From: Gammaproteobacteria bacterium
GTDB taxonomy: Bacteria > Pseudomonadota > Gammaproteobacteria > Steroidobacterales > Woeseiaceae
DNA: 64,000 bases
Direction of reading: 5' to 3'
Assembly (NCBI GenBank): GCA_029863305.1
Contig: JAOTVR010000003.1
Coordinates: 1-64,000 of the forward strand
Under the pieces are notes generated by a model that worked only from the letters and a program-made list of their open reading frames with translations, had not been told where the DNA came from and made no database searches. The translations under genes were made by a program, and so were the position numbers. Positions 1-64,000 of this stretch are shown here, one piece after another. The first letter of the stretch is position 1. Each line of letters begins with the position of its first letter.

Positions 1-225
1 TTCAAACTTGCCTACGAGCACTCCGAGCGCCTGCAGCTGAATCTGAACCTGCGCTATCAGCGCTTCGAGGCACAGGACTGGGCACTCGATGGGGTCACGC
101 CCGCCGCGGTGCCGCTGCTGTTGTCACTAGGAGCGGAACCCTACGATGACGATGTGCTGATGGTCGGCATCGGCTTCCGCTACAAAGTCGGCGGCGGCGG
201 AGCCAGCGCCGGCGCCGAAGAATAA
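1..225 (+). CDS. C-terminal fragment of an outer-membrane beta-barrel protein, possibly MtrB/PioB-type (5' truncated by window)
   Basis: Open frame from base 1 to TAA at 223-225: FKLAYEHSERLQLNLNLRYQRFEAQDW...YDDDVLMVGIGFRYKVGGGG; alternating amphipathic beta-strand pattern with 'DDVLMVGIGFRYK' resembling the last strand of MtrB-like barrels. Confidence 0.45.
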   Translation, partial: FKLAYEHSERLQLNLNLRYQRFEAQDWALDGVTPAAVPLLLSLGAEPYDDDVLMVGIGFRYKVGGGGASAGAEE

Positions 226-230
226 TTGGG

Positions 231-263
231 GTCGAACCGAGCTTTCAGGAATCGCGGTTCGAC
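231..263. terminator. Candidate bidirectional terminator hairpin between convergent genes
   Basis: Perfect 9-bp inverted repeat GTCGAACCG (231-239) / CGGTTCGAC (255-263), extendable by G.T and two G-C pairs, between the stops at 225 (+) and 273 (-). Confidence 0.5.
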
Positions 264-272
264 TCCATTTCC

Positions 273-2702
273 TTACTCGTAACGCAGTGCCAATACCGGG
301 TTCGCTCGGGCAATGCGGAATGCGTGCCCCGCCACAGTCGTCCAGGCGAGCAGAACGGCGATCGCACCAGCCACAAGCAGAATAATTATCGGTGATTCGA
401 TCCGGTCCGCGAAAAAATCGAGGTAGAGATTAGACGCGAAGAACGCGGCGGGTAACGCGAGAGCCAGAGCCCACATCACTGGTTTCGAGAATTGCCAGAC
501 CAGCAGTTTTGCGATCTGTGTCGAGCTCGCTCCGAGTACCTTGCGCACACCGATTTCCTTGGTTCGCTGCGCGGCCATGAACGCCGCAAGGCCGAACAAA
601 CCTATGAGTGCCAGGGACAGCGCGACGAAAGCGAATCCGGCCAGCGCAATGTTCATGTACTTCAGAATCTTGTACACATCATCGAAAACTTCGTCGAGAA
701 ATCGTCCCTGCATAGGGTACTCGGGTATCACGCGCTTCCACACTTGCTCGATCTCGTCGACCGTATCGATGATATTTCCGTGCGTAATTCTGACTGAACC
801 CATGCGGAACGTCTCGGGCTGGTAGGTGTACATCCACGCCTTTTCCGCATTGAATAGCCCGACGATGTTCTGGGTTGGCACGACACCAACGATTACCATT
901 TCGCGAAGCGTATCTTCCTCGTCGAGGTCGTAGAAACGCTGGTTCAGTGCATCTTCCGGTCGGTCTATCCCGAGCCTCACGAGAGCCAGCTCATTGACCA
1001 GGACGTTGATGACCTCCGATTCCTCGGAGACGTACTCGTCGTTCGCGATATCCCGGCTCAGATTTCGGCCAGCCAGCAGCGGAATATCGTAAGTCTCGAG
1101 AAACTCGGGCGACATGCGTAGCAGCTGAATTTGGAATTTGCCCGCCTCGTCACCAGGGTTGCCAGCAACATTCGTCGTAGAGTTGGTTTGCTCATAAGGT
1201 ACTTGTGAGGAATACGCCACGCTGTCAACATTCGGTAAGGCTTCCAGTTCGTGCCGAAGCGTGTCCAGCTTCTCACTGATACCGTCGGTTTCGAGGCGGC
1301 CAAGACCGTATATCTCGGACCGGGGGAATTCGTAGCTACTCTCTTTTACCTTTTCGTTCTGCATGTAGACGATCGCCACAATCGCGAGCATGAACGCAGA
1401 GATGGCGAATTGCGCGCCGATCATGAAGGAACGGACCGTCGATCCCTTTTTGCCCTTGCGGGCCACTTCGCGCAATGCGTCAATCGGACTTGCCCTGGTT
1501 ATCAGCCAGGCGGGATACAACCCGGCGCAAAAGCCAACAAGCGCTGTGGTGGCGATCAGCCACGGCAATGTCCGCAGGTAATCCAGCGTCATGACCTTGC
1601 CTGCCGCATTATTGAACAGAGGAATGACAAGCTCGAGTGCCGCGACCGCAACCAGCATCGCGATCCCCGAAATAACCAGGCTCTCGATGAGAAATTGACT
1701 CAGGAGCTGTCTTTGGCCGGCACCCATCGTCTTGCGCATGCCAACTTCGCGACTTCTGCCAAGCGACTGCGCAGTCGCGAGATTCGTGTAATTAACGCAG
1801 GCGACAATAAGCACCAGAAAACTCAGGATGCCAATAACAGCAATTACAGGCATTCCAATCGTATCCCAGATAGCAACATTGGCGTGTTGCAGCGAGCTAA
1901 TCCAAAAAGCGGAAATGACTTCCCTCTTCTCCTCCGGCACCAGGCGCTCGTAAATTCCGTCCGCCTGCGCCTGCAGCCAGGCAGCGTCGAACTCGTCCGG
2001 CAGCAGCACATAGGTCATATTGCCCATCGACCAATTGTTCCACTCGCCGGCTTCATCGAAATCGCGTAGCCGGCTCAATGACTTGATCGGGCCGATTACA
2101 TCCATGGGTACGTCCATGACCGGCAAGGAGTTGAAGTGCGAATTCTGCGGCACGTCTTCAATGACCGCCGTGACGTGAAAGTCATGCTCATTATTCAGCG
2201 TGATGACCTCACCGATAACATCGGTGCCACCAAAGTACTTGATTGCCGCGGCTTCAGTAATGATCACACCCGAAGGATCGTCCAGCGCCGTCTCGTCGCC
2301 GTGGACATAGCTGAAATCGAAAATTTGCAGCAGATCCGGATCTGCAAATCGGATGGTCTGGTAGAAGCTGTCTGTTCCCATCGTGAGCAGGTATTCGAAA
2401 GCTATTGTCCTTGCTACCGCCTCCACGGCCGACAACTCCGACTTGAATATCGGGCCGACTGCCGTAAACGTCGTATTCATCTTTTCGATGCCGACATCCA
2501 GCTCTGGCGCCGCGTACGCACCGATGATGTACGTTCTGTCGCTCTTCTCGAAGAACACATCGTGGCTCTGCTCGTACTTGATAAGCAGCCCACCGAAAAC
2601 ATAAATCGTCATGCCTATAGCAAGACCGGCAATATTGATGAATGCGAACAGCTTGTTTTTCCGGAGATTTCGGACCGCGATTTTTACGTTGTTCCAAAAC
2701 AT
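273..2702 (-). CDS. ABC transporter permease, FtsX/MacB type with duplicated permease modules
   Basis: 809 aa; N-terminal 'NVKIAVRNLRKNKLFAFINIAGLAIGM', two FtsX-like blocks ('REVGMRKTMGAGQRQLLSQFLIES' and 'KEIGVRKVLGASSTQIAKLLVWQF'). Confidence 0.9.
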   Translation of the reverse strand: MFWNNVKIAVRNLRKNKLFAFINIAGLAIGMTIYVFGGLLIKYEQSHDVFFEKSDRTYIIGAYAAPELDVGIEKMNTTFTAVGPIFKSELSAVEAVARTIAFEYLLTMGTDSFYQTIRFADPDLLQIFDFSYVHGDETALDDPSGVIITEAAAIKYFGGTDVIGEVITLNNEHDFHVTAVIEDVPQNSHFNSLPVMDVPMDVIGPIKSLSRLRDFDEAGEWNNWSMGNMTYVLLPDEFDAAWLQAQADGIYERLVPEEKREVISAFWISSLQHANVAIWDTIGMPVIAVIGILSFLVLIVACVNYTNLATAQSLGRSREVGMRKTMGAGQRQLLSQFLIESLVISGIAMLVAVAALELVIPLFNNAAGKVMTLDYLRTLPWLIATTALVGFCAGLYPAWLITRASPIDALREVARKGKKGSTVRSFMIGAQFAISAFMLAIVAIVYMQNEKVKESSYEFPRSEIYGLGRLETDGISEKLDTLRHELEALPNVDSVAYSSQVPYEQTNSTTNVAGNPGDEAGKFQIQLLRMSPEFLETYDIPLLAGRNLSRDIANDEYVSEESEVINVLVNELALVRLGIDRPEDALNQRFYDLDEEDTLREMVIVGVVPTQNIVGLFNAEKAWMYTYQPETFRMGSVRITHGNIIDTVDEIEQVWKRVIPEYPMQGRFLDEVFDDVYKILKYMNIALAGFAFVALSLALIGLFGLAAFMAAQRTKEIGVRKVLGASSTQIAKLLVWQFSKPVMWALALALPAAFFASNLYLDFFADRIESPIIILLVAGAIAVLLAWTTVAGHAFRIARANPVLALRYE

Positions 2703-2735
2703 TGGACGTTCCGCCTTGATCTGGTTTCGTTATCG

Positions 2736-3440
2736 TTACGCAGCGCGTCTGTTGTCGGTAACGACGTGGCCGTCAAACAGGTTTACTGTGCGCCGCGCAT
2801 AATCCGAATGAGCAGCGGAATGCGTCACCATGACGATGGTCGTTCCTTCAGCGTTCAGTGAACGCAGCATTTCCATGACCTCCTGACCATGCGCTGAATC
2901 GAGGTTACCCGTCGGTTCGTCAGCCAGGATCAGCGGCTGGTTGCCGACCACCGCTCTCGCAACGGCGACACGCTGCTGTTGGCCACCTGATAATTGTCCG
3001 GGCATATGCCTGGCGCGATGCGCGATACCCATGCGATCCATCGCTCCGGCCACGCGCTTCCTGCGCTCGGCTGATGGCATATCGTGATACAAGAGCGCCA
3101 GCTCGATATTTTCGGCAACATTGAGTTCATCAATCAGATTGAAGCTTTGAAAGATGAAACCGATGTTCTTCTTGCGTATCGCGCTGCGCTGCGCTTCGGA
3201 ATATTTCGCAACGTTCTCGTCGAAGAAGAAGTAGTCGCCGTCAGTCGGGTTATCGAGCAACCCGGCAATGTTGAGCAATGTCGATTTGCCGCAACCCGAC
3301 GGGCCCATGACCGCGACAAAGTCACCCTGATCGATTTCGACGTTCACGCCATTGAGTGCGACCGTCTCTACCTCGTCCGTCCGGTATACCTTAAATAGAT
3401 TGTGCAATCTGAGCATTCTGGAACCCCCAATCTCAATCAA
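2736..3440 (-). CDS. ABC transporter ATP-binding protein (MacB/LolD type)
   Basis: Walker [10 protein letters not shown], signature [14 protein letters not shown], Walker [13 protein letters not shown]. Confidence 0.95.
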
Positions 3441-4746
3441 GCGTTAATCGATCCATGCCGACGTAGTTCGTGTACGGCGATGTAATAACTTGCTCACCAG
3501 GCTCGAGCCCGTCGAGAACTTCAATAAAATCCGTATTGCGGCGCCCGAGACGGACCGGGCGCTTCACGGCCTCGGTGCCATCTGCGGAGACAACAAACAA
3601 CCAGTTGCCGCCGGTCTCCTGATAGAACGAACCATTCGGTATCAGTAAGGCATCAGAGTTATCACCGAGCGTCAATTTGAGTTGTAGCGTCTGTCCGCGC
3701 CGCAAACCGACGGGTTCCTCATCAAAGACCATGTCGACCTCGAACTGGCCGTTGTTCACCTGTGGATAAATCTTTGACACCCGCAGGTCGTAGCTTCGGC
3801 TGCCGTGATCGGCCGTCGCGAACTGCTGCAGATCGACCCGGCCGAGATAGAATTCGTCGATCTGAACGTTCAGCTTGTATCCGTCCGGGTCGTCGATTTG
3901 ACCAAGACGGCCACCACGGACGATCGACTGACCGACCTCGATATTGAATCCGGACAGCTTGCCGTGTACTGGCGCCCGAACATTGAGGTCATCGAGATTC
4001 TTGCGTGCAAATCCGAGGCTGGCCTGCAATTGAGTCCCTGCTTCGCGTAACTGGCTCAACTGCTGCGTCTGCATGCGAGCGTCTGTTGCCTGGCTTTCCA
4101 CTGTTACTTCGCGCCGCCTGGTGTAGTAAGTCAGCTCGTCCTGTAACTCATCAACCGTGGACTGGGGTACGAGCTCCTTGGCGGCCAGTTCGCGTTGCCT
4201 CGCGATACTGCGATTCAGCCGAACCATCTGATAATCGATTTCGACCAGATTGCGTTTGTGCGACAGGCGATTCTGCTCGAGCTGCAGCTCAATCGTGCGC
4301 ATATTGTTGAGCTGCTCGGTCACGGCTGCCTCACGCCCCAGAACTTCAAGTTGCAGATTGGTATTCGACAACAGAGCGATCGGATCGCCGGCCTCGACGA
4401 GCGTGCCGTCCTCGACCAGCACCTGCTCGACACGGCCACCTTCGATGGCGTCGAGATATACGGTGCTGCGTGGCACGAGACGGCCACGTAGCGGAATGAA
4501 ATCCTCAAAGGTGCCAACGGTCACCGGAGAGACGAATACCCGCTGTGCGTTGACACTGAGGCTGCGGCCGCCAAGCAGCATTCCGACCAGCCACCAGGTA
4601 AACAGGATCGCGATGCCTCCGGCCAGGCCATATCCGACCATGCGGCTGCGCGACGTCTTCTTCTCGACAATCCGATCCATGCTCTGGCCGGAAATGTTGA
4701 CGCTCGGGTTTTCGTGATCGTCTGCGATTCGGCTGATGTTGCTCAC
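3433..4746 (-). CDS. Periplasmic adaptor (HlyD/MacA-type membrane fusion protein)
   Basis: N-terminal TM, 'VEQVLVEDGTLVEAGDPIALLSN' lipoyl-like half motif, coiled coil, 'LNVRAPVHGKLSGFNIEVGQSI'. Confidence 0.9.
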   Translation of the reverse strand: MSNISRIADDHENPSVNISGQSMDRIVEKKTSRSRMVGYGLAGGIAILFTWWLVGMLLGGRSLSVNAQRVFVSPVTVGTFEDFIPLRGRLVPRSTVYLDAIEGGRVEQVLVEDGTLVEAGDPIALLSNTNLQLEVLGREAAVTEQLNNMRTIELQLEQNRLSHKRNLVEIDYQMVRLNRSIARQRELAAKELVPQSTVDELQDELTYYTRRREVTVESQATDARMQTQQLSQLREAGTQLQASLGFARKNLDDLNVRAPVHGKLSGFNIEVGQSIVRGGRLGQIDDPDGYKLNVQIDEFYLGRVDLQQFATADHGSRSYDLRVSKIYPQVNNGQFEVDMVFDEEPVGLRRGQTLQLKLTLGDNSDALLIPNGSFYQETGGNWLFVVSADGTEAVKRPVRLGRRNTDFIEVLDGLEPGEQVITSPYTNYVGMDRLTLD

Positions 4747-4796
4747 GCGGCTCTCGTTCTCGGTATCGCCGGACAGGCGATCTCACCAGTATGAAT

Positions 4797-4813
4797 AGCA
4801 AAGAGCGTGCCAA
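4797..4813 (-). promoter_or_regulatory. Sigma-54 (-24/-12) promoter for the adaptor/ABC operon
   Basis: Minus strand reads TTGGCACGCTCTTTGCT, matching TGGCAC-N5-TTGC(A/T) with the GG-to-GC spacing of the consensus; predicted TSS ~4787, about 40 nt upstream of the start at 4746. Confidence 0.8.
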
Positions 4814-4896
4814 GTTGAGAAGTGTTTGATTTTTAAGAAAAAGTAAAGGAATCGAATAGAATGGACGTGGCAAAGCCAGGAAAATCCATCCAATAC

Positions 4897-4912
4897 TGTA
4901 CGAAACCGGACA
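4897..4912. promoter_or_regulatory. Palindromic operator, copy 1 (TGTNCG-N4-CGNACA)
   Basis: TGTACGAAACCGGACA; second copy of the same pattern 21 bp away. Confidence 0.65.
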
Positions 4913-4917
4913 CCTAC

Positions 4918-4933
4918 TGTACGATTTCGAACA
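4918..4933. promoter_or_regulatory. Palindromic operator, copy 2 (TGTNCG-N4-CGNACA)
   Basis: TGTACGATTTCGAACA, within CTGTACGATTTCGAACAG; 21 bp centre to centre from copy 1. Confidence 0.65.
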
Positions 4934-4950
4934 GTCGTGAGAGCCAACAT

Positions 4951-6330
4951 TTGACTGATTCGGCCAAAATCCTGATCGTCGACGATGACGAGGACATCCT
5001 GACAGCGGGACGTTTGCTGCTGCGACGCAGCTTCGGTGACGTGATCACCTGCCGTCGGCCGGAAGAAGTCCCTGATCTTCTAGAGCAGCATGCTTTTGAT
5101 GCCGTAATGCTCGACATGAACTTCGGGCCGGGCGAATCGTCTGGCAAACAAGGACTTGAATGGCTCGAACGTATTCTGCTGATCGACCCGCAAATGGTCG
5201 TCGTCATGATCACGGCTCACGGCAGCGTGGACACCGTGGTCGAGGCGATGAAACGTGGGGCGACCGACTTCGTGGCCAAGCCCTGGCAAAACGAAAAGGT
5301 CGTTGCGACGATTTCCGCCGCGGTCGAGTTGCATCGCAGCCGCATCGAAACCCACTCCTTGCGCAGGGCAAATCGCGCGCTGCGAGAAGCCACGTCCGGA
5401 GCTGACACGGCGATCGTCGGTACATCAGTACCAATGCGCGAGGTTCTTTCCATCGTCGAGCGCACTGCCCCAACCGACGCAAACATCCTCATTCTTGGTG
5501 AGAATGGTACGGGCAAGGAATTGATTGCCCGCGAAGTGCATCGACGATCGTCGAGATCGCATCAGGTGTTTCTTACTGTCGACATGGGATCAATCAGCGA
5601 ATCTCTGTTCGAATCGGAGCTGTTCGGGCATCGAAAAGGTGCCTTTACCGGAGCGGATGACGACCGCCTCGGACGATTTCAGGCCGCCGATGGTGGCACC
5701 TTGTTTCTTGATGAGATCGGCAATCTGCAGCCGCATCTGCAAATCAAACTCCTGCGGGCTCTCGAACAGCGTCGGGTGACCCCGGTTGGCTCCGACAAGG
5801 CGCAGGAATTCAATGTACGCGTGATTGCGGCGACTAACGTACCTGCTGAAGCGCTTCGGGATGAGCGACGGTTTCGTCCCGACCTGCTGTTTCGATTGAA
5901 CACGGTGGAGATTACCGTGCCGCCGCTGCGGGAACGGCGCGACGATATCCTGCCGATTGCCAGTCACTACAGCCGGATCTACTCTCGAAAATACGATAAG
6001 GCCGCCAGGTCTTTTTCCTCTGCTGCTGAAAAAGCGATGCTCGAATACGATTGGCCGGGCAACGTACGCGCGTTGCGGCATTCGGTTGAGAGAGCCGTCA
6101 TACTCGCTGCCGGCCCTGTGCTCGAGGTCGACGATCTACAGCTCAGACCAGGCGTGACAGTGGCCGAATCGTCGGCTCCCGAGCCGGTTGCGCTGAGTCT
6201 CGAACAGGTGGAAAGGCAGACAATAGAATCCGTATTGCAAAAGCACGGCTTCAATATCTCACACGCTGCAAAAGAACTCGGCCTGACCAGGGCGTCTCTG
6301 TACCGGCGTATGGAAAAGCATGGTCTATAG
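4951..6330 (+). CDS. Sigma-54-dependent response regulator (REC-AAA+-Fis HTH), NtrC/AtoC type; likely TTG start
   Basis: REC 'ILIVDDDEDIL...MLDMNF', AAA+ 'GENGTGKELIAREVH', GAFTGA loop 'HRKGAFTGADDDRLGRF', C-terminal Fis HTH. Upstream ATG at 4861 would place operators inside the ORF; TTG at 4951 begins just before the REC domain. Confidence 0.9.
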   Translation: MTDSAKILIVDDDEDILTAGRLLLRRSFGDVITCRRPEEVPDLLEQHAFDAVMLDMNFGPGESSGKQGLEWLERILLIDPQMVVVMITAHGSVDTVVEAMKRGATDFVAKPWQNEKVVATISAAVELHRSRIETHSLRRANRALREATSGADTAIVGTSVPMREVLSIVERTAPTDANILILGENGTGKELIAREVHRRSSRSHQVFLTVDMGSISESLFESELFGHRKGAFTGADDDRLGRFQAADGGTLFLDEIGNLQPHLQIKLLRALEQRRVTPVGSDKAQEFNVRVIAATNVPAEALRDERRFRPDLLFRLNTVEITVPPLRERRDDILPIASHYSRIYSRKYDKAARSFSSAAEKAMLEYDWPGNVRALRHSVERAVILAAGPVLEVDDLQLRPGVTVAESSAPEPVALSLEQVERQTIESVLQKHGFNISHAAKELGLTRASLYRRMEKHGL

Positions 6331-7672
6331 ACGCTTCGCTGTCGTCCTGGCAATTCGACTCGTCGTCGTCGGGCTTGCCATTGCAGCGGTTGTTTGGCTG
6401 TTACTGCAGCCTGGCCATCACGGCGCAACCGTCCTTGCTGTCGGCATCCTGGTCATATTTGCAACGGAACTCTGGTGGTTCATCAGCAGAACGAACCGGG
6501 AGGTTGTACGCTTTCTGGATGCCGCGCGTTACGCGGACTACTCACAGCGATTCAGCCTGGAGGGTATTGGTGCCGGCTTCGGCGAGCTCGGCGAAACGTT
6601 CACGGACATCCTGGACAGGATGTACGAGCAGCGCGCTGACCAGGAAGTTGAGCTGCGCCAATTGCGCGCCCTCATCGACCACATTCCGGTCCCTCTTCTG
6701 ACGGTCCACACCGACAAGTCGATCACACTGCAGAACAACGCCTCAAGACGCCTGTTCGGCGCGTCTCACATTACACGGCTAAGTGACCTCCGGCAGTTTG
6801 GCAGCGGCTTTCATGACGCGGTCGCGGAGGCTGTGCCTGGCAACAGGGAACTCGTGACGTTCTCCGTGGATGACGTCGAGTATCGGTTGACGCTTGCGAC
6901 GACAGAAAATATTGTGGCCGGCGATAGTAGTCGACTGGTTTCGCTGCAGGATATACAGAGCGAGCTTGACATCACGCAGGCACAGGCATGGCAAGACCTC
7001 GTGCGCGTGCTGACTCACGAAATCATGAATTCGATCACTCCGGTGACATCGCTGGCGAAGACTGCGGCCCACGTCATTGATGACGTAATCGACAAGGCCG
7101 GGCCCGACTCTTCAATGTCTGCTGATCTGGACGACTTGCGCGATGCTGTGTACACCGTCGCACGTCGATCCGACAGCCTGATGCAATTCGTGCACAGCTA
7201 TCGGCAGCTGACCCGGCTCGCGCCGCCCGAGAAAAAACGTGTCAACCTTGCGGACTTGTTCGCGTCTGTTACCCGGCTTGCCGAAGCAGAGTGGCCCGGC
7301 AGTGAGTCGATTCTGTCAAAGCAGGTGGAGCCGGCAGAGCTCGATGTTTACGCAGACAGGGACCTGTTAGAGCCGGTTTTGCTGAATCTGCTGCGCAACG
7401 CCTTGCAGGCTACGGCAGAACAGGAACCAGCGAAAATAGACCTTCGCGGCCATCTGAATCGGCGCGGCAACGTCGTTATCGACCTATGCGACAACGGTCC
7501 GGGTGTACCGGAAGACATTGCGAGGCAGATCTTCGTGCCTTTCTTTACAACGAAGGACCAGGGGTCCGGCGTTGGTCTGGCCCTTGCGCGACAAGTCATG
7601 ACCGCGCACGGAGGTTTCATACGGGTTGGTCAGAATGAGGGTGGGGGCGCCAGATTCACCCTCACGTTTTAA
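6320..7672 (+). CDS. Sensor histidine kinase, NtrY-like
   Basis: Two N-terminal TM segments, PAS-like region, H-box 'RVLTHEIMNSITPVTSLAKT', N box 'LLRNALQAT', G boxes 'DNGPGVPEDIARQIFVPFFTTKDQGSGVGLAL'. Confidence 0.93.
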   Translation: MVYRRFAVVLAIRLVVVGLAIAAVVWLLLQPGHHGATVLAVGILVIFATELWWFISRTNREVVRFLDAARYADYSQRFSLEGIGAGFGELGETFTDILDRMYEQRADQEVELRQLRALIDHIPVPLLTVHTDKSITLQNNASRRLFGASHITRLSDLRQFGSGFHDAVAEAVPGNRELVTFSVDDVEYRLTLATTENIVAGDSSRLVSLQDIQSELDITQAQAWQDLVRVLTHEIMNSITPVTSLAKTAAHVIDDVIDKAGPDSSMSADLDDLRDAVYTVARRSDSLMQFVHSYRQLTRLAPPEKKRVNLADLFASVTRLAEAEWPGSESILSKQVEPAELDVYADRDLLEPVLLNLLRNALQATAEQEPAKIDLRGHLNRRGNVVIDLCDNGPGVPEDIARQIFVPFFTTKDQGSGVGLALARQVMTAHGGFIRVGQNEGGGARFTLTF

Positions 7673-7692
7673 TCGGGACCGGTCGGCGATTC

Positions 7693-8454
7693 TCAGTAGG
7701 CGACGGAGAATCTCTGTCGCACGTGCGCCGCGTTTTCAGCCTCGTCGATCAGCGCAACCGCGAAGTCGGCCCTCGAAATCCTGCTCTTGCCACGCGCGTC
7801 CTCGAGTAAAGCGTCGCCGCCAATGCGGAAAACACCGCTACGCTCCCCATTGGTGAAGTTCTTCGCCGGTGTCGCATAACTCCACTTCACATCACTGACC
7901 GTGCGCAAATAGTCGAGCGCCAGAACCTGGCCCTGAATCTCGAGTTCCAGGCTCTTCGGGACAAATATTTTTGGTATTTTATCCGCCCAGAGAACGCCGG
8001 GCTCGACCTCGAGCGTACCTGAACCGCCGACGTGAATCAGGCGCGGCGCATCGTCGCCGATTTCGCGCAGGACGTTGACCACTTTTTCCACAGCAATCCG
8101 CTGAATGGCGTTCTCCGGCTTTTTCGATTTGCCGATGATGCCGCGGACCGAGATGACAATGACATCCTGGCCGACGGCCAGGTCTGCGATACTTTCAGCA
8201 TCGAGCAGATCCCCCGCAACCACCGACAGGTGTGGGTGTCGCCGCTGAATCCGTGACGGATCGCGCGACACCGCCGTGACGAAATGCCCGCGCTGCAGCG
8301 CTTCGTCGACAACGTGCGTTCCGACTTTACCTGTCGCACCGTAGACGAGAATTTTGAGCTCGTCTGCCTGCTCACCCTCGGCACTGGCCGCTGTCATTGC
8401 GGCGAATAATACGGCAGCGAACAGAAATACCCGAGATACCGTTGTCTTGATCAA
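7693..8454 (-). CDS. NAD(P)-binding atypical SDR-like protein with predicted signal peptide
   Basis: N-terminal hydrophobic 'VFLFAAVLFAAMTAASAEG', then Rossmann 'KILVYGATGKVGTHVVDEALQRGH'. Confidence 0.8.
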   Translation of the reverse strand: MIKTTVSRVFLFAAVLFAAMTAASAEGEQADELKILVYGATGKVGTHVVDEALQRGHFVTAVSRDPSRIQRRHPHLSVVAGDLLDAESIADLAVGQDVIVISVRGIIGKSKKPENAIQRIAVEKVVNVLREIGDDAPRLIHVGGSGTLEVEPGVLWADKIPKIFVPKSLELEIQGQVLALDYLRTVSDVKWSYATPAKNFTNGERSGVFRIGGDALLEDARGKSRISRADFAVALIDEAENAAHVRQRFSVAY

Positions 8455-9702
8455 TTAAGTCCCCTCCGATGCTTCTATGATTCGCACGAGCTGAGAAAGT
8501 TTCCGTTCATGGCTGCCGACAAACGGGTTGTCTGTGTCCCAGACGTATCCGGCCAATGCTGAGCAAATCATACGCTTGAGATTCGGATTGATCTCGGGTG
8601 CGAAGAAAATCCTGTGCAGAGTCTCGTCGTACCAGGCATTCACGAATGTGCGGAAGGTGTCGATGCCTCGCGCCATGAAATCCGAATACTCGGTTTGCCA
8701 GTCGACGTCGTTGCCATTCAGTTGCCGGATTATCACGTCCGATGCGCGGCTGGCCGATCGCATCGCAAGCGACACGCCCGAAGAAAATACCGGATCAAGG
8801 AATTCGGTTGCGTTACCAACGACACAATAACCGTCGCCGAACAACTGCTTGATGCCCACTGAGTAGCTCTCGATCGACACCGGCTCGAACTGCAATTCGG
8901 CGTCGGCAAGACGACCGGCCGCATTCGGGTCTGACTTGATCACGGCTCTGAGGCACGCTTCCGGATCATCGGGGAACGCGTCGTAAAACTCCGGCTGTGC
9001 CACGACACCAACCGAGGTTCGGCCATCGGAGAACGGGATTATCCACAGCCATGCGCCCGCCTCGTGAACGATGATCCAGATGCGTCCCGAATCAGGTCCC
9101 GGAGGACGTTGGTCGCCTTTGACATGCGTGAACAGCGACCGGCGATTAGCCTGAGCCGACGGCCTGTCGAGGTCGAGCAGCCGTGGCAGGACTCTGCCAT
9201 AGCCGCTCGCGTCAACGACGAACTTGCAGTGAATCTCCGTCTGGTCGCCGGCAGCATCCTCCACAGTGACCAGCGGCGCCGCTCCGACTTCGACATCGGT
9301 GACGCTGTGTTCGAAGAACACCGGCACACCCCGCTCCACAACTCCTTCGATAAGAACCTCGTCGAATTCGGCTCGTGGCACTTGCCACGTCCACGTAGAA
9401 CCGTCTGTAAACTGTTCGGAAAAGTCGTATTCGCAGACTTCGTCGCCGCGCAAAAAAACCGCTCCGGTCTTTACCTGGTATCCCTGTGCCTTGACCCGTT
9501 CGAACAGCCCCGCTTCCTTGAGCACATCATTGCAGATTGGCAACAGGCTCTCGCCGATGACGAAGCGCGGAAAGCGTGTCCGCTCGAATACCGCGACATC
9601 GAGACCCGCCGACTTCAGCAATGCCGCAGATATGGCGCCGGCCGGCCCTGCACCGATGACGACAACGTCATAGCTGCTGCGCGGTACCGGATTATTTTGC
9701 AC
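8455..9702 (-). CDS. FAD-dependent oxidoreductase of tryptophan-halogenase/geranylgeranyl-reductase-like type (pigment cluster); GTG start
   Basis: 'YDVVVIGAGPAGAISAALLKSAGLDVAVFER', 'FPRFVIGESLLP', 'GDGYCVVGNATEFLDPVFSSGVSLAM'. Start trimmed from 9855 to GTG 9702. Confidence 0.85.
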   Translation of the reverse strand: MQNNPVPRSSYDVVVIGAGPAGAISAALLKSAGLDVAVFERTRFPRFVIGESLLPICNDVLKEAGLFERVKAQGYQVKTGAVFLRGDEVCEYDFSEQFTDGSTWTWQVPRAEFDEVLIEGVVERGVPVFFEHSVTDVEVGAAPLVTVEDAAGDQTEIHCKFVVDASGYGRVLPRLLDLDRPSAQANRRSLFTHVKGDQRPPGPDSGRIWIIVHEAGAWLWIIPFSDGRTSVGVVAQPEFYDAFPDDPEACLRAVIKSDPNAAGRLADAELQFEPVSIESYSVGIKQLFGDGYCVVGNATEFLDPVFSSGVSLAMRSASRASDVIIRQLNGNDVDWQTEYSDFMARGIDTFRTFVNAWYDETLHRIFFAPEINPNLKRMICSALAGYVWDTDNPFVGSHERKLSQLVRIIEASEGT

Positions 9703-10381
9703 GATCGTTCGTCCTGGCCATGAAACCAAATCCTTCGTCTGAAACCAGTTGCTCCGAGCCGGCTTCCCAGCGCACAAAACTGATTGCGGCCAGCGGCGCC
9801 TGTGTTGCTGCGAGAGCAAGATACCGACCGCCCATCGTGTAAAGACACAGGGCATGAATTCTTTCGCCGGTTGATCGTATCTCGATGTTCGGTGGTTCTA
9901 CTATGCAGCGCAATCGGTTGATGCCGCCAAATATACTTTGGCCGAGCGCCTTAACATAGGCTTCTTTCAACACCCACAACATGAAAAAGCGATCTCTCGG
10001 CTGCGCGTCGAGCCAGCCCGCCTCTTCATCTGAAAAGAATTTATGTGCGATCTTCAGTGTATCGCGATGTGGGTCAACGTCTTCCAAATCGATACCAAGT
10101 TCGCCCGCTTCCGCCAGGCCGCAGGCGACGAGGTCGCCCGAGTGGGTGATGCTCACAGCGGGTCCGCCCACGCAGGACGGCTTGCCATCTTCGCCGCTTA
10201 CAAGCTTGTGGCTATCGGCAGATTCGCCGCTCCATCGCTGCAACATGAGCCGCAGCAATGCACGGCCGCACAAGAATTGTTGCTGGCGCTTTCGCGAGCC
10301 GAATTCGCGATCCCGTTCGTAGCCGGGGATCAGCTTCAGCTCGGCAGGCGACAATTCGCGCACCGGCGTATGGGCGACCAT
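9692..10381 (-). CDS. 4'-phosphopantetheinyl transferase (Sfp type)
   Basis: 'VSITHSGDLVACGLAEAGELGIDLEDVDPHRD', 'FFMLWVLKEAYVKALGQSI'. Start trimmed to ATG 10381. Confidence 0.9.
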   Translation of the reverse strand: MVAHTPVRELSPAELKLIPGYERDREFGSRKRQQQFLCGRALLRLMLQRWSGESADSHKLVSGEDGKPSCVGGPAVSITHSGDLVACGLAEAGELGIDLEDVDPHRDTLKIAHKFFSDEEAGWLDAQPRDRFFMLWVLKEAYVKALGQSIFGGINRLRCIVEPPNIEIRSTGERIHALCLYTMGGRYLALAATQAPLAAISFVRWEAGSEQLVSDEGFGFMARTNDRAK

Positions 10382-10403
10382 GACCTGCGGCGAAGTCAGC
10401 TTG

Positions 10404-11633
10404 CTAGCTCCACCTCTTGAAAACAAGAGATGTATTGATGCCGCCAAATGCGAAGCTGTTACTGACAACGTAGTCAGTTGAAATGTTGCGTGGCTCGCCG
10501 ACGATGTAATCGAGTTCCGCACAGCGAGGCTCCAGATTGTCGAGGTTAAGCGTCGGCCAGAATTCGTCGCGATTCATCATTTCGATCGTGAGCCATACTT
10601 CCTGTGCCCCGCACGCGCCGAGTGAGTGGCCGAAGTAGCTTTTTAACGAACTTATCGGCATGTTGCTGCCGAAGACGGCATTCGTCGCCTGTGACTCTGC
10701 GACGTCGCCGAGGTCCGTCGCCGTGCCATGAGCGCTGACGTAACCTACTGCATCGGCATCAAGATTCGCATCCTGCAAACCCAGCCGCATGGCAACTTCC
10801 ATCGTCTCTGCCGTGGGCTGGGTCACATGCATCGCATCGCAATTTGTGGCAAAGCCGATCAGTTCAGCGATGATTGGTGCGCCGCGTTGTTGTGCGTGCT
10901 CGAGATCCTCCAGTACCAGCGTCGCCGCGCCCTCGCCAATGACCAGCCCGTCACGATCGCGATCAAATGGTCGCGGCGTTTTGCCTGGCTCGTCGTTACG
11001 CACGCTGGTCGCGAACAGTATGTCGAATACAGCCGCCTGTGTTGCAGACAATTCCTCGGCGCCGCCGGCAACCATCGCCTTCTGTTTTCCTTGTTTGATC
11101 GCCTCATAGGCGAAGCCTATCGCCTGACTGCCAGAAGTGCATGCAGTGCAGGTTGAAATCAGGCGGCCGCGTATATTGAAAAACAAACCGGTGTTGACGG
11201 CTGCGGTATGCGGCATCATGCGAATGTAACTGGTCGCTGTCACTGTCCTGGTACTGTACTCATGCAGCATTGCACCAAACTCGGCGATTGCCGGCGGGCT
11301 GCCGGACGACGACCCGTAGGCAATGCCCATGTCGCCGGAACTGACTATGGGGTCACCCAGCAAGCCGGCCTGCTGCAAGGCCTGTTCCGTCGTTATTGTC
11401 GAAAACATCGAGACGCGGCCCATCGAGCGAGTGCGCTTGCGCGTGTAATGGCCCGGCAATTCGAAATTGTCGATCGGTGCACCGAGATTCGTGTTCAGGC
11501 CGTCATACCTGGCAAATTCATCGAGCCGCTGGATGCCGCTGCGACCGGCCACAACGTTCTCCCGAATGCTGTCCCAGTCGTGCCCCAGTGAAGTGAGCCC
11601 GGCCATGCCGGTAACGACGACGCGACGGTTCAC
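10404..11633 (-). CDS. Beta-ketoacyl-ACP synthase (FabF-like)
   Basis: Nucleophile 'STCTACTSGSQAIGFAYEAI', 'VSAHGTATDLGD', 'KSYFGHSLGACGAQE'. Confidence 0.93.
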   Translation of the reverse strand: MNRRVVVTGMAGLTSLGHDWDSIRENVVAGRSGIQRLDEFARYDGLNTNLGAPIDNFELPGHYTRKRTRSMGRVSMFSTITTEQALQQAGLLGDPIVSSGDMGIAYGSSSGSPPAIAEFGAMLHEYSTRTVTATSYIRMMPHTAAVNTGLFFNIRGRLISTCTACTSGSQAIGFAYEAIKQGKQKAMVAGGAEELSATQAAVFDILFATSVRNDEPGKTPRPFDRDRDGLVIGEGAATLVLEDLEHAQQRGAPIIAELIGFATNCDAMHVTQPTAETMEVAMRLGLQDANLDADAVGYVSAHGTATDLGDVAESQATNAVFGSNMPISSLKSYFGHSLGACGAQEVWLTIEMMNRDEFWPTLNLDNLEPRCAELDYIVGEPRNISTDYVVSNSFAFGGINTSLVFKRWS

Positions 11634-12358
11634 GACAGCCCGCCGTCAATACAAATCGTCTGCCGGGTGATATAGCCTGCCGCATCGGACATCAAATAGG
11701 ATACGAGGCTGGCGACTTCATCCGGCCGGCCGACGCGACGTGCGGGAATCAGTTTCATCAGTTGTTCGATTTCAATGTTCGTGGTCATGTCGGTTTCTAT
11801 CAGGCCCGGAGCAACGCAATTCACCGTGATATTTCTTTTCCCCAATTCCAGAGCTAATGCTTTCGACGCACCGATTACGCCGGCTTTGGCGGCACTGTAA
11901 TTGACTTGTCCGCGATTGCCAATGACGCCGGAAACAGACGAGATGCTTATGATTCGACCGCCAATTCGCGCACGCACCATCGGCATGACACAAGGTTGTA
12001 TGACATTGTAGAAGCTGTCCAGATTGGTATCGATCACCTGGTCCCAATCGTCGTCGGAGAGCGACGGGAATGCGTTGTCGCGACTGACACCGGCATTGTT
12101 GATGACGGCGTAATATGCGCCGAATTCTTCGATATCCGCCTCGATCGCTCGTCTCACCGCGCCGCGATCACAAGCATCGAACTGCATCAGGCGCCCGCTT
12201 GCACCCGCCTCTTCGACGCGACGCAGGGTATCTTCCGCACCATCGCGGTCCGAGTGATAGTGGATGATGATATCGAAGCCGTCGGCGCCGAGCTGGCTGG
12301 CAATGGCCTTGCCGATTCCCTTGCTGGCGCCTGTAACCAAAACCGTCCTGTTCATCAA
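11630..12358 (-). CDS. 3-oxoacyl-ACP reductase (FabG-like SDR)
   Basis: 'VLVTGASKGIGKAIA', 'INNAGVSRD', 'YSAAKAGVIGASKALALELGKRNITVNCVAPG'. Confidence 0.95.
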   Translation of the reverse strand: MMNRTVLVTGASKGIGKAIASQLGADGFDIIIHYHSDRDGAEDTLRRVEEAGASGRLMQFDACDRGAVRRAIEADIEEFGAYYAVINNAGVSRDNAFPSLSDDDWDQVIDTNLDSFYNVIQPCVMPMVRARIGGRIISISSVSGVIGNRGQVNYSAAKAGVIGASKALALELGKRNITVNCVAPGLIETDMTTNIEIEQLMKLIPARRVGRPDEVASLVSYLMSDAAGYITRQTICIDGGLS

Positions 12359-12813
12359 GAAATTCTACCAGAATCAATATTTTCCGTGGCATCGTCGTCA
12401 GGCTGATAGACATTGATCGTGGCCGTCGCAACGGTGTCCGGCATATCGATACGACACGCGAACGCACCGAGCGCCATTTCGACAAACAGCGACTGAATGT
12501 GAATTGTCAACGTCGTGCCTATCGGATAGTGGCCGACTGAACTCTTGTAGGAACGCGTCCCGAGCAAATAGCCAATCCGAGGTGGCTCACCCTCCAGGCG
12601 CGCCTTGAAACCGGCGTGCGCGGCCACTGCCTGAGCCATGTATTCAATCCCAACCCATGCCGGGACGCCGTCATCCTGGCAAAGAACACTGTCGGGCCGA
12701 ATCCGGACCTCCGCCAGGAGCGTCGAGTCATCATACGACAGGACTCTGTCGAGCAACACCATGGGGGGGGCATGCGGCAATAACTCGCAAACCGGAATCG
12801 TCGTTATATCCAT
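12355..12813 (-). CDS. Hotdog-fold 3-hydroxyacyl-ACP dehydratase (ApeP-like)
   Basis: 'CELLPHAPPMVLLDRVLSYDD', 'WVGIEYMAQAVAAHAGFKARL'. Start at ATG 12813 overlaps the stop of the upstream gene. Confidence 0.85.
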   Translation of the reverse strand: MDITTIPVCELLPHAPPMVLLDRVLSYDDSTLLAEVRIRPDSVLCQDDGVPAWVGIEYMAQAVAAHAGFKARLEGEPPRIGYLLGTRSYKSSVGHYPIGTTLTIHIQSLFVEMALGAFACRIDMPDTVATATINVYQPDDDATENIDSGRIS

Positions 12814-13988
12814 CAGGAGCGTCCCAAAACGACGCTGACATTGCTGCCACCGAACGCAAAGGAATTTGACATAAACAGACCGCGCCTCCATTGGGCATCC
12901 TCGCCCGTCAAGCCGATGGACGGAAGCCCTCGGTCCGCCTCGTGGTCCCAAAGGTGCTGTGGCAGGCGCCGCCTTGTGTTCGATTCGTTCAGCAGCAGCC
13001 AGCACAGTCCGACTTCCTGGGCGCCGGCGGCACCCAGCGTATGTCCGATCTGACTTTTCGTCGAGCTACACGGCATGTCCGGGCCGAATACACGGTCAAT
13101 GACGCGACTTTCCATTTCGTCATTCTTGATCGTGGCTGTGCCGTGCAGGTTGACGTAAGCGATTTGCCGCGGCTCGGCATCCGCGGCAGCCAGCGCTGCC
13201 CGAATCGCAAGTTCGGCCCCCTTTCCGGACGGTTCCGGCGCCGACACATGGTACGCGTCAGAGGATTCGCCGACGCCTGCCAGGCGAATGGGCGCCTCTG
13301 TCCGCGTCATCAGAAACAAAGCCGCTCCTTCGCCGATATTGATACCGTCGCGATTCGCACTGAATGGATTGCAGATCTTGTCCGACATCGCCTCGAGCGC
13401 GTCGAAACCGTTGATCGTGAGTTCGCACAGGCTGTCGCAACCGCCAACGACGACAGCATCGCAGAGATTCGCGTCAAGCAAGCGCTCCGCGGAACCCAGT
13501 GCCTTGGCCGACGACGAACAGGCCGTCGAAATCGTGTAGCGAGGCCCGTCGATGCCGAGATATCGCGCCAGAAACTCCGCAGCGGTTCCGATCTCCTGCT
13601 GCCGATAGTGATAGGCGGCCGGCATGTGCCCGCTCTCGCGCAGCGCTATCAGCGCCGTTTCCGCGGCCGCAATTCCAGACGTGCTTGTGCCAACGAGTAC
13701 GGCGATCCTGTGCGCACCGCAGGTGGACTTGAGGTCGTTGACCGCGCCCTCGATCTGGGCCGCCGCCGCGACGAGCAGCTGATTATTTCGGCAATCGAAT
13801 TCAGCAAATTCCTCGGACAATTTGCTCATGGCCTGCGTAACCCGGCCAACGACGCCAAACCTGCCGGTCAGCAGCGGACCGCAAGGCTGCATGCCGGACT
13901 GATCGCCGCGCAACAGGTTTTCGAGAACTTCCGCCTTACCCGAGCCAAGCGCATTGATGATCGCCAGATCTGCGAGATAAACACTCAT
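12813..13988 (-). CDS. Beta-ketoacyl-ACP synthase (second, FabB/F-like)
   Basis: 'STACSSSAKALGSAERLLDA', 'VNLHGTATIKNDEMES', 'KSQIGHTLGAAGAQEVG'. Confidence 0.92.
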   Translation of the reverse strand: MSVYLADLAIINALGSGKAEVLENLLRGDQSGMQPCGPLLTGRFGVVGRVTQAMSKLSEEFAEFDCRNNQLLVAAAAQIEGAVNDLKSTCGAHRIAVLVGTSTSGIAAAETALIALRESGHMPAAYHYRQQEIGTAAEFLARYLGIDGPRYTISTACSSSAKALGSAERLLDANLCDAVVVGGCDSLCELTINGFDALEAMSDKICNPFSANRDGINIGEGAALFLMTRTEAPIRLAGVGESSDAYHVSAPEPSGKGAELAIRAALAAADAEPRQIAYVNLHGTATIKNDEMESRVIDRVFGPDMPCSSTKSQIGHTLGAAGAQEVGLCWLLLNESNTRRRLPQHLWDHEADRGLPSIGLTGEDAQWRRGLFMSNSFAFGGSNVSVVLGRS

Positions 13989-14575
13989 GAAGTCGTGTAC
14001 TCGACAGTCCTGATATTGAGCACGTAGCCGCGCTCGAGATGCGTGAGAGTCGCCTTGCCTCCCCATGGATCGGCTGACTCGTAGCTGATGCCGATGATCA
14101 GCTCGTCCTGCCGCGATATGAACCTGTCGCTACTGGATTGCGACACCTCGATCGACGCGCCGTCGAGTCTGTCGCTGAGCCACGCCGGATCCCAATGCGC
14201 CAGCAGCACATCCGCGAGCACGTACTCCGCGTTGTTGACCTGCGCCTCCACTGCACCGCTGGCGCGCAGTTCCATCCCGTCGAAGGAAATCGAGAACAAC
14301 GCTCCACCCAGGGCGTTCAGTCCAACAATGGTAATGCTGCCTGGGCGTACTTCGATATGTGCCTCGAATGAATAACTGCGATCTTCATATTCGGCGACAA
14401 TCGCCTGGGTCGCATTAAAGGACTCGGTCAGCTCACTCGCTCGCGGCAACAACAGGTAGACATCACTCGCGATCATGATTTGCTGTGGCTGCTTGCGAAC
14501 GGCAACAGACCCGCAGGCGGCCAGCAGTGCCGCGGTCAGTATCGTGACAAGCGTTATTCGTAACTTTTCGATACT
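13985..14575 (-). CDS. DUF3261-like lipoprotein of aryl-polyene clusters; GTG start
   Basis: Lipobox-like 'LVTILTAALLAACGSVAV'; position between MMPL transporter and KS, with start/stop overlaps at both ends. Confidence 0.7.
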   Translation of the reverse strand, partial: SIEKLRITLVTILTAALLAACGSVAVRKQPQQIMIASDVYLLLPRASELTESFNATQAIVAEYEDRSYSFEAHIEVRPGSITIVGLNALGGALFSISFDGMELRASGAVEAQVNNAEYVLADVLLAHWDPAWLSDRLDGASIEVSQSSSDRFISRQDELIIGISYESADPWGGKATLTHLERGYVLNIRTVEYTTS

Positions 14576-16923
14576 CACGATCTTTCCCGCCTGACGCGCG
14601 CGCCAAGCGCTAATGGAGACAGCAGATAGGCACACGCGATGCCGATCAATACGGTCAAGCCGAAAGAGTGCACGGCGTAGGTACTGCTCAAGGACAGCAG
14701 GCCAAAGGACAACATTGTCGTTAACGCGGACAGTGTAATAGCAAACATCGTGCTCGTCAGCTCGCCCCGTGCCTCGGCAACAAACAGGGTAAAGTCGATG
14801 CCGATGCCGAGAACCAGGATCATTGCGAGAAAATTGAACAGGTTCAGTGTTTCACCGGCCAGTGATATCACGATCAGCGCCAGCAACCCCGCGAAAATCG
14901 GTGGAACCAGCAACACCACAGCACGCATGGGGCCATATCGCGCTGACAGCCCTGCCAGGATGATCAGGTAGGCCAGCACGAGTAACTGGGCGACCCTGGT
15001 ACGATACTGGCCGAACAATGTGGATAATTCCCGCCCCTTGTTGATGACAGTTGCCGCCGGATAATCTGCGACGACCGCCTCCAGCTCGTCGATACTCTGC
15101 GCACCAAACAGCAGGATTATCGAGGCGCTTTTCTGCTCGGGCGCATCCAGCCACAGCTTGCGAAATGGCTCAGATACAGGATGTTTCAGCCACGTCGTAA
15201 CATCCAGGCCGCGCGACGGCCCGGTCAGATCCGCGCTTGTATCGAGCAGACCCTCCTCATCCACTCCCAAAGACCTGAAGTAGGCTGGCAGTCGTGACCG
15301 AACCAGTGCCGAGTACGCATCCCGGCTCCGCGCTTGTCGATGCTGCGACGGAACCCAGCGCGAGACAGCCTGATAGCCAGCCAGGCTGCCGGCGTCTATC
15401 ATGTCGTCCAGTTCCTGCCGCAGAGCTTCTTCGAGTTGCAATAACTCTTCGTCGGAGGGCGCTGACGATAACAAGAATGTCCCGGCCTGAGCGACGCCGA
15501 GAAGCGCCTGAATCTCGGCCTCTTGCTGCACCAGCTCGGGCGGCTGCGACTGCAGGACCCGGACGTCGTCGTTTACCTCGATGCTGCGCCAGGTCAGCGC
15601 TATGACGACGATCAGCAGAGCGCCGAGCATGTAATGATAGTGTGGACGGCTCTGTTGCCAGACACGCAGAAAACCACGCGCGAACCTCAGAATAAGCGAA
15701 CTGTCGCGCACAACGAAGCGCCCGCGCCACAGCCTGCACATGCAAATCAAAGTGCAGTAGGCACCGATTAATCCCGCGCTCGAGAACACAGCCAGTTGTT
15801 GTAAGCCGGGGAACGGTGCGACGGTAAGCGCAAGATAGGCGAGCACGCTGGTCAGCAGGCCGAGAGTTATGCCCATGAAAATATTGCGGAGTCCGCTCCG
15901 CGGCGTCCAGTCCTGGCCCCCGAAAGCATCATCCGCAACATAGTGAAAACTGTAGTCGACCGACACGCCAATCAGGCTTGCGCCGAATACGAGCGTAAAC
16001 AGATGCACGAAACCAAAGACGGACAGCGTAACGGCGAGCGCGACAAGACACCCTGCGAGTATGGATACGACGATCAGCGACAACGGCCGTAACGATCGGA
16101 AAGTCGAGATAACCAGAATCAAGAGCCCGATCAGCGAACCGACACCAATGGTCGAGACTTCGCCTTTGGCGCTTTGTGTCGCTGCATGCGCGTAGAAAGA
16201 AAACCCGGTCTTCAGGAAATGTATGTCCGGCCGCGCAGCAAGCGCCTTATCTATCGTCGTATTGACGTGCCTCGCCAGATCCTCCTGCTCGCCAATTGAA
16301 AGCGATGGGGACAAGACCTTCGCCATCACGAAAATATAGTCGCGGCCGTCCTTCCTGGCCCACAGATAGGTATCGTCAAGCTGCAGTGAGCTGCTCGTTG
16401 ACTGTAAGGCCTGCATACTCCCGGGGAACAGGAAAAAAGGGTCGCTGGCCAGCGAGCTGGCGGCAACACCAAACGGACTGAATAGCTCCGCAAGGGCCTT
16501 CCTCTCAACGGCCGCGGCGTCCTCCGCGAGCCATGCGAGCTGCTGATCAGACAAGATCAGCGTGCGGCGCGGATAGTAGAAATCTGCCATATCCGAGAAT
16601 TGCGCTCCGTCAACGCCGGTCGTGGCCGACGCGATGAGCGGATGTTCGGTCAGGTGTTCAATAAGCCAATCGGCCGTCAGCTTGGCAATGTCCCTGTCCG
16701 CATGGCCAACGAAAAACAGCAAACGCGTACCGAGTTCGGCATCGACCGTGCGCGTCGCCGTTTCCGCCAGCGGGTCGTAATCGGACTCCGGAAGCAACTC
16801 GAATACATTGCTTTTGAGCCAGTCGTGGCCCCTGATCGATGACACCGTCAGCACGAGCGCAGCCAGCAGAACGGCCACCCACAGAAGCAGCGGAAGATCA
16901 GCGCGCGTAAAGCTCGATCTCAT
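14575..16923 (-). CDS. MMPL/RND-family transporter (pigment lipid export)
   Basis: 782 aa, two 6-TM RND-like halves ('FGASLIGVSVDYSFHYVADDAF', 'LGIGIDFTLFVAEARGELTSTMFAITLSALTTMLSFGLLSLSST'). Confidence 0.9.
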   Translation of the reverse strand: MRSSFTRADLPLLLWVAVLLAALVLTVSSIRGHDWLKSNVFELLPESDYDPLAETATRTVDAELGTRLLFFVGHADRDIAKLTADWLIEHLTEHPLIASATTGVDGAQFSDMADFYYPRRTLILSDQQLAWLAEDAAAVERKALAELFSPFGVAASSLASDPFFLFPGSMQALQSTSSSLQLDDTYLWARKDGRDYIFVMAKVLSPSLSIGEQEDLARHVNTTIDKALAARPDIHFLKTGFSFYAHAATQSAKGEVSTIGVGSLIGLLILVISTFRSLRPLSLIVVSILAGCLVALAVTLSVFGFVHLFTLVFGASLIGVSVDYSFHYVADDAFGGQDWTPRSGLRNIFMGITLGLLTSVLAYLALTVAPFPGLQQLAVFSSAGLIGAYCTLICMCRLWRGRFVVRDSSLILRFARGFLRVWQQSRPHYHYMLGALLIVVIALTWRSIEVNDDVRVLQSQPPELVQQEAEIQALLGVAQAGTFLLSSAPSDEELLQLEEALRQELDDMIDAGSLAGYQAVSRWVPSQHRQARSRDAYSALVRSRLPAYFRSLGVDEEGLLDTSADLTGPSRGLDVTTWLKHPVSEPFRKLWLDAPEQKSASIILLFGAQSIDELEAVVADYPAATVINKGRELSTLFGQYRTRVAQLLVLAYLIILAGLSARYGPMRAVVLLVPPIFAGLLALIVISLAGETLNLFNFLAMILVLGIGIDFTLFVAEARGELTSTMFAITLSALTTMLSFGLLSLSSTYAVHSFGLTVLIGIACAYLLSPLALGARVRRERS

Positions 16924-17524
16924 GTTCAGTGAGTTGATCAGGAAGCGTTTGCAGGTCGGAGAAGACGATCGTCGTCTCGTCCAACGACCGGCTCGTCACA
17001 TTGAGCTCTTCAATATAGTCGCGCCCTCGCAAAATAATAGCGTTTATGGCCTCAGCCATAGGATAAGTGACGGGCGTCAATCTGATCTCCCAGCCATCCG
17101 CTGCAGAAACGAGCGCGACGTCGAAATTGCTCCTCAATTCGGATTCGTTGCCCTCAAAGATACTCAGGAAAGACTTGCTAAAAGTCAGAACCATCGGGTT
17201 CTTTGCGACATCGACGCTTTCGAGTGGGCCATCGTCGACTTGCTGCAGCAGTCGTTCACCATCGGCGATGAGAACTGACGCCAGTGGTTGCTCCTGCTGC
17301 CAGTACAAACCCATATCGGACAGAATGAATCGGCCACTCGACTCCAGCGGTCGGCTGATTAGCTGAATCTTCCTCGTTTGCGTAAAACGGCCTCTGAGCA
17401 CATCCGGTGCTGCCAGTCTTGCAACGACATCCTGTAACGCCTCACCTGTAGTTTCCTGAGCAGCGCCGGCGCGGGTACTCAACAACACCAGGATGACGAA
17501 CACCGTTTTCAGGGTCAGGCGCAT
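16898..17524 (-). CDS. LolA-like outer membrane lipoprotein carrier
   Basis: Signal peptide, 'LRGRFTQTRKIQLISRPLESSGRFILSDMGLYWQQEQPLASVLIADGERL'. Confidence 0.85.
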   Translation of the reverse strand: MRLTLKTVFVILVLLSTRAGAAQETTGEALQDVVARLAAPDVLRGRFTQTRKIQLISRPLESSGRFILSDMGLYWQQEQPLASVLIADGERLLQQVDDGPLESVDVAKNPMVLTFSKSFLSIFEGNESELRSNFDVALVSAADGWEIRLTPVTYPMAEAINAIILRGRDYIEELNVTSRSLDETTIVFSDLQTLPDQLTEHEIELYAR

Positions 17525-17940
17525 GCGCGGATCTTCTCTACCAGGATTGGCGGACTGACGAAGCACAACTCCCCGGTCGCGTTGTCGATGGCCACCTGTA
17601 TCGTGTATCCCTTCGTCGTGCGCTCGCCGGATTCGAGCTCTGTAATTTCGTAGCCCAGCTTGAGCCGATTTTCATACTCTTCAAGATTGGCGACGATACG
17701 AATACGCTGTTGAAATTCGGTGGGCCGGATAAATTTCACGCGCGTGTCGACGATGGGCCACGAATAGCCGGACTCGAGCATCGCCCGATAGCCGTAGCCG
17801 ATCTTGTCCAGAAGTCTGCACCGTGCCCGCTCAAGATAACGGAAATAATTGCCGTGCCAAGTGACGCCCATCGGATCGCCGTCCTCGAACGGAATTTCGA
17901 TTTCGACATCCGCACTCAGTGATACATCACACTTCGTCAT
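17515..17940 (-). CDS. Acyl-CoA thioesterase, 4-hydroxybenzoyl-CoA thioesterase-like hotdog
   Basis: 'EIPFEDGDPMGVTWHGNYFRYLERARCRLLDKIGY' YbgC/4HBT motif. Confidence 0.9.
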   Translation of the reverse strand: MTKCDVSLSADVEIEIPFEDGDPMGVTWHGNYFRYLERARCRLLDKIGYGYRAMLESGYSWPIVDTRVKFIRPTEFQQRIRIVANLEEYENRLKLGYEITELESGERTTKGYTIQVAIDNATGELCFVSPPILVEKIRACA

Positions 17941-19468
17941 ACAATGGCCATGCCTTTGCACTTATCTGTCGGGCGAAATGCCGCAGATCACCCTCGAGCG
18001 GTCGATCTTCGGCAAGAAATTCGAACTCTGTCAACACCGCATCCTTCATCTCAAGCAGTGCCGGCACGAGGTGATCCCGGTTCAACTCGTTCGCACGCAG
18101 GCGCAGTTCGACCGCTTGAGACGATGCCAATAGCACTGCGGCGGCAACCTGCTCGGTTAACTCCAGTATGCGCAGGCAGTCACGCGCAGAATGCGTGCCC
18201 ATGCTCACTTTGTCCTGGTTGTGGCATTCGGTCGAGCGGGAAAAGACACTCGCAGGCATCGTCAGCTTGAGTGCCTCCGCCGCCCAAGCCGATGTGCCAA
18301 TCTGTACGGCCTTGAAGCCGTGATTGATCATCGCACGCTCGGGTGTTGCACCACTCAGGTTGCTCGGCAGACCATTGTTGAATTTCGTATCCACAAGCAG
18401 CGCCATTTGTCGATCGAGCAGGTCTGCAATATTCGCTACCGCGATCTTCATCGAGTCCATTGCAAACGCGATATGTCCGCCGTAAAAATGCCCGCCGTGC
18501 AGTATCAGCTCATGATCCGGGTCGATAATCGGGTTGTCGTTCGAACTATTGAGTTCGGTCTCTATCTGACTGCGAAAGAACGGCAGCGCATCGGCAAGTA
18601 CACCGATGACGTGTGGCGCACAACGCAACGAGTAGCGATCCTGCAGGCGCAGCGGATTGCGTGGCATTTCTTCGTGCTCGAGATCGCTGCGAATCCAGTA
18701 CGCCACCTGTCCCTGACCTGCGTGCGGTTTAACGTCGAACAGCTCTTTACTGAAATGAAAGACATTACCCTTCAGTGCAAGCGCAGCAAACGCTGTGATG
18801 CGGCTGGCCAGCCGCGTCAGATATTCAGCCCGGGAAAAGGCAATGCAGGCCAGACCGGTCATTACGGCCGTGCCATTCATGAGTGCGAGCGCCTCTTTCG
18901 GTCGCAGCGTGTGCGGGGCGATGCCATGCTTGCTCAGGACCTCGCTCGTGTCTTTTATGCCGCCGTCAGCGTGAACCTGTCGTTCGCCGATTAATGCGGC
19001 AGCAACATAGGACAGTGGCGTCAGGTCGCCGCTCGCGCCTACTGAGCCCTCCTCCGGTATAACGGGCACGATGTTCTTATCGATATAAGTGGCCAGTAGT
19101 TCGAGCAGTGGCACGCTAACGCCCGAATAGCCGCGACACAGCGACACGAGTCTCGCGACCAGAACCGCGCGGCTGGCTTCGACGGACAGGTGCTTGCCCA
19201 AACCGCAGCCATGAAAACGCGTCAGATGTATCGGCAACTCCCAGACCAGGTCAGCCGGCACGTCGACCGTGCAGGAATCGCCATATCCCGTGGTAACCCC
19301 ATAGATGACGCCATCTTCTTCGAGAACACGATCCAGGAACGCGGCGCCTCGCGAGATCCGGTCCCGAAAGGCCGTCGTGCGGGAAAGGTGCAAAGTCGCC
19401 CGTTGCTGTGCGAGTTCGACAACATCCTCGATACTGAGCGGCGTTTCGCCTATCGAAATATCTCGCAA
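17927..19468 (-). CDS. Aromatic amino acid ammonia-lyase (HAL/PAL/TAL family)
   Basis: MIO-forming triad in 'GSVGASGDLTPLSYVAAALIGE', 'YGVTTGYG', 'NDNPIIDPD', 'SMGTHSARD'. Confidence 0.95.
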   Translation of the reverse strand: MRDISIGETPLSIEDVVELAQQRATLHLSRTTAFRDRISRGAAFLDRVLEEDGVIYGVTTGYGDSCTVDVPADLVWELPIHLTRFHGCGLGKHLSVEASRAVLVARLVSLCRGYSGVSVPLLELLATYIDKNIVPVIPEEGSVGASGDLTPLSYVAAALIGERQVHADGGIKDTSEVLSKHGIAPHTLRPKEALALMNGTAVMTGLACIAFSRAEYLTRLASRITAFAALALKGNVFHFSKELFDVKPHAGQGQVAYWIRSDLEHEEMPRNPLRLQDRYSLRCAPHVIGVLADALPFFRSQIETELNSSNDNPIIDPDHELILHGGHFYGGHIAFAMDSMKIAVANIADLLDRQMALLVDTKFNNGLPSNLSGATPERAMINHGFKAVQIGTSAWAAEALKLTMPASVFSRSTECHNQDKVSMGTHSARDCLRILELTEQVAAAVLLASSQAVELRLRANELNRDHLVPALLEMKDAVLTEFEFLAEDRPLEGDLRHFARQISAKAWPLYDEV

Positions 19469-19481
19469 GGGGATTCAGCTC

Positions 19482-21149
19482 TTATTCTGTGTGTGGCTCT
19501 TGCCAAAAATCGAAAAAATTGTACCACTGGTAGGGAAAGGCCAGGCAATGCTCCTCCAGCAGAGCTGCATATCGTCTGATTACGCGCTCCAGGTCCTGTT
19601 TGCGCGTCGCACGCGGCAGCTCCAGTTTGTCGGCCAGCTTTTCCAGATACACCTCGTATTTGCGGTCCTTTTTCAGACAAAACAGAAAATACACCGGACA
19701 ATCGAGCAACGACGCAAGAATGAAAGGTCCTTCCGCGAACTGCGCCGGGTGGCCCAGGAAATCGCAGGTGACTGAGCGTCCCGCGTGGGCGACCGATGTC
19801 CTGTCCCCCACCATGGCTATCCACTCACGCGCTGCGATCTTCGACTGCATGCGTATTACCGACTCCGGCCCGAGTGTATCGACCTGGATGATATTCTCCA
19901 CAGCCTGCGGATTGGCTTCCTCCAGGAATCGCATGAATTTGAGTGAATGGCGAGTAAAGACCAGCGCGTTGACCGTCAGACCCTGCTTTAGACCGCCAAA
20001 AGCCCGCAACGCCTCCAGGTTTCCCAGGTGCGAACCAATGAACACGCCCCCGCGCTCACTGTTGATTATTTCCTCATAGATTTCAGGCGAGATGTAGCGA
20101 ATATTTTCTTTCGAGCGCACTCCGGCCCATTGCGCCGTCTTGTCCAGAATGGACTCACCAAACTGCAAGAAATGTCGAAAACTGTTCAAACGCTTTGCCG
20201 GCTCGCCTGCAACTTTCTCGCGCGTCGCCTGTACACGGTCGAGGTATTGTCGTGACGCACGTCGCGCGGAGGCCGACGTGAGAAAAAAATACGACATTAC
20301 CGGAAACAACATGACTCTGAAAACGCCGCGACCGAACAATTTGTAGCCGGCAAACAGTATTTTCATGCCCAACGTGCCACCGCGCTCTTCGAGCTTCGAC
20401 CAGTGCCGTTTGCGCACACCGAGCTTGCGCATAATAAGGACGGGTGAGCGCAACAACATACCGAAGAACAAGATCGTGTGCATTCGCGTAATGCGCCAGT
20501 TATCTTGCAGCACGCGAAAATGTGACGTGCCCTTATCTGGATAAATAACGCGTGTAGGTACCGCGACAAACGGGACGTCGCGCCAGTACAGCCGCACGGC
20601 AATTTCAATATCGAATTCCATCCGCGAACTGATCTTGCGGCTATCAAGCAGACGCATGCACGGTTCCAGGGGGTAGACGCGGAAGCCGCACATGGCATCG
20701 GGGATGCTCAACGACAGCGTTTCCACCCAGACCCAGAACGTGGTGATCCAGCGACCGTACACGCGACTCGCCGGTGCCGACTCATCAAATTGTGGATTGC
20801 CGGATATCAGCGCCACAGGATTCTTCCAGGCCTCGTCCAGCAAGACGCCGAGGTCGCCGAGATCATGCTGGCCGTCAGCATCGACCTGCACGGCGTGCGT
20901 ATAACCCTGCTCCGATGCCCTGCGAAAGCCAGCCTGAACGGCGGCCCCTTTACCCTGGTTTTCGGCAAGTGTGATCAGCTCGAATTCGACGTCGGAATCG
21001 GCATCGAGTCTGCGCAGAATCTCCTTCGTGCGGTTGCCACTGCCATCATCAACAACAAAGGTATGCAGCGAGTAGCCTGCCAGCTTCTCGAGCGTACTCT
21101 CCATGGTTTCGCCGTGATTGTAGACGGGAATAATGACGCAAGGCTTCAT
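19482..21149 (-). CDS. Fusion: GT2 glycosyltransferase + LpxL-like acyltransferase
   Basis: N-terminal GT2 ('CVIIPVYNHGETMESTL', 'AVQVDADGQHDLGDL'); C-terminal LpxL-like acyltransferase ('GVFIGSHLGNLEALRAFG'). Confidence 0.9.
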   Translation of the reverse strand: MKPCVIIPVYNHGETMESTLEKLAGYSLHTFVVDDGSGNRTKEILRRLDADSDVEFELITLAENQGKGAAVQAGFRRASEQGYTHAVQVDADGQHDLGDLGVLLDEAWKNPVALISGNPQFDESAPASRVYGRWITTFWVWVETLSLSIPDAMCGFRVYPLEPCMRLLDSRKISSRMEFDIEIAVRLYWRDVPFVAVPTRVIYPDKGTSHFRVLQDNWRITRMHTILFFGMLLRSPVLIMRKLGVRKRHWSKLEERGGTLGMKILFAGYKLFGRGVFRVMLFPVMSYFFLTSASARRASRQYLDRVQATREKVAGEPAKRLNSFRHFLQFGESILDKTAQWAGVRSKENIRYISPEIYEEIINSERGGVFIGSHLGNLEALRAFGGLKQGLTVNALVFTRHSLKFMRFLEEANPQAVENIIQVDTLGPESVIRMQSKIAAREWIAMVGDRTSVAHAGRSVTCDFLGHPAQFAEGPFILASLLDCPVYFLFCLKKDRKYEVYLEKLADKLELPRATRKQDLERVIRRYAALLEEHCLAFPYQWYNFFDFWQEPHTE

Positions 21150-21499
21150 GGTCGCTGGTCGAACAGGACTCTGCCCTGCGAATGAACACCGAGTTCCGAC
21201 ACATAGGAGAAATGCAGCTTGCCCGTCTGTTCCGAATGCTCGAGGGTCAGCTTCAGTTGCTCAAGCGGTATGATAACGCGGTGAAACTTCAAGGCCTCGA
21301 TTCCACCAAAGCCGGACCCGAGGCCGAGGCGTGATTTGGCCAATTGAATAGCCCAGTGAATCTGGACTACGCCAGGCAATACAGGCTGCTGCGGAAAGTG
21401 GCCCTGAAAATAAAGTAGATCCGCCGGCACGTTTATATCGAATTCCGCACGCGGCGCGGCAACCGACTCTTTGACGATCTCTGGCTCTGTGACGTGCAT
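21146..21499 (-). CDS. Hotdog dehydratase (FabA/FabZ-like, ApeI-type)
   Basis: 'LLYFQGHFPQQPVLPGVVQIHWAIQLA'. Confidence 0.85.
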   Translation of the reverse strand: MHVTEPEIVKESVAAPRAEFDINVPADLLYFQGHFPQQPVLPGVVQIHWAIQLAKSRLGLGSGFGGIEALKFHRVIIPLEQLKLTLEHSEQTGKLHFSYVSELGVHSQGRVLFDQRP

Positions 21500-21502
21500 C
21501 GA

Positions 21503-22891
21503 TCAGTCGAACAGTTCGCGAATGGCGGCCGGCTGGCGCTTGCCCTGGGAATTGACGGGGATCACGTCGACGTAGCGAATCTTCTTCGGTACCGCTACCG
21601 GATCCAGTCTGCTGCCAAGAGACTGTCTGATCTTCTGCCCGACATCTTTGCGTCCCAGTTCCCGCAGCTCGGCTACACCGCTTTCGCTTAGCTGCACAAC
21701 CAGGCCGACGTACTGCCGTGTGCCATCTTCGAGTGCAGTCGCAGCGGCATCGGTGATGCTTGGCAAGCTGATCGCGCACTGCTCTATTTCGGCCAGAGAC
21801 ACTCTCTTTTCCTCTATCTTGACGATGTGATCGCCGCGCCCGAGCAACTCAAAGGAGCGCGTCGACCGCAGTCGGACTTTGTCGCCCATACGATGCCAGC
21901 TGCTCAGGCCCATGAATGGAGAATTGACCTCGAGAAATCCTTCGTCATCCTGCCGGACGCGGACTTCGGGCAAGGTATGCCACACCTCCGCCGCGCCGTG
22001 CTCTTCCTGGCAACGCCATGCAACGCCACTGGTTTCGGTGCTGCCCAGCACTTCGACTGGCCAACGGCCAAGAAGCCGCATCGCATCGGCAGCGGCATAG
22101 TCCGGCAACATGCCACCGGACGAGAAGATAATGCGCCATTCTGACTCGACCGGGTTCTGCAGGTGTCCGATACGTTTCAACAAGGCCGGGCTGGTAACCA
22201 GTGCGCCCGTTGCGCTTGCTTCGCCGAACAGATTTTCCGGATACTCGAAGTTGTATGTGGCAAATGCCCGTTTCGTTACGAGAGGCCAAAGCAGACGAAA
22301 CAACAGGCCGTACACGTGCTGGTGTGACACCGTGGAATAGACGCGGGCGTCACCAATAGACGCTCCAAACAAGGACTCGAGTACCTCGAGTTCGGACTCG
22401 AAGTTGCGAATTGTCCGGCAGACCTGCGTCGGTTCGCCGGTTGATCCCGAGGTGAACAGCACCAGATCGGATGTTGCTGGAATGATCGGATCGACAAGCT
22501 CGCCTGGTTGCAGCTGGTCCAGCGCGATGACCGGCCTGGAACTCACACCGTCTCCGCTCGCGCGAACGACACCGTCGAATCGGAGCCCTCGGCTTTCGTC
22601 AGCCAACAGGTAGTCAGGAGCGAGGACCGGCGTCTTGCCAGCGCTCCAGCAGCCGTAAAGCACACAAGCCAGATCAAAGGCGTTCGAGCAGTCCAGCGCC
22701 CAGTAGCGCAGGTCGGATGCGGCGAGCGCGGCGGACAGACCCGCGACTCGTGCGCGGAATTCCGGCCACAGAATCTCATCCTCGCGTCGATCGAAGCAAA
22801 CGACGTGCATCGAATCGACTTCGAGCAGTCTCGAAAGTGGAGTTACTGTCAAGGTGCCGCGCCTCTCATCAAATGAGCACCTACCGGCCAT
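21503..22891 (-). CDS. AMP-dependent acyl-CoA/ACP ligase (ApeH-like)
   Basis: 'DLVLFTSGSTGEPTQVCRTIRNFE', 'VLGSTETSGVAWR', 'LLGRGDHIVKIEEKRVSLAEIE'. Confidence 0.9.
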   Translation of the reverse strand: MAGRCSFDERRGTLTVTPLSRLLEVDSMHVVCFDRREDEILWPEFRARVAGLSAALAASDLRYWALDCSNAFDLACVLYGCWSAGKTPVLAPDYLLADESRGLRFDGVVRASGDGVSSRPVIALDQLQPGELVDPIIPATSDLVLFTSGSTGEPTQVCRTIRNFESELEVLESLFGASIGDARVYSTVSHQHVYGLLFRLLWPLVTKRAFATYNFEYPENLFGEASATGALVTSPALLKRIGHLQNPVESEWRIIFSSGGMLPDYAAADAMRLLGRWPVEVLGSTETSGVAWRCQEEHGAAEVWHTLPEVRVRQDDEGFLEVNSPFMGLSSWHRMGDKVRLRSTRSFELLGRGDHIVKIEEKRVSLAEIEQCAISLPSITDAAATALEDGTRQYVGLVVQLSESGVAELRELGRKDVGQKIRQSLGSRLDPVAVPKKIRYVDVIPVNSQGKRQPAAIRELFD

Positions 22892-22908
22892 TCGCCGGAA
22901 TCGCGGAT

Positions 22909-23181
22909 CTACGCCGCGCTGTCGACAAGTTCTTCTACGGCGTCTACAACGTCCTCGACGGTCCTGACACTCTTGAACTGGTCGGGCTGAATTCTCTTCT
23001 TGGTGATTTCCTGCAAGCGCACAACCAGATCGACGGCGTCGATACTGTCGAGATCCAGGTCTTCATAGAGCCGAGACTCAAGCTTGATGTCCTGCTCGGC
23101 GATATCGAACAGTGCGTGCAGTTCGCGAATTACATCGTGAAATATTTCGTCCCGCCGTTCCATTGCCATATTACTCGCCAT
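22909..23181 (-). CDS. Acyl carrier protein (1)
   Basis: 'LYEDLDLDSIDAVDLVVRLQE' 4'-PP attachment Ser. Confidence 0.93.
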   Translation of the reverse strand: MASNMAMERRDEIFHDVIRELHALFDIAEQDIKLESRLYEDLDLDSIDAVDLVVRLQEITKKRIQPDQFKSVRTVEDVVDAVEELVDSAA

Positions 23182-23428
23182 TGCTGCTCACAAACCGGGC
23201 AAGATTGCTGACGGATTCGAAATGCTCACGAATCTCCTCGGAATCGATGTCGAGATTGACGCCGTATTTGCGGCGAATTGCCACCCCGAGTTCGAGCGCA
23301 TCGATCGAATCCAGTCCGAGACCGTCACCGAAAAGCGGTGCTGTCGCATCAATATCATCCGGGCTGAGATCTTCGAGGTTCAGTGCTTCGATGATGAGCT
23401 CTTTGATCGCCTGTTCCATCTCATTCAT
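23171..23428 (-). CDS. Acyl carrier protein (2)
   Basis: 'LFGDGLGLDSIDALELGVAIRRKYG'. Confidence 0.93.
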   Translation of the reverse strand: MNEMEQAIKELIIEALNLEDLSPDDIDATAPLFGDGLGLDSIDALELGVAIRRKYGVNLDIDSEEIREHFESVSNLARFVSSNGE

Positions 23429-24209
23429 TATAATTATCGCTTTCCATGAACTTCTTGTGCATCAGCTCAGTCAACCTGCGCGACGCCATGCTTGGCTCCT
23501 CTTCGGCTTTCCTGAACGCTGCGATATCGAGCCTATCACCGACTCTCGTCCGCAGACAAGGACGCCGTGTTGGAATTTCGTACCAGTGCTCTGCCTTGGT
23601 CAAAGTCGATGGCCTGCAGCTAATGTGAACCATTTGTATTGGCACATTGGCAGCCAGTGCGATTCGCGCTGCACCGCGCCGTAATCGCATCGGCTGACCC
23701 GGCACGGTGCGTGTGGCTTCGGGAAATATGACCAGCGTTTCGCCCTTCCTGAGCGCTTCGACACATTTCGTCAGCAGCTCTTCCGAGTCGTCGTTCGAAA
23801 TGTAATTCGTCGCCCGAACCACCCCACCAAGAAACGGATTCCTCCACAAAGCGCGCTTCACAATACAGTTGCCGTGTTCGACCTCTGCCAACAACTGCAC
23901 AACGTCGATCAGCGTCGGATGGTTTGCGGCAACGACAAGTCCGCCGTCTCTCACAAAGTCGTCTTTGCTCTTCCGGCCCACATCGAAGTCGAACACACCC
24001 AGTCCGTGCATCATCCATAGAAAACCGCGGAAGCTGCGATTCACCACCCATCGCGCTCGACGCGCACGTGATTCCTTGTCCCTCGAGACCAGCGAAATCG
24101 CCGGGAAGATCAGTATTGCCTGGACAAGCCCACCGATCCCGAAAACCGTGAACGACACCGCCGTACCAAACAGGCGCCAGGCGCGATCGATCAGCGCTCC
24201 CATCGCCAT
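23421..24209 (-). CDS. 1-acyl-glycerol-3-phosphate-acyltransferase-like (PlsC family)
   Basis: HX4D-type 'VVAANHPTLIDVVQLL', 'LVIFPEATRTVPGQ'. Confidence 0.92.
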   Translation of the reverse strand: MAMGALIDRAWRLFGTAVSFTVFGIGGLVQAILIFPAISLVSRDKESRARRARWVVNRSFRGFLWMMHGLGVFDFDVGRKSKDDFVRDGGLVVAANHPTLIDVVQLLAEVEHGNCIVKRALWRNPFLGGVVRATNYISNDDSEELLTKCVEALRKGETLVIFPEATRTVPGQPMRLRRGAARIALAANVPIQMVHISCRPSTLTKAEHWYEIPTRRPCLRTRVGDRLDIAAFRKAEEEPSMASRRLTELMHKKFMESDNYNE

Positions 24210-24901
24210 CCCCGGGCATCCGACGTCAGCGACAAGGATGCCTCGTCAGATTGCAGCCAGGAAAGAAAGCGGGGGCCCTGTGGCAAGGCCTGTTCGTCGC
24301 CGGGCTCGCAGCTCATCATGCTGATACCGTCATGCTCGGCAACACGCAACAGCATCGCGAGCGCATGATCGCAGTTCACTTGCCGAGAGTATGGCCGGTA
24401 TTCCGCAGGTATGATTTCGTCAAAATCCACAAGCAATACGCGTTGCGCAGGATTGGCCGCCAGGTAAGCCTGCGCTTCCAGCCAGCCATACGCGAAAGTG
24501 CTCGCGCCGCACGCCATTGACATAGAAGGCGCGTTCGATTTTGTGAGAATCGTAAACAGGCCGGAGCTGGTATTGTGAACCGACTGTGCGAACGCAGTTG
24601 GCGAGATTTCGGTGCCCTCACTGATGGCCGCAAGGATGGCCTGTGTGCGAACGATTTCGCCGTGCTGCGAGCAGAAGATCGAGTACTCGATCGGCTCCCC
24701 GGCCGCGACTTCGAGCGCCGCGGCAAGCGCCATTTTCGACAGCCGGCTCATGCGTCGGCGTTGCATCGCAGGTATCAGCTCGGCGTCGGGATCCCCCGAA
24801 ACGGCATGAGCGTCCGCCTGCTGCCAGTGCCACAGCCATCGACCCGGGTCGCCACTCTCGGGAGACCAGAAACTCCAGCGTTCAATCTTCAGGCGCGGCA
24901 T
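24191..24901 (-). CDS. Beta-ketoacyl-synthase N-terminal-like / chain length factor (ApeC-like)
   Basis: 236 aa KS-like N-terminal half, 'SVHNTSSGLFTILTKSNAPSMSMACGASTFAYGWLEA'; no second-half catalytic His motifs. Confidence 0.85.
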   Translation of the reverse strand: MPRLKIERWSFWSPESGDPGRWLWHWQQADAHAVSGDPDAELIPAMQRRRMSRLSKMALAAALEVAAGEPIEYSIFCSQHGEIVRTQAILAAISEGTEISPTAFAQSVHNTSSGLFTILTKSNAPSMSMACGASTFAYGWLEAQAYLAANPAQRVLLVDFDEIIPAEYRPYSRQVNCDHALAMLLRVAEHDGISMMSCEPGDEQALPQGPRFLSWLQSDEASLSLTSDARGWRWER

Positions 24902-24941
24902 CGATGTTGCGGCCCGTAATCGAGCGGGCCCGCGGCATCAT

Positions 24942-25385
24942 CTATTCGGCGAGTTGCACGACGTCACCCACCATAGTGACACCGGCCATTATTGCCCCGG
25001 CGCCGCATTCGAATTCGGTAGCGCTCGAAAACTCGTTTCTGGAGTAATAACTGTGAATATTCACCACGGCGTTGCCGCCTTCAGCAATCGCGCGATCCTG
25101 CAGCGTCACCATGGCAGACAGGAACGCCCACTTGCAGGCTTTTTGGTCGCTCTTGCCGAAGGCGTTGGTCTTTCTGTTGGCGGTGTACGTGCCGAGATTA
25201 CGCTCGATTGCAGGATGCTCCTGATCACCAAAATACAAACGCACCGAACTCTTGAGGACACCCTCATCCTCACCCCAGGCCAGGGCCTCTTCGATCGACA
25301 CTTTGAGCAGCGTATTGCGCGCCTGACCCGTCGAGTAACTGAACAAAAGCAGCGAAACCAATACTAAGTAAGCTAATTGTTTCAT
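24942..25385 (-). CDS. Secreted protein of unknown function
   Basis: Signal peptide 'MKQLAYLVLVSLLLFSYSTGQA'; conserved-looking 'CKWAFLSAMVTLQDRAIAEGGNAVVNIHSYY'. Confidence 0.7.
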   Translation of the reverse strand: MKQLAYLVLVSLLLFSYSTGQARNTLLKVSIEEALAWGEDEGVLKSSVRLYFGDQEHPAIERNLGTYTANRKTNAFGKSDQKACKWAFLSAMVTLQDRAIAEGGNAVVNIHSYYSRNEFSSATEFECGAGAIMAGVTMVGDVVQLAE

Positions 25386-25477
25386 TTCGTTTCCCGTTGC
25401 CTTGATGGCGTTAACACCTGATATTCTAGGTAATGTAATCACTCCCACCAGAAGACATCAAGGGTAATTGACACATC

Positions 25478-26206
25478 ATGAATCCTCACCTGACAGCCCT
25501 GTTTATCGTATCCGGCCTGCCATTTCTGGCGGGCTGCCTCGGCATGGCCGCGACCGAGGTGCCGCTGCCCGGCATCGAGATCGCGGATACTGCAGCACGA
25601 AACGACTCCCTCGTCATTATGCTGCCGGGCCGGGGCGATCGCGCCGACACGTTCATCAGCCAGGGGTTCGAAAAGGCCGGGCAGCGCCGGGGCTTCGATA
25701 CCATTGCTGTCGACGCTCATTTTGGCTACTACATGGAGCGCAGCCTGCTGCCACGACTGCACGAAGATGTCGTGTTGCCGGCCCGGGCCGCGGGCTACAA
25801 GAATGTGTGGCTGCTGGGCATTTCGATGGGCGGCTTCGGCTCGTTACTGTATGCGACCGAGCATCCGGATCAAATCGATGGCGTCATCCTGTTAGCGCCT
25901 TACCTGGGAGACCGCAAGCTGGTCGAGGAGATTCGCGACGCAGGCGGGCTCGCTGCCTGGTCCGGCGAGGGCTCCCGCTTCAAGGACCACGAGATCGGTG
26001 TCTGGACCTGGCTGCAGCGGGCAACCAACACCGAGGCGGCAACGCCCGTGATTCTCGGCTACGGCGAATCCGATGGTGGTGCCGTCGCACACGCAGTACT
26101 CGCTGCCGCACTCGATCCTTCGAGCGTCTATACGCTCGAAGGCGGACACAAATGGACGACCTGGGGTCCGCTCTGGGACAAGATCGCGGCCGATCTGGAA
26201 CTCTGA
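25478..26206 (+). CDS. Alpha/beta hydrolase
   Basis: 'SLVIMLPGRGDRADTFISQGFEKAG', nucleophile elbow 'LLGISMGGFGSLLYA', late 'EGGHKWTTW'. Confidence 0.85.
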   Translation: MNPHLTALFIVSGLPFLAGCLGMAATEVPLPGIEIADTAARNDSLVIMLPGRGDRADTFISQGFEKAGQRRGFDTIAVDAHFGYYMERSLLPRLHEDVVLPARAAGYKNVWLLGISMGGFGSLLYATEHPDQIDGVILLAPYLGDRKLVEEIRDAGGLAAWSGEGSRFKDHEIGVWTWLQRATNTEAATPVILGYGESDGGAVAHAVLAAALDPSSVYTLEGGHKWTTWGPLWDKIAADLEL

Positions 26207-26212
26207 CTGTCG

Positions 26213-26722
26213 TCAGGCGTTACCCAGCATTGCGTTCATTGTCGGTTTCTTGAGCCAGTCGGCAATATCTTTGCCGAGTGTCTTGATACAGCGGCCGAGG
26301 ATGTCACACGTTCCCTTGAACCCGGCGAATGCGCCACCACTCGAGTAGCGCGACGCGGTAAATGAGCCGATCAGCTCGCCGTTCTCTTTCAGCTCGCCCC
26401 TCACAGTAACGGACTTGGGACCGCTCCAGGCACCACCTCCGGTGCCGAGAACATTCGTAAACTCGAGATAGAGGACCTTTCCCGCGACGTCCTCACCCGG
26501 GTCAGGCGAAATCACGACTTTGACGCCGCGCTTTGCCGCATCTTCGATGAACGTCGGCAGCCGGGTTTCGAGCGAGCAGGATCCTTTCACATCGCTCGAC
26601 GCACCGCTGTTTTCCGCAAACGGTACCGGGCTAACCAATGTATAGCTTAAGTCTTCGGCGCTCGCCGCCATCGAAATCAAAGTGAATGTTATCGAAACAC
26701 CTGCAAGCAAAATCTGACGCAT
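26213..26722 (-). CDS. Hypothetical secreted protein
   Basis: N-terminal signal peptide 'ILLAGVSITFTLISMAASA'; complete ORF convergent with upstream gene. Confidence 0.7.
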   Translation of the reverse strand: MRQILLAGVSITFTLISMAASAEDLSYTLVSPVPFAENSGASSDVKGSCSLETRLPTFIEDAAKRGVKVVISPDPGEDVAGKVLYLEFTNVLGTGGGAWSGPKSVTVRGELKENGELIGSFTASRYSSGGAFAGFKGTCDILGRCIKTLGKDIADWLKKPTMNAMLGNA

Positions 26723-26832
26723 TATTCTCTCCCCGGGGCCATCAAGAGGATCAGATCATACACGGATTCAGTCCAGCTGAGGACTCTTGCGGGTTTGCTA
26801 ACCAAGTGCGAGCCTGACGCATCCAATATCTG

Positions 26833-27369
26833 ATGGTGGCAATATTGCAGAGTCCGGGTACACCCACCCAAGCGGATTTTCATGCGGCGATATCGAGTCG
26901 ATCGGACCGCTGGTTTGCCGCATGCCTGAAGATCACGCGTAATCGTGACATGGCTGAGGACGCGGTGCAGGACGCGCTACTCAGCGCCTGGCATAAGCGC
27001 CACCAGTTCGATTACTCGGCGCGGCTTGACACCTGGATACACCGGATCGCGATCAATGCTGCCCTGCAGATACTGAGGAAGAACCGTCCTGCAGCTTTTG
27101 AAACCCTCGAAACAGATGTTGCCGATACAAGTGACACCCCGATGAGCAACCGCGCGCAACAGGAACTGGGTGAAAGCCTGGCGAAAGCGCTGACACACCT
27201 GAGTGAGTTCGAGAGAGTGTGTTTCGTGCTCAAGCATCTTGAACAATGGCGCCTCAAGGAAATCGCCGAAGAAATCGGTTCGAATGTCGGCGCGGTAAAG
27301 CAGGGCATCTTCCGCGCAGTGCGGAAGCTGCGCCCCAGAATGAGTAGCCTGCAAGGCGAACAAACATGA
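26833..27369 (+). CDS. ECF-type RNA polymerase sigma factor
   Basis: Region 2 'DRWFAACLKITRNRDMAEDAVQDALLSAWHKRHQFD', region 4 'ERVCFVLKHLEQWRLKEIAEEIGSNVGAVKQGIFRAVRKLR'. Confidence 0.93.
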   Translation: MVAILQSPGTPTQADFHAAISSRSDRWFAACLKITRNRDMAEDAVQDALLSAWHKRHQFDYSARLDTWIHRIAINAALQILRKNRPAAFETLETDVADTSDTPMSNRAQQELGESLAKALTHLSEFERVCFVLKHLEQWRLKEIAEEIGSNVGAVKQGIFRAVRKLRPRMSSLQGEQT

Positions 27370-28100
27370 ATGACGACACATTAATTCTCTATTACTACAA
27401 CGACGGCCTGACTCCTCACGAGCGGCGACAGGTCGAATCGGCTATCAAGTCAGACGCGGCGATCGCAGCTCGGTACGAAGCGATCTGTCGACAACTCGGC
27501 AGTATCGGCGAGCAAGAGCTGCCCGCAGTGCCGTCGCAGACATTGCAACGCTGGCACGACAGCATCGATCAGGCTGCGCAGCGAGAGCGGATCAGCCAGC
27601 GCAAGCCGGCCAGGCAAATCACATTCTCTCCCTTTGCCTGGGGAACTGCGGTAGCTGCTGCTCTGGTGATCGGCGTCGGCATTGGTTCATACCTGGCGAC
27701 CGGCGGCAGCACCACATCGACGCCGGCGATCGGCATCACCAGCGTCGACCCTGGCGCTGCCACGGCTGTCCCTGCCGCATTCACACGTGGCGTGACGGTC
27801 TACCTGCGTGACACGCAGAGGGAACTCGCAGCGCTGCCGCTCGCGACAACAGCTGAGCACAGCATGCTGATTTTGCAGATCGTCGAGCAAAACCGGCTTT
27901 TCGAGCGCGCCGCGGAACAGAATAACTCGCAGAGTCTGGCAAGGGTATTGCGCGCTTTTGAACCCATTCTCCTGCGGCTTGCGGCCGACGACATCGCACC
28001 ACAGGACGCAGAGGCGCTGCGCGCGCAGTTGGCGTTCGAACTCAAGGTCATGCTAACCAAACTCTCGCGCGAGACATCGAATGAGACACACACCACTTAG
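27366..28100 (+). CDS. Putative anti-sigma factor with one TM segment
   Basis: Start overlaps sigma stop; N-terminal 'LILYYYNDGLTPHERRQVESAIKSDAAIAARYEAI' ASD-like helical domain, TM 'WGTAVAAALVIGVGIGSYLA'; no HXXXCXXC zinc motif. Confidence 0.75.
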   Translation: MNDDTLILYYYNDGLTPHERRQVESAIKSDAAIAARYEAICRQLGSIGEQELPAVPSQTLQRWHDSIDQAAQRERISQRKPARQITFSPFAWGTAVAAALVIGVGIGSYLATGGSTTSTPAIGITSVDPGAATAVPAAFTRGVTVYLRDTQRELAALPLATTAEHSMLILQIVEQNRLFERAAEQNNSQSLARVLRAFEPILLRLAADDIAPQDAEALRAQLAFELKVMLTKLSRETSNETHTT

Positions 28101-28109
28101 AGCAGGAAC

Positions 28110-29036
28110 ATGAGGATGCGCACACGTACAAAAGCTATTGTTTCTATGTTGGCACTGGTGGCAATGAGCTCCAGCCTTGCCCAGACAGCTGCCTCTGACG
28201 CTGCGGCTGCTGCGGACGAATCGGAGGCGCTGAAAATCGCCGCGTTGGAGGCGCTGGTCGCGGCACCGCCGGAGCGTGCTTTGCCGCTTGCGACCAAGGT
28301 TCTGAACAGCAATAACAGCAATGAGGTCAAATCCCGCGCGCTGTTCGTCCTGAGCCAGATCGACCTGCCCGAGGCGCAGGCGCAATTACTGAACATCGCG
28401 AGAACCGGCGACGCCGGGCTTCGGGCTGAAGCCATACGAATGGTTGGCATCGGCGGCGACGCCGACAGCCTCGGCGGATTAGCGGACTTGTATCGTTCCG
28501 GTGATGAAGATGTTCGCGACGCCGTACTCGAGGCATACCTGATCGCAGGCGACAACGATGCGGTTTTTCAGATCGCTGCCACTGCGACAGACGCAAACGA
28601 ATTCGAAGCTGCCGTCGAAATGCTGGGCGCGATGGGAGCCCAGGACCAACTTCGGGCCTTACGTGAAAGCAGTAATTTCTCCGATATTCTGATCGAGGCC
28701 TTCGCCATTTCGGGTGACTCTGAGACCTTGCGCGAGCTGGCGCTCGACGGCGGCGATCCCGCGCTTCAGGCGCGCGCCATCGAAGCCCTCGGAATCATTG
28801 GCGGCGACGATATCGACGCGACACTGATGGAAATCTATCGGGGCGCGAGCTCACCGGATATTAAGGAGGCGGCGCTCGAAGGCATGTTGATTGCAGGCCA
28901 TGACGAGGGCCTCCTCGAGTTATACAGAGAGAGCAAGGAGATCGGCGAAAAGCGCGAACTGCTTGAAGTCCTTACGATTATGGGTAGCGATCTGGTGTTG
29001 GATGTCATAGACGCGGCGCTGGCGACCGACCAATGA
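28110..29036 (+). CDS. HEAT-repeat exported protein
   Basis: Signal peptide, then successive ~30-aa repeats such as 'NEVKSRALFVLSQI', 'AGLRAEAIRMVGIGG', 'EDVRDAVLEAYLIAG', 'PALQARAIEALGIIGG', 'PDIKEAALEGMLIAG'. Confidence 0.85.
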   Translation: MRMRTRTKAIVSMLALVAMSSSLAQTAASDAAAAADESEALKIAALEALVAAPPERALPLATKVLNSNNSNEVKSRALFVLSQIDLPEAQAQLLNIARTGDAGLRAEAIRMVGIGGDADSLGGLADLYRSGDEDVRDAVLEAYLIAGDNDAVFQIAATATDANEFEAAVEMLGAMGAQDQLRALRESSNFSDILIEAFAISGDSETLRELALDGGDPALQARAIEALGIIGGDDIDATLMEIYRGASSPDIKEAALEGMLIAGHDEGLLELYRESKEIGEKRELLEVLTIMGSDLVLDVIDAALATDQ

Positions 29037-29524
29037 AAGGCGCACTTCAAGTGGTCCTCGTCGCGATAATGGTCGCGACATGCAGCGGCAACGAGTCGCT
29101 GGGCGCCGAATTCTCCGGACCTGCCGGCGATGGCTGGCATACCTGGCAGGTAGCGGCGGCCGACGGTGATGAACTGCGAATCTATGCACTGATCAAAGCC
29201 GGCGAACCGGTCGAGTTTCGAGTCCGGGGCAAGTACGCGTGTTTTGATGGTTTTGACGTGGACGCCGTTGATCTGGGCATCGTCAATGTCGATCAAAGCA
29301 TCGACTGGCTGCAGCGGCACATTGCACCAGGAACGGAGCTTAGCTCGGATGCCATCATGGCGATTTCGTTGCACCGGGGCGCTCGTCCGGTTGCCATTCT
29401 CTCCGATATCGTGAAGACGGGCACGGATCGCGAGTTGCGCGAGGAGGCATTGTTCTGGCTCGCGCAGTCTGACTCAGACGAAGCATTCGCCGTGCTTGAC
29501 CGGCTTCTTTCCGGGGCGCTGTAG
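29033..29524 (+). CDS. Exported protein with C-terminal HEAT-like repeat
   Basis: Signal peptide; 'RELREEALFWLAQSDSDEAFAVLDRLL'; translationally overlaps upstream gene. Confidence 0.7.
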   Translation: MKGALQVVLVAIMVATCSGNESLGAEFSGPAGDGWHTWQVAAADGDELRIYALIKAGEPVEFRVRGKYACFDGFDVDAVDLGIVNVDQSIDWLQRHIAPGTELSSDAIMAISLHRGARPVAILSDIVKTGTDRELREEALFWLAQSDSDEAFAVLDRLLSGAL

Positions 29525-29527
29525 CCG

Positions 29528-30142
29528 CTATCGCCCGTCGCGGCTGCGATACACGCCGAAATAGACGAACGGATGTTTGGCTTTCTGGCCCGGCTTGACT
29601 TCGTCCGGCACCTTGTGGCGAACCGGTTTTATGCTGCGCAAGTAACTGACGATCGCCGCAACATCTTCCTCGGTCATTTTGGTGTAACCCTGCCAGGGCA
29701 TGATGGCGATCTTGCGACCGGAGTGACGACCGACGCCAACGCGAATAGCCCGCTCGATCTGCTGATCGCTCCACAGGCCCAGGCCCGTTTCTTCGTCCGG
29801 CGTCAGATTCGGCGGATAGATGACCCCCGGTGTCTCGTCACCAAGCGGAGTCGTGTAAGCGATGCCGATACTTGATCCGGCCAGGGACTTGTCAAAGTCG
29901 GGGACCCCTTCGAGTGCTCCGTTCGTATGGCAGGCGCCACATCCGAGCAGTTCAACCAGATATTCGCCGCGCTCGACCAGGTACAGGCGCTCGGGCGCGA
30001 AGCTGCCCGGCGTTGCCTTTGGTGCGTCCAGAACCGTCGCCGCATCGATTTCTTCGTAATCCTGCAGCGAATTCTGCTGCGACTCGCTGGCACAGGCGAA
30101 CAGCATGAACGGAATGATCTGCAGCAATCGGTATGATCTCAT
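29528..30142 (-). CDS. c-type cytochrome
   Basis: Lipobox-like 'QIIPFMLFACASES'; haem motif 'CGACH' in 'LVELLGCGACHTNGALEG'; distal Met 'KIAIMPWQGYTKMTEEDVAAIVSYLRSIKPV'. Confidence 0.9.
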   Translation of the reverse strand: MRSYRLLQIIPFMLFACASESQQNSLQDYEEIDAATVLDAPKATPGSFAPERLYLVERGEYLVELLGCGACHTNGALEGVPDFDKSLAGSSIGIAYTTPLGDETPGVIYPPNLTPDEETGLGLWSDQQIERAIRVGVGRHSGRKIAIMPWQGYTKMTEEDVAAIVSYLRSIKPVRHKVPDEVKPGQKAKHPFVYFGVYRSRDGR

Positions 30143-30211
30143 TGTCTGAGCCTCCGTACCCGGCCCTGCGGGCATTTTCCGCCCCTTACGGTGGCCGAAA
30201 AAATATCGGAA

Positions 30212-30226
30212 AACACATACTGTGTT
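30212..30226. promoter_or_regulatory. Palindrome in divergent intergenic region
   Basis: AACACA-TAC-TGTGTT between the cytochrome start (30142, -) and GTG 30256 (+). Confidence 0.35.
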
Positions 30227-30255
30227 CTGGATTTGTTGCCGTCTGCGGCTAGAAT

Positions 30256-31917
30256 GTGACCGTGCCAGAGATTCACGACCTCAGCAAGACCAGCAGACCC
30301 GGTGTGCCGATCCACCCTGGCGCAAGACTTGTCGCGCTTGTTCTCGGCCTCGCCGCGCCGCTGGTCACGTGGGCGATTTGCGCCTGTGGCTTTGATGACG
30401 GTCAGTTCACCCTGACGACGATCAACGTCGACGGCAACATGGGCGACTGGGCAGCCGTTCACGCCGATCCGGAAAACAACGTATGCGACGGCCCATCCGG
30501 TGGTCTGATCGATCGGGACGCACCGGTGCAATCGACGGGGCGCGACCTGACGCATTTCGCGTTTACCTGGGACGCCAGCAACATCTACCTGTTTACCGAA
30601 CGGGCCGGCTCGACATCGAATACGCAGTCGTTCGCGTACTACGCCGACATCGATAACGACGGCTTGATGGAAACGAATGAACCGGTCATCGGCGTCACCT
30701 GGCAAGGCAGTAATCGGCGCATCAACGTTTATGTATTCACCTACGTGTCACTCGCACCTGCCGGCGATCCGATGGTCGACGGCGGCGGCTACGGTGATGG
30801 ACATACGCTGCCAGGCTCGTTCGCGAATGTTCCAGCCAGCGGCAGCCCGAATCGAAGCGGTACATGGGGTTCGCCGACCGGGCTGCAAATGGAGTTCCGG
30901 GTCACCTGGGCCGAACTCGGAATCACGCCCGGCACACCCTTTACGTTTCATGTCGGGAGTTCAAACGCATCACTGGGCGCGAGCAGCTTCGCTGCCCAGG
31001 TCGACGATAATCTGAGTGGCTGCGGCGGCAGGCTCGGCTCAACCGTGGTGCCGGGCGTCGATTTTACACCCGATCGTTCGCTTTCCGGATCCGCTGACCA
31101 GACAGTGGTCGCTGTGCACACGATTCGCAATACCGGCAATGCCTCTGACAATTACGATCTTGCGTCTCTCATTAGCGGGGACTTCACGCCTGCGATCAGT
31201 TATTACGACGATACCGATGCAAGCGGCACGCTCACCGTCGGCGACACGCTGTTGTCCGACACGAATGGCGACGGTAATCCGAATACTGGCGATATGTCGC
31301 CGTCCTCAACTGCGACGATACTGATTGCTTACGACATTCCAGCCGGCGCCGCAGCGGGCGAAAATGTATCCATCGTCACGACGGCCGCGTCGGGATTGGA
31401 GCCGCTTGTCACGCACGCCGTCACAGACACGATCACTATCGTATTGCGGCCAATCCTGGAGATCAGCAAAGTCGTTTCCACTGTCGAAGACCCGGTTAAT
31501 GTCACGACGAACCCGAAAGCAATTCCCGGCAGCGAGGTTCTGTACACCGTGACTGTCGAAAACCAGGGCTCCGGTACGGTCGATGCCGACTCTCTTGAAA
31601 TTACCGATGCGGTGCCGAATAACGCTTGCCTGATCGTCACCGACATCACCACAGCGGGCTCCGGTCCCGTGATGTTCGAGGACGGCACGCCGGGCAGCGG
31701 CCTGACTTATACCTATATGGGCCTCCTGAGCCCTGTTGACGACCTGGAGTTTTCAAGCAATGGCGGTCTCAACTACAACTATTTGCCGACCGCAGGTCCG
31801 TCCGGTTGTGATCCACTGATCACGCACATTCGTATCAATCCCGGCGGGGCATTTGCTGCCGACACAGGCTCCGGATCACCGCAGGCCGTGTTTTCGTTTC
31901 GGGTTCTCGTCAATTAG
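30256..31917 (+). CDS. Secreted/cell-surface protein with DUF11-like repeat domains
   Basis: 'VHTIRNTGNASDNYDLAS' and 'SEVLYTVTVENQGSGTVDADSLEITDAVPNNACLIV' are DUF11-like; N-terminal 'NVDGNMGDWAAVHADPENN' domain; GTG start. Confidence 0.75.
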   Translation: MTVPEIHDLSKTSRPGVPIHPGARLVALVLGLAAPLVTWAICACGFDDGQFTLTTINVDGNMGDWAAVHADPENNVCDGPSGGLIDRDAPVQSTGRDLTHFAFTWDASNIYLFTERAGSTSNTQSFAYYADIDNDGLMETNEPVIGVTWQGSNRRINVYVFTYVSLAPAGDPMVDGGGYGDGHTLPGSFANVPASGSPNRSGTWGSPTGLQMEFRVTWAELGITPGTPFTFHVGSSNASLGASSFAAQVDDNLSGCGGRLGSTVVPGVDFTPDRSLSGSADQTVVAVHTIRNTGNASDNYDLASLISGDFTPAISYYDDTDASGTLTVGDTLLSDTNGDGNPNTGDMSPSSTATILIAYDIPAGAAAGENVSIVTTAASGLEPLVTHAVTDTITIVLRPILEISKVVSTVEDPVNVTTNPKAIPGSEVLYTVTVENQGSGTVDADSLEITDAVPNNACLIVTDITTAGSGPVMFEDGTPGSGLTYTYMGLLSPVDDLEFSSNGGLNYNYLPTAGPSGCDPLITHIRINPGGAFAADTGSGSPQAVFSFRVLVN

Positions 31918-31926
31918 TCAGGTGAG

Positions 31927-33180
31927 ATGATCAACCAAGCGGCGCTCCGCCTGACAATCCTTGGCGCACTGCTTCCCTCCCTGGCTGCTTGTGTCTTTTC
32001 GGTACTCGACGAAGAACTCGAAAGACTCGACGACATTTCGCATCTCTTTACCGGCACTGTATCAACCGAAGTGCTTGAGTTTCATGCCACTGTGGTCGTG
32101 GCTCTCGAAGATCGGCAAGCCGAGAAAATCACCAGCTTTCGCATGATGTCCGGTCCGGGCGTATTCGAAATAAGAACAGCAAAGTTGCCGAACTATTTTT
32201 TTGCGTTCGGCGACTTGAACAAGGACTTGCGCTTTCAGCCCGACGAACCTTACGCCTGGGCCGCAGCGGGCGAGGCAGTGATGCCGACAAATCGCGCCAC
32301 ATATAACGTCGATATCGTAATCGGTGCTGCTAATCAGCCCGACTTTCCCGAACGCCTGGTCGATCTGCCGCTCGAAAATCATCTGAATAATTATGCACGC
32401 ACACATATCGGCACCGTCTCATCGCTGAACGACCATCTTTTCTCAAACATGCAGGGCAGGAAGGGCCTCTGGCAACCGTTCGCCTTTATGGAAGACGGCG
32501 GCACCGGCCTGCATTTTTTGCAGCCATACGATGACGACAAGACTCCGGTGCTTTTTGTGCACGGTATCAACGGCTCACCGCAGAACTTTGCAGCTTTGAT
32601 CGAGCGGTTGGATAAATCCCGGTTTCAGCCCTGGGTGTTGAGCTATCCGTCAGGACTGCGTCTGTCCTGGCTTGCTCGCGGCATGTTTCAGTTTGTCGAA
32701 GTTCTGCACCGTCAATACCGCTTTGATGAGCTGCATGTGGTAGCACACAGCATGGGTGGACTTGTGTCGCGGGGTAGCTTGAACCTGTGTACCCAGAACG
32801 ACACCTGCAAATACCTGCGCTCGTTCACGACACTGTCGACCCCGTGGAGCGGTGTCGACTCCGCGGAGAATGGCGTGAAATGGGCCCCAACCGTGATACC
32901 CGTATGGCATGACCTCGTCCCCGACAGCGAGTATGTATCGACCCTGTTCGCCACGCCGTTACCGAAGGGCGTGCCACACCACCTCGTGTTCGGCTATCAA
33001 CAGGATGGCATTCTCGCCAGGGAAAGCAGCGACGGCGTCATCAAGCTGAGCAGCCAGCTTCGCCACGAAGCACAGGAGCAGGCGACAACGATTCGCGGCT
33101 ATGACGAAGGCCACACAGGCATCCTGCGCAGCGACGCCGCGATCAGCAACATCAACTCGATTCTACTGGAGTCCAGATAA
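31927..33180 (+). CDS. Lipase-like alpha/beta hydrolase, putative lipoprotein
   Basis: 'PVLFVHGINGSPQNFAALIERLD', 'LHVVAHSMGGLVSRGSL'; N-terminal 'LGALLPSLAACVFS' lipobox. Confidence 0.88.
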   Translation: MINQAALRLTILGALLPSLAACVFSVLDEELERLDDISHLFTGTVSTEVLEFHATVVVALEDRQAEKITSFRMMSGPGVFEIRTAKLPNYFFAFGDLNKDLRFQPDEPYAWAAAGEAVMPTNRATYNVDIVIGAANQPDFPERLVDLPLENHLNNYARTHIGTVSSLNDHLFSNMQGRKGLWQPFAFMEDGGTGLHFLQPYDDDKTPVLFVHGINGSPQNFAALIERLDKSRFQPWVLSYPSGLRLSWLARGMFQFVEVLHRQYRFDELHVVAHSMGGLVSRGSLNLCTQNDTCKYLRSFTTLSTPWSGVDSAENGVKWAPTVIPVWHDLVPDSEYVSTLFATPLPKGVPHHLVFGYQQDGILARESSDGVIKLSSQLRHEAQEQATTIRGYDEGHTGILRSDAAISNINSILLESR

Positions 33181-33197
33181 GTGCCGCGACAGTATCG

Positions 33198-35579
<2,382 letters not shown>

Positions 35580-35594
35580 TTACGGGGGAGGGGG

Positions 35595-38500
35595 ATGCTT
35601 ATGTCTGAGCAATTCCAACCGATCACAGCGGACCAACTGATTGCCTGGGTGTTCTCTGAACTGGAGAACCGCGCTTCGGTGTTCGGTATTCCTCGCCAGC
35701 ACTTCTTCACCCCGAGCGCCGACTCGCCCTGCCGCACGTCGGCCTTCGGCCATGCGCTGGAAACGCCCTTCGGCCCTGCCGCAGGCCCGCATTCGCAAAT
35801 GGCACAGAATATCGTCGCCGCCTGGTTGTGCGGTGCGCGCTACATCGAGCTGAAGACCGTGCAGACGCTCGATGTACTGGATGTGCCGAAACCCTGCATC
35901 GATATGCAGGACGAGGGTTACAACGTCGAGTGGTCGCAGGAGCTGAAGGTGCACCAGTCTTTCGAGGAATACCTGCGTGCCTGGGTACTCATCCATGCCT
36001 TGCACCACAAGCTGGGCTTCCCGGGCGAGTCGCCCGGCATCGTGTTCAATCTCAGCATTGGCTACGACCTCGACGGCATCCGGCAACCGAATATGCAGTG
36101 GTTTCTGGACCAGATGCACGACAGCTCGGCGCACAAGTCCGTGCTGATCGACCGGATCGCCCGCTTCTATCCAGAGGTTCGTGGCCTCGACATTCCGGAC
36201 TGCCTGTCTGACAACGTTACCTTGTCAACGATGCACGGCTGTCCTCCTGATGAGATCGGGAGCATCAGCACTTATCTGTTGCGTGAGCGCCGGTTACACA
36301 CGCTCGTCAAATGCAATCCGACTTTACTGGGCCCCGACCTCGTAAGAACGATTCTGAATACCGACCTGAGGTTTTCTGACGTCAGGGTTCCCGATGAGGC
36401 ATTTGACCACGACCTGAAGTATGCAGATGCCGTGCCGATGCTGACCAATCTGAAGAATGTTGCACGGCAATGCGGACTCGAATTTGGCGTGAAACTCAGC
36501 AACACACTCGAGGTCGAGAATTCCGGCGACGTGTTCGACGCGGAACAAAAAATGATGTACCTGTCCGGGCGCCCGTTGCATGTAATCACGGTCAATCTCG
36601 CCGATAAGCTGGCCGATGAATTTGACGGCGAACTGGCAATGTCGTTTTCGGCGGGCGCCAATTGCTTCAATGCAGCGGCTTTGCTCAGCGCCGGCATGCA
36701 GACTATTACAGTCTGTTCCGACCTGTTGAAGACAGGTGGTTACCTGCGTTTGCTGCAATATGTCGACAACGTCGAGGATGCGCTCCACAAGGCAAATACG
36801 CACAGCATCGAGGATTACATTCTCAAGATGGCGGGACCTGACGCCGGGCCCGCGGACGTGAGGTCCGCAGCGAGGCTCAACCTGCGTCGTTATGCGCAAC
36901 AAACGCGCAACCATCGCGACTACATCAAAGACACATTCGACACGTCGCATACCAAGACGGCGCGCAGCTTGCGCTTATTCGACTGTATCAAAGCGCCCTG
37001 CATAGACGAATGTCCGCTGGACCAGGCCGTGCCGCAGTACATGGACGCGGTGCGCGATGGCGATTTCGAGCGGGCGTCGCAGGTGGTGCGTGCCGACAAT
37101 CCTGTTCCCTCGATACTCGGCCGGGTCTGCGACCATCTGTGTGAACAAACCTGCATCCGCAGCCACCTCGATGAGCCACTGGCGATTCGCGACGTCAAGC
37201 GCTTCGTCACGGATCGTGTTCCGCACGCTGATGTCGCCCGGCACAAGGCAACGATGCCCGGCAAAGTCGCGATCATTGGTGCCGGCCCCGGTGGTATGGC
37301 GGCGGCCAGCGAACTGGCAGCCGCGGGTTGCACCGTGGAATTGTTTGAGCAGCATGCTTACGGCGGCGGCATGGTTGGCGGCGCCGTCCCTGAATACCGC
37401 CTGCCGCAGTCCGTTTTCGATCGTGACTTTGGCGTATTGCACGACCTCGGCGTGAAGATCCACTACAACACGCGGGCCGGGCGCGATTTCGGCCTGTCAC
37501 AGCTACGCCGCGACGGCTTCGAGCACATCGTCATCATGGTTGGTGCGCAACTCAGCAAAACGCTGAACCTCGAGGGCGAGGATTGCGACGGCGTGATTGA
37601 CGCATTAACGTTTTTGCGCAGAGCGCGCGAAGGACATGCCGTCGAATTCGGTGAGCACGTCGGTATTATTGGCGCCGGCGATACCGCTATGGATTGCGCA
37701 CGAGTTGCACGACGATGGTCCGACGGCAAGATCAGCCTGATCTACCGGCGTACGATCGATCAGATGCCGGCCGACCGCGAGGAGATTGCGCACCTGCTCG
37801 AGGAAGGCATCGAAGTGCTCGAGCTGTGCAAGCCGCAACGATTGCGGATTGCGGACGGGAAACTCAAAGCGCTGATTGGCCGGCGCATGGCCTATACAGG
37901 CGATCGCGATGCGTCGGGCCGCAAGATTCCGCACGAAGTTGTTGACAGTGACTTCGAGTTGCCGCTCGACACGCTGATTCTTGCGATCAGCCAACACGCA
38001 ATTCTGGACTTCTTCGATGGCGAGGCGATAGACGTCAATGACCGTGGCTATATCGCTGTCGACCCGCAGACGTTCGAGACGTCGGTGCCGGGCGTGTATG
38101 CCGGCGGCGATGTTGCCAACGATGGCCCCGCCTCGATCGTGAAAGCCGCGGCGGCTGGAAAGGCCATCGCCAACAGCATACTTGGGCGTGATGTATCAGC
38201 ACGCGGCGCTGCGAAGGTTGCTGCATTCGATCCGACATCCTTGCTACGACGTCGCAGCCGGCGGGAGTGGCGAACACCGGCTGCACACATACCAGTCGAA
38301 CAGCGGCACGGCTTCGACGAAGTAGTGCTCACCTATGACGAGCAGCAGGCGCGTGCAGAGGCGTCGCGCTGCCTGGACTGCGACCGTTATTGCAGCCTCT
38401 GCGTCAGCGTGTGCCCGAATCTGGCACTGCTGACCTACGCGGCGGATCCGCTCGATGCAGCGGCACACCAGGCCTTCCAGGTGGCGGTGCTCGCCGACCT

Positions 38501-38831
38501 GTGCAATGAATGCGGAAACTGCACGACCTTCTGCCCGACCGCCGGCGCCCCCTACCGCGACAAGCCGCGGCTGTATCTGGACCGCGTCGAATTCGAAGCC
38601 GAGACGGACAATGCATTCATGCTGCTACGGCAGGGTGACAAGTGGGGAATGGACGCGCGCTGGCACGGCGAAACGCATCATGTCGATCTCGACGAGCAGC
38701 AAGACGCAACCGAGCCCTACGCGTCGATGCGCCTCCTGCTGCGTGGGCTGCGCCGCTCCATGCCACACCTGCCAGCGACGCGCCCCGGCAAATCGGCTAC
38801 GGCGAGGACGGTAACACCCCCAGCCATATAG
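35595..38831 (+). CDS. ygfK: YgfK-like putative selenate reductase / purine-cluster flavoprotein with Fe-S motifs
   Basis: 1078 aa; DHOD-like N-terminus, 'CIDECPLDQAVPQYMDAV', 'KVAIIGAGPGGMAAASELAAAG', C-terminal ferredoxin motifs 'CSLCVSVCPN' and 'CNECGNCTTFCPTAGAPY'. Alternative ATG at 35601. Confidence 0.9.
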   Translation: MLMSEQFQPITADQLIAWVFSELENRASVFGIPRQHFFTPSADSPCRTSAFGHALETPFGPAAGPHSQMAQNIVAAWLCGARYIELKTVQTLDVLDVPKPCIDMQDEGYNVEWSQELKVHQSFEEYLRAWVLIHALHHKLGFPGESPGIVFNLSIGYDLDGIRQPNMQWFLDQMHDSSAHKSVLIDRIARFYPEVRGLDIPDCLSDNVTLSTMHGCPPDEIGSISTYLLRERRLHTLVKCNPTLLGPDLVRTILNTDLRFSDVRVPDEAFDHDLKYADAVPMLTNLKNVARQCGLEFGVKLSNTLEVENSGDVFDAEQKMMYLSGRPLHVITVNLADKLADEFDGELAMSFSAGANCFNAAALLSAGMQTITVCSDLLKTGGYLRLLQYVDNVEDALHKANTHSIEDYILKMAGPDAGPADVRSAARLNLRRYAQQTRNHRDYIKDTFDTSHTKTARSLRLFDCIKAPCIDECPLDQAVPQYMDAVRDGDFERASQVVRADNPVPSILGRVCDHLCEQTCIRSHLDEPLAIRDVKRFVTDRVPHADVARHKATMPGKVAIIGAGPGGMAAASELAAAGCTVELFEQHAYGGGMVGGAVPEYRLPQSVFDRDFGVLHDLGVKIHYNTRAGRDFGLSQLRRDGFEHIVIMVGAQLSKTLNLEGEDCDGVIDALTFLRRAREGHAVEFGEHVGIIGAGDTAMDCARVARRWSDGKISLIYRRTIDQMPADREEIAHLLEEGIEVLELCKPQRLRIADGKLKALIGRRMAYTGDRDASGRKIPHEVVDSDFELPLDTLILAISQHAILDFFDGEAIDVNDRGYIAVDPQTFETSVPGVYAGGDVANDGPASIVKAAAAGKAIANSILGRDVSARGAAKVAAFDPTSLLRRRSRREWRTPAAHIPVEQRHGFDEVVLTYDEQQARAEASRCLDCDRYCSLCVSVCPNLALLTYAADPLDAAAHQAFQVAVLADLCNECGNCTTFCPTAGAPYRDKPRLYLDRVEFEAETDNAFMLLRQGDKWGMDARWHGETHHVDLDEQQDATEPYASMRLLLRGLRRSMPHLPATRPGKSATARTVTPPAI

Positions 38832-38894
38832 GGATTAGCCACGACCGACCCGCGCCTTCTGGGGAGTTATTCTCAATAAAAAGAGGCTATTACG

Positions 38895-40217
38895 ATGAGT
38901 TCCCTGCTAATCACCAACGGGCGCCTGGTGACCCTCGACGAAGACAATCGCTTTGTCGAGGGCGGTAGCGTCTATATTGAAGACAGGACGATCGTCGACG
39001 TCGGTGACTTCGCAGCCGCAGCGTACTCGCCTGACCGCACCATAGACGCAGACGGCCGGCTGGTGATGCCAGGCCTGATCAACGCACACCACCACCTGTA
39101 CTCGACCTTCGCGCGCGGTTTCAGACCGCCAGGACCACCGGCTCGAAACTTCGCGGACAACCTCAGGAATCTGTGGTGGAAACTCGACTCGGCGCTCGAG
39201 TCCGAGGACGTCTACTACTCGGCCTTGCTTGCGGTGATGGATGCGGCTCGCGCCGGCTGCACAACGATTATCGATCATCATGCTTCACCAGGCTGCTGCG
39301 ACGGCAGCCTGGACCAGGTGGAACAGGCATTTCGCGACGTGGGTGTCAGCGGCTGTCTTTGCTACGAAGTCTCGGACCGCAACATTGCAGGCGAAGGGAT
39401 CGAGGAAAACGAACGTTTCATTCGCAAATGTCAGGAAGCCGACGATACTCAGATCAGCGCAATGTTCGGTCTGCATGCCCTGATGACATTGGGCACGAAA
39501 ACTCTCGAGCGCTGTGCCGAAATCGGCCAGGCGCCCGACATCGGTTTTCATGTGCATGCCGCTGAAGACGCGATCGATGTGCAGATGACGTCCGAGCGAT
39601 ACGGTAAGGGACTCATGGATCGCTTCCTCGAGTTCGGCATCCCCGGTCCGAAAACGATCTTCGTGCACGGCACTCACCTCGAGCCGCAGGAAATGGATTT
39701 GCTGCACTCGACCGACTCGATGCTCGTCAGTAATCCCGAATCCAACATGAACAACGGTCTGCGCGTCTCTCCCGTACTCGATATGCTGCGTCACGGGGTC
39801 ACCGTAGGTATCGGCACGGACGGCATGTCGTCACACCTGATTTCGCAGGCTCGTGCCATGTATTTGCATCAGCGCACCGATCACCGCGACCCGACGCTGG
39901 CGTTCGCCGAGGCCTGTGAAATCCTGTTGCAGAACAATCGTGCCATCTGCAATCGCCTGTTCGACGAACCCCGTGGCGCACTCATACCGGGACAACTCGC
40001 CGACATCGTGATTCACGACTACGTTCCGTTTACGCCGCTGAATGCGGATACGTTTTACGGCCATCTGTTGTTTGGTTTGAGCTTCAGCCGGGTACGCACG
40101 ACGATCGCAAGGGGGCGGGTAATCGTCGACGACGGTTATTTACCACAGCTGGACGAAGCGGCAATACGTGCAAATTGCAGCGAACGCGCCGCGGCGATCT
40201 GGGCAAGAATTCATTAA
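38895..40217 (+). CDS. ssnA: SsnA-family amidohydrolase
   Basis: 'LVMPGLINAHHHLYSTFARGF', 'IDHHASPG', 'IGTDGMSSHL'; directly downstream of ygfK as in E. coli. Confidence 0.9.
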   Translation: MSSLLITNGRLVTLDEDNRFVEGGSVYIEDRTIVDVGDFAAAAYSPDRTIDADGRLVMPGLINAHHHLYSTFARGFRPPGPPARNFADNLRNLWWKLDSALESEDVYYSALLAVMDAARAGCTTIIDHHASPGCCDGSLDQVEQAFRDVGVSGCLCYEVSDRNIAGEGIEENERFIRKCQEADDTQISAMFGLHALMTLGTKTLERCAEIGQAPDIGFHVHAAEDAIDVQMTSERYGKGLMDRFLEFGIPGPKTIFVHGTHLEPQEMDLLHSTDSMLVSNPESNMNNGLRVSPVLDMLRHGVTVGIGTDGMSSHLISQARAMYLHQRTDHRDPTLAFAEACEILLQNNRAICNRLFDEPRGALIPGQLADIVIHDYVPFTPLNADTFYGHLLFGLSFSRVRTTIARGRVIVDDGYLPQLDEAAIRANCSERAAAIWARIH

Positions 40218-40229
40218 TCAGGTATATCA

Positions 40230-41141
40230 ATGACGAACACCTCGACCAACAGCTGGAACCACTACTACACGCCGAAAACCGTGACCGAAGCTGTGGAGTT
40301 GTTACGACGCTACGATGGCAGGGCGCGCGTGATCGGCGGTGGCACGGACCTGGCGGTGGAAATTCGCCGCGGCCTGCATCGTCCTGTCGAAGCAATGGTG
40401 GACGCGACCCGTATCGCCGGCCTCGACAAGATAAGCAGGGAAACTGACTACATCGTCATCGGCTGCGGCGTAACACACAGCCAGATCGTCCGTAGCGAGT
40501 TGATCATCAGGTACGGTACCTGCCTGTCCGAGAGCTGCAGCGTGATCGGGGGACCGCAGGTGCGTAACGTCGGCACACTTGCAGGCAATGTCGCGCATGC
40601 GTTACCGGCCGGAGACGGCACCATAGGCCTGTTGGCCCTGGGCGGCGAAATCGAGGTCGCCGGAACCGACGGTACGCGCTGGCTGCCAGTCGAAAATTCG
40701 TTCCGCGGCCCGGGCAAGAGTTTCATCGATCGCAACCGCGAGGTGCTGACGCGGCTGCGCTTCCGGCCCACGGCCGAACGCGAGGGTTCGGCGCATCACC
40801 GTGTAATGCGCCCGCAAGGTCTGTGCCTGCCCATCATCTCTCTGGCCGTGCGCTTGCGGCTTGGCGACGACAACACGATATCGCATGCACGCATCAGCAT
40901 GGGGCCCGTCGGGCCTGTGCCTTACCTGGTCGAAGCCGCGATGGACGCGTTGCTGGGTAAGCCGGCATCGGAGGATGCATTCGTGAATGCCGCGGAAATC
41001 GCGCTGCAGAGTGTCTCGTTGCGCGCGAGCAAATACCGCGCCAGCCACGAATATCGCGAAGAGATGCTGCGCACTTACCTGCCCCGGACGCTGCAGCGGG
41101 CAGCGCAGCGTGCGACTGCTGCCGGAGGCCATGACTCGTGA
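40230..41141 (+). CDS. ygfM: FAD-binding subunit of xanthine-dehydrogenase-type molybdoenzyme (YgfM-like)
   Basis: 'ARVIGGGTDLAVEIRRGL', 'SVIGGPQVRNVGTLAGNVAHALPAGDGTIGLLALG'. Confidence 0.92.
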   Translation: MTNTSTNSWNHYYTPKTVTEAVELLRRYDGRARVIGGGTDLAVEIRRGLHRPVEAMVDATRIAGLDKISRETDYIVIGCGVTHSQIVRSELIIRYGTCLSESCSVIGGPQVRNVGTLAGNVAHALPAGDGTIGLLALGGEIEVAGTDGTRWLPVENSFRGPGKSFIDRNREVLTRLRFRPTAEREGSAHHRVMRPQGLCLPIISLAVRLRLGDDNTISHARISMGPVGPVPYLVEAAMDALLGKPASEDAFVNAAEIALQSVSLRASKYRASHEYREEMLRTYLPRTLQRAAQRATAAGGHDS

Positions 41142-43924
41142 GCAGACTGCACATGACGGTCAACGGCCAGGCCGTGGAACTCGACGTACCCGAGTCACGC
41201 TATCTCTCGGAGGTCCTGCGCAAAGACCTGCAACTGACCGGTACCAAGATCGGCTGCAACGAAGCCGAGTGCGGAATCTGCAGCGTACTGGTCGATGGCA
41301 CGCCGGTTGTCAGTTGTGTTTACCCCGCCTTCAAAGCGCAAGGCGCCAGCATCGAGACGATCGAAAGCCTGTCACAGGATGGGGCATTGCATCCGTTGCA
41401 GCAGGCGTTTCTGGATCACGGCGCGGTGCAGTGCGGTATCTGCACACCCGGACTGATCATGACCTCCAAGGCACTCATTGATGAAAAACGCGCTGCTGGC
41501 GAAACCGTAACCGAACAACACATCCAGGTCGCATTGAAAGATACCTACTGCCGCTGCACCGGCTATCGCAGTGTTGTGCGCGCAATTCTGCAGGCATCGG
41601 GACAAGATGTTCCCGCCGATTTTCCTGTCACCCGGCCGGCTGGCAAGGCGGTTGGCAAGGCGCTCCCGAACCCGGATGCACGCGCCAAAATCACCGGCGA
41701 AGCCCGCTATACCGACGACTATCGTTTCCCGGGAATGCTGCACGCGAGGACGAAACGGGCAGGGCTTGCGCATGCGCGAATTCGCTCGATCGATACAGCG
41801 GCAGCCCGGGAACTGCCCGGTGTACGCGCCGTGCTGACTCATGCGGACGTCCCGGGCCGTAATTTGCATGGACTGGTGACCAATGACTGGCCGGTGCTGT
41901 GTGGCGACAAGATCCGTTATGCCGGTGACGCGGTTGCGATTGTCGCCGCAGAGACCGAGGAGATCGCTGCGGCGGCACTGCAATTGATCGACGTTGACTA
42001 CGAAGAACTGCCCGCGGTCAGCGACGCGATTTCCGCGGCCCGGCCGGACGCGCCACTGGTGCACGATGGTCGTCGCGACGGCAATCTGCTCAAACACATC
42101 AAGGTGAACAAGGGTGATGTTGACGCTGGATTCGACGCAGCCGATGTGATCGTCGATCAGACCTACCGCACGCCCGCGACAGAGCACCTGTTTCTGGAAC
42201 CGGAATGCTCGATTGCCGTGCCCGCGGGGTACAACCCCGAATCATTCGGCGGCACCTGCGAGCCCGAAGCCGCCCGCGGCGAGACCGCTCTGCATGACAA
42301 GACCACGATCTACGTCGGCAGCCAGATCCCCTACCAGGACCGGGATCAGACCGCCGTTGCGCTCGGCGTCGAAGCGGAGGCGGTACGCGTTGTAGCGACA
42401 TTGACCGGGGGTGGCTTCGGCGGCAAAGAAGATATCACCGGGCAGATACACGCCGCACTGCTGGCCGAGAAAACACAATGCCCTGTCAAAATGCTGTATT
42501 CGCGGCAGGAGAGCCTGCTCGTTCATCCGAAGCGGCATGCGACGGTCATCCGGATTCGCACGGGCGCGACAAACGCGGGCAAACTGACCGCTGTCGAAGC
42601 GACGCTCTACGGTGATGGCGGCGCTTACGCCAGCCTCAGTGAGAAAGTGTTAACGCGCGCAACCACGCATGCCGCAGGTCCGTACGATGTGCCCAATGTA
42701 AAAGTCGACTGCTTCGCGATGTACACCAACAATGCACCTGCTGGCGCTTTTCGCGGATTCGGCGTGACGCAAAGTTGTTTCGCCGTCGAGAGCAACATGG
42801 ACCGTCTCGCCGAAGAACTCGGCATCGACGCCGTCGAATTCCGCCGCAGGAACGCGCTGGACATTGGTTCGGTGACATCAACGGGCCAGATCATGCGCGA
42901 AAGTGTCGGCCTGAATGAATGTATTGATAAGGTCGAACAGGACATGCGCAGCGATGATTTTCGCTGGACGTGGGAAGAAGACGGCCGGCGCTTCGCCTGG
43001 GGCCTGGCGGTCGGCTACAAGAACACGGGCCTCGGCGGTGGTGCGCCGGACAAGGCCGGCGCCGAGGTCGAGGTTCGCCTGGACCCGGACAAAGGCACGA
43101 CCGCTGAAGTGCGGACATCGTCCGCGGAAATGGGCCAGGGCCTGCCAGCTGTCCTGGCCGCCTGCGTGGCCGAGGAACTCGATATTCCCTCAAGCAAGGT
43201 GAATGTCCTGCTCGGCGACACTGACTACTGTCCGGATGGTGGGCCGACGACTGCAAGCCGCCAGACCTTCGTCAGTGGCAATGCCGCACGGCTGGCGGCC
43301 AGGGAAGCGGCGCGAAAACTGGCGGGCGCCGGGGCCCACGACACGATCGTCGTTCGCCACGACTACGAAGCACCAGCGACACAGCCACTCGGCGCGCCTG
43401 GCGATATGCACTTCGCCTTCGGTTTTTGCGCGCAAGCCGCTTTGTGCGAAATAGACCTGCAAACAGGCGAAGTCCATGTGCGCAGGGTCATCGCCGCACA
43501 CGACGTCGGACGTGCAATCAATCCTCTGACATTGGCAGGACAAATCGAGGGCGGCATTGTCATGTGCATTGGCTATACGCTCACCGAACATTACATCCAG
43601 GAGCAGGGTAAGCCGTGGACCGATGTCATGGCCCGTTACAAAATGCCCAGCATTACGCATACACCGATAATTACGTCGCACATCGTGGAGCACGAAGTTT
43701 CCAGCGGTCCTTATGGCGCGAAAGGTGTGGGCGAACTGCCGAGCATTCCTACGAGCGCGGCCATCACCAATGCAATTTATCGTGCTACCGGAGTGCGCGT
43801 GCGCAGCCTGCCTGTCGATCAGGATGAGTTGTTGCGGGCAATGCGTGCCGGTGCCAGCGAAGTCGAACTGGCATGGGGCGACCTGGAACCAATTCCGGCA
43901 GTCACTTTTGGAGGTAGGCAATGA
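41138..43924 (+). CDS. xdhD: Fused 2Fe-2S/molybdopterin subunit of xanthine-dehydrogenase family (XdhD-like)
   Basis: 2Fe-2S 'GCNEAECGICSVLVDG' and 'QCGICTPGLIM...CRCTGYRSV'; Mo domain 'GGGFGGKEDITGQIHAAL', 'GAFRGFGVTQ', catalytic 'GAKGVGELPSIPTSAAI'. Confidence 0.93.
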   Translation: MSRLHMTVNGQAVELDVPESRYLSEVLRKDLQLTGTKIGCNEAECGICSVLVDGTPVVSCVYPAFKAQGASIETIESLSQDGALHPLQQAFLDHGAVQCGICTPGLIMTSKALIDEKRAAGETVTEQHIQVALKDTYCRCTGYRSVVRAILQASGQDVPADFPVTRPAGKAVGKALPNPDARAKITGEARYTDDYRFPGMLHARTKRAGLAHARIRSIDTAAARELPGVRAVLTHADVPGRNLHGLVTNDWPVLCGDKIRYAGDAVAIVAAETEEIAAAALQLIDVDYEELPAVSDAISAARPDAPLVHDGRRDGNLLKHIKVNKGDVDAGFDAADVIVDQTYRTPATEHLFLEPECSIAVPAGYNPESFGGTCEPEAARGETALHDKTTIYVGSQIPYQDRDQTAVALGVEAEAVRVVATLTGGGFGGKEDITGQIHAALLAEKTQCPVKMLYSRQESLLVHPKRHATVIRIRTGATNAGKLTAVEATLYGDGGAYASLSEKVLTRATTHAAGPYDVPNVKVDCFAMYTNNAPAGAFRGFGVTQSCFAVESNMDRLAEELGIDAVEFRRRNALDIGSVTSTGQIMRESVGLNECIDKVEQDMRSDDFRWTWEEDGRRFAWGLAVGYKNTGLGGGAPDKAGAEVEVRLDPDKGTTAEVRTSSAEMGQGLPAVLAACVAEELDIPSSKVNVLLGDTDYCPDGGPTTASRQTFVSGNAARLAAREAARKLAGAGAHDTIVVRHDYEAPATQPLGAPGDMHFAFGFCAQAALCEIDLQTGEVHVRRVIAAHDVGRAINPLTLAGQIEGGIVMCIGYTLTEHYIQEQGKPWTDVMARYKMPSITHTPIITSHIVEHEVSSGPYGAKGVGELPSIPTSAAITNAIYRATGVRVRSLPVDQDELLRAMRAGASEVELAWGDLEPIPAVTFGGRQ

Positions 43925-45378
43925 AGCTGGTACCGGAGATTCGCAGCGACATTCTCGCAAAGAGCATCGCGCGGGCGCGCGAGCGCAACATCATCCTGCC
44001 GACCTTTGCGCAGCAGAAGGATCCTTCCACGGTGCCGGCCGCGATCGCCACACGATTGCAGGATGTCGGCCTGTGGGACCTGGATCCGGCAAACCTGTTC
44101 CGCATCACCTGGAAGAACGAGCCTGTCGAGCACGGCGGCGGCTTTGGTGAAGGCAACTGGATCGAGTTTCCGCCGGCAATAACCGGTGTCGACGCGAAGA
44201 TCGTCGGCATCGTCGGCAACTGGTTCCCAACCGGCGCGCACAAAGTTGGCGCAGCATACGGCTGTCTGGTGCCACGACTCGTTACCGGCAATTTCGACCC
44301 GGAAACGCAAAAAGCCGTCTGGCCCTCGACGGGAAATTACTGTCGCGGCGGCGCCTACGATTGTGCCCTGCTGGCCTGCCCTGCCGTCGCAATTTTGCCC
44401 GAAGGTATGAGCCGTGAACGCTTTGAATGGCTCAGGGAAATTGGCACCGACGAAATAATCGCTACGCCCGGCACCGAATCCAACGTCAAGGAGATCTATG
44501 ACAAGTGCTGGCAGTTGCGCGCAGAGCGCGGCGTCGGCGTGGTCGTGTTCAACCAGTTCGAAGAGTTCGGTAACGCCATCTGGCATTACCAGATGACGGG
44601 TTCGATTATCGAGGAGATATTCCGCAACCATTACAGCGATGGACGCCGCTTATCCGCTTACGTCAGCGCCACCGGTTCTGCCGGTACGATCGCCGCCGGT
44701 GACTACCTGCGCAGCTGCCATCCCGGTATTCGTGTGGTTGCTACCGAAGCATTGCAATGCCCCACGCTGCTGGAATTCGGTTTCGGTGACCACCGCATCG
44801 AGGGCATCGGCGACAAGCACATTCCGTGGATACACAATGTACGAAATACCAACATGGTTGTTGCGGTCGACGACGAACAGACAATGCAGCTGATGCGCCT
44901 GTTTAACGAAGAGGCCGGGCATGAGTGCCTGTTGCGTGAAGGCGTCAATGAGGACACGCTGCGCTCACTTCCACTGGTTGGCATTTCCGGTATCTGCAAT
45001 CTCGTCGCCAGCATCAAGACGGCTCGCTACTACGGCATGGATGACCGCGATGTGATCTTCACGCCGCTCACCGATGCCATGAACCTCTACGCTTCGCGAA
45101 TGCAGGAGATGACGGCAAGCTGTGGTCAGTACACGGAGCGCCTTGCGGATCGACACTATGCCCGCTATCTGCAGGGAATCACGACTGACCACCTCCGCGA
45201 ACTGGGGTTTGCAGAACAGAAAGCACTGCACAATTTCAAGTACTTCACGTGGGTGGAGCAACAGGGACGAACGTCGGATGAACTCCGGCAACTTTGGGAC
45301 GAAGACTTCTGGAAAGAGGTCTTCTCGCAGGACGTCGTCGACGACTGGGACCGACTGATCGAGGCTTTCAATGGATAA
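43921..45378 (+). CDS. Fold-type II PLP-dependent enzyme (ammonia-lyase/cysteine-synthase-like)
   Basis: PLP-lysine context 'NWFPTGAHKVGAAYGCLVPRL', glycine-rich 'SATGSAGTIAAGDYL'; start overlaps the upstream stop. Confidence 0.85.
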   Translation: MKLVPEIRSDILAKSIARARERNIILPTFAQQKDPSTVPAAIATRLQDVGLWDLDPANLFRITWKNEPVEHGGGFGEGNWIEFPPAITGVDAKIVGIVGNWFPTGAHKVGAAYGCLVPRLVTGNFDPETQKAVWPSTGNYCRGGAYDCALLACPAVAILPEGMSRERFEWLREIGTDEIIATPGTESNVKEIYDKCWQLRAERGVGVVVFNQFEEFGNAIWHYQMTGSIIEEIFRNHYSDGRRLSAYVSATGSAGTIAAGDYLRSCHPGIRVVATEALQCPTLLEFGFGDHRIEGIGDKHIPWIHNVRNTNMVVAVDDEQTMQLMRLFNEEAGHECLLREGVNEDTLRSLPLVGISGICNLVASIKTARYYGMDDRDVIFTPLTDAMNLYASRMQEMTASCGQYTERLADRHYARYLQGITTDHLRELGFAEQKALHNFKYFTWVEQQGRTSDELRQLWDEDFWKEVFSQDVVDDWDRLIEAFNG

Positions 45379-46588
45379 GAATTACATGAATTGGGCAAAA
45401 GACACCGAGGCGGATCTTGTGAGCTTCATGCAGGATATCATCCGCATCCCTTCATTGAGTTCGCAAGAAGGCGCAGTCATCGAGCGGATTCGGGAGGAAA
45501 TGCTGAAGCTCGGCTTTGACGAAGTTACCGTGGACCCGATGGGCAACCTGCTGGGGCGCATCGGCTCGGGGCCGCGCATCATCGCTTTCGACGGCCATGT
45601 CGACACGGTCGATGTGGGTGACCCGTCACTTTGGGATCGCGACCCACATTCCGGTGATATCGAAGACGGCATACTCTATGGACGCGGCACCAGCGACATG
45701 AAAGGCGGCGTTGCCTCTGCCGTTTATGCAGGCGGACTTCTAAAGAAAAGAGGTGTTCCGGATGACGTCACCGTGTATATCACTGCGACAGTGCAGGAGG
45801 AGGACTGCGACGGCCTGTGCTGGCAGTACATTATCAACGAAGATGGCATTCGTCCTGAGTTGGTGGTCATTACCGAGCCAACCAGTCTGCGCATCTATCG
45901 CGGACATCGCGGCCGCATGGAAATGGAAGTACACACTTCGGGCATCTCCTGTCACGGCTCCGCACCTGAACGTGGTGACAATGCCATTTACAAGATGGCC
46001 GACATCATCGCTGACATCGAAGCGCTCAATGAGCGGTTGCAGCCGCATGAGCCACTCGGCAAAGGCACGGTCACGATCAGTGAAATTCGCTCCACATCGC
46101 CAAGCCTTTGCGCTGTCGCGGACGGTTGCACGATTCACCTCGATCGTCGTCTGACCATCGGTGAAACCGAGGAAACTTCGGTCGCGGAGATCCTTGCGTT
46201 ACCGTCGGTGCGGGCAGCAAAAGCGGAGGTTTCGGTGCTCGAGTATGCCGTACCGAGCTACACCAACCTGACCTACCCGACCCGCAAGTACTATCCCACC
46301 TGGGCGATGAGCGAAGACGCGCCGGGTGTTGAAATGGCCAAACAAGCCTACAGCGACGTGTTCGACGACGCCCCCGAAGTGGGCTTCTGGACCTTCAGCA
46401 CCAATGCCGTTGCAACCGCCGGAATGCACAAGCTTCCCACTGTCGGCTTCGGGCCAGGCCACGAGCATTTTGCGCACGCGCCCAATGAACAAACAGAAAT
46501 CGAACATCTCGTGCGCTGCACCGCGTTTTACACGGCTCTCGTGAATTCGTTCGCAGCCGCTGACTCCTTGCACAGAGAGGTCCAGTAA
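45371..46588 (+). CDS. ygeY: YgeY-family M20 hydrolase
   Basis: M20 metal motifs 'IAFDGHVDTVDVGD', 'YGRGTSDMKGGVASAVYAGGLL', 'VQEEDCDGLCW'; neighbourhood as in ygeW-ygeY cluster. Confidence 0.9.
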   Translation: MDKNYMNWAKDTEADLVSFMQDIIRIPSLSSQEGAVIERIREEMLKLGFDEVTVDPMGNLLGRIGSGPRIIAFDGHVDTVDVGDPSLWDRDPHSGDIEDGILYGRGTSDMKGGVASAVYAGGLLKKRGVPDDVTVYITATVQEEDCDGLCWQYIINEDGIRPELVVITEPTSLRIYRGHRGRMEMEVHTSGISCHGSAPERGDNAIYKMADIIADIEALNERLQPHEPLGKGTVTISEIRSTSPSLCAVADGCTIHLDRRLTIGETEETSVAEILALPSVRAAKAEVSVLEYAVPSYTNLTYPTRKYYPTWAMSEDAPGVEMAKQAYSDVFDDAPEVGFWTFSTNAVATAGMHKLPTVGFGPGHEHFAHAPNEQTEIEHLVRCTAFYTALVNSFAAADSLHREVQ

Positions 46589-46590
46589 CC

Positions 46591-47592
46591 GTGACTAAAA
46601 TCGCTAAAGCACTTCCGGATCATTTGCGCGGCCGCGACTGGCTAATGACGCAGGACTGGTCGAATGAGGAAATCGAGCTCGCGCTGGACACGGCGCATCA
46701 GCTCAAACGCGAATTCAGGGATGGCGTTCCGACATTGCACCTGGCACACAAGACCCTGTTCATGATCTTCTTTGACAAGTCCACCCGTACGCGCAATTCT
46801 TTTGAAGCGGGCATGACGCAGCTCGGCGGCCACGCGCATTTTATCGACTCGGAAACATCACAGATCGCCCATGGCGAAAGCCCGAAGGATATGGGCATCA
46901 TCCTCTCCGGATACGGGCACGGCATTGCCATTCGCCACGATCTGGTGCCGGGCGAAGGCCAGGCCTACATGCGTGATGTGGCCCATTGGGCGGATATCCC
47001 GGTTATCAACATGCAGTGCGATGTTGATCATCCGTGTCAGAACCTCGCCGACCTCATGACAATCCGTGAAGAATTCGGCAAAGACCTCAGCGACCTCAAG
47101 ATCGCCGTATCCTGGGCCTACGCGCCGAGCTACGTGAAGCCGATGTCGGTACCTCAGGGGCTCATCATGCTCATGACGCGCTTCGGCATGAACGTCACGC
47201 TGGCGCATCCGCCGGAGTACGCACTAATGGATGAGCCGATGCGACTCGCACGTGAAAATGCAGAGCGCAGCGGTGCCACGTTCGAGGTCGTCGATAATAT
47301 GCAGGACGCCTTTGCCGACGCTGACATCGTGTATCCGAAAAGCTGGGGCGTGGAATCGCTGTTCGGTAAACCCGATGAAGCAATGCGCGTTGCGCAGCAG
47401 TATAAGCACTGGATCTGTGACGAGTCGATGATCGCCCGAGCGAAACGGGAGGCGATCTACATGCACTGTCTCCCGGCAGACCGCGGTTGTGAGGTAACGG
47501 ACGCGGTCATCGACGGCCCACAGTCGCGCGTCTACCCGGAAGCCGAGAACCGGCTGCATACCGCCAAGGCCCTGATGGCCCTGACGATGTAA
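46591..47592 (+). CDS. ygeW: Carbamoyltransferase (YgeW / ornithine-acetylornithine carbamoyltransferase family)
   Basis: Carbamoyl-phosphate loop 'FFDKSTRTRNSFEAGMTQLGGHAHFID', 'QNLADLMTIREEFG', 'MHCLPADRGCEVTDAVIDGPQSRVYPEAENRLHTAKALMA'. Confidence 0.85.
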   Translation: MTKIAKALPDHLRGRDWLMTQDWSNEEIELALDTAHQLKREFRDGVPTLHLAHKTLFMIFFDKSTRTRNSFEAGMTQLGGHAHFIDSETSQIAHGESPKDMGIILSGYGHGIAIRHDLVPGEGQAYMRDVAHWADIPVINMQCDVDHPCQNLADLMTIREEFGKDLSDLKIAVSWAYAPSYVKPMSVPQGLIMLMTRFGMNVTLAHPPEYALMDEPMRLARENAERSGATFEVVDNMQDAFADADIVYPKSWGVESLFGKPDEAMRVAQQYKHWICDESMIARAKREAIYMHCLPADRGCEVTDAVIDGPQSRVYPEAENRLHTAKALMALTM

Positions 47593-47598
47593 CGAGAG

Positions 47599-48579
47599 AT
47601 GACTCGGATGACAAGCCACGCAATCGACGCCAAGGCCGGGAAACCCCTCGTGGTCATCGCGATCGGCGGCAATTCGCTGATCAAGGATCGCGAACACATG
47701 AGCGTACTCGACCAGTACCGTGCTGCGGGCGAGACCAGTCGTCATATCGCACCCATCGTGAACAAGGGCTACCGAGTCGTCGTGACTCACGGCAACGGCC
47801 CGCAGGTCGGCTTCATCCTGTTACGTTCCGAACTGGCCAAGGACCGCCTCCACCAGGTTCCGCTGGCCAACTGCGTCGCCGATACGCAGGGATCGATCGG
47901 CCTGCAAATTGCGCAGTCTTTGCGAAACGAATTTCTGCGCCACGGCCAGGACAAGCAGGTTGTAGCGATCATCACTCAGGTTGTCGTCGATCCGGATGAT
48001 CCGAGCTTCAAAGAACCGAGCAAACCCATCGGCCCGTTCATGAACGAGGCCGAAGCCCGCCAACACGCGGAAGATGACGGCTGGGCGATTGCAGAGGATG
48101 CGGGTCGTGGCTGGCGCCGATTAGTGCCTTCGCCGCAACCACTCGAAATTGTCGAACTGGCAACGATCCGCGACATGCTCGACAGAGGCACTCTCGTGGT
48201 TGCCGCCGGCGGCGGCGGCATTCCGGTGGTGTACAAGCCGGACGGCACACTGCGGCCACGTCCTGCCGTCATCGACAAGGATGCGTCGTCTTGCCTGCTC
48301 GCCTGCGAACTTGGCGCGTCGGTTTTCATTATATCCACTGACGTGGACAAGGTTGCTTTGGACTTTGGTACGTCACGACAAGTGAGTATCGATCAAATGA
48401 ACGCTGCCGAGTGTCGCCGTTATCTAAAGGAAGGACACTTCGCTGCCGGCAGCATGCAGCCTAAAATCGAAAGCGCACTGACATTTCTCGAACGCGGCGG
48501 CCGGGAAGTGATCATCACGCAGCCCCATCATCTGGATGGAGCTTTGCATGGAATTTACGGCACGCATATCGTGCCCTGA
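47599..48579 (+). CDS. arcC: Carbamate kinase
   Basis: 'VVIAIGGNSLI', 'VVTHGNGPQVGFILLRSELA', 'VAAGGGGIPVV', 'FAAGSMQPKIESALTFLE'. Confidence 0.96.
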   Translation: MTRMTSHAIDAKAGKPLVVIAIGGNSLIKDREHMSVLDQYRAAGETSRHIAPIVNKGYRVVVTHGNGPQVGFILLRSELAKDRLHQVPLANCVADTQGSIGLQIAQSLRNEFLRHGQDKQVVAIITQVVVDPDDPSFKEPSKPIGPFMNEAEARQHAEDDGWAIAEDAGRGWRRLVPSPQPLEIVELATIRDMLDRGTLVVAAGGGGIPVVYKPDGTLRPRPAVIDKDASSCLLACELGASVFIISTDVDKVALDFGTSRQVSIDQMNAAECRRYLKEGHFAAGSMQPKIESALTFLERGGREVIITQPHHLDGALHGIYGTHIVP

Positions 48580-48586
48580 CCGTGGA

Positions 48587-49846
48587 ATGTCTATGAACGG
48601 CTATCGTTGCATTGCATGTGCCCGGGAGCAAGCGGCTGATTTCGACGGTTTCTCGTGTCCGTCCTGCGGCGGCAACCTCGATATTCTTTACGACTATGCC
48701 GCTATTGCCGAAGATCTTGCGCGAGGCTTCACCAGGGACAGCAATGACATCTTTCGTTATGCGCCGCTCTTGCCGGTGCGGGACATCGGCGATCGGTATC
48801 CGCTGCGTATTGGCGCAACACCATTGTATGCTGCGCCGCGGCTCGGCGAATCGATCGGGCTGCCTAATTTGTTCATCAAGGACGACAGCGTAAATCCCAG
48901 TGCATCGACCAAGGATCGTGCCAGTGCGGTGGCGCTGCAACGAGCCGGCGATGTGGGAGCACACGTCGTCACTGTCGCGAGTACCGGCAACGCCGGTTCG
49001 TCGACAGCCTGCGTGGCTGCCGCACTCGGCTTGCGCGCCATTGTATTCGTCCCGGAAAGCGCACCCGTAGCGAAACTCTCGCAGTCGCTGGCCTTCGGCG
49101 CGACGGTTCTCGCCGTCCGTGGGAGCTACGACGATGCTTTCGATCTGTGCCTGGAGGCATCCGCGGAGTTCGGCTGGTTCAATCGCAGTACCGGACTCAA
49201 CCCGTTTACACGCGAAGGCAAGAAGACCTGCGCGTACGAAATATGGGAGGGGCTCGGCAACAGGGTTCCCGACCGGATAGTAGTGCCAACCGGGGACGGC
49301 AATTTACTCAGCGGCATGTACAAGGGCTGGTCGGATCTGCTCGCCGTGGGACTCAGCGACACGATGCCCAGAATCGACTGCGTTCAGTCCGAGACCAGCG
49401 CAGCAATCAGCAACACCGTCCGGCGTATTCGAGAGGCCGGCGAGGCAGAGCCGGACTGGTCGTCGATCGAAGTGGATGCAGTCGCGGCCAGCACCGTGGC
49501 CGATTCCATTGCCGTCGATCGGCCCAGGGATGGCCTGGCCGCAGTCAAGGCCATTGTTCACTCTCGCGGTGCCGTTGTGACCGTGGCCGACGATGACATT
49601 CTTGCCGCCATTGGGGAGATGGCAAGGCTGAGCGGCATCTTCGCCGAACCTGCCGCGGCAGCACCCTGGGCCGCCGTGAAACAAATGCAGCGACAGCAAG
49701 CGCTTGACGCGACCGAAGTCATCGTATGTCTCGTGTCCGGAAGCGGTCTGAAGGATATCGCCAGCGCCCGGGCCTGTGTCGGCCAACCGCTGGCCATTGA
49801 CGCCACAATCGACGCGGTAAGAAAGACGCTCGCCAAAACAGCCTGA
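48587..49846 (+). CDS. Threonine-synthase-like fold-type II PLP enzyme with N-terminal zinc ribbon
   Basis: Zn ribbon 'YRCIACAREQAADFDGFSCPSCGGNL'; PLP Lys 'DDSVNPSASTKDRASAVAL', 'VASTGNAGSSTACVAAALG'. Start trimmed to ATG 48587. Confidence 0.9.
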   Translation: MSMNGYRCIACAREQAADFDGFSCPSCGGNLDILYDYAAIAEDLARGFTRDSNDIFRYAPLLPVRDIGDRYPLRIGATPLYAAPRLGESIGLPNLFIKDDSVNPSASTKDRASAVALQRAGDVGAHVVTVASTGNAGSSTACVAAALGLRAIVFVPESAPVAKLSQSLAFGATVLAVRGSYDDAFDLCLEASAEFGWFNRSTGLNPFTREGKKTCAYEIWEGLGNRVPDRIVVPTGDGNLLSGMYKGWSDLLAVGLSDTMPRIDCVQSETSAAISNTVRRIREAGEAEPDWSSIEVDAVAASTVADSIAVDRPRDGLAAVKAIVHSRGAVVTVADDDILAAIGEMARLSGIFAEPAAAAPWAAVKQMQRQQALDATEVIVCLVSGSGLKDIASARACVGQPLAIDATIDAVRKTLAKTA

Positions 49847-49880
49847 AAAGAACCCACTTTCCCTGAAAAACAACGACTTA

Positions 49881-49919
49881 GTCCCTTTATTTATTGGGAC
49901 ACCTGCGCCACCATGGCGC
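49881..49919. other. Pair of short inverted repeats in intergenic spacer after the purine operon (possible terminator/5' UTR structure)
   Basis: GTCCC(49881-49885)/GGGAC(49896-49900) and GCGCCA(49905-49910)/TGGCGC(49914-49919). Confidence 0.4.
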
Positions 49920-49960
49920 GAACCTGAACCGGTCGGTACCGGTCGAGGAGTAATCTGTCC

Positions 49961-52654
49961 ATGCAGCCAATACTGATCATCGCGGGTGGCATCCTCGGTC
50001 TGTGGTTCGGTGGGATCGGCGAGGAAATGCTGGGAATTGTCGCCGGTGCCGGCATCGGTTACCTGTATGCCCAGCGCCTTGCCCTGCAGAAAGACATCCG
50101 GGACCTCAGGGATCGCGTCGCGCGCCTTGCCGACCGGCCGCAGCCGGACAGGCCGGTCGCCGCAGCACCGCAGCCGACCACGGCCGCCAAACCCGCGCAG
50201 CGGCCGCTAACTCCCGCTGTGGCCGAATCAGCAGACACGCCCAAACCGGAACCGTTCACCCCACCGCAACCACGCGCGCCGTCTGCGAGAGCAACACCTG
50301 CCAGGCCCACGGCGCTGGAAAATGCCCTGGCGGCTGCGAAGGGCTGGCTGACCACGGGCAATGTGCCCGTCAAGCTCGGTGTCATTGTGTCCTTCTTCGG
50401 CGTGGCATTTCTTCTCAAGTACGCGGTCGATCGCCAGGTGCTGACCGTGCCGATCGAGCTGCGCTACCTGGCCGTCGCGATCGGCGCCGGAGCGATGCTG
50501 GTGTTTGGCTGGCGGCTGCGTTCCAGGCTGCGAGTCTATGCGCTGAGTTTGCAGGGCGGCGGCATCGGCGTACTGTTCCTGACGATCTTCGCGGCGTTTC
50601 GACTTCACCCTCTGCTGCCGGCGCCGTTTGCTTTCTTTTTGCTCGTAGCGCTAACTGCCTTCGCCGGCGTGCTCGCAGTAATTCAGGACGCCAGGGCGCT
50701 AGCCATTCTTGGCATCGTCGGCGGCTTCCTCGCGCCTGTCCTCATCTCAACGGGGTCGGGAAACCACGTTGGCTTATTCAGTTATTACCTGCTGCTCAAC
50801 GCGGCGATTCTGGGCATCGCATGGTTTCGCGCCTGGCGATTTCTCAACGTCATCGGATTCGTCTTCACGTTCGGTGTTGGCACCCTGTGGGGCTACAAGT
50901 ATTACAAGCCGGAGTTGTTCGCGAGCACGGAGCCCTTTCTGGTCGCGTACTTTGTCTTCTATCAGGCGATCGCAATATTGTTTGCCTTTCGCCAGGAACC
51001 GAAGCTGCGTGGCCTGGTCGATGGAACGCTGATCTTTGGAACACCGGTTGTTGCGTTCGCTCTGCAATCGCAGCTGGTCGAGAATACCGAATACGGTCTG
51101 GCTATCAGCGCTGTTGCAGTTGCTGTCTTTTATACGCTGATCGCCGTTTGGCTGCATAAGTCCCAGGGCAAACAGATGCGTCTGTTGATCGAGTCCTTCG
51201 TTGCACTCGGTGTGGCGTTTGCGACGATTGCAATTCCGCTTGCTCTCGACGGCCGCTGGACAGCCACAGCCTGGGCGCTGGAGGGCGCGGCGCTGGTCTG
51301 GGTCGGAGTAAGGCAGGAGGGATTGCTCGCAAAGCTAACCGGTGCTGCCCTGCTGGGTGCCGCCGGTATCGCGTACATGAATTATGGTTGGCCAGATGAC
51401 GCCGGCATGCCGATTCTCAATGGCGACTTTCTCGGCGGCATGTTGATCGGCGTGGCTTCGTTGTTTTCGGCACGCTACCTCGCAGCCGACAAAACTCCGA
51501 CATCCTGGCAATGGCTGATGTCGGTACCACTGCTCGTCTGGGGTCTCGGTTGGTGGGGCTGCATCGGCGTGATAGAGATCATGCAACGGGGTCCGAACAA
51601 TTACAGGCTGCACATGATCACCGTATTTATCGCGGTCAGTGTCGGGCTGCTCGCGTGGCTTGCGCGGCGCTATGACTGGACGGCGGCACGACGTGCGACA
51701 CTGGCCTACCTGCCCTTGCTGCCCATTGTCGCGCTGTTGTACCTGCTTGACGATAAACAGTTCTTTGCCGGGTTCGGCCTTCTGGCCTGGACCATCGCGA
51801 CGATCGCACACTTCGGTTTGCTGCGCGCATATGACAATGGGCGTGGTCGACTCGAGGGCGTGTGGCATTTTGCGGGTGCGCTGTTCCTGGTTGGGCTGTT
51901 TGCCTACGAGATCGCCTGGCGCATGGACGAAGCCGGCTTTAGCGACGTCTGGGCTGTCAGCTGCGCTCTTCTGATGCCACTCGCTGGCGCGATGCTGATC
52001 GTCTATGCCCGCGGACGTTTCGCATGGCCGCTGCAGCGATACTGGACTGCCTACCTGGCAGCCGCGGGAATCCTGATATCCGCGCAGTTGCTGTTTGTCG
52101 GCGTTGCCGGCATCGATAACGCGGGAAACCCGGCCCCACTGCCGTACCTGCCAGTCCTCAACCCGTTCGATGTGCTGACGATCGTCGGCCTGGTTGTCGC
52201 CCTGCGCTTCCTGCTGATCGCGAGGTCATCAAGCAGCTGGTTCGCTGATAACAGGGACCGAACCGCGTTTGTTCTGTGGGCGATCGCGGCGTTTCTCCTG
52301 ACGACTATTTCGGTTGTGCGCGGCGTGCATCATTTCAGCAGCGTCTCCTGGCATGAATCGGCCCTCACCAGTTCGGTCCTCGTGCAATCAGCACTATCCA
52401 TCTACTGGGCAATACTCGGCTTCGGCGGCATGATCTGGGGGGCGCGGCACGCAAATCGCTGGATCTGGCTGACGGGGACGGCGCTGATGGCGCTCGTTGT
52501 AATCAAACTGTTCCTCGTTGATCTGGGCAACACGGGCACCGTTGCCCGAATCGTGTCCTTCCTGGGTGTTGGCGTGCTATTGCTCGTGGTTGGTTATCTG
52601 GCACCGGCACCGCCGAAGAAACCGGATCATGAAATTGAAACGGCGCGGAGGTAG
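49961..52654 (+). CDS. DUF2339-type multi-spanning membrane protein
   Basis: 897 aa, Pro/Ala-rich N-terminal linker followed by >20 hydrophobic segments; 'VPVKLGVIVSFFGVAFLLKYAVDR'. Confidence 0.88.
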   Translation: MQPILIIAGGILGLWFGGIGEEMLGIVAGAGIGYLYAQRLALQKDIRDLRDRVARLADRPQPDRPVAAAPQPTTAAKPAQRPLTPAVAESADTPKPEPFTPPQPRAPSARATPARPTALENALAAAKGWLTTGNVPVKLGVIVSFFGVAFLLKYAVDRQVLTVPIELRYLAVAIGAGAMLVFGWRLRSRLRVYALSLQGGGIGVLFLTIFAAFRLHPLLPAPFAFFLLVALTAFAGVLAVIQDARALAILGIVGGFLAPVLISTGSGNHVGLFSYYLLLNAAILGIAWFRAWRFLNVIGFVFTFGVGTLWGYKYYKPELFASTEPFLVAYFVFYQAIAILFAFRQEPKLRGLVDGTLIFGTPVVAFALQSQLVENTEYGLAISAVAVAVFYTLIAVWLHKSQGKQMRLLIESFVALGVAFATIAIPLALDGRWTATAWALEGAALVWVGVRQEGLLAKLTGAALLGAAGIAYMNYGWPDDAGMPILNGDFLGGMLIGVASLFSARYLAADKTPTSWQWLMSVPLLVWGLGWWGCIGVIEIMQRGPNNYRLHMITVFIAVSVGLLAWLARRYDWTAARRATLAYLPLLPIVALLYLLDDKQFFAGFGLLAWTIATIAHFGLLRAYDNGRGRLEGVWHFAGALFLVGLFAYEIAWRMDEAGFSDVWAVSCALLMPLAGAMLIVYARGRFAWPLQRYWTAYLAAAGILISAQLLFVGVAGIDNAGNPAPLPYLPVLNPFDVLTIVGLVVALRFLLIARSSSSWFADNRDRTAFVLWAIAAFLLTTISVVRGVHHFSSVSWHESALTSSVLVQSALSIYWAILGFGGMIWGARHANRWIWLTGTALMALVVIKLFLVDLGNTGTVARIVSFLGVGVLLLVVGYLAPAPPKKPDHEIETARR

Positions 52655-52658
52655 CTCT

Positions 52659-54044
52659 ATGACTCGACCGGCACTCATCTGGCATTGCCTTTTGTTTAGC
52701 ATTCCTGCCGCAGTTCTTGCGTCGGCGGACGATCAGGACGCGCCGCAACTTTCGGACTATGCCTGGGGCTTTCCCATTCTCGTTGACAAGGATGCCAGTT
52801 TTTATTCGGTGCAGTTACCGCTGCAGGTCAACCAGTCAGTATCCGATCCCGAGCTGCGAGATGCCGGCGTTTATAACGCGAGCGGCGCACCGGTGCCGCG
52901 GGTATTTCAGCAGGTCAGCGATGACGTGGAACAAGCAGAGCATCTCGCACCGCTGCCGGCGATTCCGTTGTACGAGAATCTGGAAAGCTCGGCCGACGAT
53001 GTAAGACTGCTGTTTGAGCGCGAGGGAGACAAAACGCGCGTCGAATTCAACTCGGACGGGATGCAACAACCTGACGTGGATGAGCTGTTGGTTGCGTATA
53101 TCGTCGATACGCGGCAATTGAAGTATTCGATTGACGCATTGGAGTTTACCTGGAATCCCGTCGACAGCGGCTTCATTGGCCGGGTCATCGTGGACGGCAG
53201 CAATAATCTTCAGGATTGGAGCGAAGTCGGCTCTGGCGCCATTGCCGACCTTCGTCAGAATGATGCGAGCGTTGTGCAGCGTCGCGTGACCGTGCGCAAA
53301 AGCAGCCACGACTACCTTCGCGTCCGTTGGGAGGGTATGCCGGAGCAGTGGAGCTTGTCGCAAATTCAGGCGTTTTACATGACCGGCGTAACAACCATCG
53401 TTCGCAATACACTCACACTTGAGGCGAGCGGCAAAGACCCGCAGGACGGTGGTCGAATATTCGACCTGGGCGGTACGCCGAAGACGGACCGCCTGCGCAT
53501 CGTACTTACGCAGCCCAACACTGTAGTGACCGCCACAATTTACCACTGGTCGGAGGGTCGGCAGGTCTGGGTACAGGCTGCGTCGGGCTCCCATTATCAT
53601 ATCGGGCGCGGCGATAACGTCATCACGAGCGCCGCCGTTGGTGTGAACAGGACCCGCGCAAGCCGATTCAAGGTCGTCGTGACGCGCGGTCAACCCGACG
53701 CGCCAATGCAGCTTGAAGTCGGCTGGCGGCCTGATTCGCTGATCTTCCTGGCTCAGGGCGAACCACCCTTCGTTCTGGCTGCCGGACGCACTGCGGACGC
53801 GGAGATGCACTTTCCACAGGAGCGGCTGTACGGGGACCGGTCGATCATCAGTCTGTCTTCCGCCAGGGGTCGGGCGGCCCAGGCGACCCTCGGTCCGCGC
53901 TACGCGCTTGGTGGCAGCAAAAGCTTCGCCGTACAGAATTCCGTGGACTGGCGGCAATTGTCGTTGTGGGCAGGCTTGTTACTCGGCGTTGCGTTTGTCG
54001 GCTTCATGGCAATCCGGGTGGTTCGCGATCTGAAATCGGACTAG
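52659..54044 (+). CDS. DUF3999-like membrane-anchored protein
   Basis: Signal peptide, long periplasmic domain, C-terminal TM 'LSLWAGLLLGVAFVGFMAI'; pairs with DUF2339 gene. Start trimmed to ATG 52659. Confidence 0.82.
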   Translation: MTRPALIWHCLLFSIPAAVLASADDQDAPQLSDYAWGFPILVDKDASFYSVQLPLQVNQSVSDPELRDAGVYNASGAPVPRVFQQVSDDVEQAEHLAPLPAIPLYENLESSADDVRLLFEREGDKTRVEFNSDGMQQPDVDELLVAYIVDTRQLKYSIDALEFTWNPVDSGFIGRVIVDGSNNLQDWSEVGSGAIADLRQNDASVVQRRVTVRKSSHDYLRVRWEGMPEQWSLSQIQAFYMTGVTTIVRNTLTLEASGKDPQDGGRIFDLGGTPKTDRLRIVLTQPNTVVTATIYHWSEGRQVWVQAASGSHYHIGRGDNVITSAAVGVNRTRASRFKVVVTRGQPDAPMQLEVGWRPDSLIFLAQGEPPFVLAAGRTADAEMHFPQERLYGDRSIISLSSARGRAAQATLGPRYALGGSKSFAVQNSVDWRQLSLWAGLLLGVAFVGFMAIRVVRDLKSD

Positions 54045-55441
54045 CGATCCACACTCAACAGGGCATGCAACAGATTGTTCTGAAAATCGATATTGCTCGT
54101 CAGGCTGATGTGTCTTTCACATAAAAAGACCGGGTAGTCGACCGGAAAGAAGCTGTACTCGTGTCGGGCAATCGTAGGATCGACACTTCGCTTTGCGAGC
54201 AATGACGCTTTGGTCACCCTCCCGTCTCCCGGCTCCAGCATCAGGTGCTCATAGTCGATGCCCGGCAGTGGATTCGCGATTTCGTCCGGCGTCAATCTGA
54301 GCTCCCAACCACCATCGACTTCCTCCACGACCGATCGCGCCGGCGTCAGCAGACAGTCACCGCCAAAGACTATGTAGCGGATCTGGGGTTTCGGCACGGG
54401 AACGGTCAGGGACCAACTGAAGCGGCGAGCCCGTTCTATGTGCTTTTCGAAATATCGCTGCAACAGCGCCAGATACGCATCGGCTTCGGCGGGATCCGTG
54501 TATTGTTTGTGGATGCTCTGTTGAACCGCATCGCTGTAGACCGAATACCGAAAGCGTTTCCAGAACCGCTCGACACTGAACTGATCGCGTTCGAGTGGTC
54601 GCCCGTCCATCGTCATGAACCAGTCGTTTATGGCGTGCGGCAGAACCTGGTAGGTACTCGGAAACGTGGCGACCACCTCCACCGGCACGACACCCAGACC
54701 GATTTTGAAACCACGAATCAAGGTGCTCAAGGCGCCGATCGACCCCAGGTTTGGCGTGCCTAGCAAAATCACCCGTCGGATCTTCGAGGCACCTTCCTGG
54801 GTGACCGGAAACTCATTGTCGTCGAGCACGTCCTGGGTGCCGTAGCGAACGAAATAGCGGGCAATCATTCCTCCCATGCTGTGCGCGACCACGTCAACCC
54901 TGAGGTCCGGTTCGCAGTAGTCTTCGCGAATCTTGTCAATGAACGCACCAAGCCGTCGTACGGTGTCGACATTGTCCTGACGCCAGTCGTAGATGAACAC
55001 GTAATAACGTTTTTCGCCGTATACGGCGGGAATGCCCGGCTGCGCCGCCGTGTAGCCGCCCGCATCTTCGAGCGTCGACAGCAGTTGTCCGTAAAAATCC
55101 ACTCCGCCGATGCTTTGTGTAATGCCGTTGGTCGTAGAACCTGTCGGCAACGGGACCAGCGCATCCGGATCAATGTCGAGTCGCAGGGAGCGATAATCGC
55201 TGAATGCGACGCTTCCCAGCGATCCCGGCCACAACTCTTCGCCCGTCAGCGGGTCTTGCAGGCGGCTGCCCAGGGCGCCGTGAATAATGACGACCGGTGG
55301 CTGATCGGGATTGCCGGCCTGAGTCGCGTACAATAGCTGCAAATCCGTTTTCGGCGCGACGGTTGCGCACGCCGAGACGAGCAGCACCAGCGCCGCGAGA
55401 GCCGATGCCCGCACCGTAACACCGTTCACTTTCCTCTCCAT
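54041..55441 (-). CDS. LCAT-like lipase/acyltransferase, putative lipoprotein
   Basis: 'PPVVIIHGALGSRLQDPLTGEELWPG', 'VDVVAHSMGGMIARYFVRYG'; lipobox 'LVLLVSACATVAP'. Confidence 0.88.
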   Translation of the reverse strand: MERKVNGVTVRASALAALVLLVSACATVAPKTDLQLLYATQAGNPDQPPVVIIHGALGSRLQDPLTGEELWPGSLGSVAFSDYRSLRLDIDPDALVPLPTGSTTNGITQSIGGVDFYGQLLSTLEDAGGYTAAQPGIPAVYGEKRYYVFIYDWRQDNVDTVRRLGAFIDKIREDYCEPDLRVDVVAHSMGGMIARYFVRYGTQDVLDDNEFPVTQEGASKIRRVILLGTPNLGSIGALSTLIRGFKIGLGVVPVEVVATFPSTYQVLPHAINDWFMTMDGRPLERDQFSVERFWKRFRYSVYSDAVQQSIHKQYTDPAEADAYLALLQRYFEKHIERARRFSWSLTVPVPKPQIRYIVFGGDCLLTPARSVVEEVDGGWELRLTPDEIANPLPGIDYEHLMLEPGDGRVTKASLLAKRSVDPTIARHEYSFFPVDYPVFLCERHISLTSNIDFQNNLLHALLSVDR

Positions 55442-55500
55442 ACGTCCCTACGCGAAATGCAATCTGCCGCTAATTCTTCAAAATAGATACACTGCAAATT

Positions 55501-57279
55501 ATGACCGAAGGAGCCGATCGCCCAAAAGGCAGTTCACTGCGACCGCTCCGAGCGCTGGTCCCCTATGTGCGCCCGTACAGGAGCATCCTGATCCTCGCCA
55601 TCGGCGCATTGCTGTTGGCCTCGGTCGCACAACTCGCCTTGCCTGTCGCCGTTCGCTATCTGATTGACGCCGGCCTGCTGGCCGAAAGCGCATCGCATAT
55701 CGACAGGTATTTTATCGCTTTATTCGCCGTTGCGATGGCCTTTGGCCTGTTTTCAGCATTACGATTTTACCTGGTCACATGGCTCGGCGAACGAGTCGTC
55801 GCCGATATTCGAAACGCGGTTTACCGACATGTCGTGCGACTGGACCCGACTTTCTTTGAAATCACCAAGACCGGCGAAGTTCTGTCACGGCTAACGACCG
55901 ATACAACCCTGATCCAGTCGATATCGGGTGCTGGCCTGTCCATCGCACTGCGCGCCACCCTGAATCTGTTCGGCGCGGTCGTGATGCTTGCCATAACAAG
56001 CCCGCGACTGGCCGGAATGATTCTGCTGTTACTTCCTCTGGTTCTCGTGCCCATTATCCTGATTGGACGACGCGTACGAACCCTGTCGAGAGCCAGTCAG
56101 GATCGGGTCGCGGATTCAAGTGGACTTGCCGGTGAAACACTGAACGCGATTGCCACGGTGCAAGCCTTCACGATGGAAGGATTGCAGAGTGCGAGATTCG
56201 GTGAATCCGTGCAGGCGGCGTTCCAGACCGCTGTGCGGCGCATTCGCGTGCGAGCACTGCTGACGGGAATGGCGATACTCTTTATCTTCGGCGCGATCAC
56301 ATTTGTGCTGTGGATTGGCACCAAGTCGGTCATGGCAGGTGAAATGAGCGGTGGCCAGCTTGGCCAGTTCCTGCTGTACGCGATCTTCGCGGCGGCGGCC
56401 GCTGCGGGTCTCAGTGAAATGTGGGGCGAAGTGCAGCGGGCTGCGGGAGCAATGGAGCGGCTCATCGAGCTGCTCGATTCTAAGCCGGCGATCGTTGCGC
56501 CGCGCAAGCCCGTGGCGCTGCCTGAGACGAGCCTTGGGCGAATAAGCCTCGAGAAAGTGACTTTTCGTTATCCGTCCCGCCCCGAGACTGTCGCTATCGA
56601 TGAGTTCAGCCTCGACGTCAGCAGCGGCGAAACACTCGCGATCGTGGGACCATCGGGTGCCGGCAAAAGTACCTTGTTTCAGCTACTGCTGCGCTTCTAT
56701 GATCCCGAATCGGGCTGCATCAAGGTCGACGGCGTAGACATCAGCCAAACGGCTCCTGAAGCCGTCAGGGCGCGCATCGGGCTGGTGCCACAGGAAACCA
56801 TCATCTTCGGCACGAGCGCCAGAGAGAATATCGGTTATGGGCGCCCCGGCGCCAGCGATCGGGATATCGAGGCCGCCGCAGAGGCTGCCGCCGCCGATGT
56901 TTTTATCCGCCAGCTCCCCGATGGATTCGAGACCTTTCTCGGCGAGCGCGGCACGCGACTGTCCGGTGGCCAGAGGCAGCGGATCGCAATTGCCCGCGCA
57001 ATACTGAAAGACCCGCCCATCCTGTTACTCGACGAGGCAACGAGCTCCCTGGATGCGGAAAGCGAGCGTGTCGTGCAGGAGGCGCTGGAGCACCTGATGG
57101 AAGGTCGCACCACGATTATCATCGCCCACCGGCTGGCGACGGTGCTCAAGGCAACGCGAATTGTCGTGATGGAGCACGGCAAAATCGTCGACATCGGCTC
57201 TCACGACGAACTGGTCAGACGCGACTCGCTATACACGCGCCTGGCCGAACTGCAATTCGGCGAGGGGCGCTTGCAGTAA
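55501..57279 (+). CDS. ABC exporter, fused TM-ATPase (MsbA-like)
   Basis: TM domain then 'VGPSGAGKSTLFQLLLRFYDPESG', 'LSGGQRQRIAIARAILKDPPILLLDEATSSLD'. Confidence 0.95.
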   Translation: MTEGADRPKGSSLRPLRALVPYVRPYRSILILAIGALLLASVAQLALPVAVRYLIDAGLLAESASHIDRYFIALFAVAMAFGLFSALRFYLVTWLGERVVADIRNAVYRHVVRLDPTFFEITKTGEVLSRLTTDTTLIQSISGAGLSIALRATLNLFGAVVMLAITSPRLAGMILLLLPLVLVPIILIGRRVRTLSRASQDRVADSSGLAGETLNAIATVQAFTMEGLQSARFGESVQAAFQTAVRRIRVRALLTGMAILFIFGAITFVLWIGTKSVMAGEMSGGQLGQFLLYAIFAAAAAAGLSEMWGEVQRAAGAMERLIELLDSKPAIVAPRKPVALPETSLGRISLEKVTFRYPSRPETVAIDEFSLDVSSGETLAIVGPSGAGKSTLFQLLLRFYDPESGCIKVDGVDISQTAPEAVRARIGLVPQETIIFGTSARENIGYGRPGASDRDIEAAAEAAAADVFIRQLPDGFETFLGERGTRLSGGQRQRIAIARAILKDPPILLLDEATSSLDAESERVVQEALEHLMEGRTTIIIAHRLATVLKATRIVVMEHGKIVDIGSHDELVRRDSLYTRLAELQFGEGRLQ

Positions 57280-57288
57280 CGAGCCGAC

Positions 57289-60051
57289 TCAGGCTGCCGG
57301 TCTCAAAATGCCAACGAAATCCTTTTCGCGCAGCTTTGCTGTTGCCGCCGCGAGCCTCGCGATCGGAACACGCGGACCTGAGCAGGACACGTAGTCCAGC
57401 CCGGCGTGATGGCAGAACCGAATTGATTCCGGATGGCCGCCCTGCTCGCCGCAGATACCGATTTTCAGGTCCGGGCGCTCCTGCCTGCCATTGCGCACAG
57501 CCATTTCGATTAGCTGCCCAACACCCTGGACATCAAGCACTTCGAACGGATTGTCCTGCAGGATTCCCGACTCGTTGTACATCGGCAGGAATTTGTTTTC
57601 GGCATCCTCACGCGAAAACGAGAATGCTGCCTGAGTCAGGTCATTCGTTCCAAAGGAAAAGAACTCGGCATTAGTCGCCAGCTGCCGAGCTCGCGTACAC
57701 GCGCGCACCGTTTCGATCATCGTACCGAATCTGAAATGCAACGCCTGGCCCGTCGCTTTTTCGAGCTTGTCTTTCAGCTTATCGACGGTGCGCTTGACGT
57801 GCGCGAGCTCTTGAGTCGTGATGACCTGTGGCACCATGATTTCGGGTTGTGCATTGACGCCTTTTCTGGCGCATTCTGCAGCGGCTTCGAGAATCGCCTG
57901 GATTTGCATCGCATAGATTTCCGGATACGTGATGCCGAGACGTACGCCGCGGTGACCGAGCATCGGGTTTGTCTCCTGCAGTTCTCGCACCTTCTGCAAC
58001 ATGCGTTCTTTCTTAAGCAACGCATCGTTGACGTGCTCCTCGCTCAATTCAGTGAACGCATCCGGTAAAGGCGACGCCGACGCGATCGAGGCCAGTGCGG
58101 TTTGCCGACCGCGGACAACATCGCGGTACAGGCGCAGCGTCTTGATCTGGTCAAGCAGCTGATGCTCGGTCGGCAAAAATTCGTGCATCGGCGGATCCAG
58201 TAGGCGTACCGTGACCGGATCCGGGGACATGACCGTGAACAACTCGATGAAGTCGGCGCGCTGGATCGGCAGCAACTGATTCAGTGCCACCTTTCTGTCT
58301 TCCTCGTTATTAGCAAGGATCATGTCGATAACGATCGGCAACCGGTCGCTTGCGTTGAACATGCGTTCGGTACGGCACAGCCCGATTCCCATGGCGCCGT
58401 ATTCATGCGCTTTCTTCGCCGCATCCGGCGTATCGGCATTAGCCATCACCTTCAGATGCGATATCTCGTCGGCCCAGCCAAGCAGAGTTTTCAGTTCGTC
58501 CGAGAATTGTGCGTCCAAGGTCGCGATCGCACCCAGGTAGACCTCACCGGTGCCACCGTCCAGGGTGATGATGTCGCCCTCATGAATGATGTGATCACCG
58601 ACATTCGCCAGCCGCAAGTCGACATCGACATTGATGCCTTCGGCGCCCGCGACGCAGGGCTTGCCCATGCCGCGCGCGACCACGGCCGCATGCGAGGTCT
58701 TGCCGCCGCGGCTCGTGAGAATGCCTTCGGCGGCGAAGAAGCCGTGGATATCCTCGGGTCGCGTTTCCTCGCGCACGAGAATGACCTTCTCACCCGATCT
58801 GCCGAGCTTTTCTGCCAGGTCCGCATCAAAGACGCATTTACCGGCCGCGGCGCCCGGAGATGCCGGCAGGCCCAGCGCGATGGGCGCTATTGTATTCCCC
58901 GGATCCAGGCTCGGATGCAGCAGTTGTTCGAGCAGTTCCGGATCGATTCTGAGTAGTGCCTGCTCCCGCGAAATCAGCTTTTCCTCGTACATGTCGACAG
59001 ATGTCTTGACCATCGCGGTTGCATTCATCTTGCCGTTGCGCGTCTGCAGACAATACAAGGTCCCTTTCTCAATCGTGAACTCGTAATCCTGCACCTCCTG
59101 ATAGTGCGATTCGAGTTTATTGCGCAGCTCGACGAGTTGCGCAAATTGCGATGGCATCTCATCTTCCATTTGCTGCAACGGTTTCGGTGTTCGAATACCG
59201 GCAACCACATCTTCGCCCTGTGCGTTTGTCAGGTACTCGCCGAACATTTCATTGTCACCGGTGCCTGGATTACGCGTGAATCCAACGCCGGTGGCACAGT
59301 CGTCGCCCATGTTGCCGAATACCATCGTGCAGATATTGACCGCGGTACCGTTTGCCATATCCGGTGTAATGTGAAACTCGCGCCGATAGTCGACAGCTCG
59401 CTTGCCCATCCAGGAACGGAACACCGCCTCGACCGCGAGTTGCAGTTGCATCATCACGTCATGAGGAAAATCCTTGCCTGTCTCATGGCGCACGACATCG
59501 AGAAACTTTTCGCTGATTTCCTTGAGGTGGCCTGCCTCCAAAGCAACGTCCGCCTTGACGCCAACCCGTTTCTTGACCTCGTCGAAGTGCTCGTCAAACT
59601 TCTCGTCTTCAATACCCAGGGCTACTTTGCCAAACAACTGAATAAAGCGGCGATACGCGTCATAGGCGAATCGTTCGTCACCCGTCTGCTCGATCAGACC
59701 CGCGAGCGTGTCGTCATTCAGGCCGAGATTAAGGATCGTGTCCATCATTCCCGGCATCGACATTGCCGAGCCGGAGCGAACCGACACCAGCAATGGATCA
59801 GGACCTGCGCCAAAAGTCTTTTTGGTCAAAACCTCAAGCTCGCTGATCTCCGCCTTCACGGCGTCCATCAGCTCTTGCGGTAACTCGTTCTTCTGCAGAT
59901 AGTCGAGACAGGCTTCGGTCGTGATGACGAATCCGGGAGGTACATTGATACCTATCTGTGTCATTTCGCACAGATTGGCGCCTTTTCCGCCGAGAAGTTT
60001 CTTGTCGTGGCCATCGCCATCTGAAAATGAGTAGACGTACTTTTTGCTCAT
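57289..60051 (-). CDS. ppdK: Pyruvate, phosphate dikinase
   Basis: 'LGGKGANLCEMTQIGINVPPGFVITTEACLDY', 'GGKTSHAAVVARGMGKPCVAGAEG', 'KIGICGEQGGHPESIRFCHHAGLDYVSCSGPRVPIARLAAA'. Confidence 0.97.
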   Translation of the reverse strand: MSKKYVYSFSDGDGHDKKLLGGKGANLCEMTQIGINVPPGFVITTEACLDYLQKNELPQELMDAVKAEISELEVLTKKTFGAGPDPLLVSVRSGSAMSMPGMMDTILNLGLNDDTLAGLIEQTGDERFAYDAYRRFIQLFGKVALGIEDEKFDEHFDEVKKRVGVKADVALEAGHLKEISEKFLDVVRHETGKDFPHDVMMQLQLAVEAVFRSWMGKRAVDYRREFHITPDMANGTAVNICTMVFGNMGDDCATGVGFTRNPGTGDNEMFGEYLTNAQGEDVVAGIRTPKPLQQMEDEMPSQFAQLVELRNKLESHYQEVQDYEFTIEKGTLYCLQTRNGKMNATAMVKTSVDMYEEKLISREQALLRIDPELLEQLLHPSLDPGNTIAPIALGLPASPGAAAGKCVFDADLAEKLGRSGEKVILVREETRPEDIHGFFAAEGILTSRGGKTSHAAVVARGMGKPCVAGAEGINVDVDLRLANVGDHIIHEGDIITLDGGTGEVYLGAIATLDAQFSDELKTLLGWADEISHLKVMANADTPDAAKKAHEYGAMGIGLCRTERMFNASDRLPIVIDMILANNEEDRKVALNQLLPIQRADFIELFTVMSPDPVTVRLLDPPMHEFLPTEHQLLDQIKTLRLYRDVVRGRQTALASIASASPLPDAFTELSEEHVNDALLKKERMLQKVRELQETNPMLGHRGVRLGITYPEIYAMQIQAILEAAAECARKGVNAQPEIMVPQVITTQELAHVKRTVDKLKDKLEKATGQALHFRFGTMIETVRACTRARQLATNAEFFSFGTNDLTQAAFSFSREDAENKFLPMYNESGILQDNPFEVLDVQGVGQLIEMAVRNGRQERPDLKIGICGEQGGHPESIRFCHHAGLDYVSCSGPRVPIARLAAATAKLREKDFVGILRPAA

Positions 60052-60232
60052 GTGCATGATCGCTATGTATTTAATCGGTGTTGATTTGGTTGGGGGATGT
60101 TCGCTGCTCGACCGCGAGCATACTATCGGGGCAAATCACCAGCCTGTGCGCAAGACGCGGAAGACTCCGCGGTGGGGTCCCTCCGAGACGCACTGGCCAG
60201 CAGATCTGACCGGGCACTACCACAAGCTATGG

Positions 60233-61126
60233 CTAGGTGGCTGACGCCGCTGCGATACTTGCAATCGATGCATCGAGCGTGGCGTTGAACTCTTCGGCCG
60301 ATTGTTGTGCGCTCAATCCTTCTGACAATGCCCGCGAAAAGCTCGCGACCATGCCATGCTGACGCGAGAGCCGCTCATTCGCTTCATCTCTCGAGTACCC
60401 GCCCGACAATGCGACGACTCTGGCTACGTTCGGGTGTGCAACGCAGTCGGCATACAGATCATTTTGCTCCGGCAACGTCAGCTTGAGCATGACGAGTTCG
60501 TCCGGGTCCAGACTGTTCAGCTGCTCCATGATGGCCGAGTGCAGTATTGCCTCTGCCGCGGCCTTGTCCGGACAATGAATATCGACTTCCGGCTCGATGA
60601 TCGGCACAAGACCTGCCGCGACAATCTGGCGGCCGATCTCGAACTGCTGCTCGACGACGGCACGAACGCCATCCGCATTGGCTTGTTTGATAACGGAGCG
60701 CATCTTGGTACCGAAGATGCCAGCCGCCTTTGCCTTGTCCAGCAAGGCAGCAAGATCCGGAATCGGCTTCATGAGCTGTGCGCCGTCGACCTCGTCCGCC
60801 AGGCCCTTGTCGACCTTCAGAAACGGCACGACGTTCTTGACCTCCCACAGGTAGCTTGCCGTGGACTGACCCTCGACCTGTCGATCCATCGTGTTTTCGA
60901 ACAGTATCGCGCCAAGAATGCGGTCTCCGCCGAATGCCGGGCTGGTCATGATCCGCGTTCGCATCTCGTGCACTATCGTGAACATTTCCTCATCATTCGA
61001 CCAGGCATCCGGCGTCACGCCATACAGGCCCAGGGCCTTGGGTGTGCTGCCACCACTCTGATCGAGAGCGGCGATGAACCCGGGTGCGGTTTTGATCTTT
61101 TGCAGTTGTTGTTCGAAATTACTCAC
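60233..61126 (-). CDS. Fructose-bisphosphate aldolase class I; GTG start
   Basis: 'VSNFEQQLQKIKTAPGFIAALDQSGGSTPKALGLYGV', 'VPFLKVDKGLADEVDGAQLMKPI', 'ALSGGYSRDEANERLSRQHGMVASFSRALSEGL'. Confidence 0.93.
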   Translation of the reverse strand: MSNFEQQLQKIKTAPGFIAALDQSGGSTPKALGLYGVTPDAWSNDEEMFTIVHEMRTRIMTSPAFGGDRILGAILFENTMDRQVEGQSTASYLWEVKNVVPFLKVDKGLADEVDGAQLMKPIPDLAALLDKAKAAGIFGTKMRSVIKQANADGVRAVVEQQFEIGRQIVAAGLVPIIEPEVDIHCPDKAAAEAILHSAIMEQLNSLDPDELVMLKLTLPEQNDLYADCVAHPNVARVVALSGGYSRDEANERLSRQHGMVASFSRALSEGLSAQQSAEEFNATLDASIASIAAASAT

Positions 61127-61218
61127 GGCGATACCTGTCTCTTTGTGTCCTGAATTAATGGATGAGCGCGATTCTACATCACGCAGACAGGATATCGAGC
61201 AGAAGATTTCGTCAGGGA

Positions 61219-63198
61219 TTACGGCCGGCGGCGCGCACAGACGGTCATCAGCGCGAGCAGGCACAGAAATATCGGACCTGCGGCGCCACTTCCCTCGTCA
61301 TCGCCACTGGCCGAAGTGACACGTATGCTGCCGGTGGCGCTGTTGTTAGCCGGGTCATTGTCTGCTTCACTGGATGCAAGCCTTACCGTGTAGCCCTTCG
61401 ATCCGGTCGCCAGGCCGCTTATGTTCATGCTCAACGTTGAGCTCGATTGCGCAGCCAGGGTGTTCGCCTGACAGTCGATCTGTCGCGCGGTAACCGTGCA
61501 AGAGCCGGCCGACCAGCTTGCGCTGTTAGCCTGCAGTTCGTCATTCAGCGAGATGCTTGCGGTCACGCCCGTGGCGGCCAGGTCCGAGCGATTTTCGAGT
61601 ACGGCGTTAACTGTTGTGCTTTGCTGCACTTGAACCGATGTAGTGGTGAGCGCATTGACGGCCAGATCGACGGCAGGATCAACGGTCAATGGCGACGCGA
61701 CCTGATTGTTGTTCGGGCGTTCGTCGACATCGGCCGTGACGCTTGCGCTCAGGGTACCTACGCCCACGGTCGTCGGTGTCGTCGTTATCGTTACCGTGCG
61801 AACCGTGAGGCCGGGAATATCGCCCAGCGCGCAACTGATACTGCCAGCGTTACTGCTGCAATTTCCGGAAGATGACGTGACAGAATCGAGTAGCAGGGTG
61901 GCTGGCAGAGAGACATCCAGCATGACATTTGTCGCCTGCACGGTGCCGTTACTGCGCACGTCGTAGACCAGCACGGTTTGCGCGCCGAGCAGAACGTTGG
62001 ATACCTGGCCATTAAGGGCTACAGATACATCCATCGCGGGAAGGGCACTGATACAGGAGGCTCCGGCCGCGGTGGCCTGCATGATCGAGATACTGCAATC
62101 GGAAAATTGCTGGCTCTGGGTGAGCCGCGGAGCCATGATGAATGTTTCCGGCTCGGATTCGCACGCGCCCGGTTGGCCGTCGTGCGGCGCGCCGAAATTG
62201 TGACCAATCTCGTGCGCGGCGATCAGGCTGTCAAAGGTTGCGCCGCTATTTCCTTCGCTGAGTCCTGCACCGTAATAATCGCTGCAAAGCGTGCCATTCC
62301 AGGCAATGCCGACCGTCGTCGTGTCGAGGTCGCGCCCCGTGTACAAGTGGGTCAGGCCATGAGTGTTCTGCGCGGGAGTTGCCTCCCGGTAGGCAGACAG
62401 TTCGTCCAGCAGATCCTCCGCGACGCTCTCATCGGTAAACGGATCCGCCAGCGGATCGCTAAACGTCTCGATCGTCGGAACACGAATCTGTACGCCAAGC
62501 TGCTCACTGAAAATGCCGTCGACATTATTAAGCCGGGTAGTAATCGCCGCAGCGGCATTTACATCGCCGCCTCTGGCGCTCGTGAACTCGAAGTCGCCAA
62601 TTGCGCCCATGGTTATTTCGGATATCGCACCGGCGGCCTGTGCCACCGCTGCATCCAGCTCGACTATCAACTTGCTGTACGCCACAGCACCGCTGCCAGA
62701 GAACGAGGCGGCACCACAACTCATGCTGCCAGGTGCGATAACGGCGTCGGCCAGGCGATAAACAACCGGAGCGCTGATTTGTAGCTGGCTGTCTCCAGGC
62801 GCCTCGACCGCGAACATTTCGTTGCCATCCCAGATGAGCCCACGCGGCATGCCGTCGAACACGACGATGCGCGCCCAGGAATTCGGGTCGCCGTTCAATC
62901 GGCCATGATAGATATCGATGCCGCCGGGCAGTGCTTGACGAGACTCCACAGAAAGCAGTTCGTTGTTCGGCTCAAGCTGTAAATCGAAAGACCTTCCCAA
63001 TGCGTCGAAGCCAAGCTCGATCGGCGCCGCGCCTTGCGCTTTCTGCAGGCTGCCAGCGGATGTTTCGCTGATCGAGCGCATACTCAGCCGTTGCAAGGGC
63101 TCGTAATGAGAGATGACGACATGATTCGACTCGGCGGCAGACGGCGCCGAAAATATGCCGAGAATCGCGGCAACCGGTATCCATTGCAAGACTTTCAT
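61219..63198 (-). CDS. Secreted reprolysin-like zinc metallopeptidase with CARDB/DUF11-like repeats and GlyGly-CTERM-like tail
   Basis: Signal peptide; 'AAHEIGHNFGAPHDG' (HEXXHXXGXXHD); 'GSGAAGPIFLCLLALMTVCARRRP' at the C-terminus. Confidence 0.92.
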   Translation of the reverse strand: MKVLQWIPVAAILGIFSAPSAAESNHVVISHYEPLQRLSMRSISETSAGSLQKAQGAAPIELGFDALGRSFDLQLEPNNELLSVESRQALPGGIDIYHGRLNGDPNSWARIVVFDGMPRGLIWDGNEMFAVEAPGDSQLQISAPVVYRLADAVIAPGSMSCGAASFSGSGAVAYSKLIVELDAAVAQAAGAISEITMGAIGDFEFTSARGGDVNAAAAITTRLNNVDGIFSEQLGVQIRVPTIETFSDPLADPFTDESVAEDLLDELSAYREATPAQNTHGLTHLYTGRDLDTTTVGIAWNGTLCSDYYGAGLSEGNSGATFDSLIAAHEIGHNFGAPHDGQPGACESEPETFIMAPRLTQSQQFSDCSISIMQATAAGASCISALPAMDVSVALNGQVSNVLLGAQTVLVYDVRSNGTVQATNVMLDVSLPATLLLDSVTSSSGNCSSNAGSISCALGDIPGLTVRTVTITTTPTTVGVGTLSASVTADVDERPNNNQVASPLTVDPAVDLAVNALTTTSVQVQQSTTVNAVLENRSDLAATGVTASISLNDELQANSASWSAGSCTVTARQIDCQANTLAAQSSSTLSMNISGLATGSKGYTVRLASSEADNDPANNSATGSIRVTSASGDDEGSGAAGPIFLCLLALMTVCARRRP

Positions 63199-63314
63199 CC
63201 GAGCTCCGCATTGTACTTCCGAAGAGCCTGTTAGCTAATCAAATAGGGCTCGCAACAACAAGCGACTATCCGTCGCTAATCGCCGACACCGGGCGATAAA
63301 GTGTGCGGCAGCTC

Positions 63315-63710
63315 TCAGTTCTCGAGAATAAGTTGCAGGGTGCAGTCGTCGCGCTTGCCAGTCGTCTCCCATGCCGAAAATTCGTCTGCGGTCATCAGGA
63401 AACGCTGTTCATCGCGGCGAGCCAGGTACAGGGTCGGCATTGCCGCGCCTGCGGCCGACTTCATGCGGACCATCTGCCCGTCAATGCGATAGCTGCCGCG
63501 CAGTGGATAGCCGGGAAACTGATTCACCTTCCCGCCGTCTTCATTGACGAGGACTTCATCTGTGAATTTTTCCCAGACGAACTGGCCATCGCTCAACGTG
63601 ATCTTGCTGCCGACGTAGGCAGCGCAGCCGGGCAAATAAGTGCCCTCGTGGGATACGCAGGCAGCCAGCAGTGTCGCAAACAGGACGGCCAAAAGAAGAC
63701 GGATTTTCAT
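63315..63710 (-). CDS. Hypothetical lipoprotein
   Basis: 'MKIRLLLAVLFATLLAACVSHEG' lipobox; start trimmed to ATG 63710. Confidence 0.75.
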   Translation of the reverse strand: MKIRLLLAVLFATLLAACVSHEGTYLPGCAAYVGSKITLSDGQFVWEKFTDEVLVNEDGGKVNQFPGYPLRGSYRIDGQMVRMKSAAGAAMPTLYLARRDEQRFLMTADEFSAWETTGKRDDCTLQLILEN

Positions 63711-63805
63711 TGCTGCAGGGTAACAGAGTGGTACGATCCTGGGCAGCAAAAATGCACTCCTCGCGCTTATGTTACGCTTGGTTTTCGACATTGGAGAGCC
63801 GTCCT

Positions 63806-64000
63806 TTGAAAAGCACACACATCATCGGCATTCGATCGTTCGTCGTTTTCGTCGCGGTCATGGTTCTGTCTGCATGCACTGCGATGCGGCCCGGCTACGA
63901 GACTCCAACCGTTACCGTGAATTCTTTTCGCAGCTTGCCTTCGGAAGGTGCGTTGCCAAGCTTCGAAATCGGATTGCACGTTATCAACCCGAACTCGACA
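63806..64000 (+). CDS. LEA14/WHy-like lipoprotein, N-terminal part (3' truncated by window; TTG start)
   Basis: TTG at 63806: LKSTHIIGIRSFVVFVAVMVLSACTAMRPGYETPTVTVNSFRSLPSEGALPSFEIGLHVINPNST, open to window end. Confidence 0.65.
   Translation, partial: MKSTHIIGIRSFVVFVAVMVLSACTAMRPGYETPTVTVNSFRSLPSEGALPSFEIGLHVINPNST

Follow-up and report, generated by a model that had tools for sequence, protein, structure and literature searches.

The window (the whole 64,000-nucleotide stretch of DNA analyzed here) contains, near its start, an exporter operon and a divergently encoded regulator and kinase pair, with a putative promoter, bend site, and tandem palindromes in the spacer between them. The features of this locus are as follows:

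273..2702, minus strand: FtsX/MacB_PCD duplicated permease, ADOP-like (below model cut-off)
2736..3440, minus strand: ABC ATPase (nearest named model DarD, below cut-off)
3433..4746, minus strand: periplasmic adaptor (HlyD_3) with a GTG start (nearest named model DarC, below cut-off)
4798..4812, minus strand: predicted sigma-54 promoter core (-24/-12), TGGCACGCTCTTTGC, 0 mismatches to TGGCACN5TTGC
4819..4831, minus strand: IHF-like site, AATCAAACACTTC, 1 mismatch to WATCAANNNNTTR, 6 bp upstream of the -24 element
4897-4912, no strand: promoter-proximal putative enhancer dyad 1, TGTACGAAACCGGACA, 0 mismatches to TGTNCG-N4-CGNACA, kept in orthologues
4918-4933, no strand: promoter-distal putative enhancer dyad 2, TGTACGATTTCGAACA, 0 mismatches to TGTNCG-N4-CGNACA
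4951..6330, plus strand: NtrC-type response regulator (receiver, AAA+ with GAFTGA, Fis-type HTH) with a TTG start, the presumed activator
6320..7672, plus strand: sensor histidine kinase (PAS_8 partial, HATPase_c), the presumed partner, adjoining the regulator in relatives

The exporter proteins are akin to the DarBCD and MacAB-TolC systems in that the adaptor, ATPase, and permease best match the DarC, DarD, and ADOP/DarB models, respectively, and differ from DarBCD in that all three fall under the curated cut-offs of these models (DarC, 232.6 of 450 bits; DarD, 261.8 of 375 bits; DarB, 106.8 of 700 bits). The permease scored 273.4 bits over its whole length against the ADOP model TIGR03434 (cut-off 622.3) and, on this profile comparison, is a relative of the ADOP duplicated permeases and not a member by that model.

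The regulator displayed Response_reg, Sigma54_activat, and HTH_8 Pfam domains, its residues D11, D12, D55, T88, and K110 and the Walker residues were invariant in our alignment (A1), and the GAFTGA loop ascribed to it by an earlier note on this DNA was found in its sequence. It scored below every curated cut-off of the PrsR, ZraR, AtoC, and NtrC equivalog models, with its best equivalog score being 361.5 bits to PEP_resp_reg (cut-off 502.6). The TTG start at 4951 is supported because the regulators of relatives begin just after dyad 2; an in-frame ATG at 4861, which would render the dyads coding, was not seen to be shared by relatives. The kinase H-box was read by eye as HEIMNSITP.

On the minus strand, TTGGCACGCTCTTTGCT (4813-4797) contains the core TGGCACN5TTGC at 4812-4798, which is the sole match with 0 mismatches in the 64-kb window; the fit to the -24/-12 consensus proposed earlier was thus exact in both sequence and coordinates. 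The genome carries rpoN, and the adaptor-ATPase-permease operon is most likely the target driven by this core. Assuming that transcription starts ~12 bp past the -12 GC, the predicted +1 falls at ~4786, which places the dyads at ~-111 to -147, in agreement with the ~110-146 bp upstream of the predicted start first suggested for them.

The two 16-mers previously described as TGTNCG-N4-CGNACA palindromes with centers 21 bp apart are indeed present, with 0 mismatches and exact coordinates. A single dyad alone is no more frequent than chance, given that exact single dyads occurred 8 times per strand across the whole genome (6 for the reversed control pattern) and that dyads with up to 1 mismatch occurred 4 times in the 64-kb window (3.3 expected). 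The tandem pair, in the genome-wide scan that had been proposed for it, was found once in the 4.25-Mb genome and is unique there even at 3 mismatches, with the control at 0.

Loss of the dyads from orthologous spacers had been named as a finding that would speak against their role. We searched the regulator against sixty related genomes and read the upstream region of each close match in the correct orientation; together with one further relative and the window itself, this gave 21 orthologous spacers. As this test starts from the regulator, it is unaffected by any choice of loci through the dyad pattern. All 21 spacers carry both the tandem dyads, spaced by 20-22 bp with a combined 0-3 mismatches, and a sigma-54 site (0-1 mismatch) directed away from the regulator. 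Of 4,200 dinucleotide shuffles of the spacers, none came down to the ≤3 mismatches shown by every one of the 21 orthologues, a statistic inflated, like our other tests, by shared ancestry. The spacers of 11 non-orthologous sigma-54 regulators lacked the pair, with 7-10 mismatches. In a class-wide search, the regulator matched in 5 of 229 genomes at E ≤ 1e-130; the three most distant class-wide matches (L156-L158) had no dyads and were set aside as other families. We did note that, in the genus of the window, the four-base core of dyad 2 (ATTT/ATTC) is nearly invariant and that of dyad 1 is variable, which might reflect a second role for dyad 2, such as autoregulation.

A conserved IHF-like site between the promoter and the dyads was overlooked in the earlier note. 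A match to the IHF consensus WATCAANNNNTTR with up to 1 mismatch was present in 18 of the 21 orthologous spacers (1.5 expected from shuffles) and, among the matches listed from a wider collection of genomes (below), in 10/12 other Proteobacteria (1.6 expected) and 18/32 remaining loci (4.6 expected). Most orthologues have it starting 4-6 bp from the -24 box; in another clade, it lies 16-17 bp from the box in the opposite orientation. The genes for both IHF subunits (ihfA and ihfB, alpha and beta) are found in the same genome. Sigma-54 systems typically have an IHF site between enhancer and promoter; a bend site there, for IHF or otherwise, is frequent but not universal in such enhancer modules.

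Also overlooked was that the distance between enhancer and promoter is quantized. The promoter and the proximal dyad are separated by 59.5-61.5 bp in 18 orthologous spacers, 72.5 bp in two, and 92.5 bp in the window, which is an outlier in length yet lies ≤0.5 bp from the same helical phase, three turns out. Measured from the center of the pair, the distances to the sigma-54 site fall at ~72, ~82, and ~93 bp, with that of the window (103 bp) ~three turns beyond 72. This natural series of 72, 82, 93, and 103 bp offers a ready test set for enhancer phase.

A scan of a genome collection, restricted to the 21-bp spacing and with 22 fixed bases, recovered the pair in at least 118 stretches, where an estimate from the fixed bases expects well under one by chance. 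Among the matches listed, the sources were Bacteroidota (most), Proteobacteria, Acidobacteriota, Aminicenantes, Zixibacteria, and others, as taken from record titles, and a few of these bins may be contaminated. One stretch (L106) carries the pair and a permease on a contig labelled Woesearchaeota archaeon, which is probably of bacterial origin, the bin being mixed. The loci, having been picked by the dyad pattern, are no random sample, and the counts that follow apply to the matches listed. A sigma-54 site with up to 1 mismatch was present within 400 bp at 59 of 121 places, against a share of 4% in control windows taken from these loci; at about half of the 121 places listed, no site at this threshold was found, which counts against the module reading given below. 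At the 75 places with a promoter of up to 2 mismatches, the first downstream gene encoded an adaptor (26), a permease (20), an ATPase (6), or another product (23), such that 52/75 lead into an exporter gene of these three kinds; by eye, the remaining genes included several TolC-like channels, with others encoding an ECF sigma factor or surface proteins. An orthologous response regulator often lies beside the pair as its recurrent neighbor. The distances from pair center to promoter again cluster, mostly in the two groups 71-74 and 81-84 bp (n = 50; Rayleigh R = 0.71 for a 10.5-bp period); with mainly these two groups to fit, the period is broad, and values of 9.5-11.5 bp do almost equally well. 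When the gap between dyads was searched freely from 0 to 30 bp, 52 of the 53 distinct places gave a value of 4-7 bp, as counted by hand in 19 dyad-bearing genomes that had been chosen for at least one gap of 5 bp.

We consider it highly probable (roughly 90%) that this locus is a sigma-54 enhancer module in which the regulator, bound to the dyads and helped by IHF bending, would activate a MacB/DarBCD-like exporter operon. The elements, their conservation, their spacing rules, and their linkage to exporter genes are read directly in the sequences, and from them we infer binding by the regulator, its phosphorylation, bending by IHF, activation, the signal, and the substrate. In such a module, the histidine kinase (6320-7672) would sense an envelope or export-related signal and phosphorylate the regulator (4951-6330), dimers of which could then occupy the two dyads (4897-4933) on one helix face, separated by two turns, and nucleate the AAA+ ring. 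IHF at 4819-4831 would bend the short spacer, allowing the ring to meet the RNA polymerase-sigma54 waiting at 4798-4812, and ATP-driven remodelling would start the adaptor-ATPase-permease operon. The signal-responsive control of efflux through regulator, dyads, and sigma-54 that had been put forward for this locus is supported by the 21/21 orthologous spacers and the presence of rpoN and both IHF subunits, and "enhancer" is a better term for the palindromes than the "operator" used at that time.

The dyads lie directly upstream of the regulator start codon, a position typical of an operator, and could instead be bound by another transcription factor (e.g., a dimer of the TetR or LexA kind) acting as repressor or activator of either the operon or the regulator gene, with the sigma-54 site served by an activator bound elsewhere. 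We regard this as unlikely, given that the response regulator is the recurrent neighbor of the pair, that a close orthologue of it (E ≤ 1e-189, the next best hit in each being clearly weaker) occurs in 15/15 dyad-bearing genomes, and that the quantized distance to the sigma-54 site and the intervening IHF site are features of an enhancer and not of an operator. The same position bears on autoregulation: with 17 bp separating the end of the dyads from the start codon in the window, the regulator probably influences transcription of its own gene as well. That this should be the main purpose of the dyads, through an overlapping promoter of the regulator gene and with sigma-54 activation of the exporter secondary, is very doubtful; while the dyads also end close to the start in relatives, the dyad 2 core is unusually conserved, and a -10-like TACAGT occurs just before the start codon in L021, L022, and L025, many Bacteroidota pairs precede a permease or channel gene, have no adjoining regulator gene, and still keep the sigma-54 register. 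That the palindromes and the consensus hexamer pair look as they do by chance, as the chance frequency of single dyads might suggest, has a negligible probability; footprinting refutes it, as the pair is kept in all orthologues, and the reversed control was 0 in all genomes.

With regard to regulon size, the 15 dyad-bearing genomes each contain from 1 to ~11 pairs (the reversed control always 0) and one close regulator orthologue, which points to a sigma-54 circuit of a single operon here and a regulon acting in trans in some Bacteroidota. The description of the circuit as "self-contained" accordingly holds for its own genome, with its single target pair, and fails for the family. The largest numbers, ~10-11 pairs each, were seen in a Tannerella MAG (G290; L067 and other contigs) and Parapedobacter tibetensis (G288; L047). 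Some of the Tannerella copies are nearly identical in sequence and were possibly spread by duplication.

The GAFTGA loop, although present in the window protein, is likewise no constant of the family. Among the matches listed, the sigma-54 contact loop reads GAFTGA in 19 of 58 dyad-associated regulators and GAFTDA, GAFTNA, GSFTDA, or GSFTNA in the other 39; the variants occur in the regulators of L010-L015, L017-L019, and L035-L151, many of whose promoters are clear sigma-54 sites. In NorR, the corresponding changes G266D and G266N leave activation intact and free the protein from repression by its regulatory domain (PMC2941729). A Desulfovibrio EBP also carries GAFTDA (PMC4641369). For the working of this contact loop, the natural GAFTDA loops make a ready test set. 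Dyad-linked regulators also share an HTH end of the type LGLTRAxLYRRMEKHGL, which reads differently in neighbors without dyads.

NtrC/NifA/NorR-type sigma-54 enhancer modules are known to combine tandem upstream sites with IHF, and the present arrangement is alike in its -24/-12 promoter, tandem upstream dyads, IHF-like site between them, and AAA+ activator, the last carrying a receiver and Fis-type HTH here. It differs in the dyad itself (TGTNCGN4CGNACA), the short phase-locked enhancer distance, and the MacB-like exporter target, and in the GAFTDA/GAFTNA loop of most relatives of the window regulator. NorR targets possess three enhancer sites (PMC2941729), and a third dyad-like site between pair and promoter in the spacers of L045, L112, L120, L122, and L138 suggests a similar arrangement of three tandem sites there.

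The BceRS regulator of Firmicutes is of the OmpR type and is not known to use sigma-54, whereas the present locus appears to use sigma-54 enhancer logic in Gram-negatives. BceRS-BceAB is alike in pairing a MacB-superfamily transporter genetically with its own two-component system (PMC5985334). MacAB of E. coli and Salmonella is controlled by PhoPQ, and a review of the MacB family lists PhoPQ and regulation of the BceRS kind, with sigma factors, RpoN, and NtrC not mentioned (PMC5985334). A 2025 study predicted sigma-54 promoters at COG0577 FtsX-like permeases in Gammaproteobacteria and Bacteroidia, calling this the first evidence (PMC12316311); the target class is the same, and the accessible part of that study gives no activator, dyads, IHF site, or spacing rule. 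Judging from that part, the link between sigma-54 and these exporters has so far come from promoter statistics only, and we found no published activator or enhancer code for sigma-54 at MacB/FtsX exporters in the open-access literature. A predicted activator, its binding code, and its spacing rules are now proposed for sigma-54 promoters at MacB/FtsX-like exporters, which also gives a starting point for working out what many of the duplicated permeases in Bacteroidota do.

Taken across phyla, it seems reasonably probable that one regulator subfamily and one enhancer code (the TGTNCGN4CGNACA pair at two turns, an IHF site, and a phase-locked sigma-54 promoter) form a widely shared envelope-defense regulon for MacB/ADOP-type exporters in several phyla, being local in Proteobacteria, extending to ~ten operons in some Bacteroidota, and using a naturally altered GAFTDA/NA loop in most members. 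By eye, the pair also precedes an ECF sigma factor gene (L144, near 2926), a serine-peptidase-like gene (L041, near 5102), and the gene of a GGS-repeat surface-like protein (L093, near 6558), a hint that the regulon might cover envelope stress more widely. Counting against the module reading, some relatives of the regulator lie next to similar exporters where a clear pair is missing: Hymenobacter and Rahnella plasmids have no pair, and Pseudoalteromonas has a single dyad. On the Rahnella aquatilis plasmid PRA1 (L183, 1497-12402), the related adaptor-ATPase-permease-regulator-kinase set, from which the pair is absent, adjoins P450, KSIII, and phosphopantetheinyl transferase genes and possibly provides self-resistance to a natural product.
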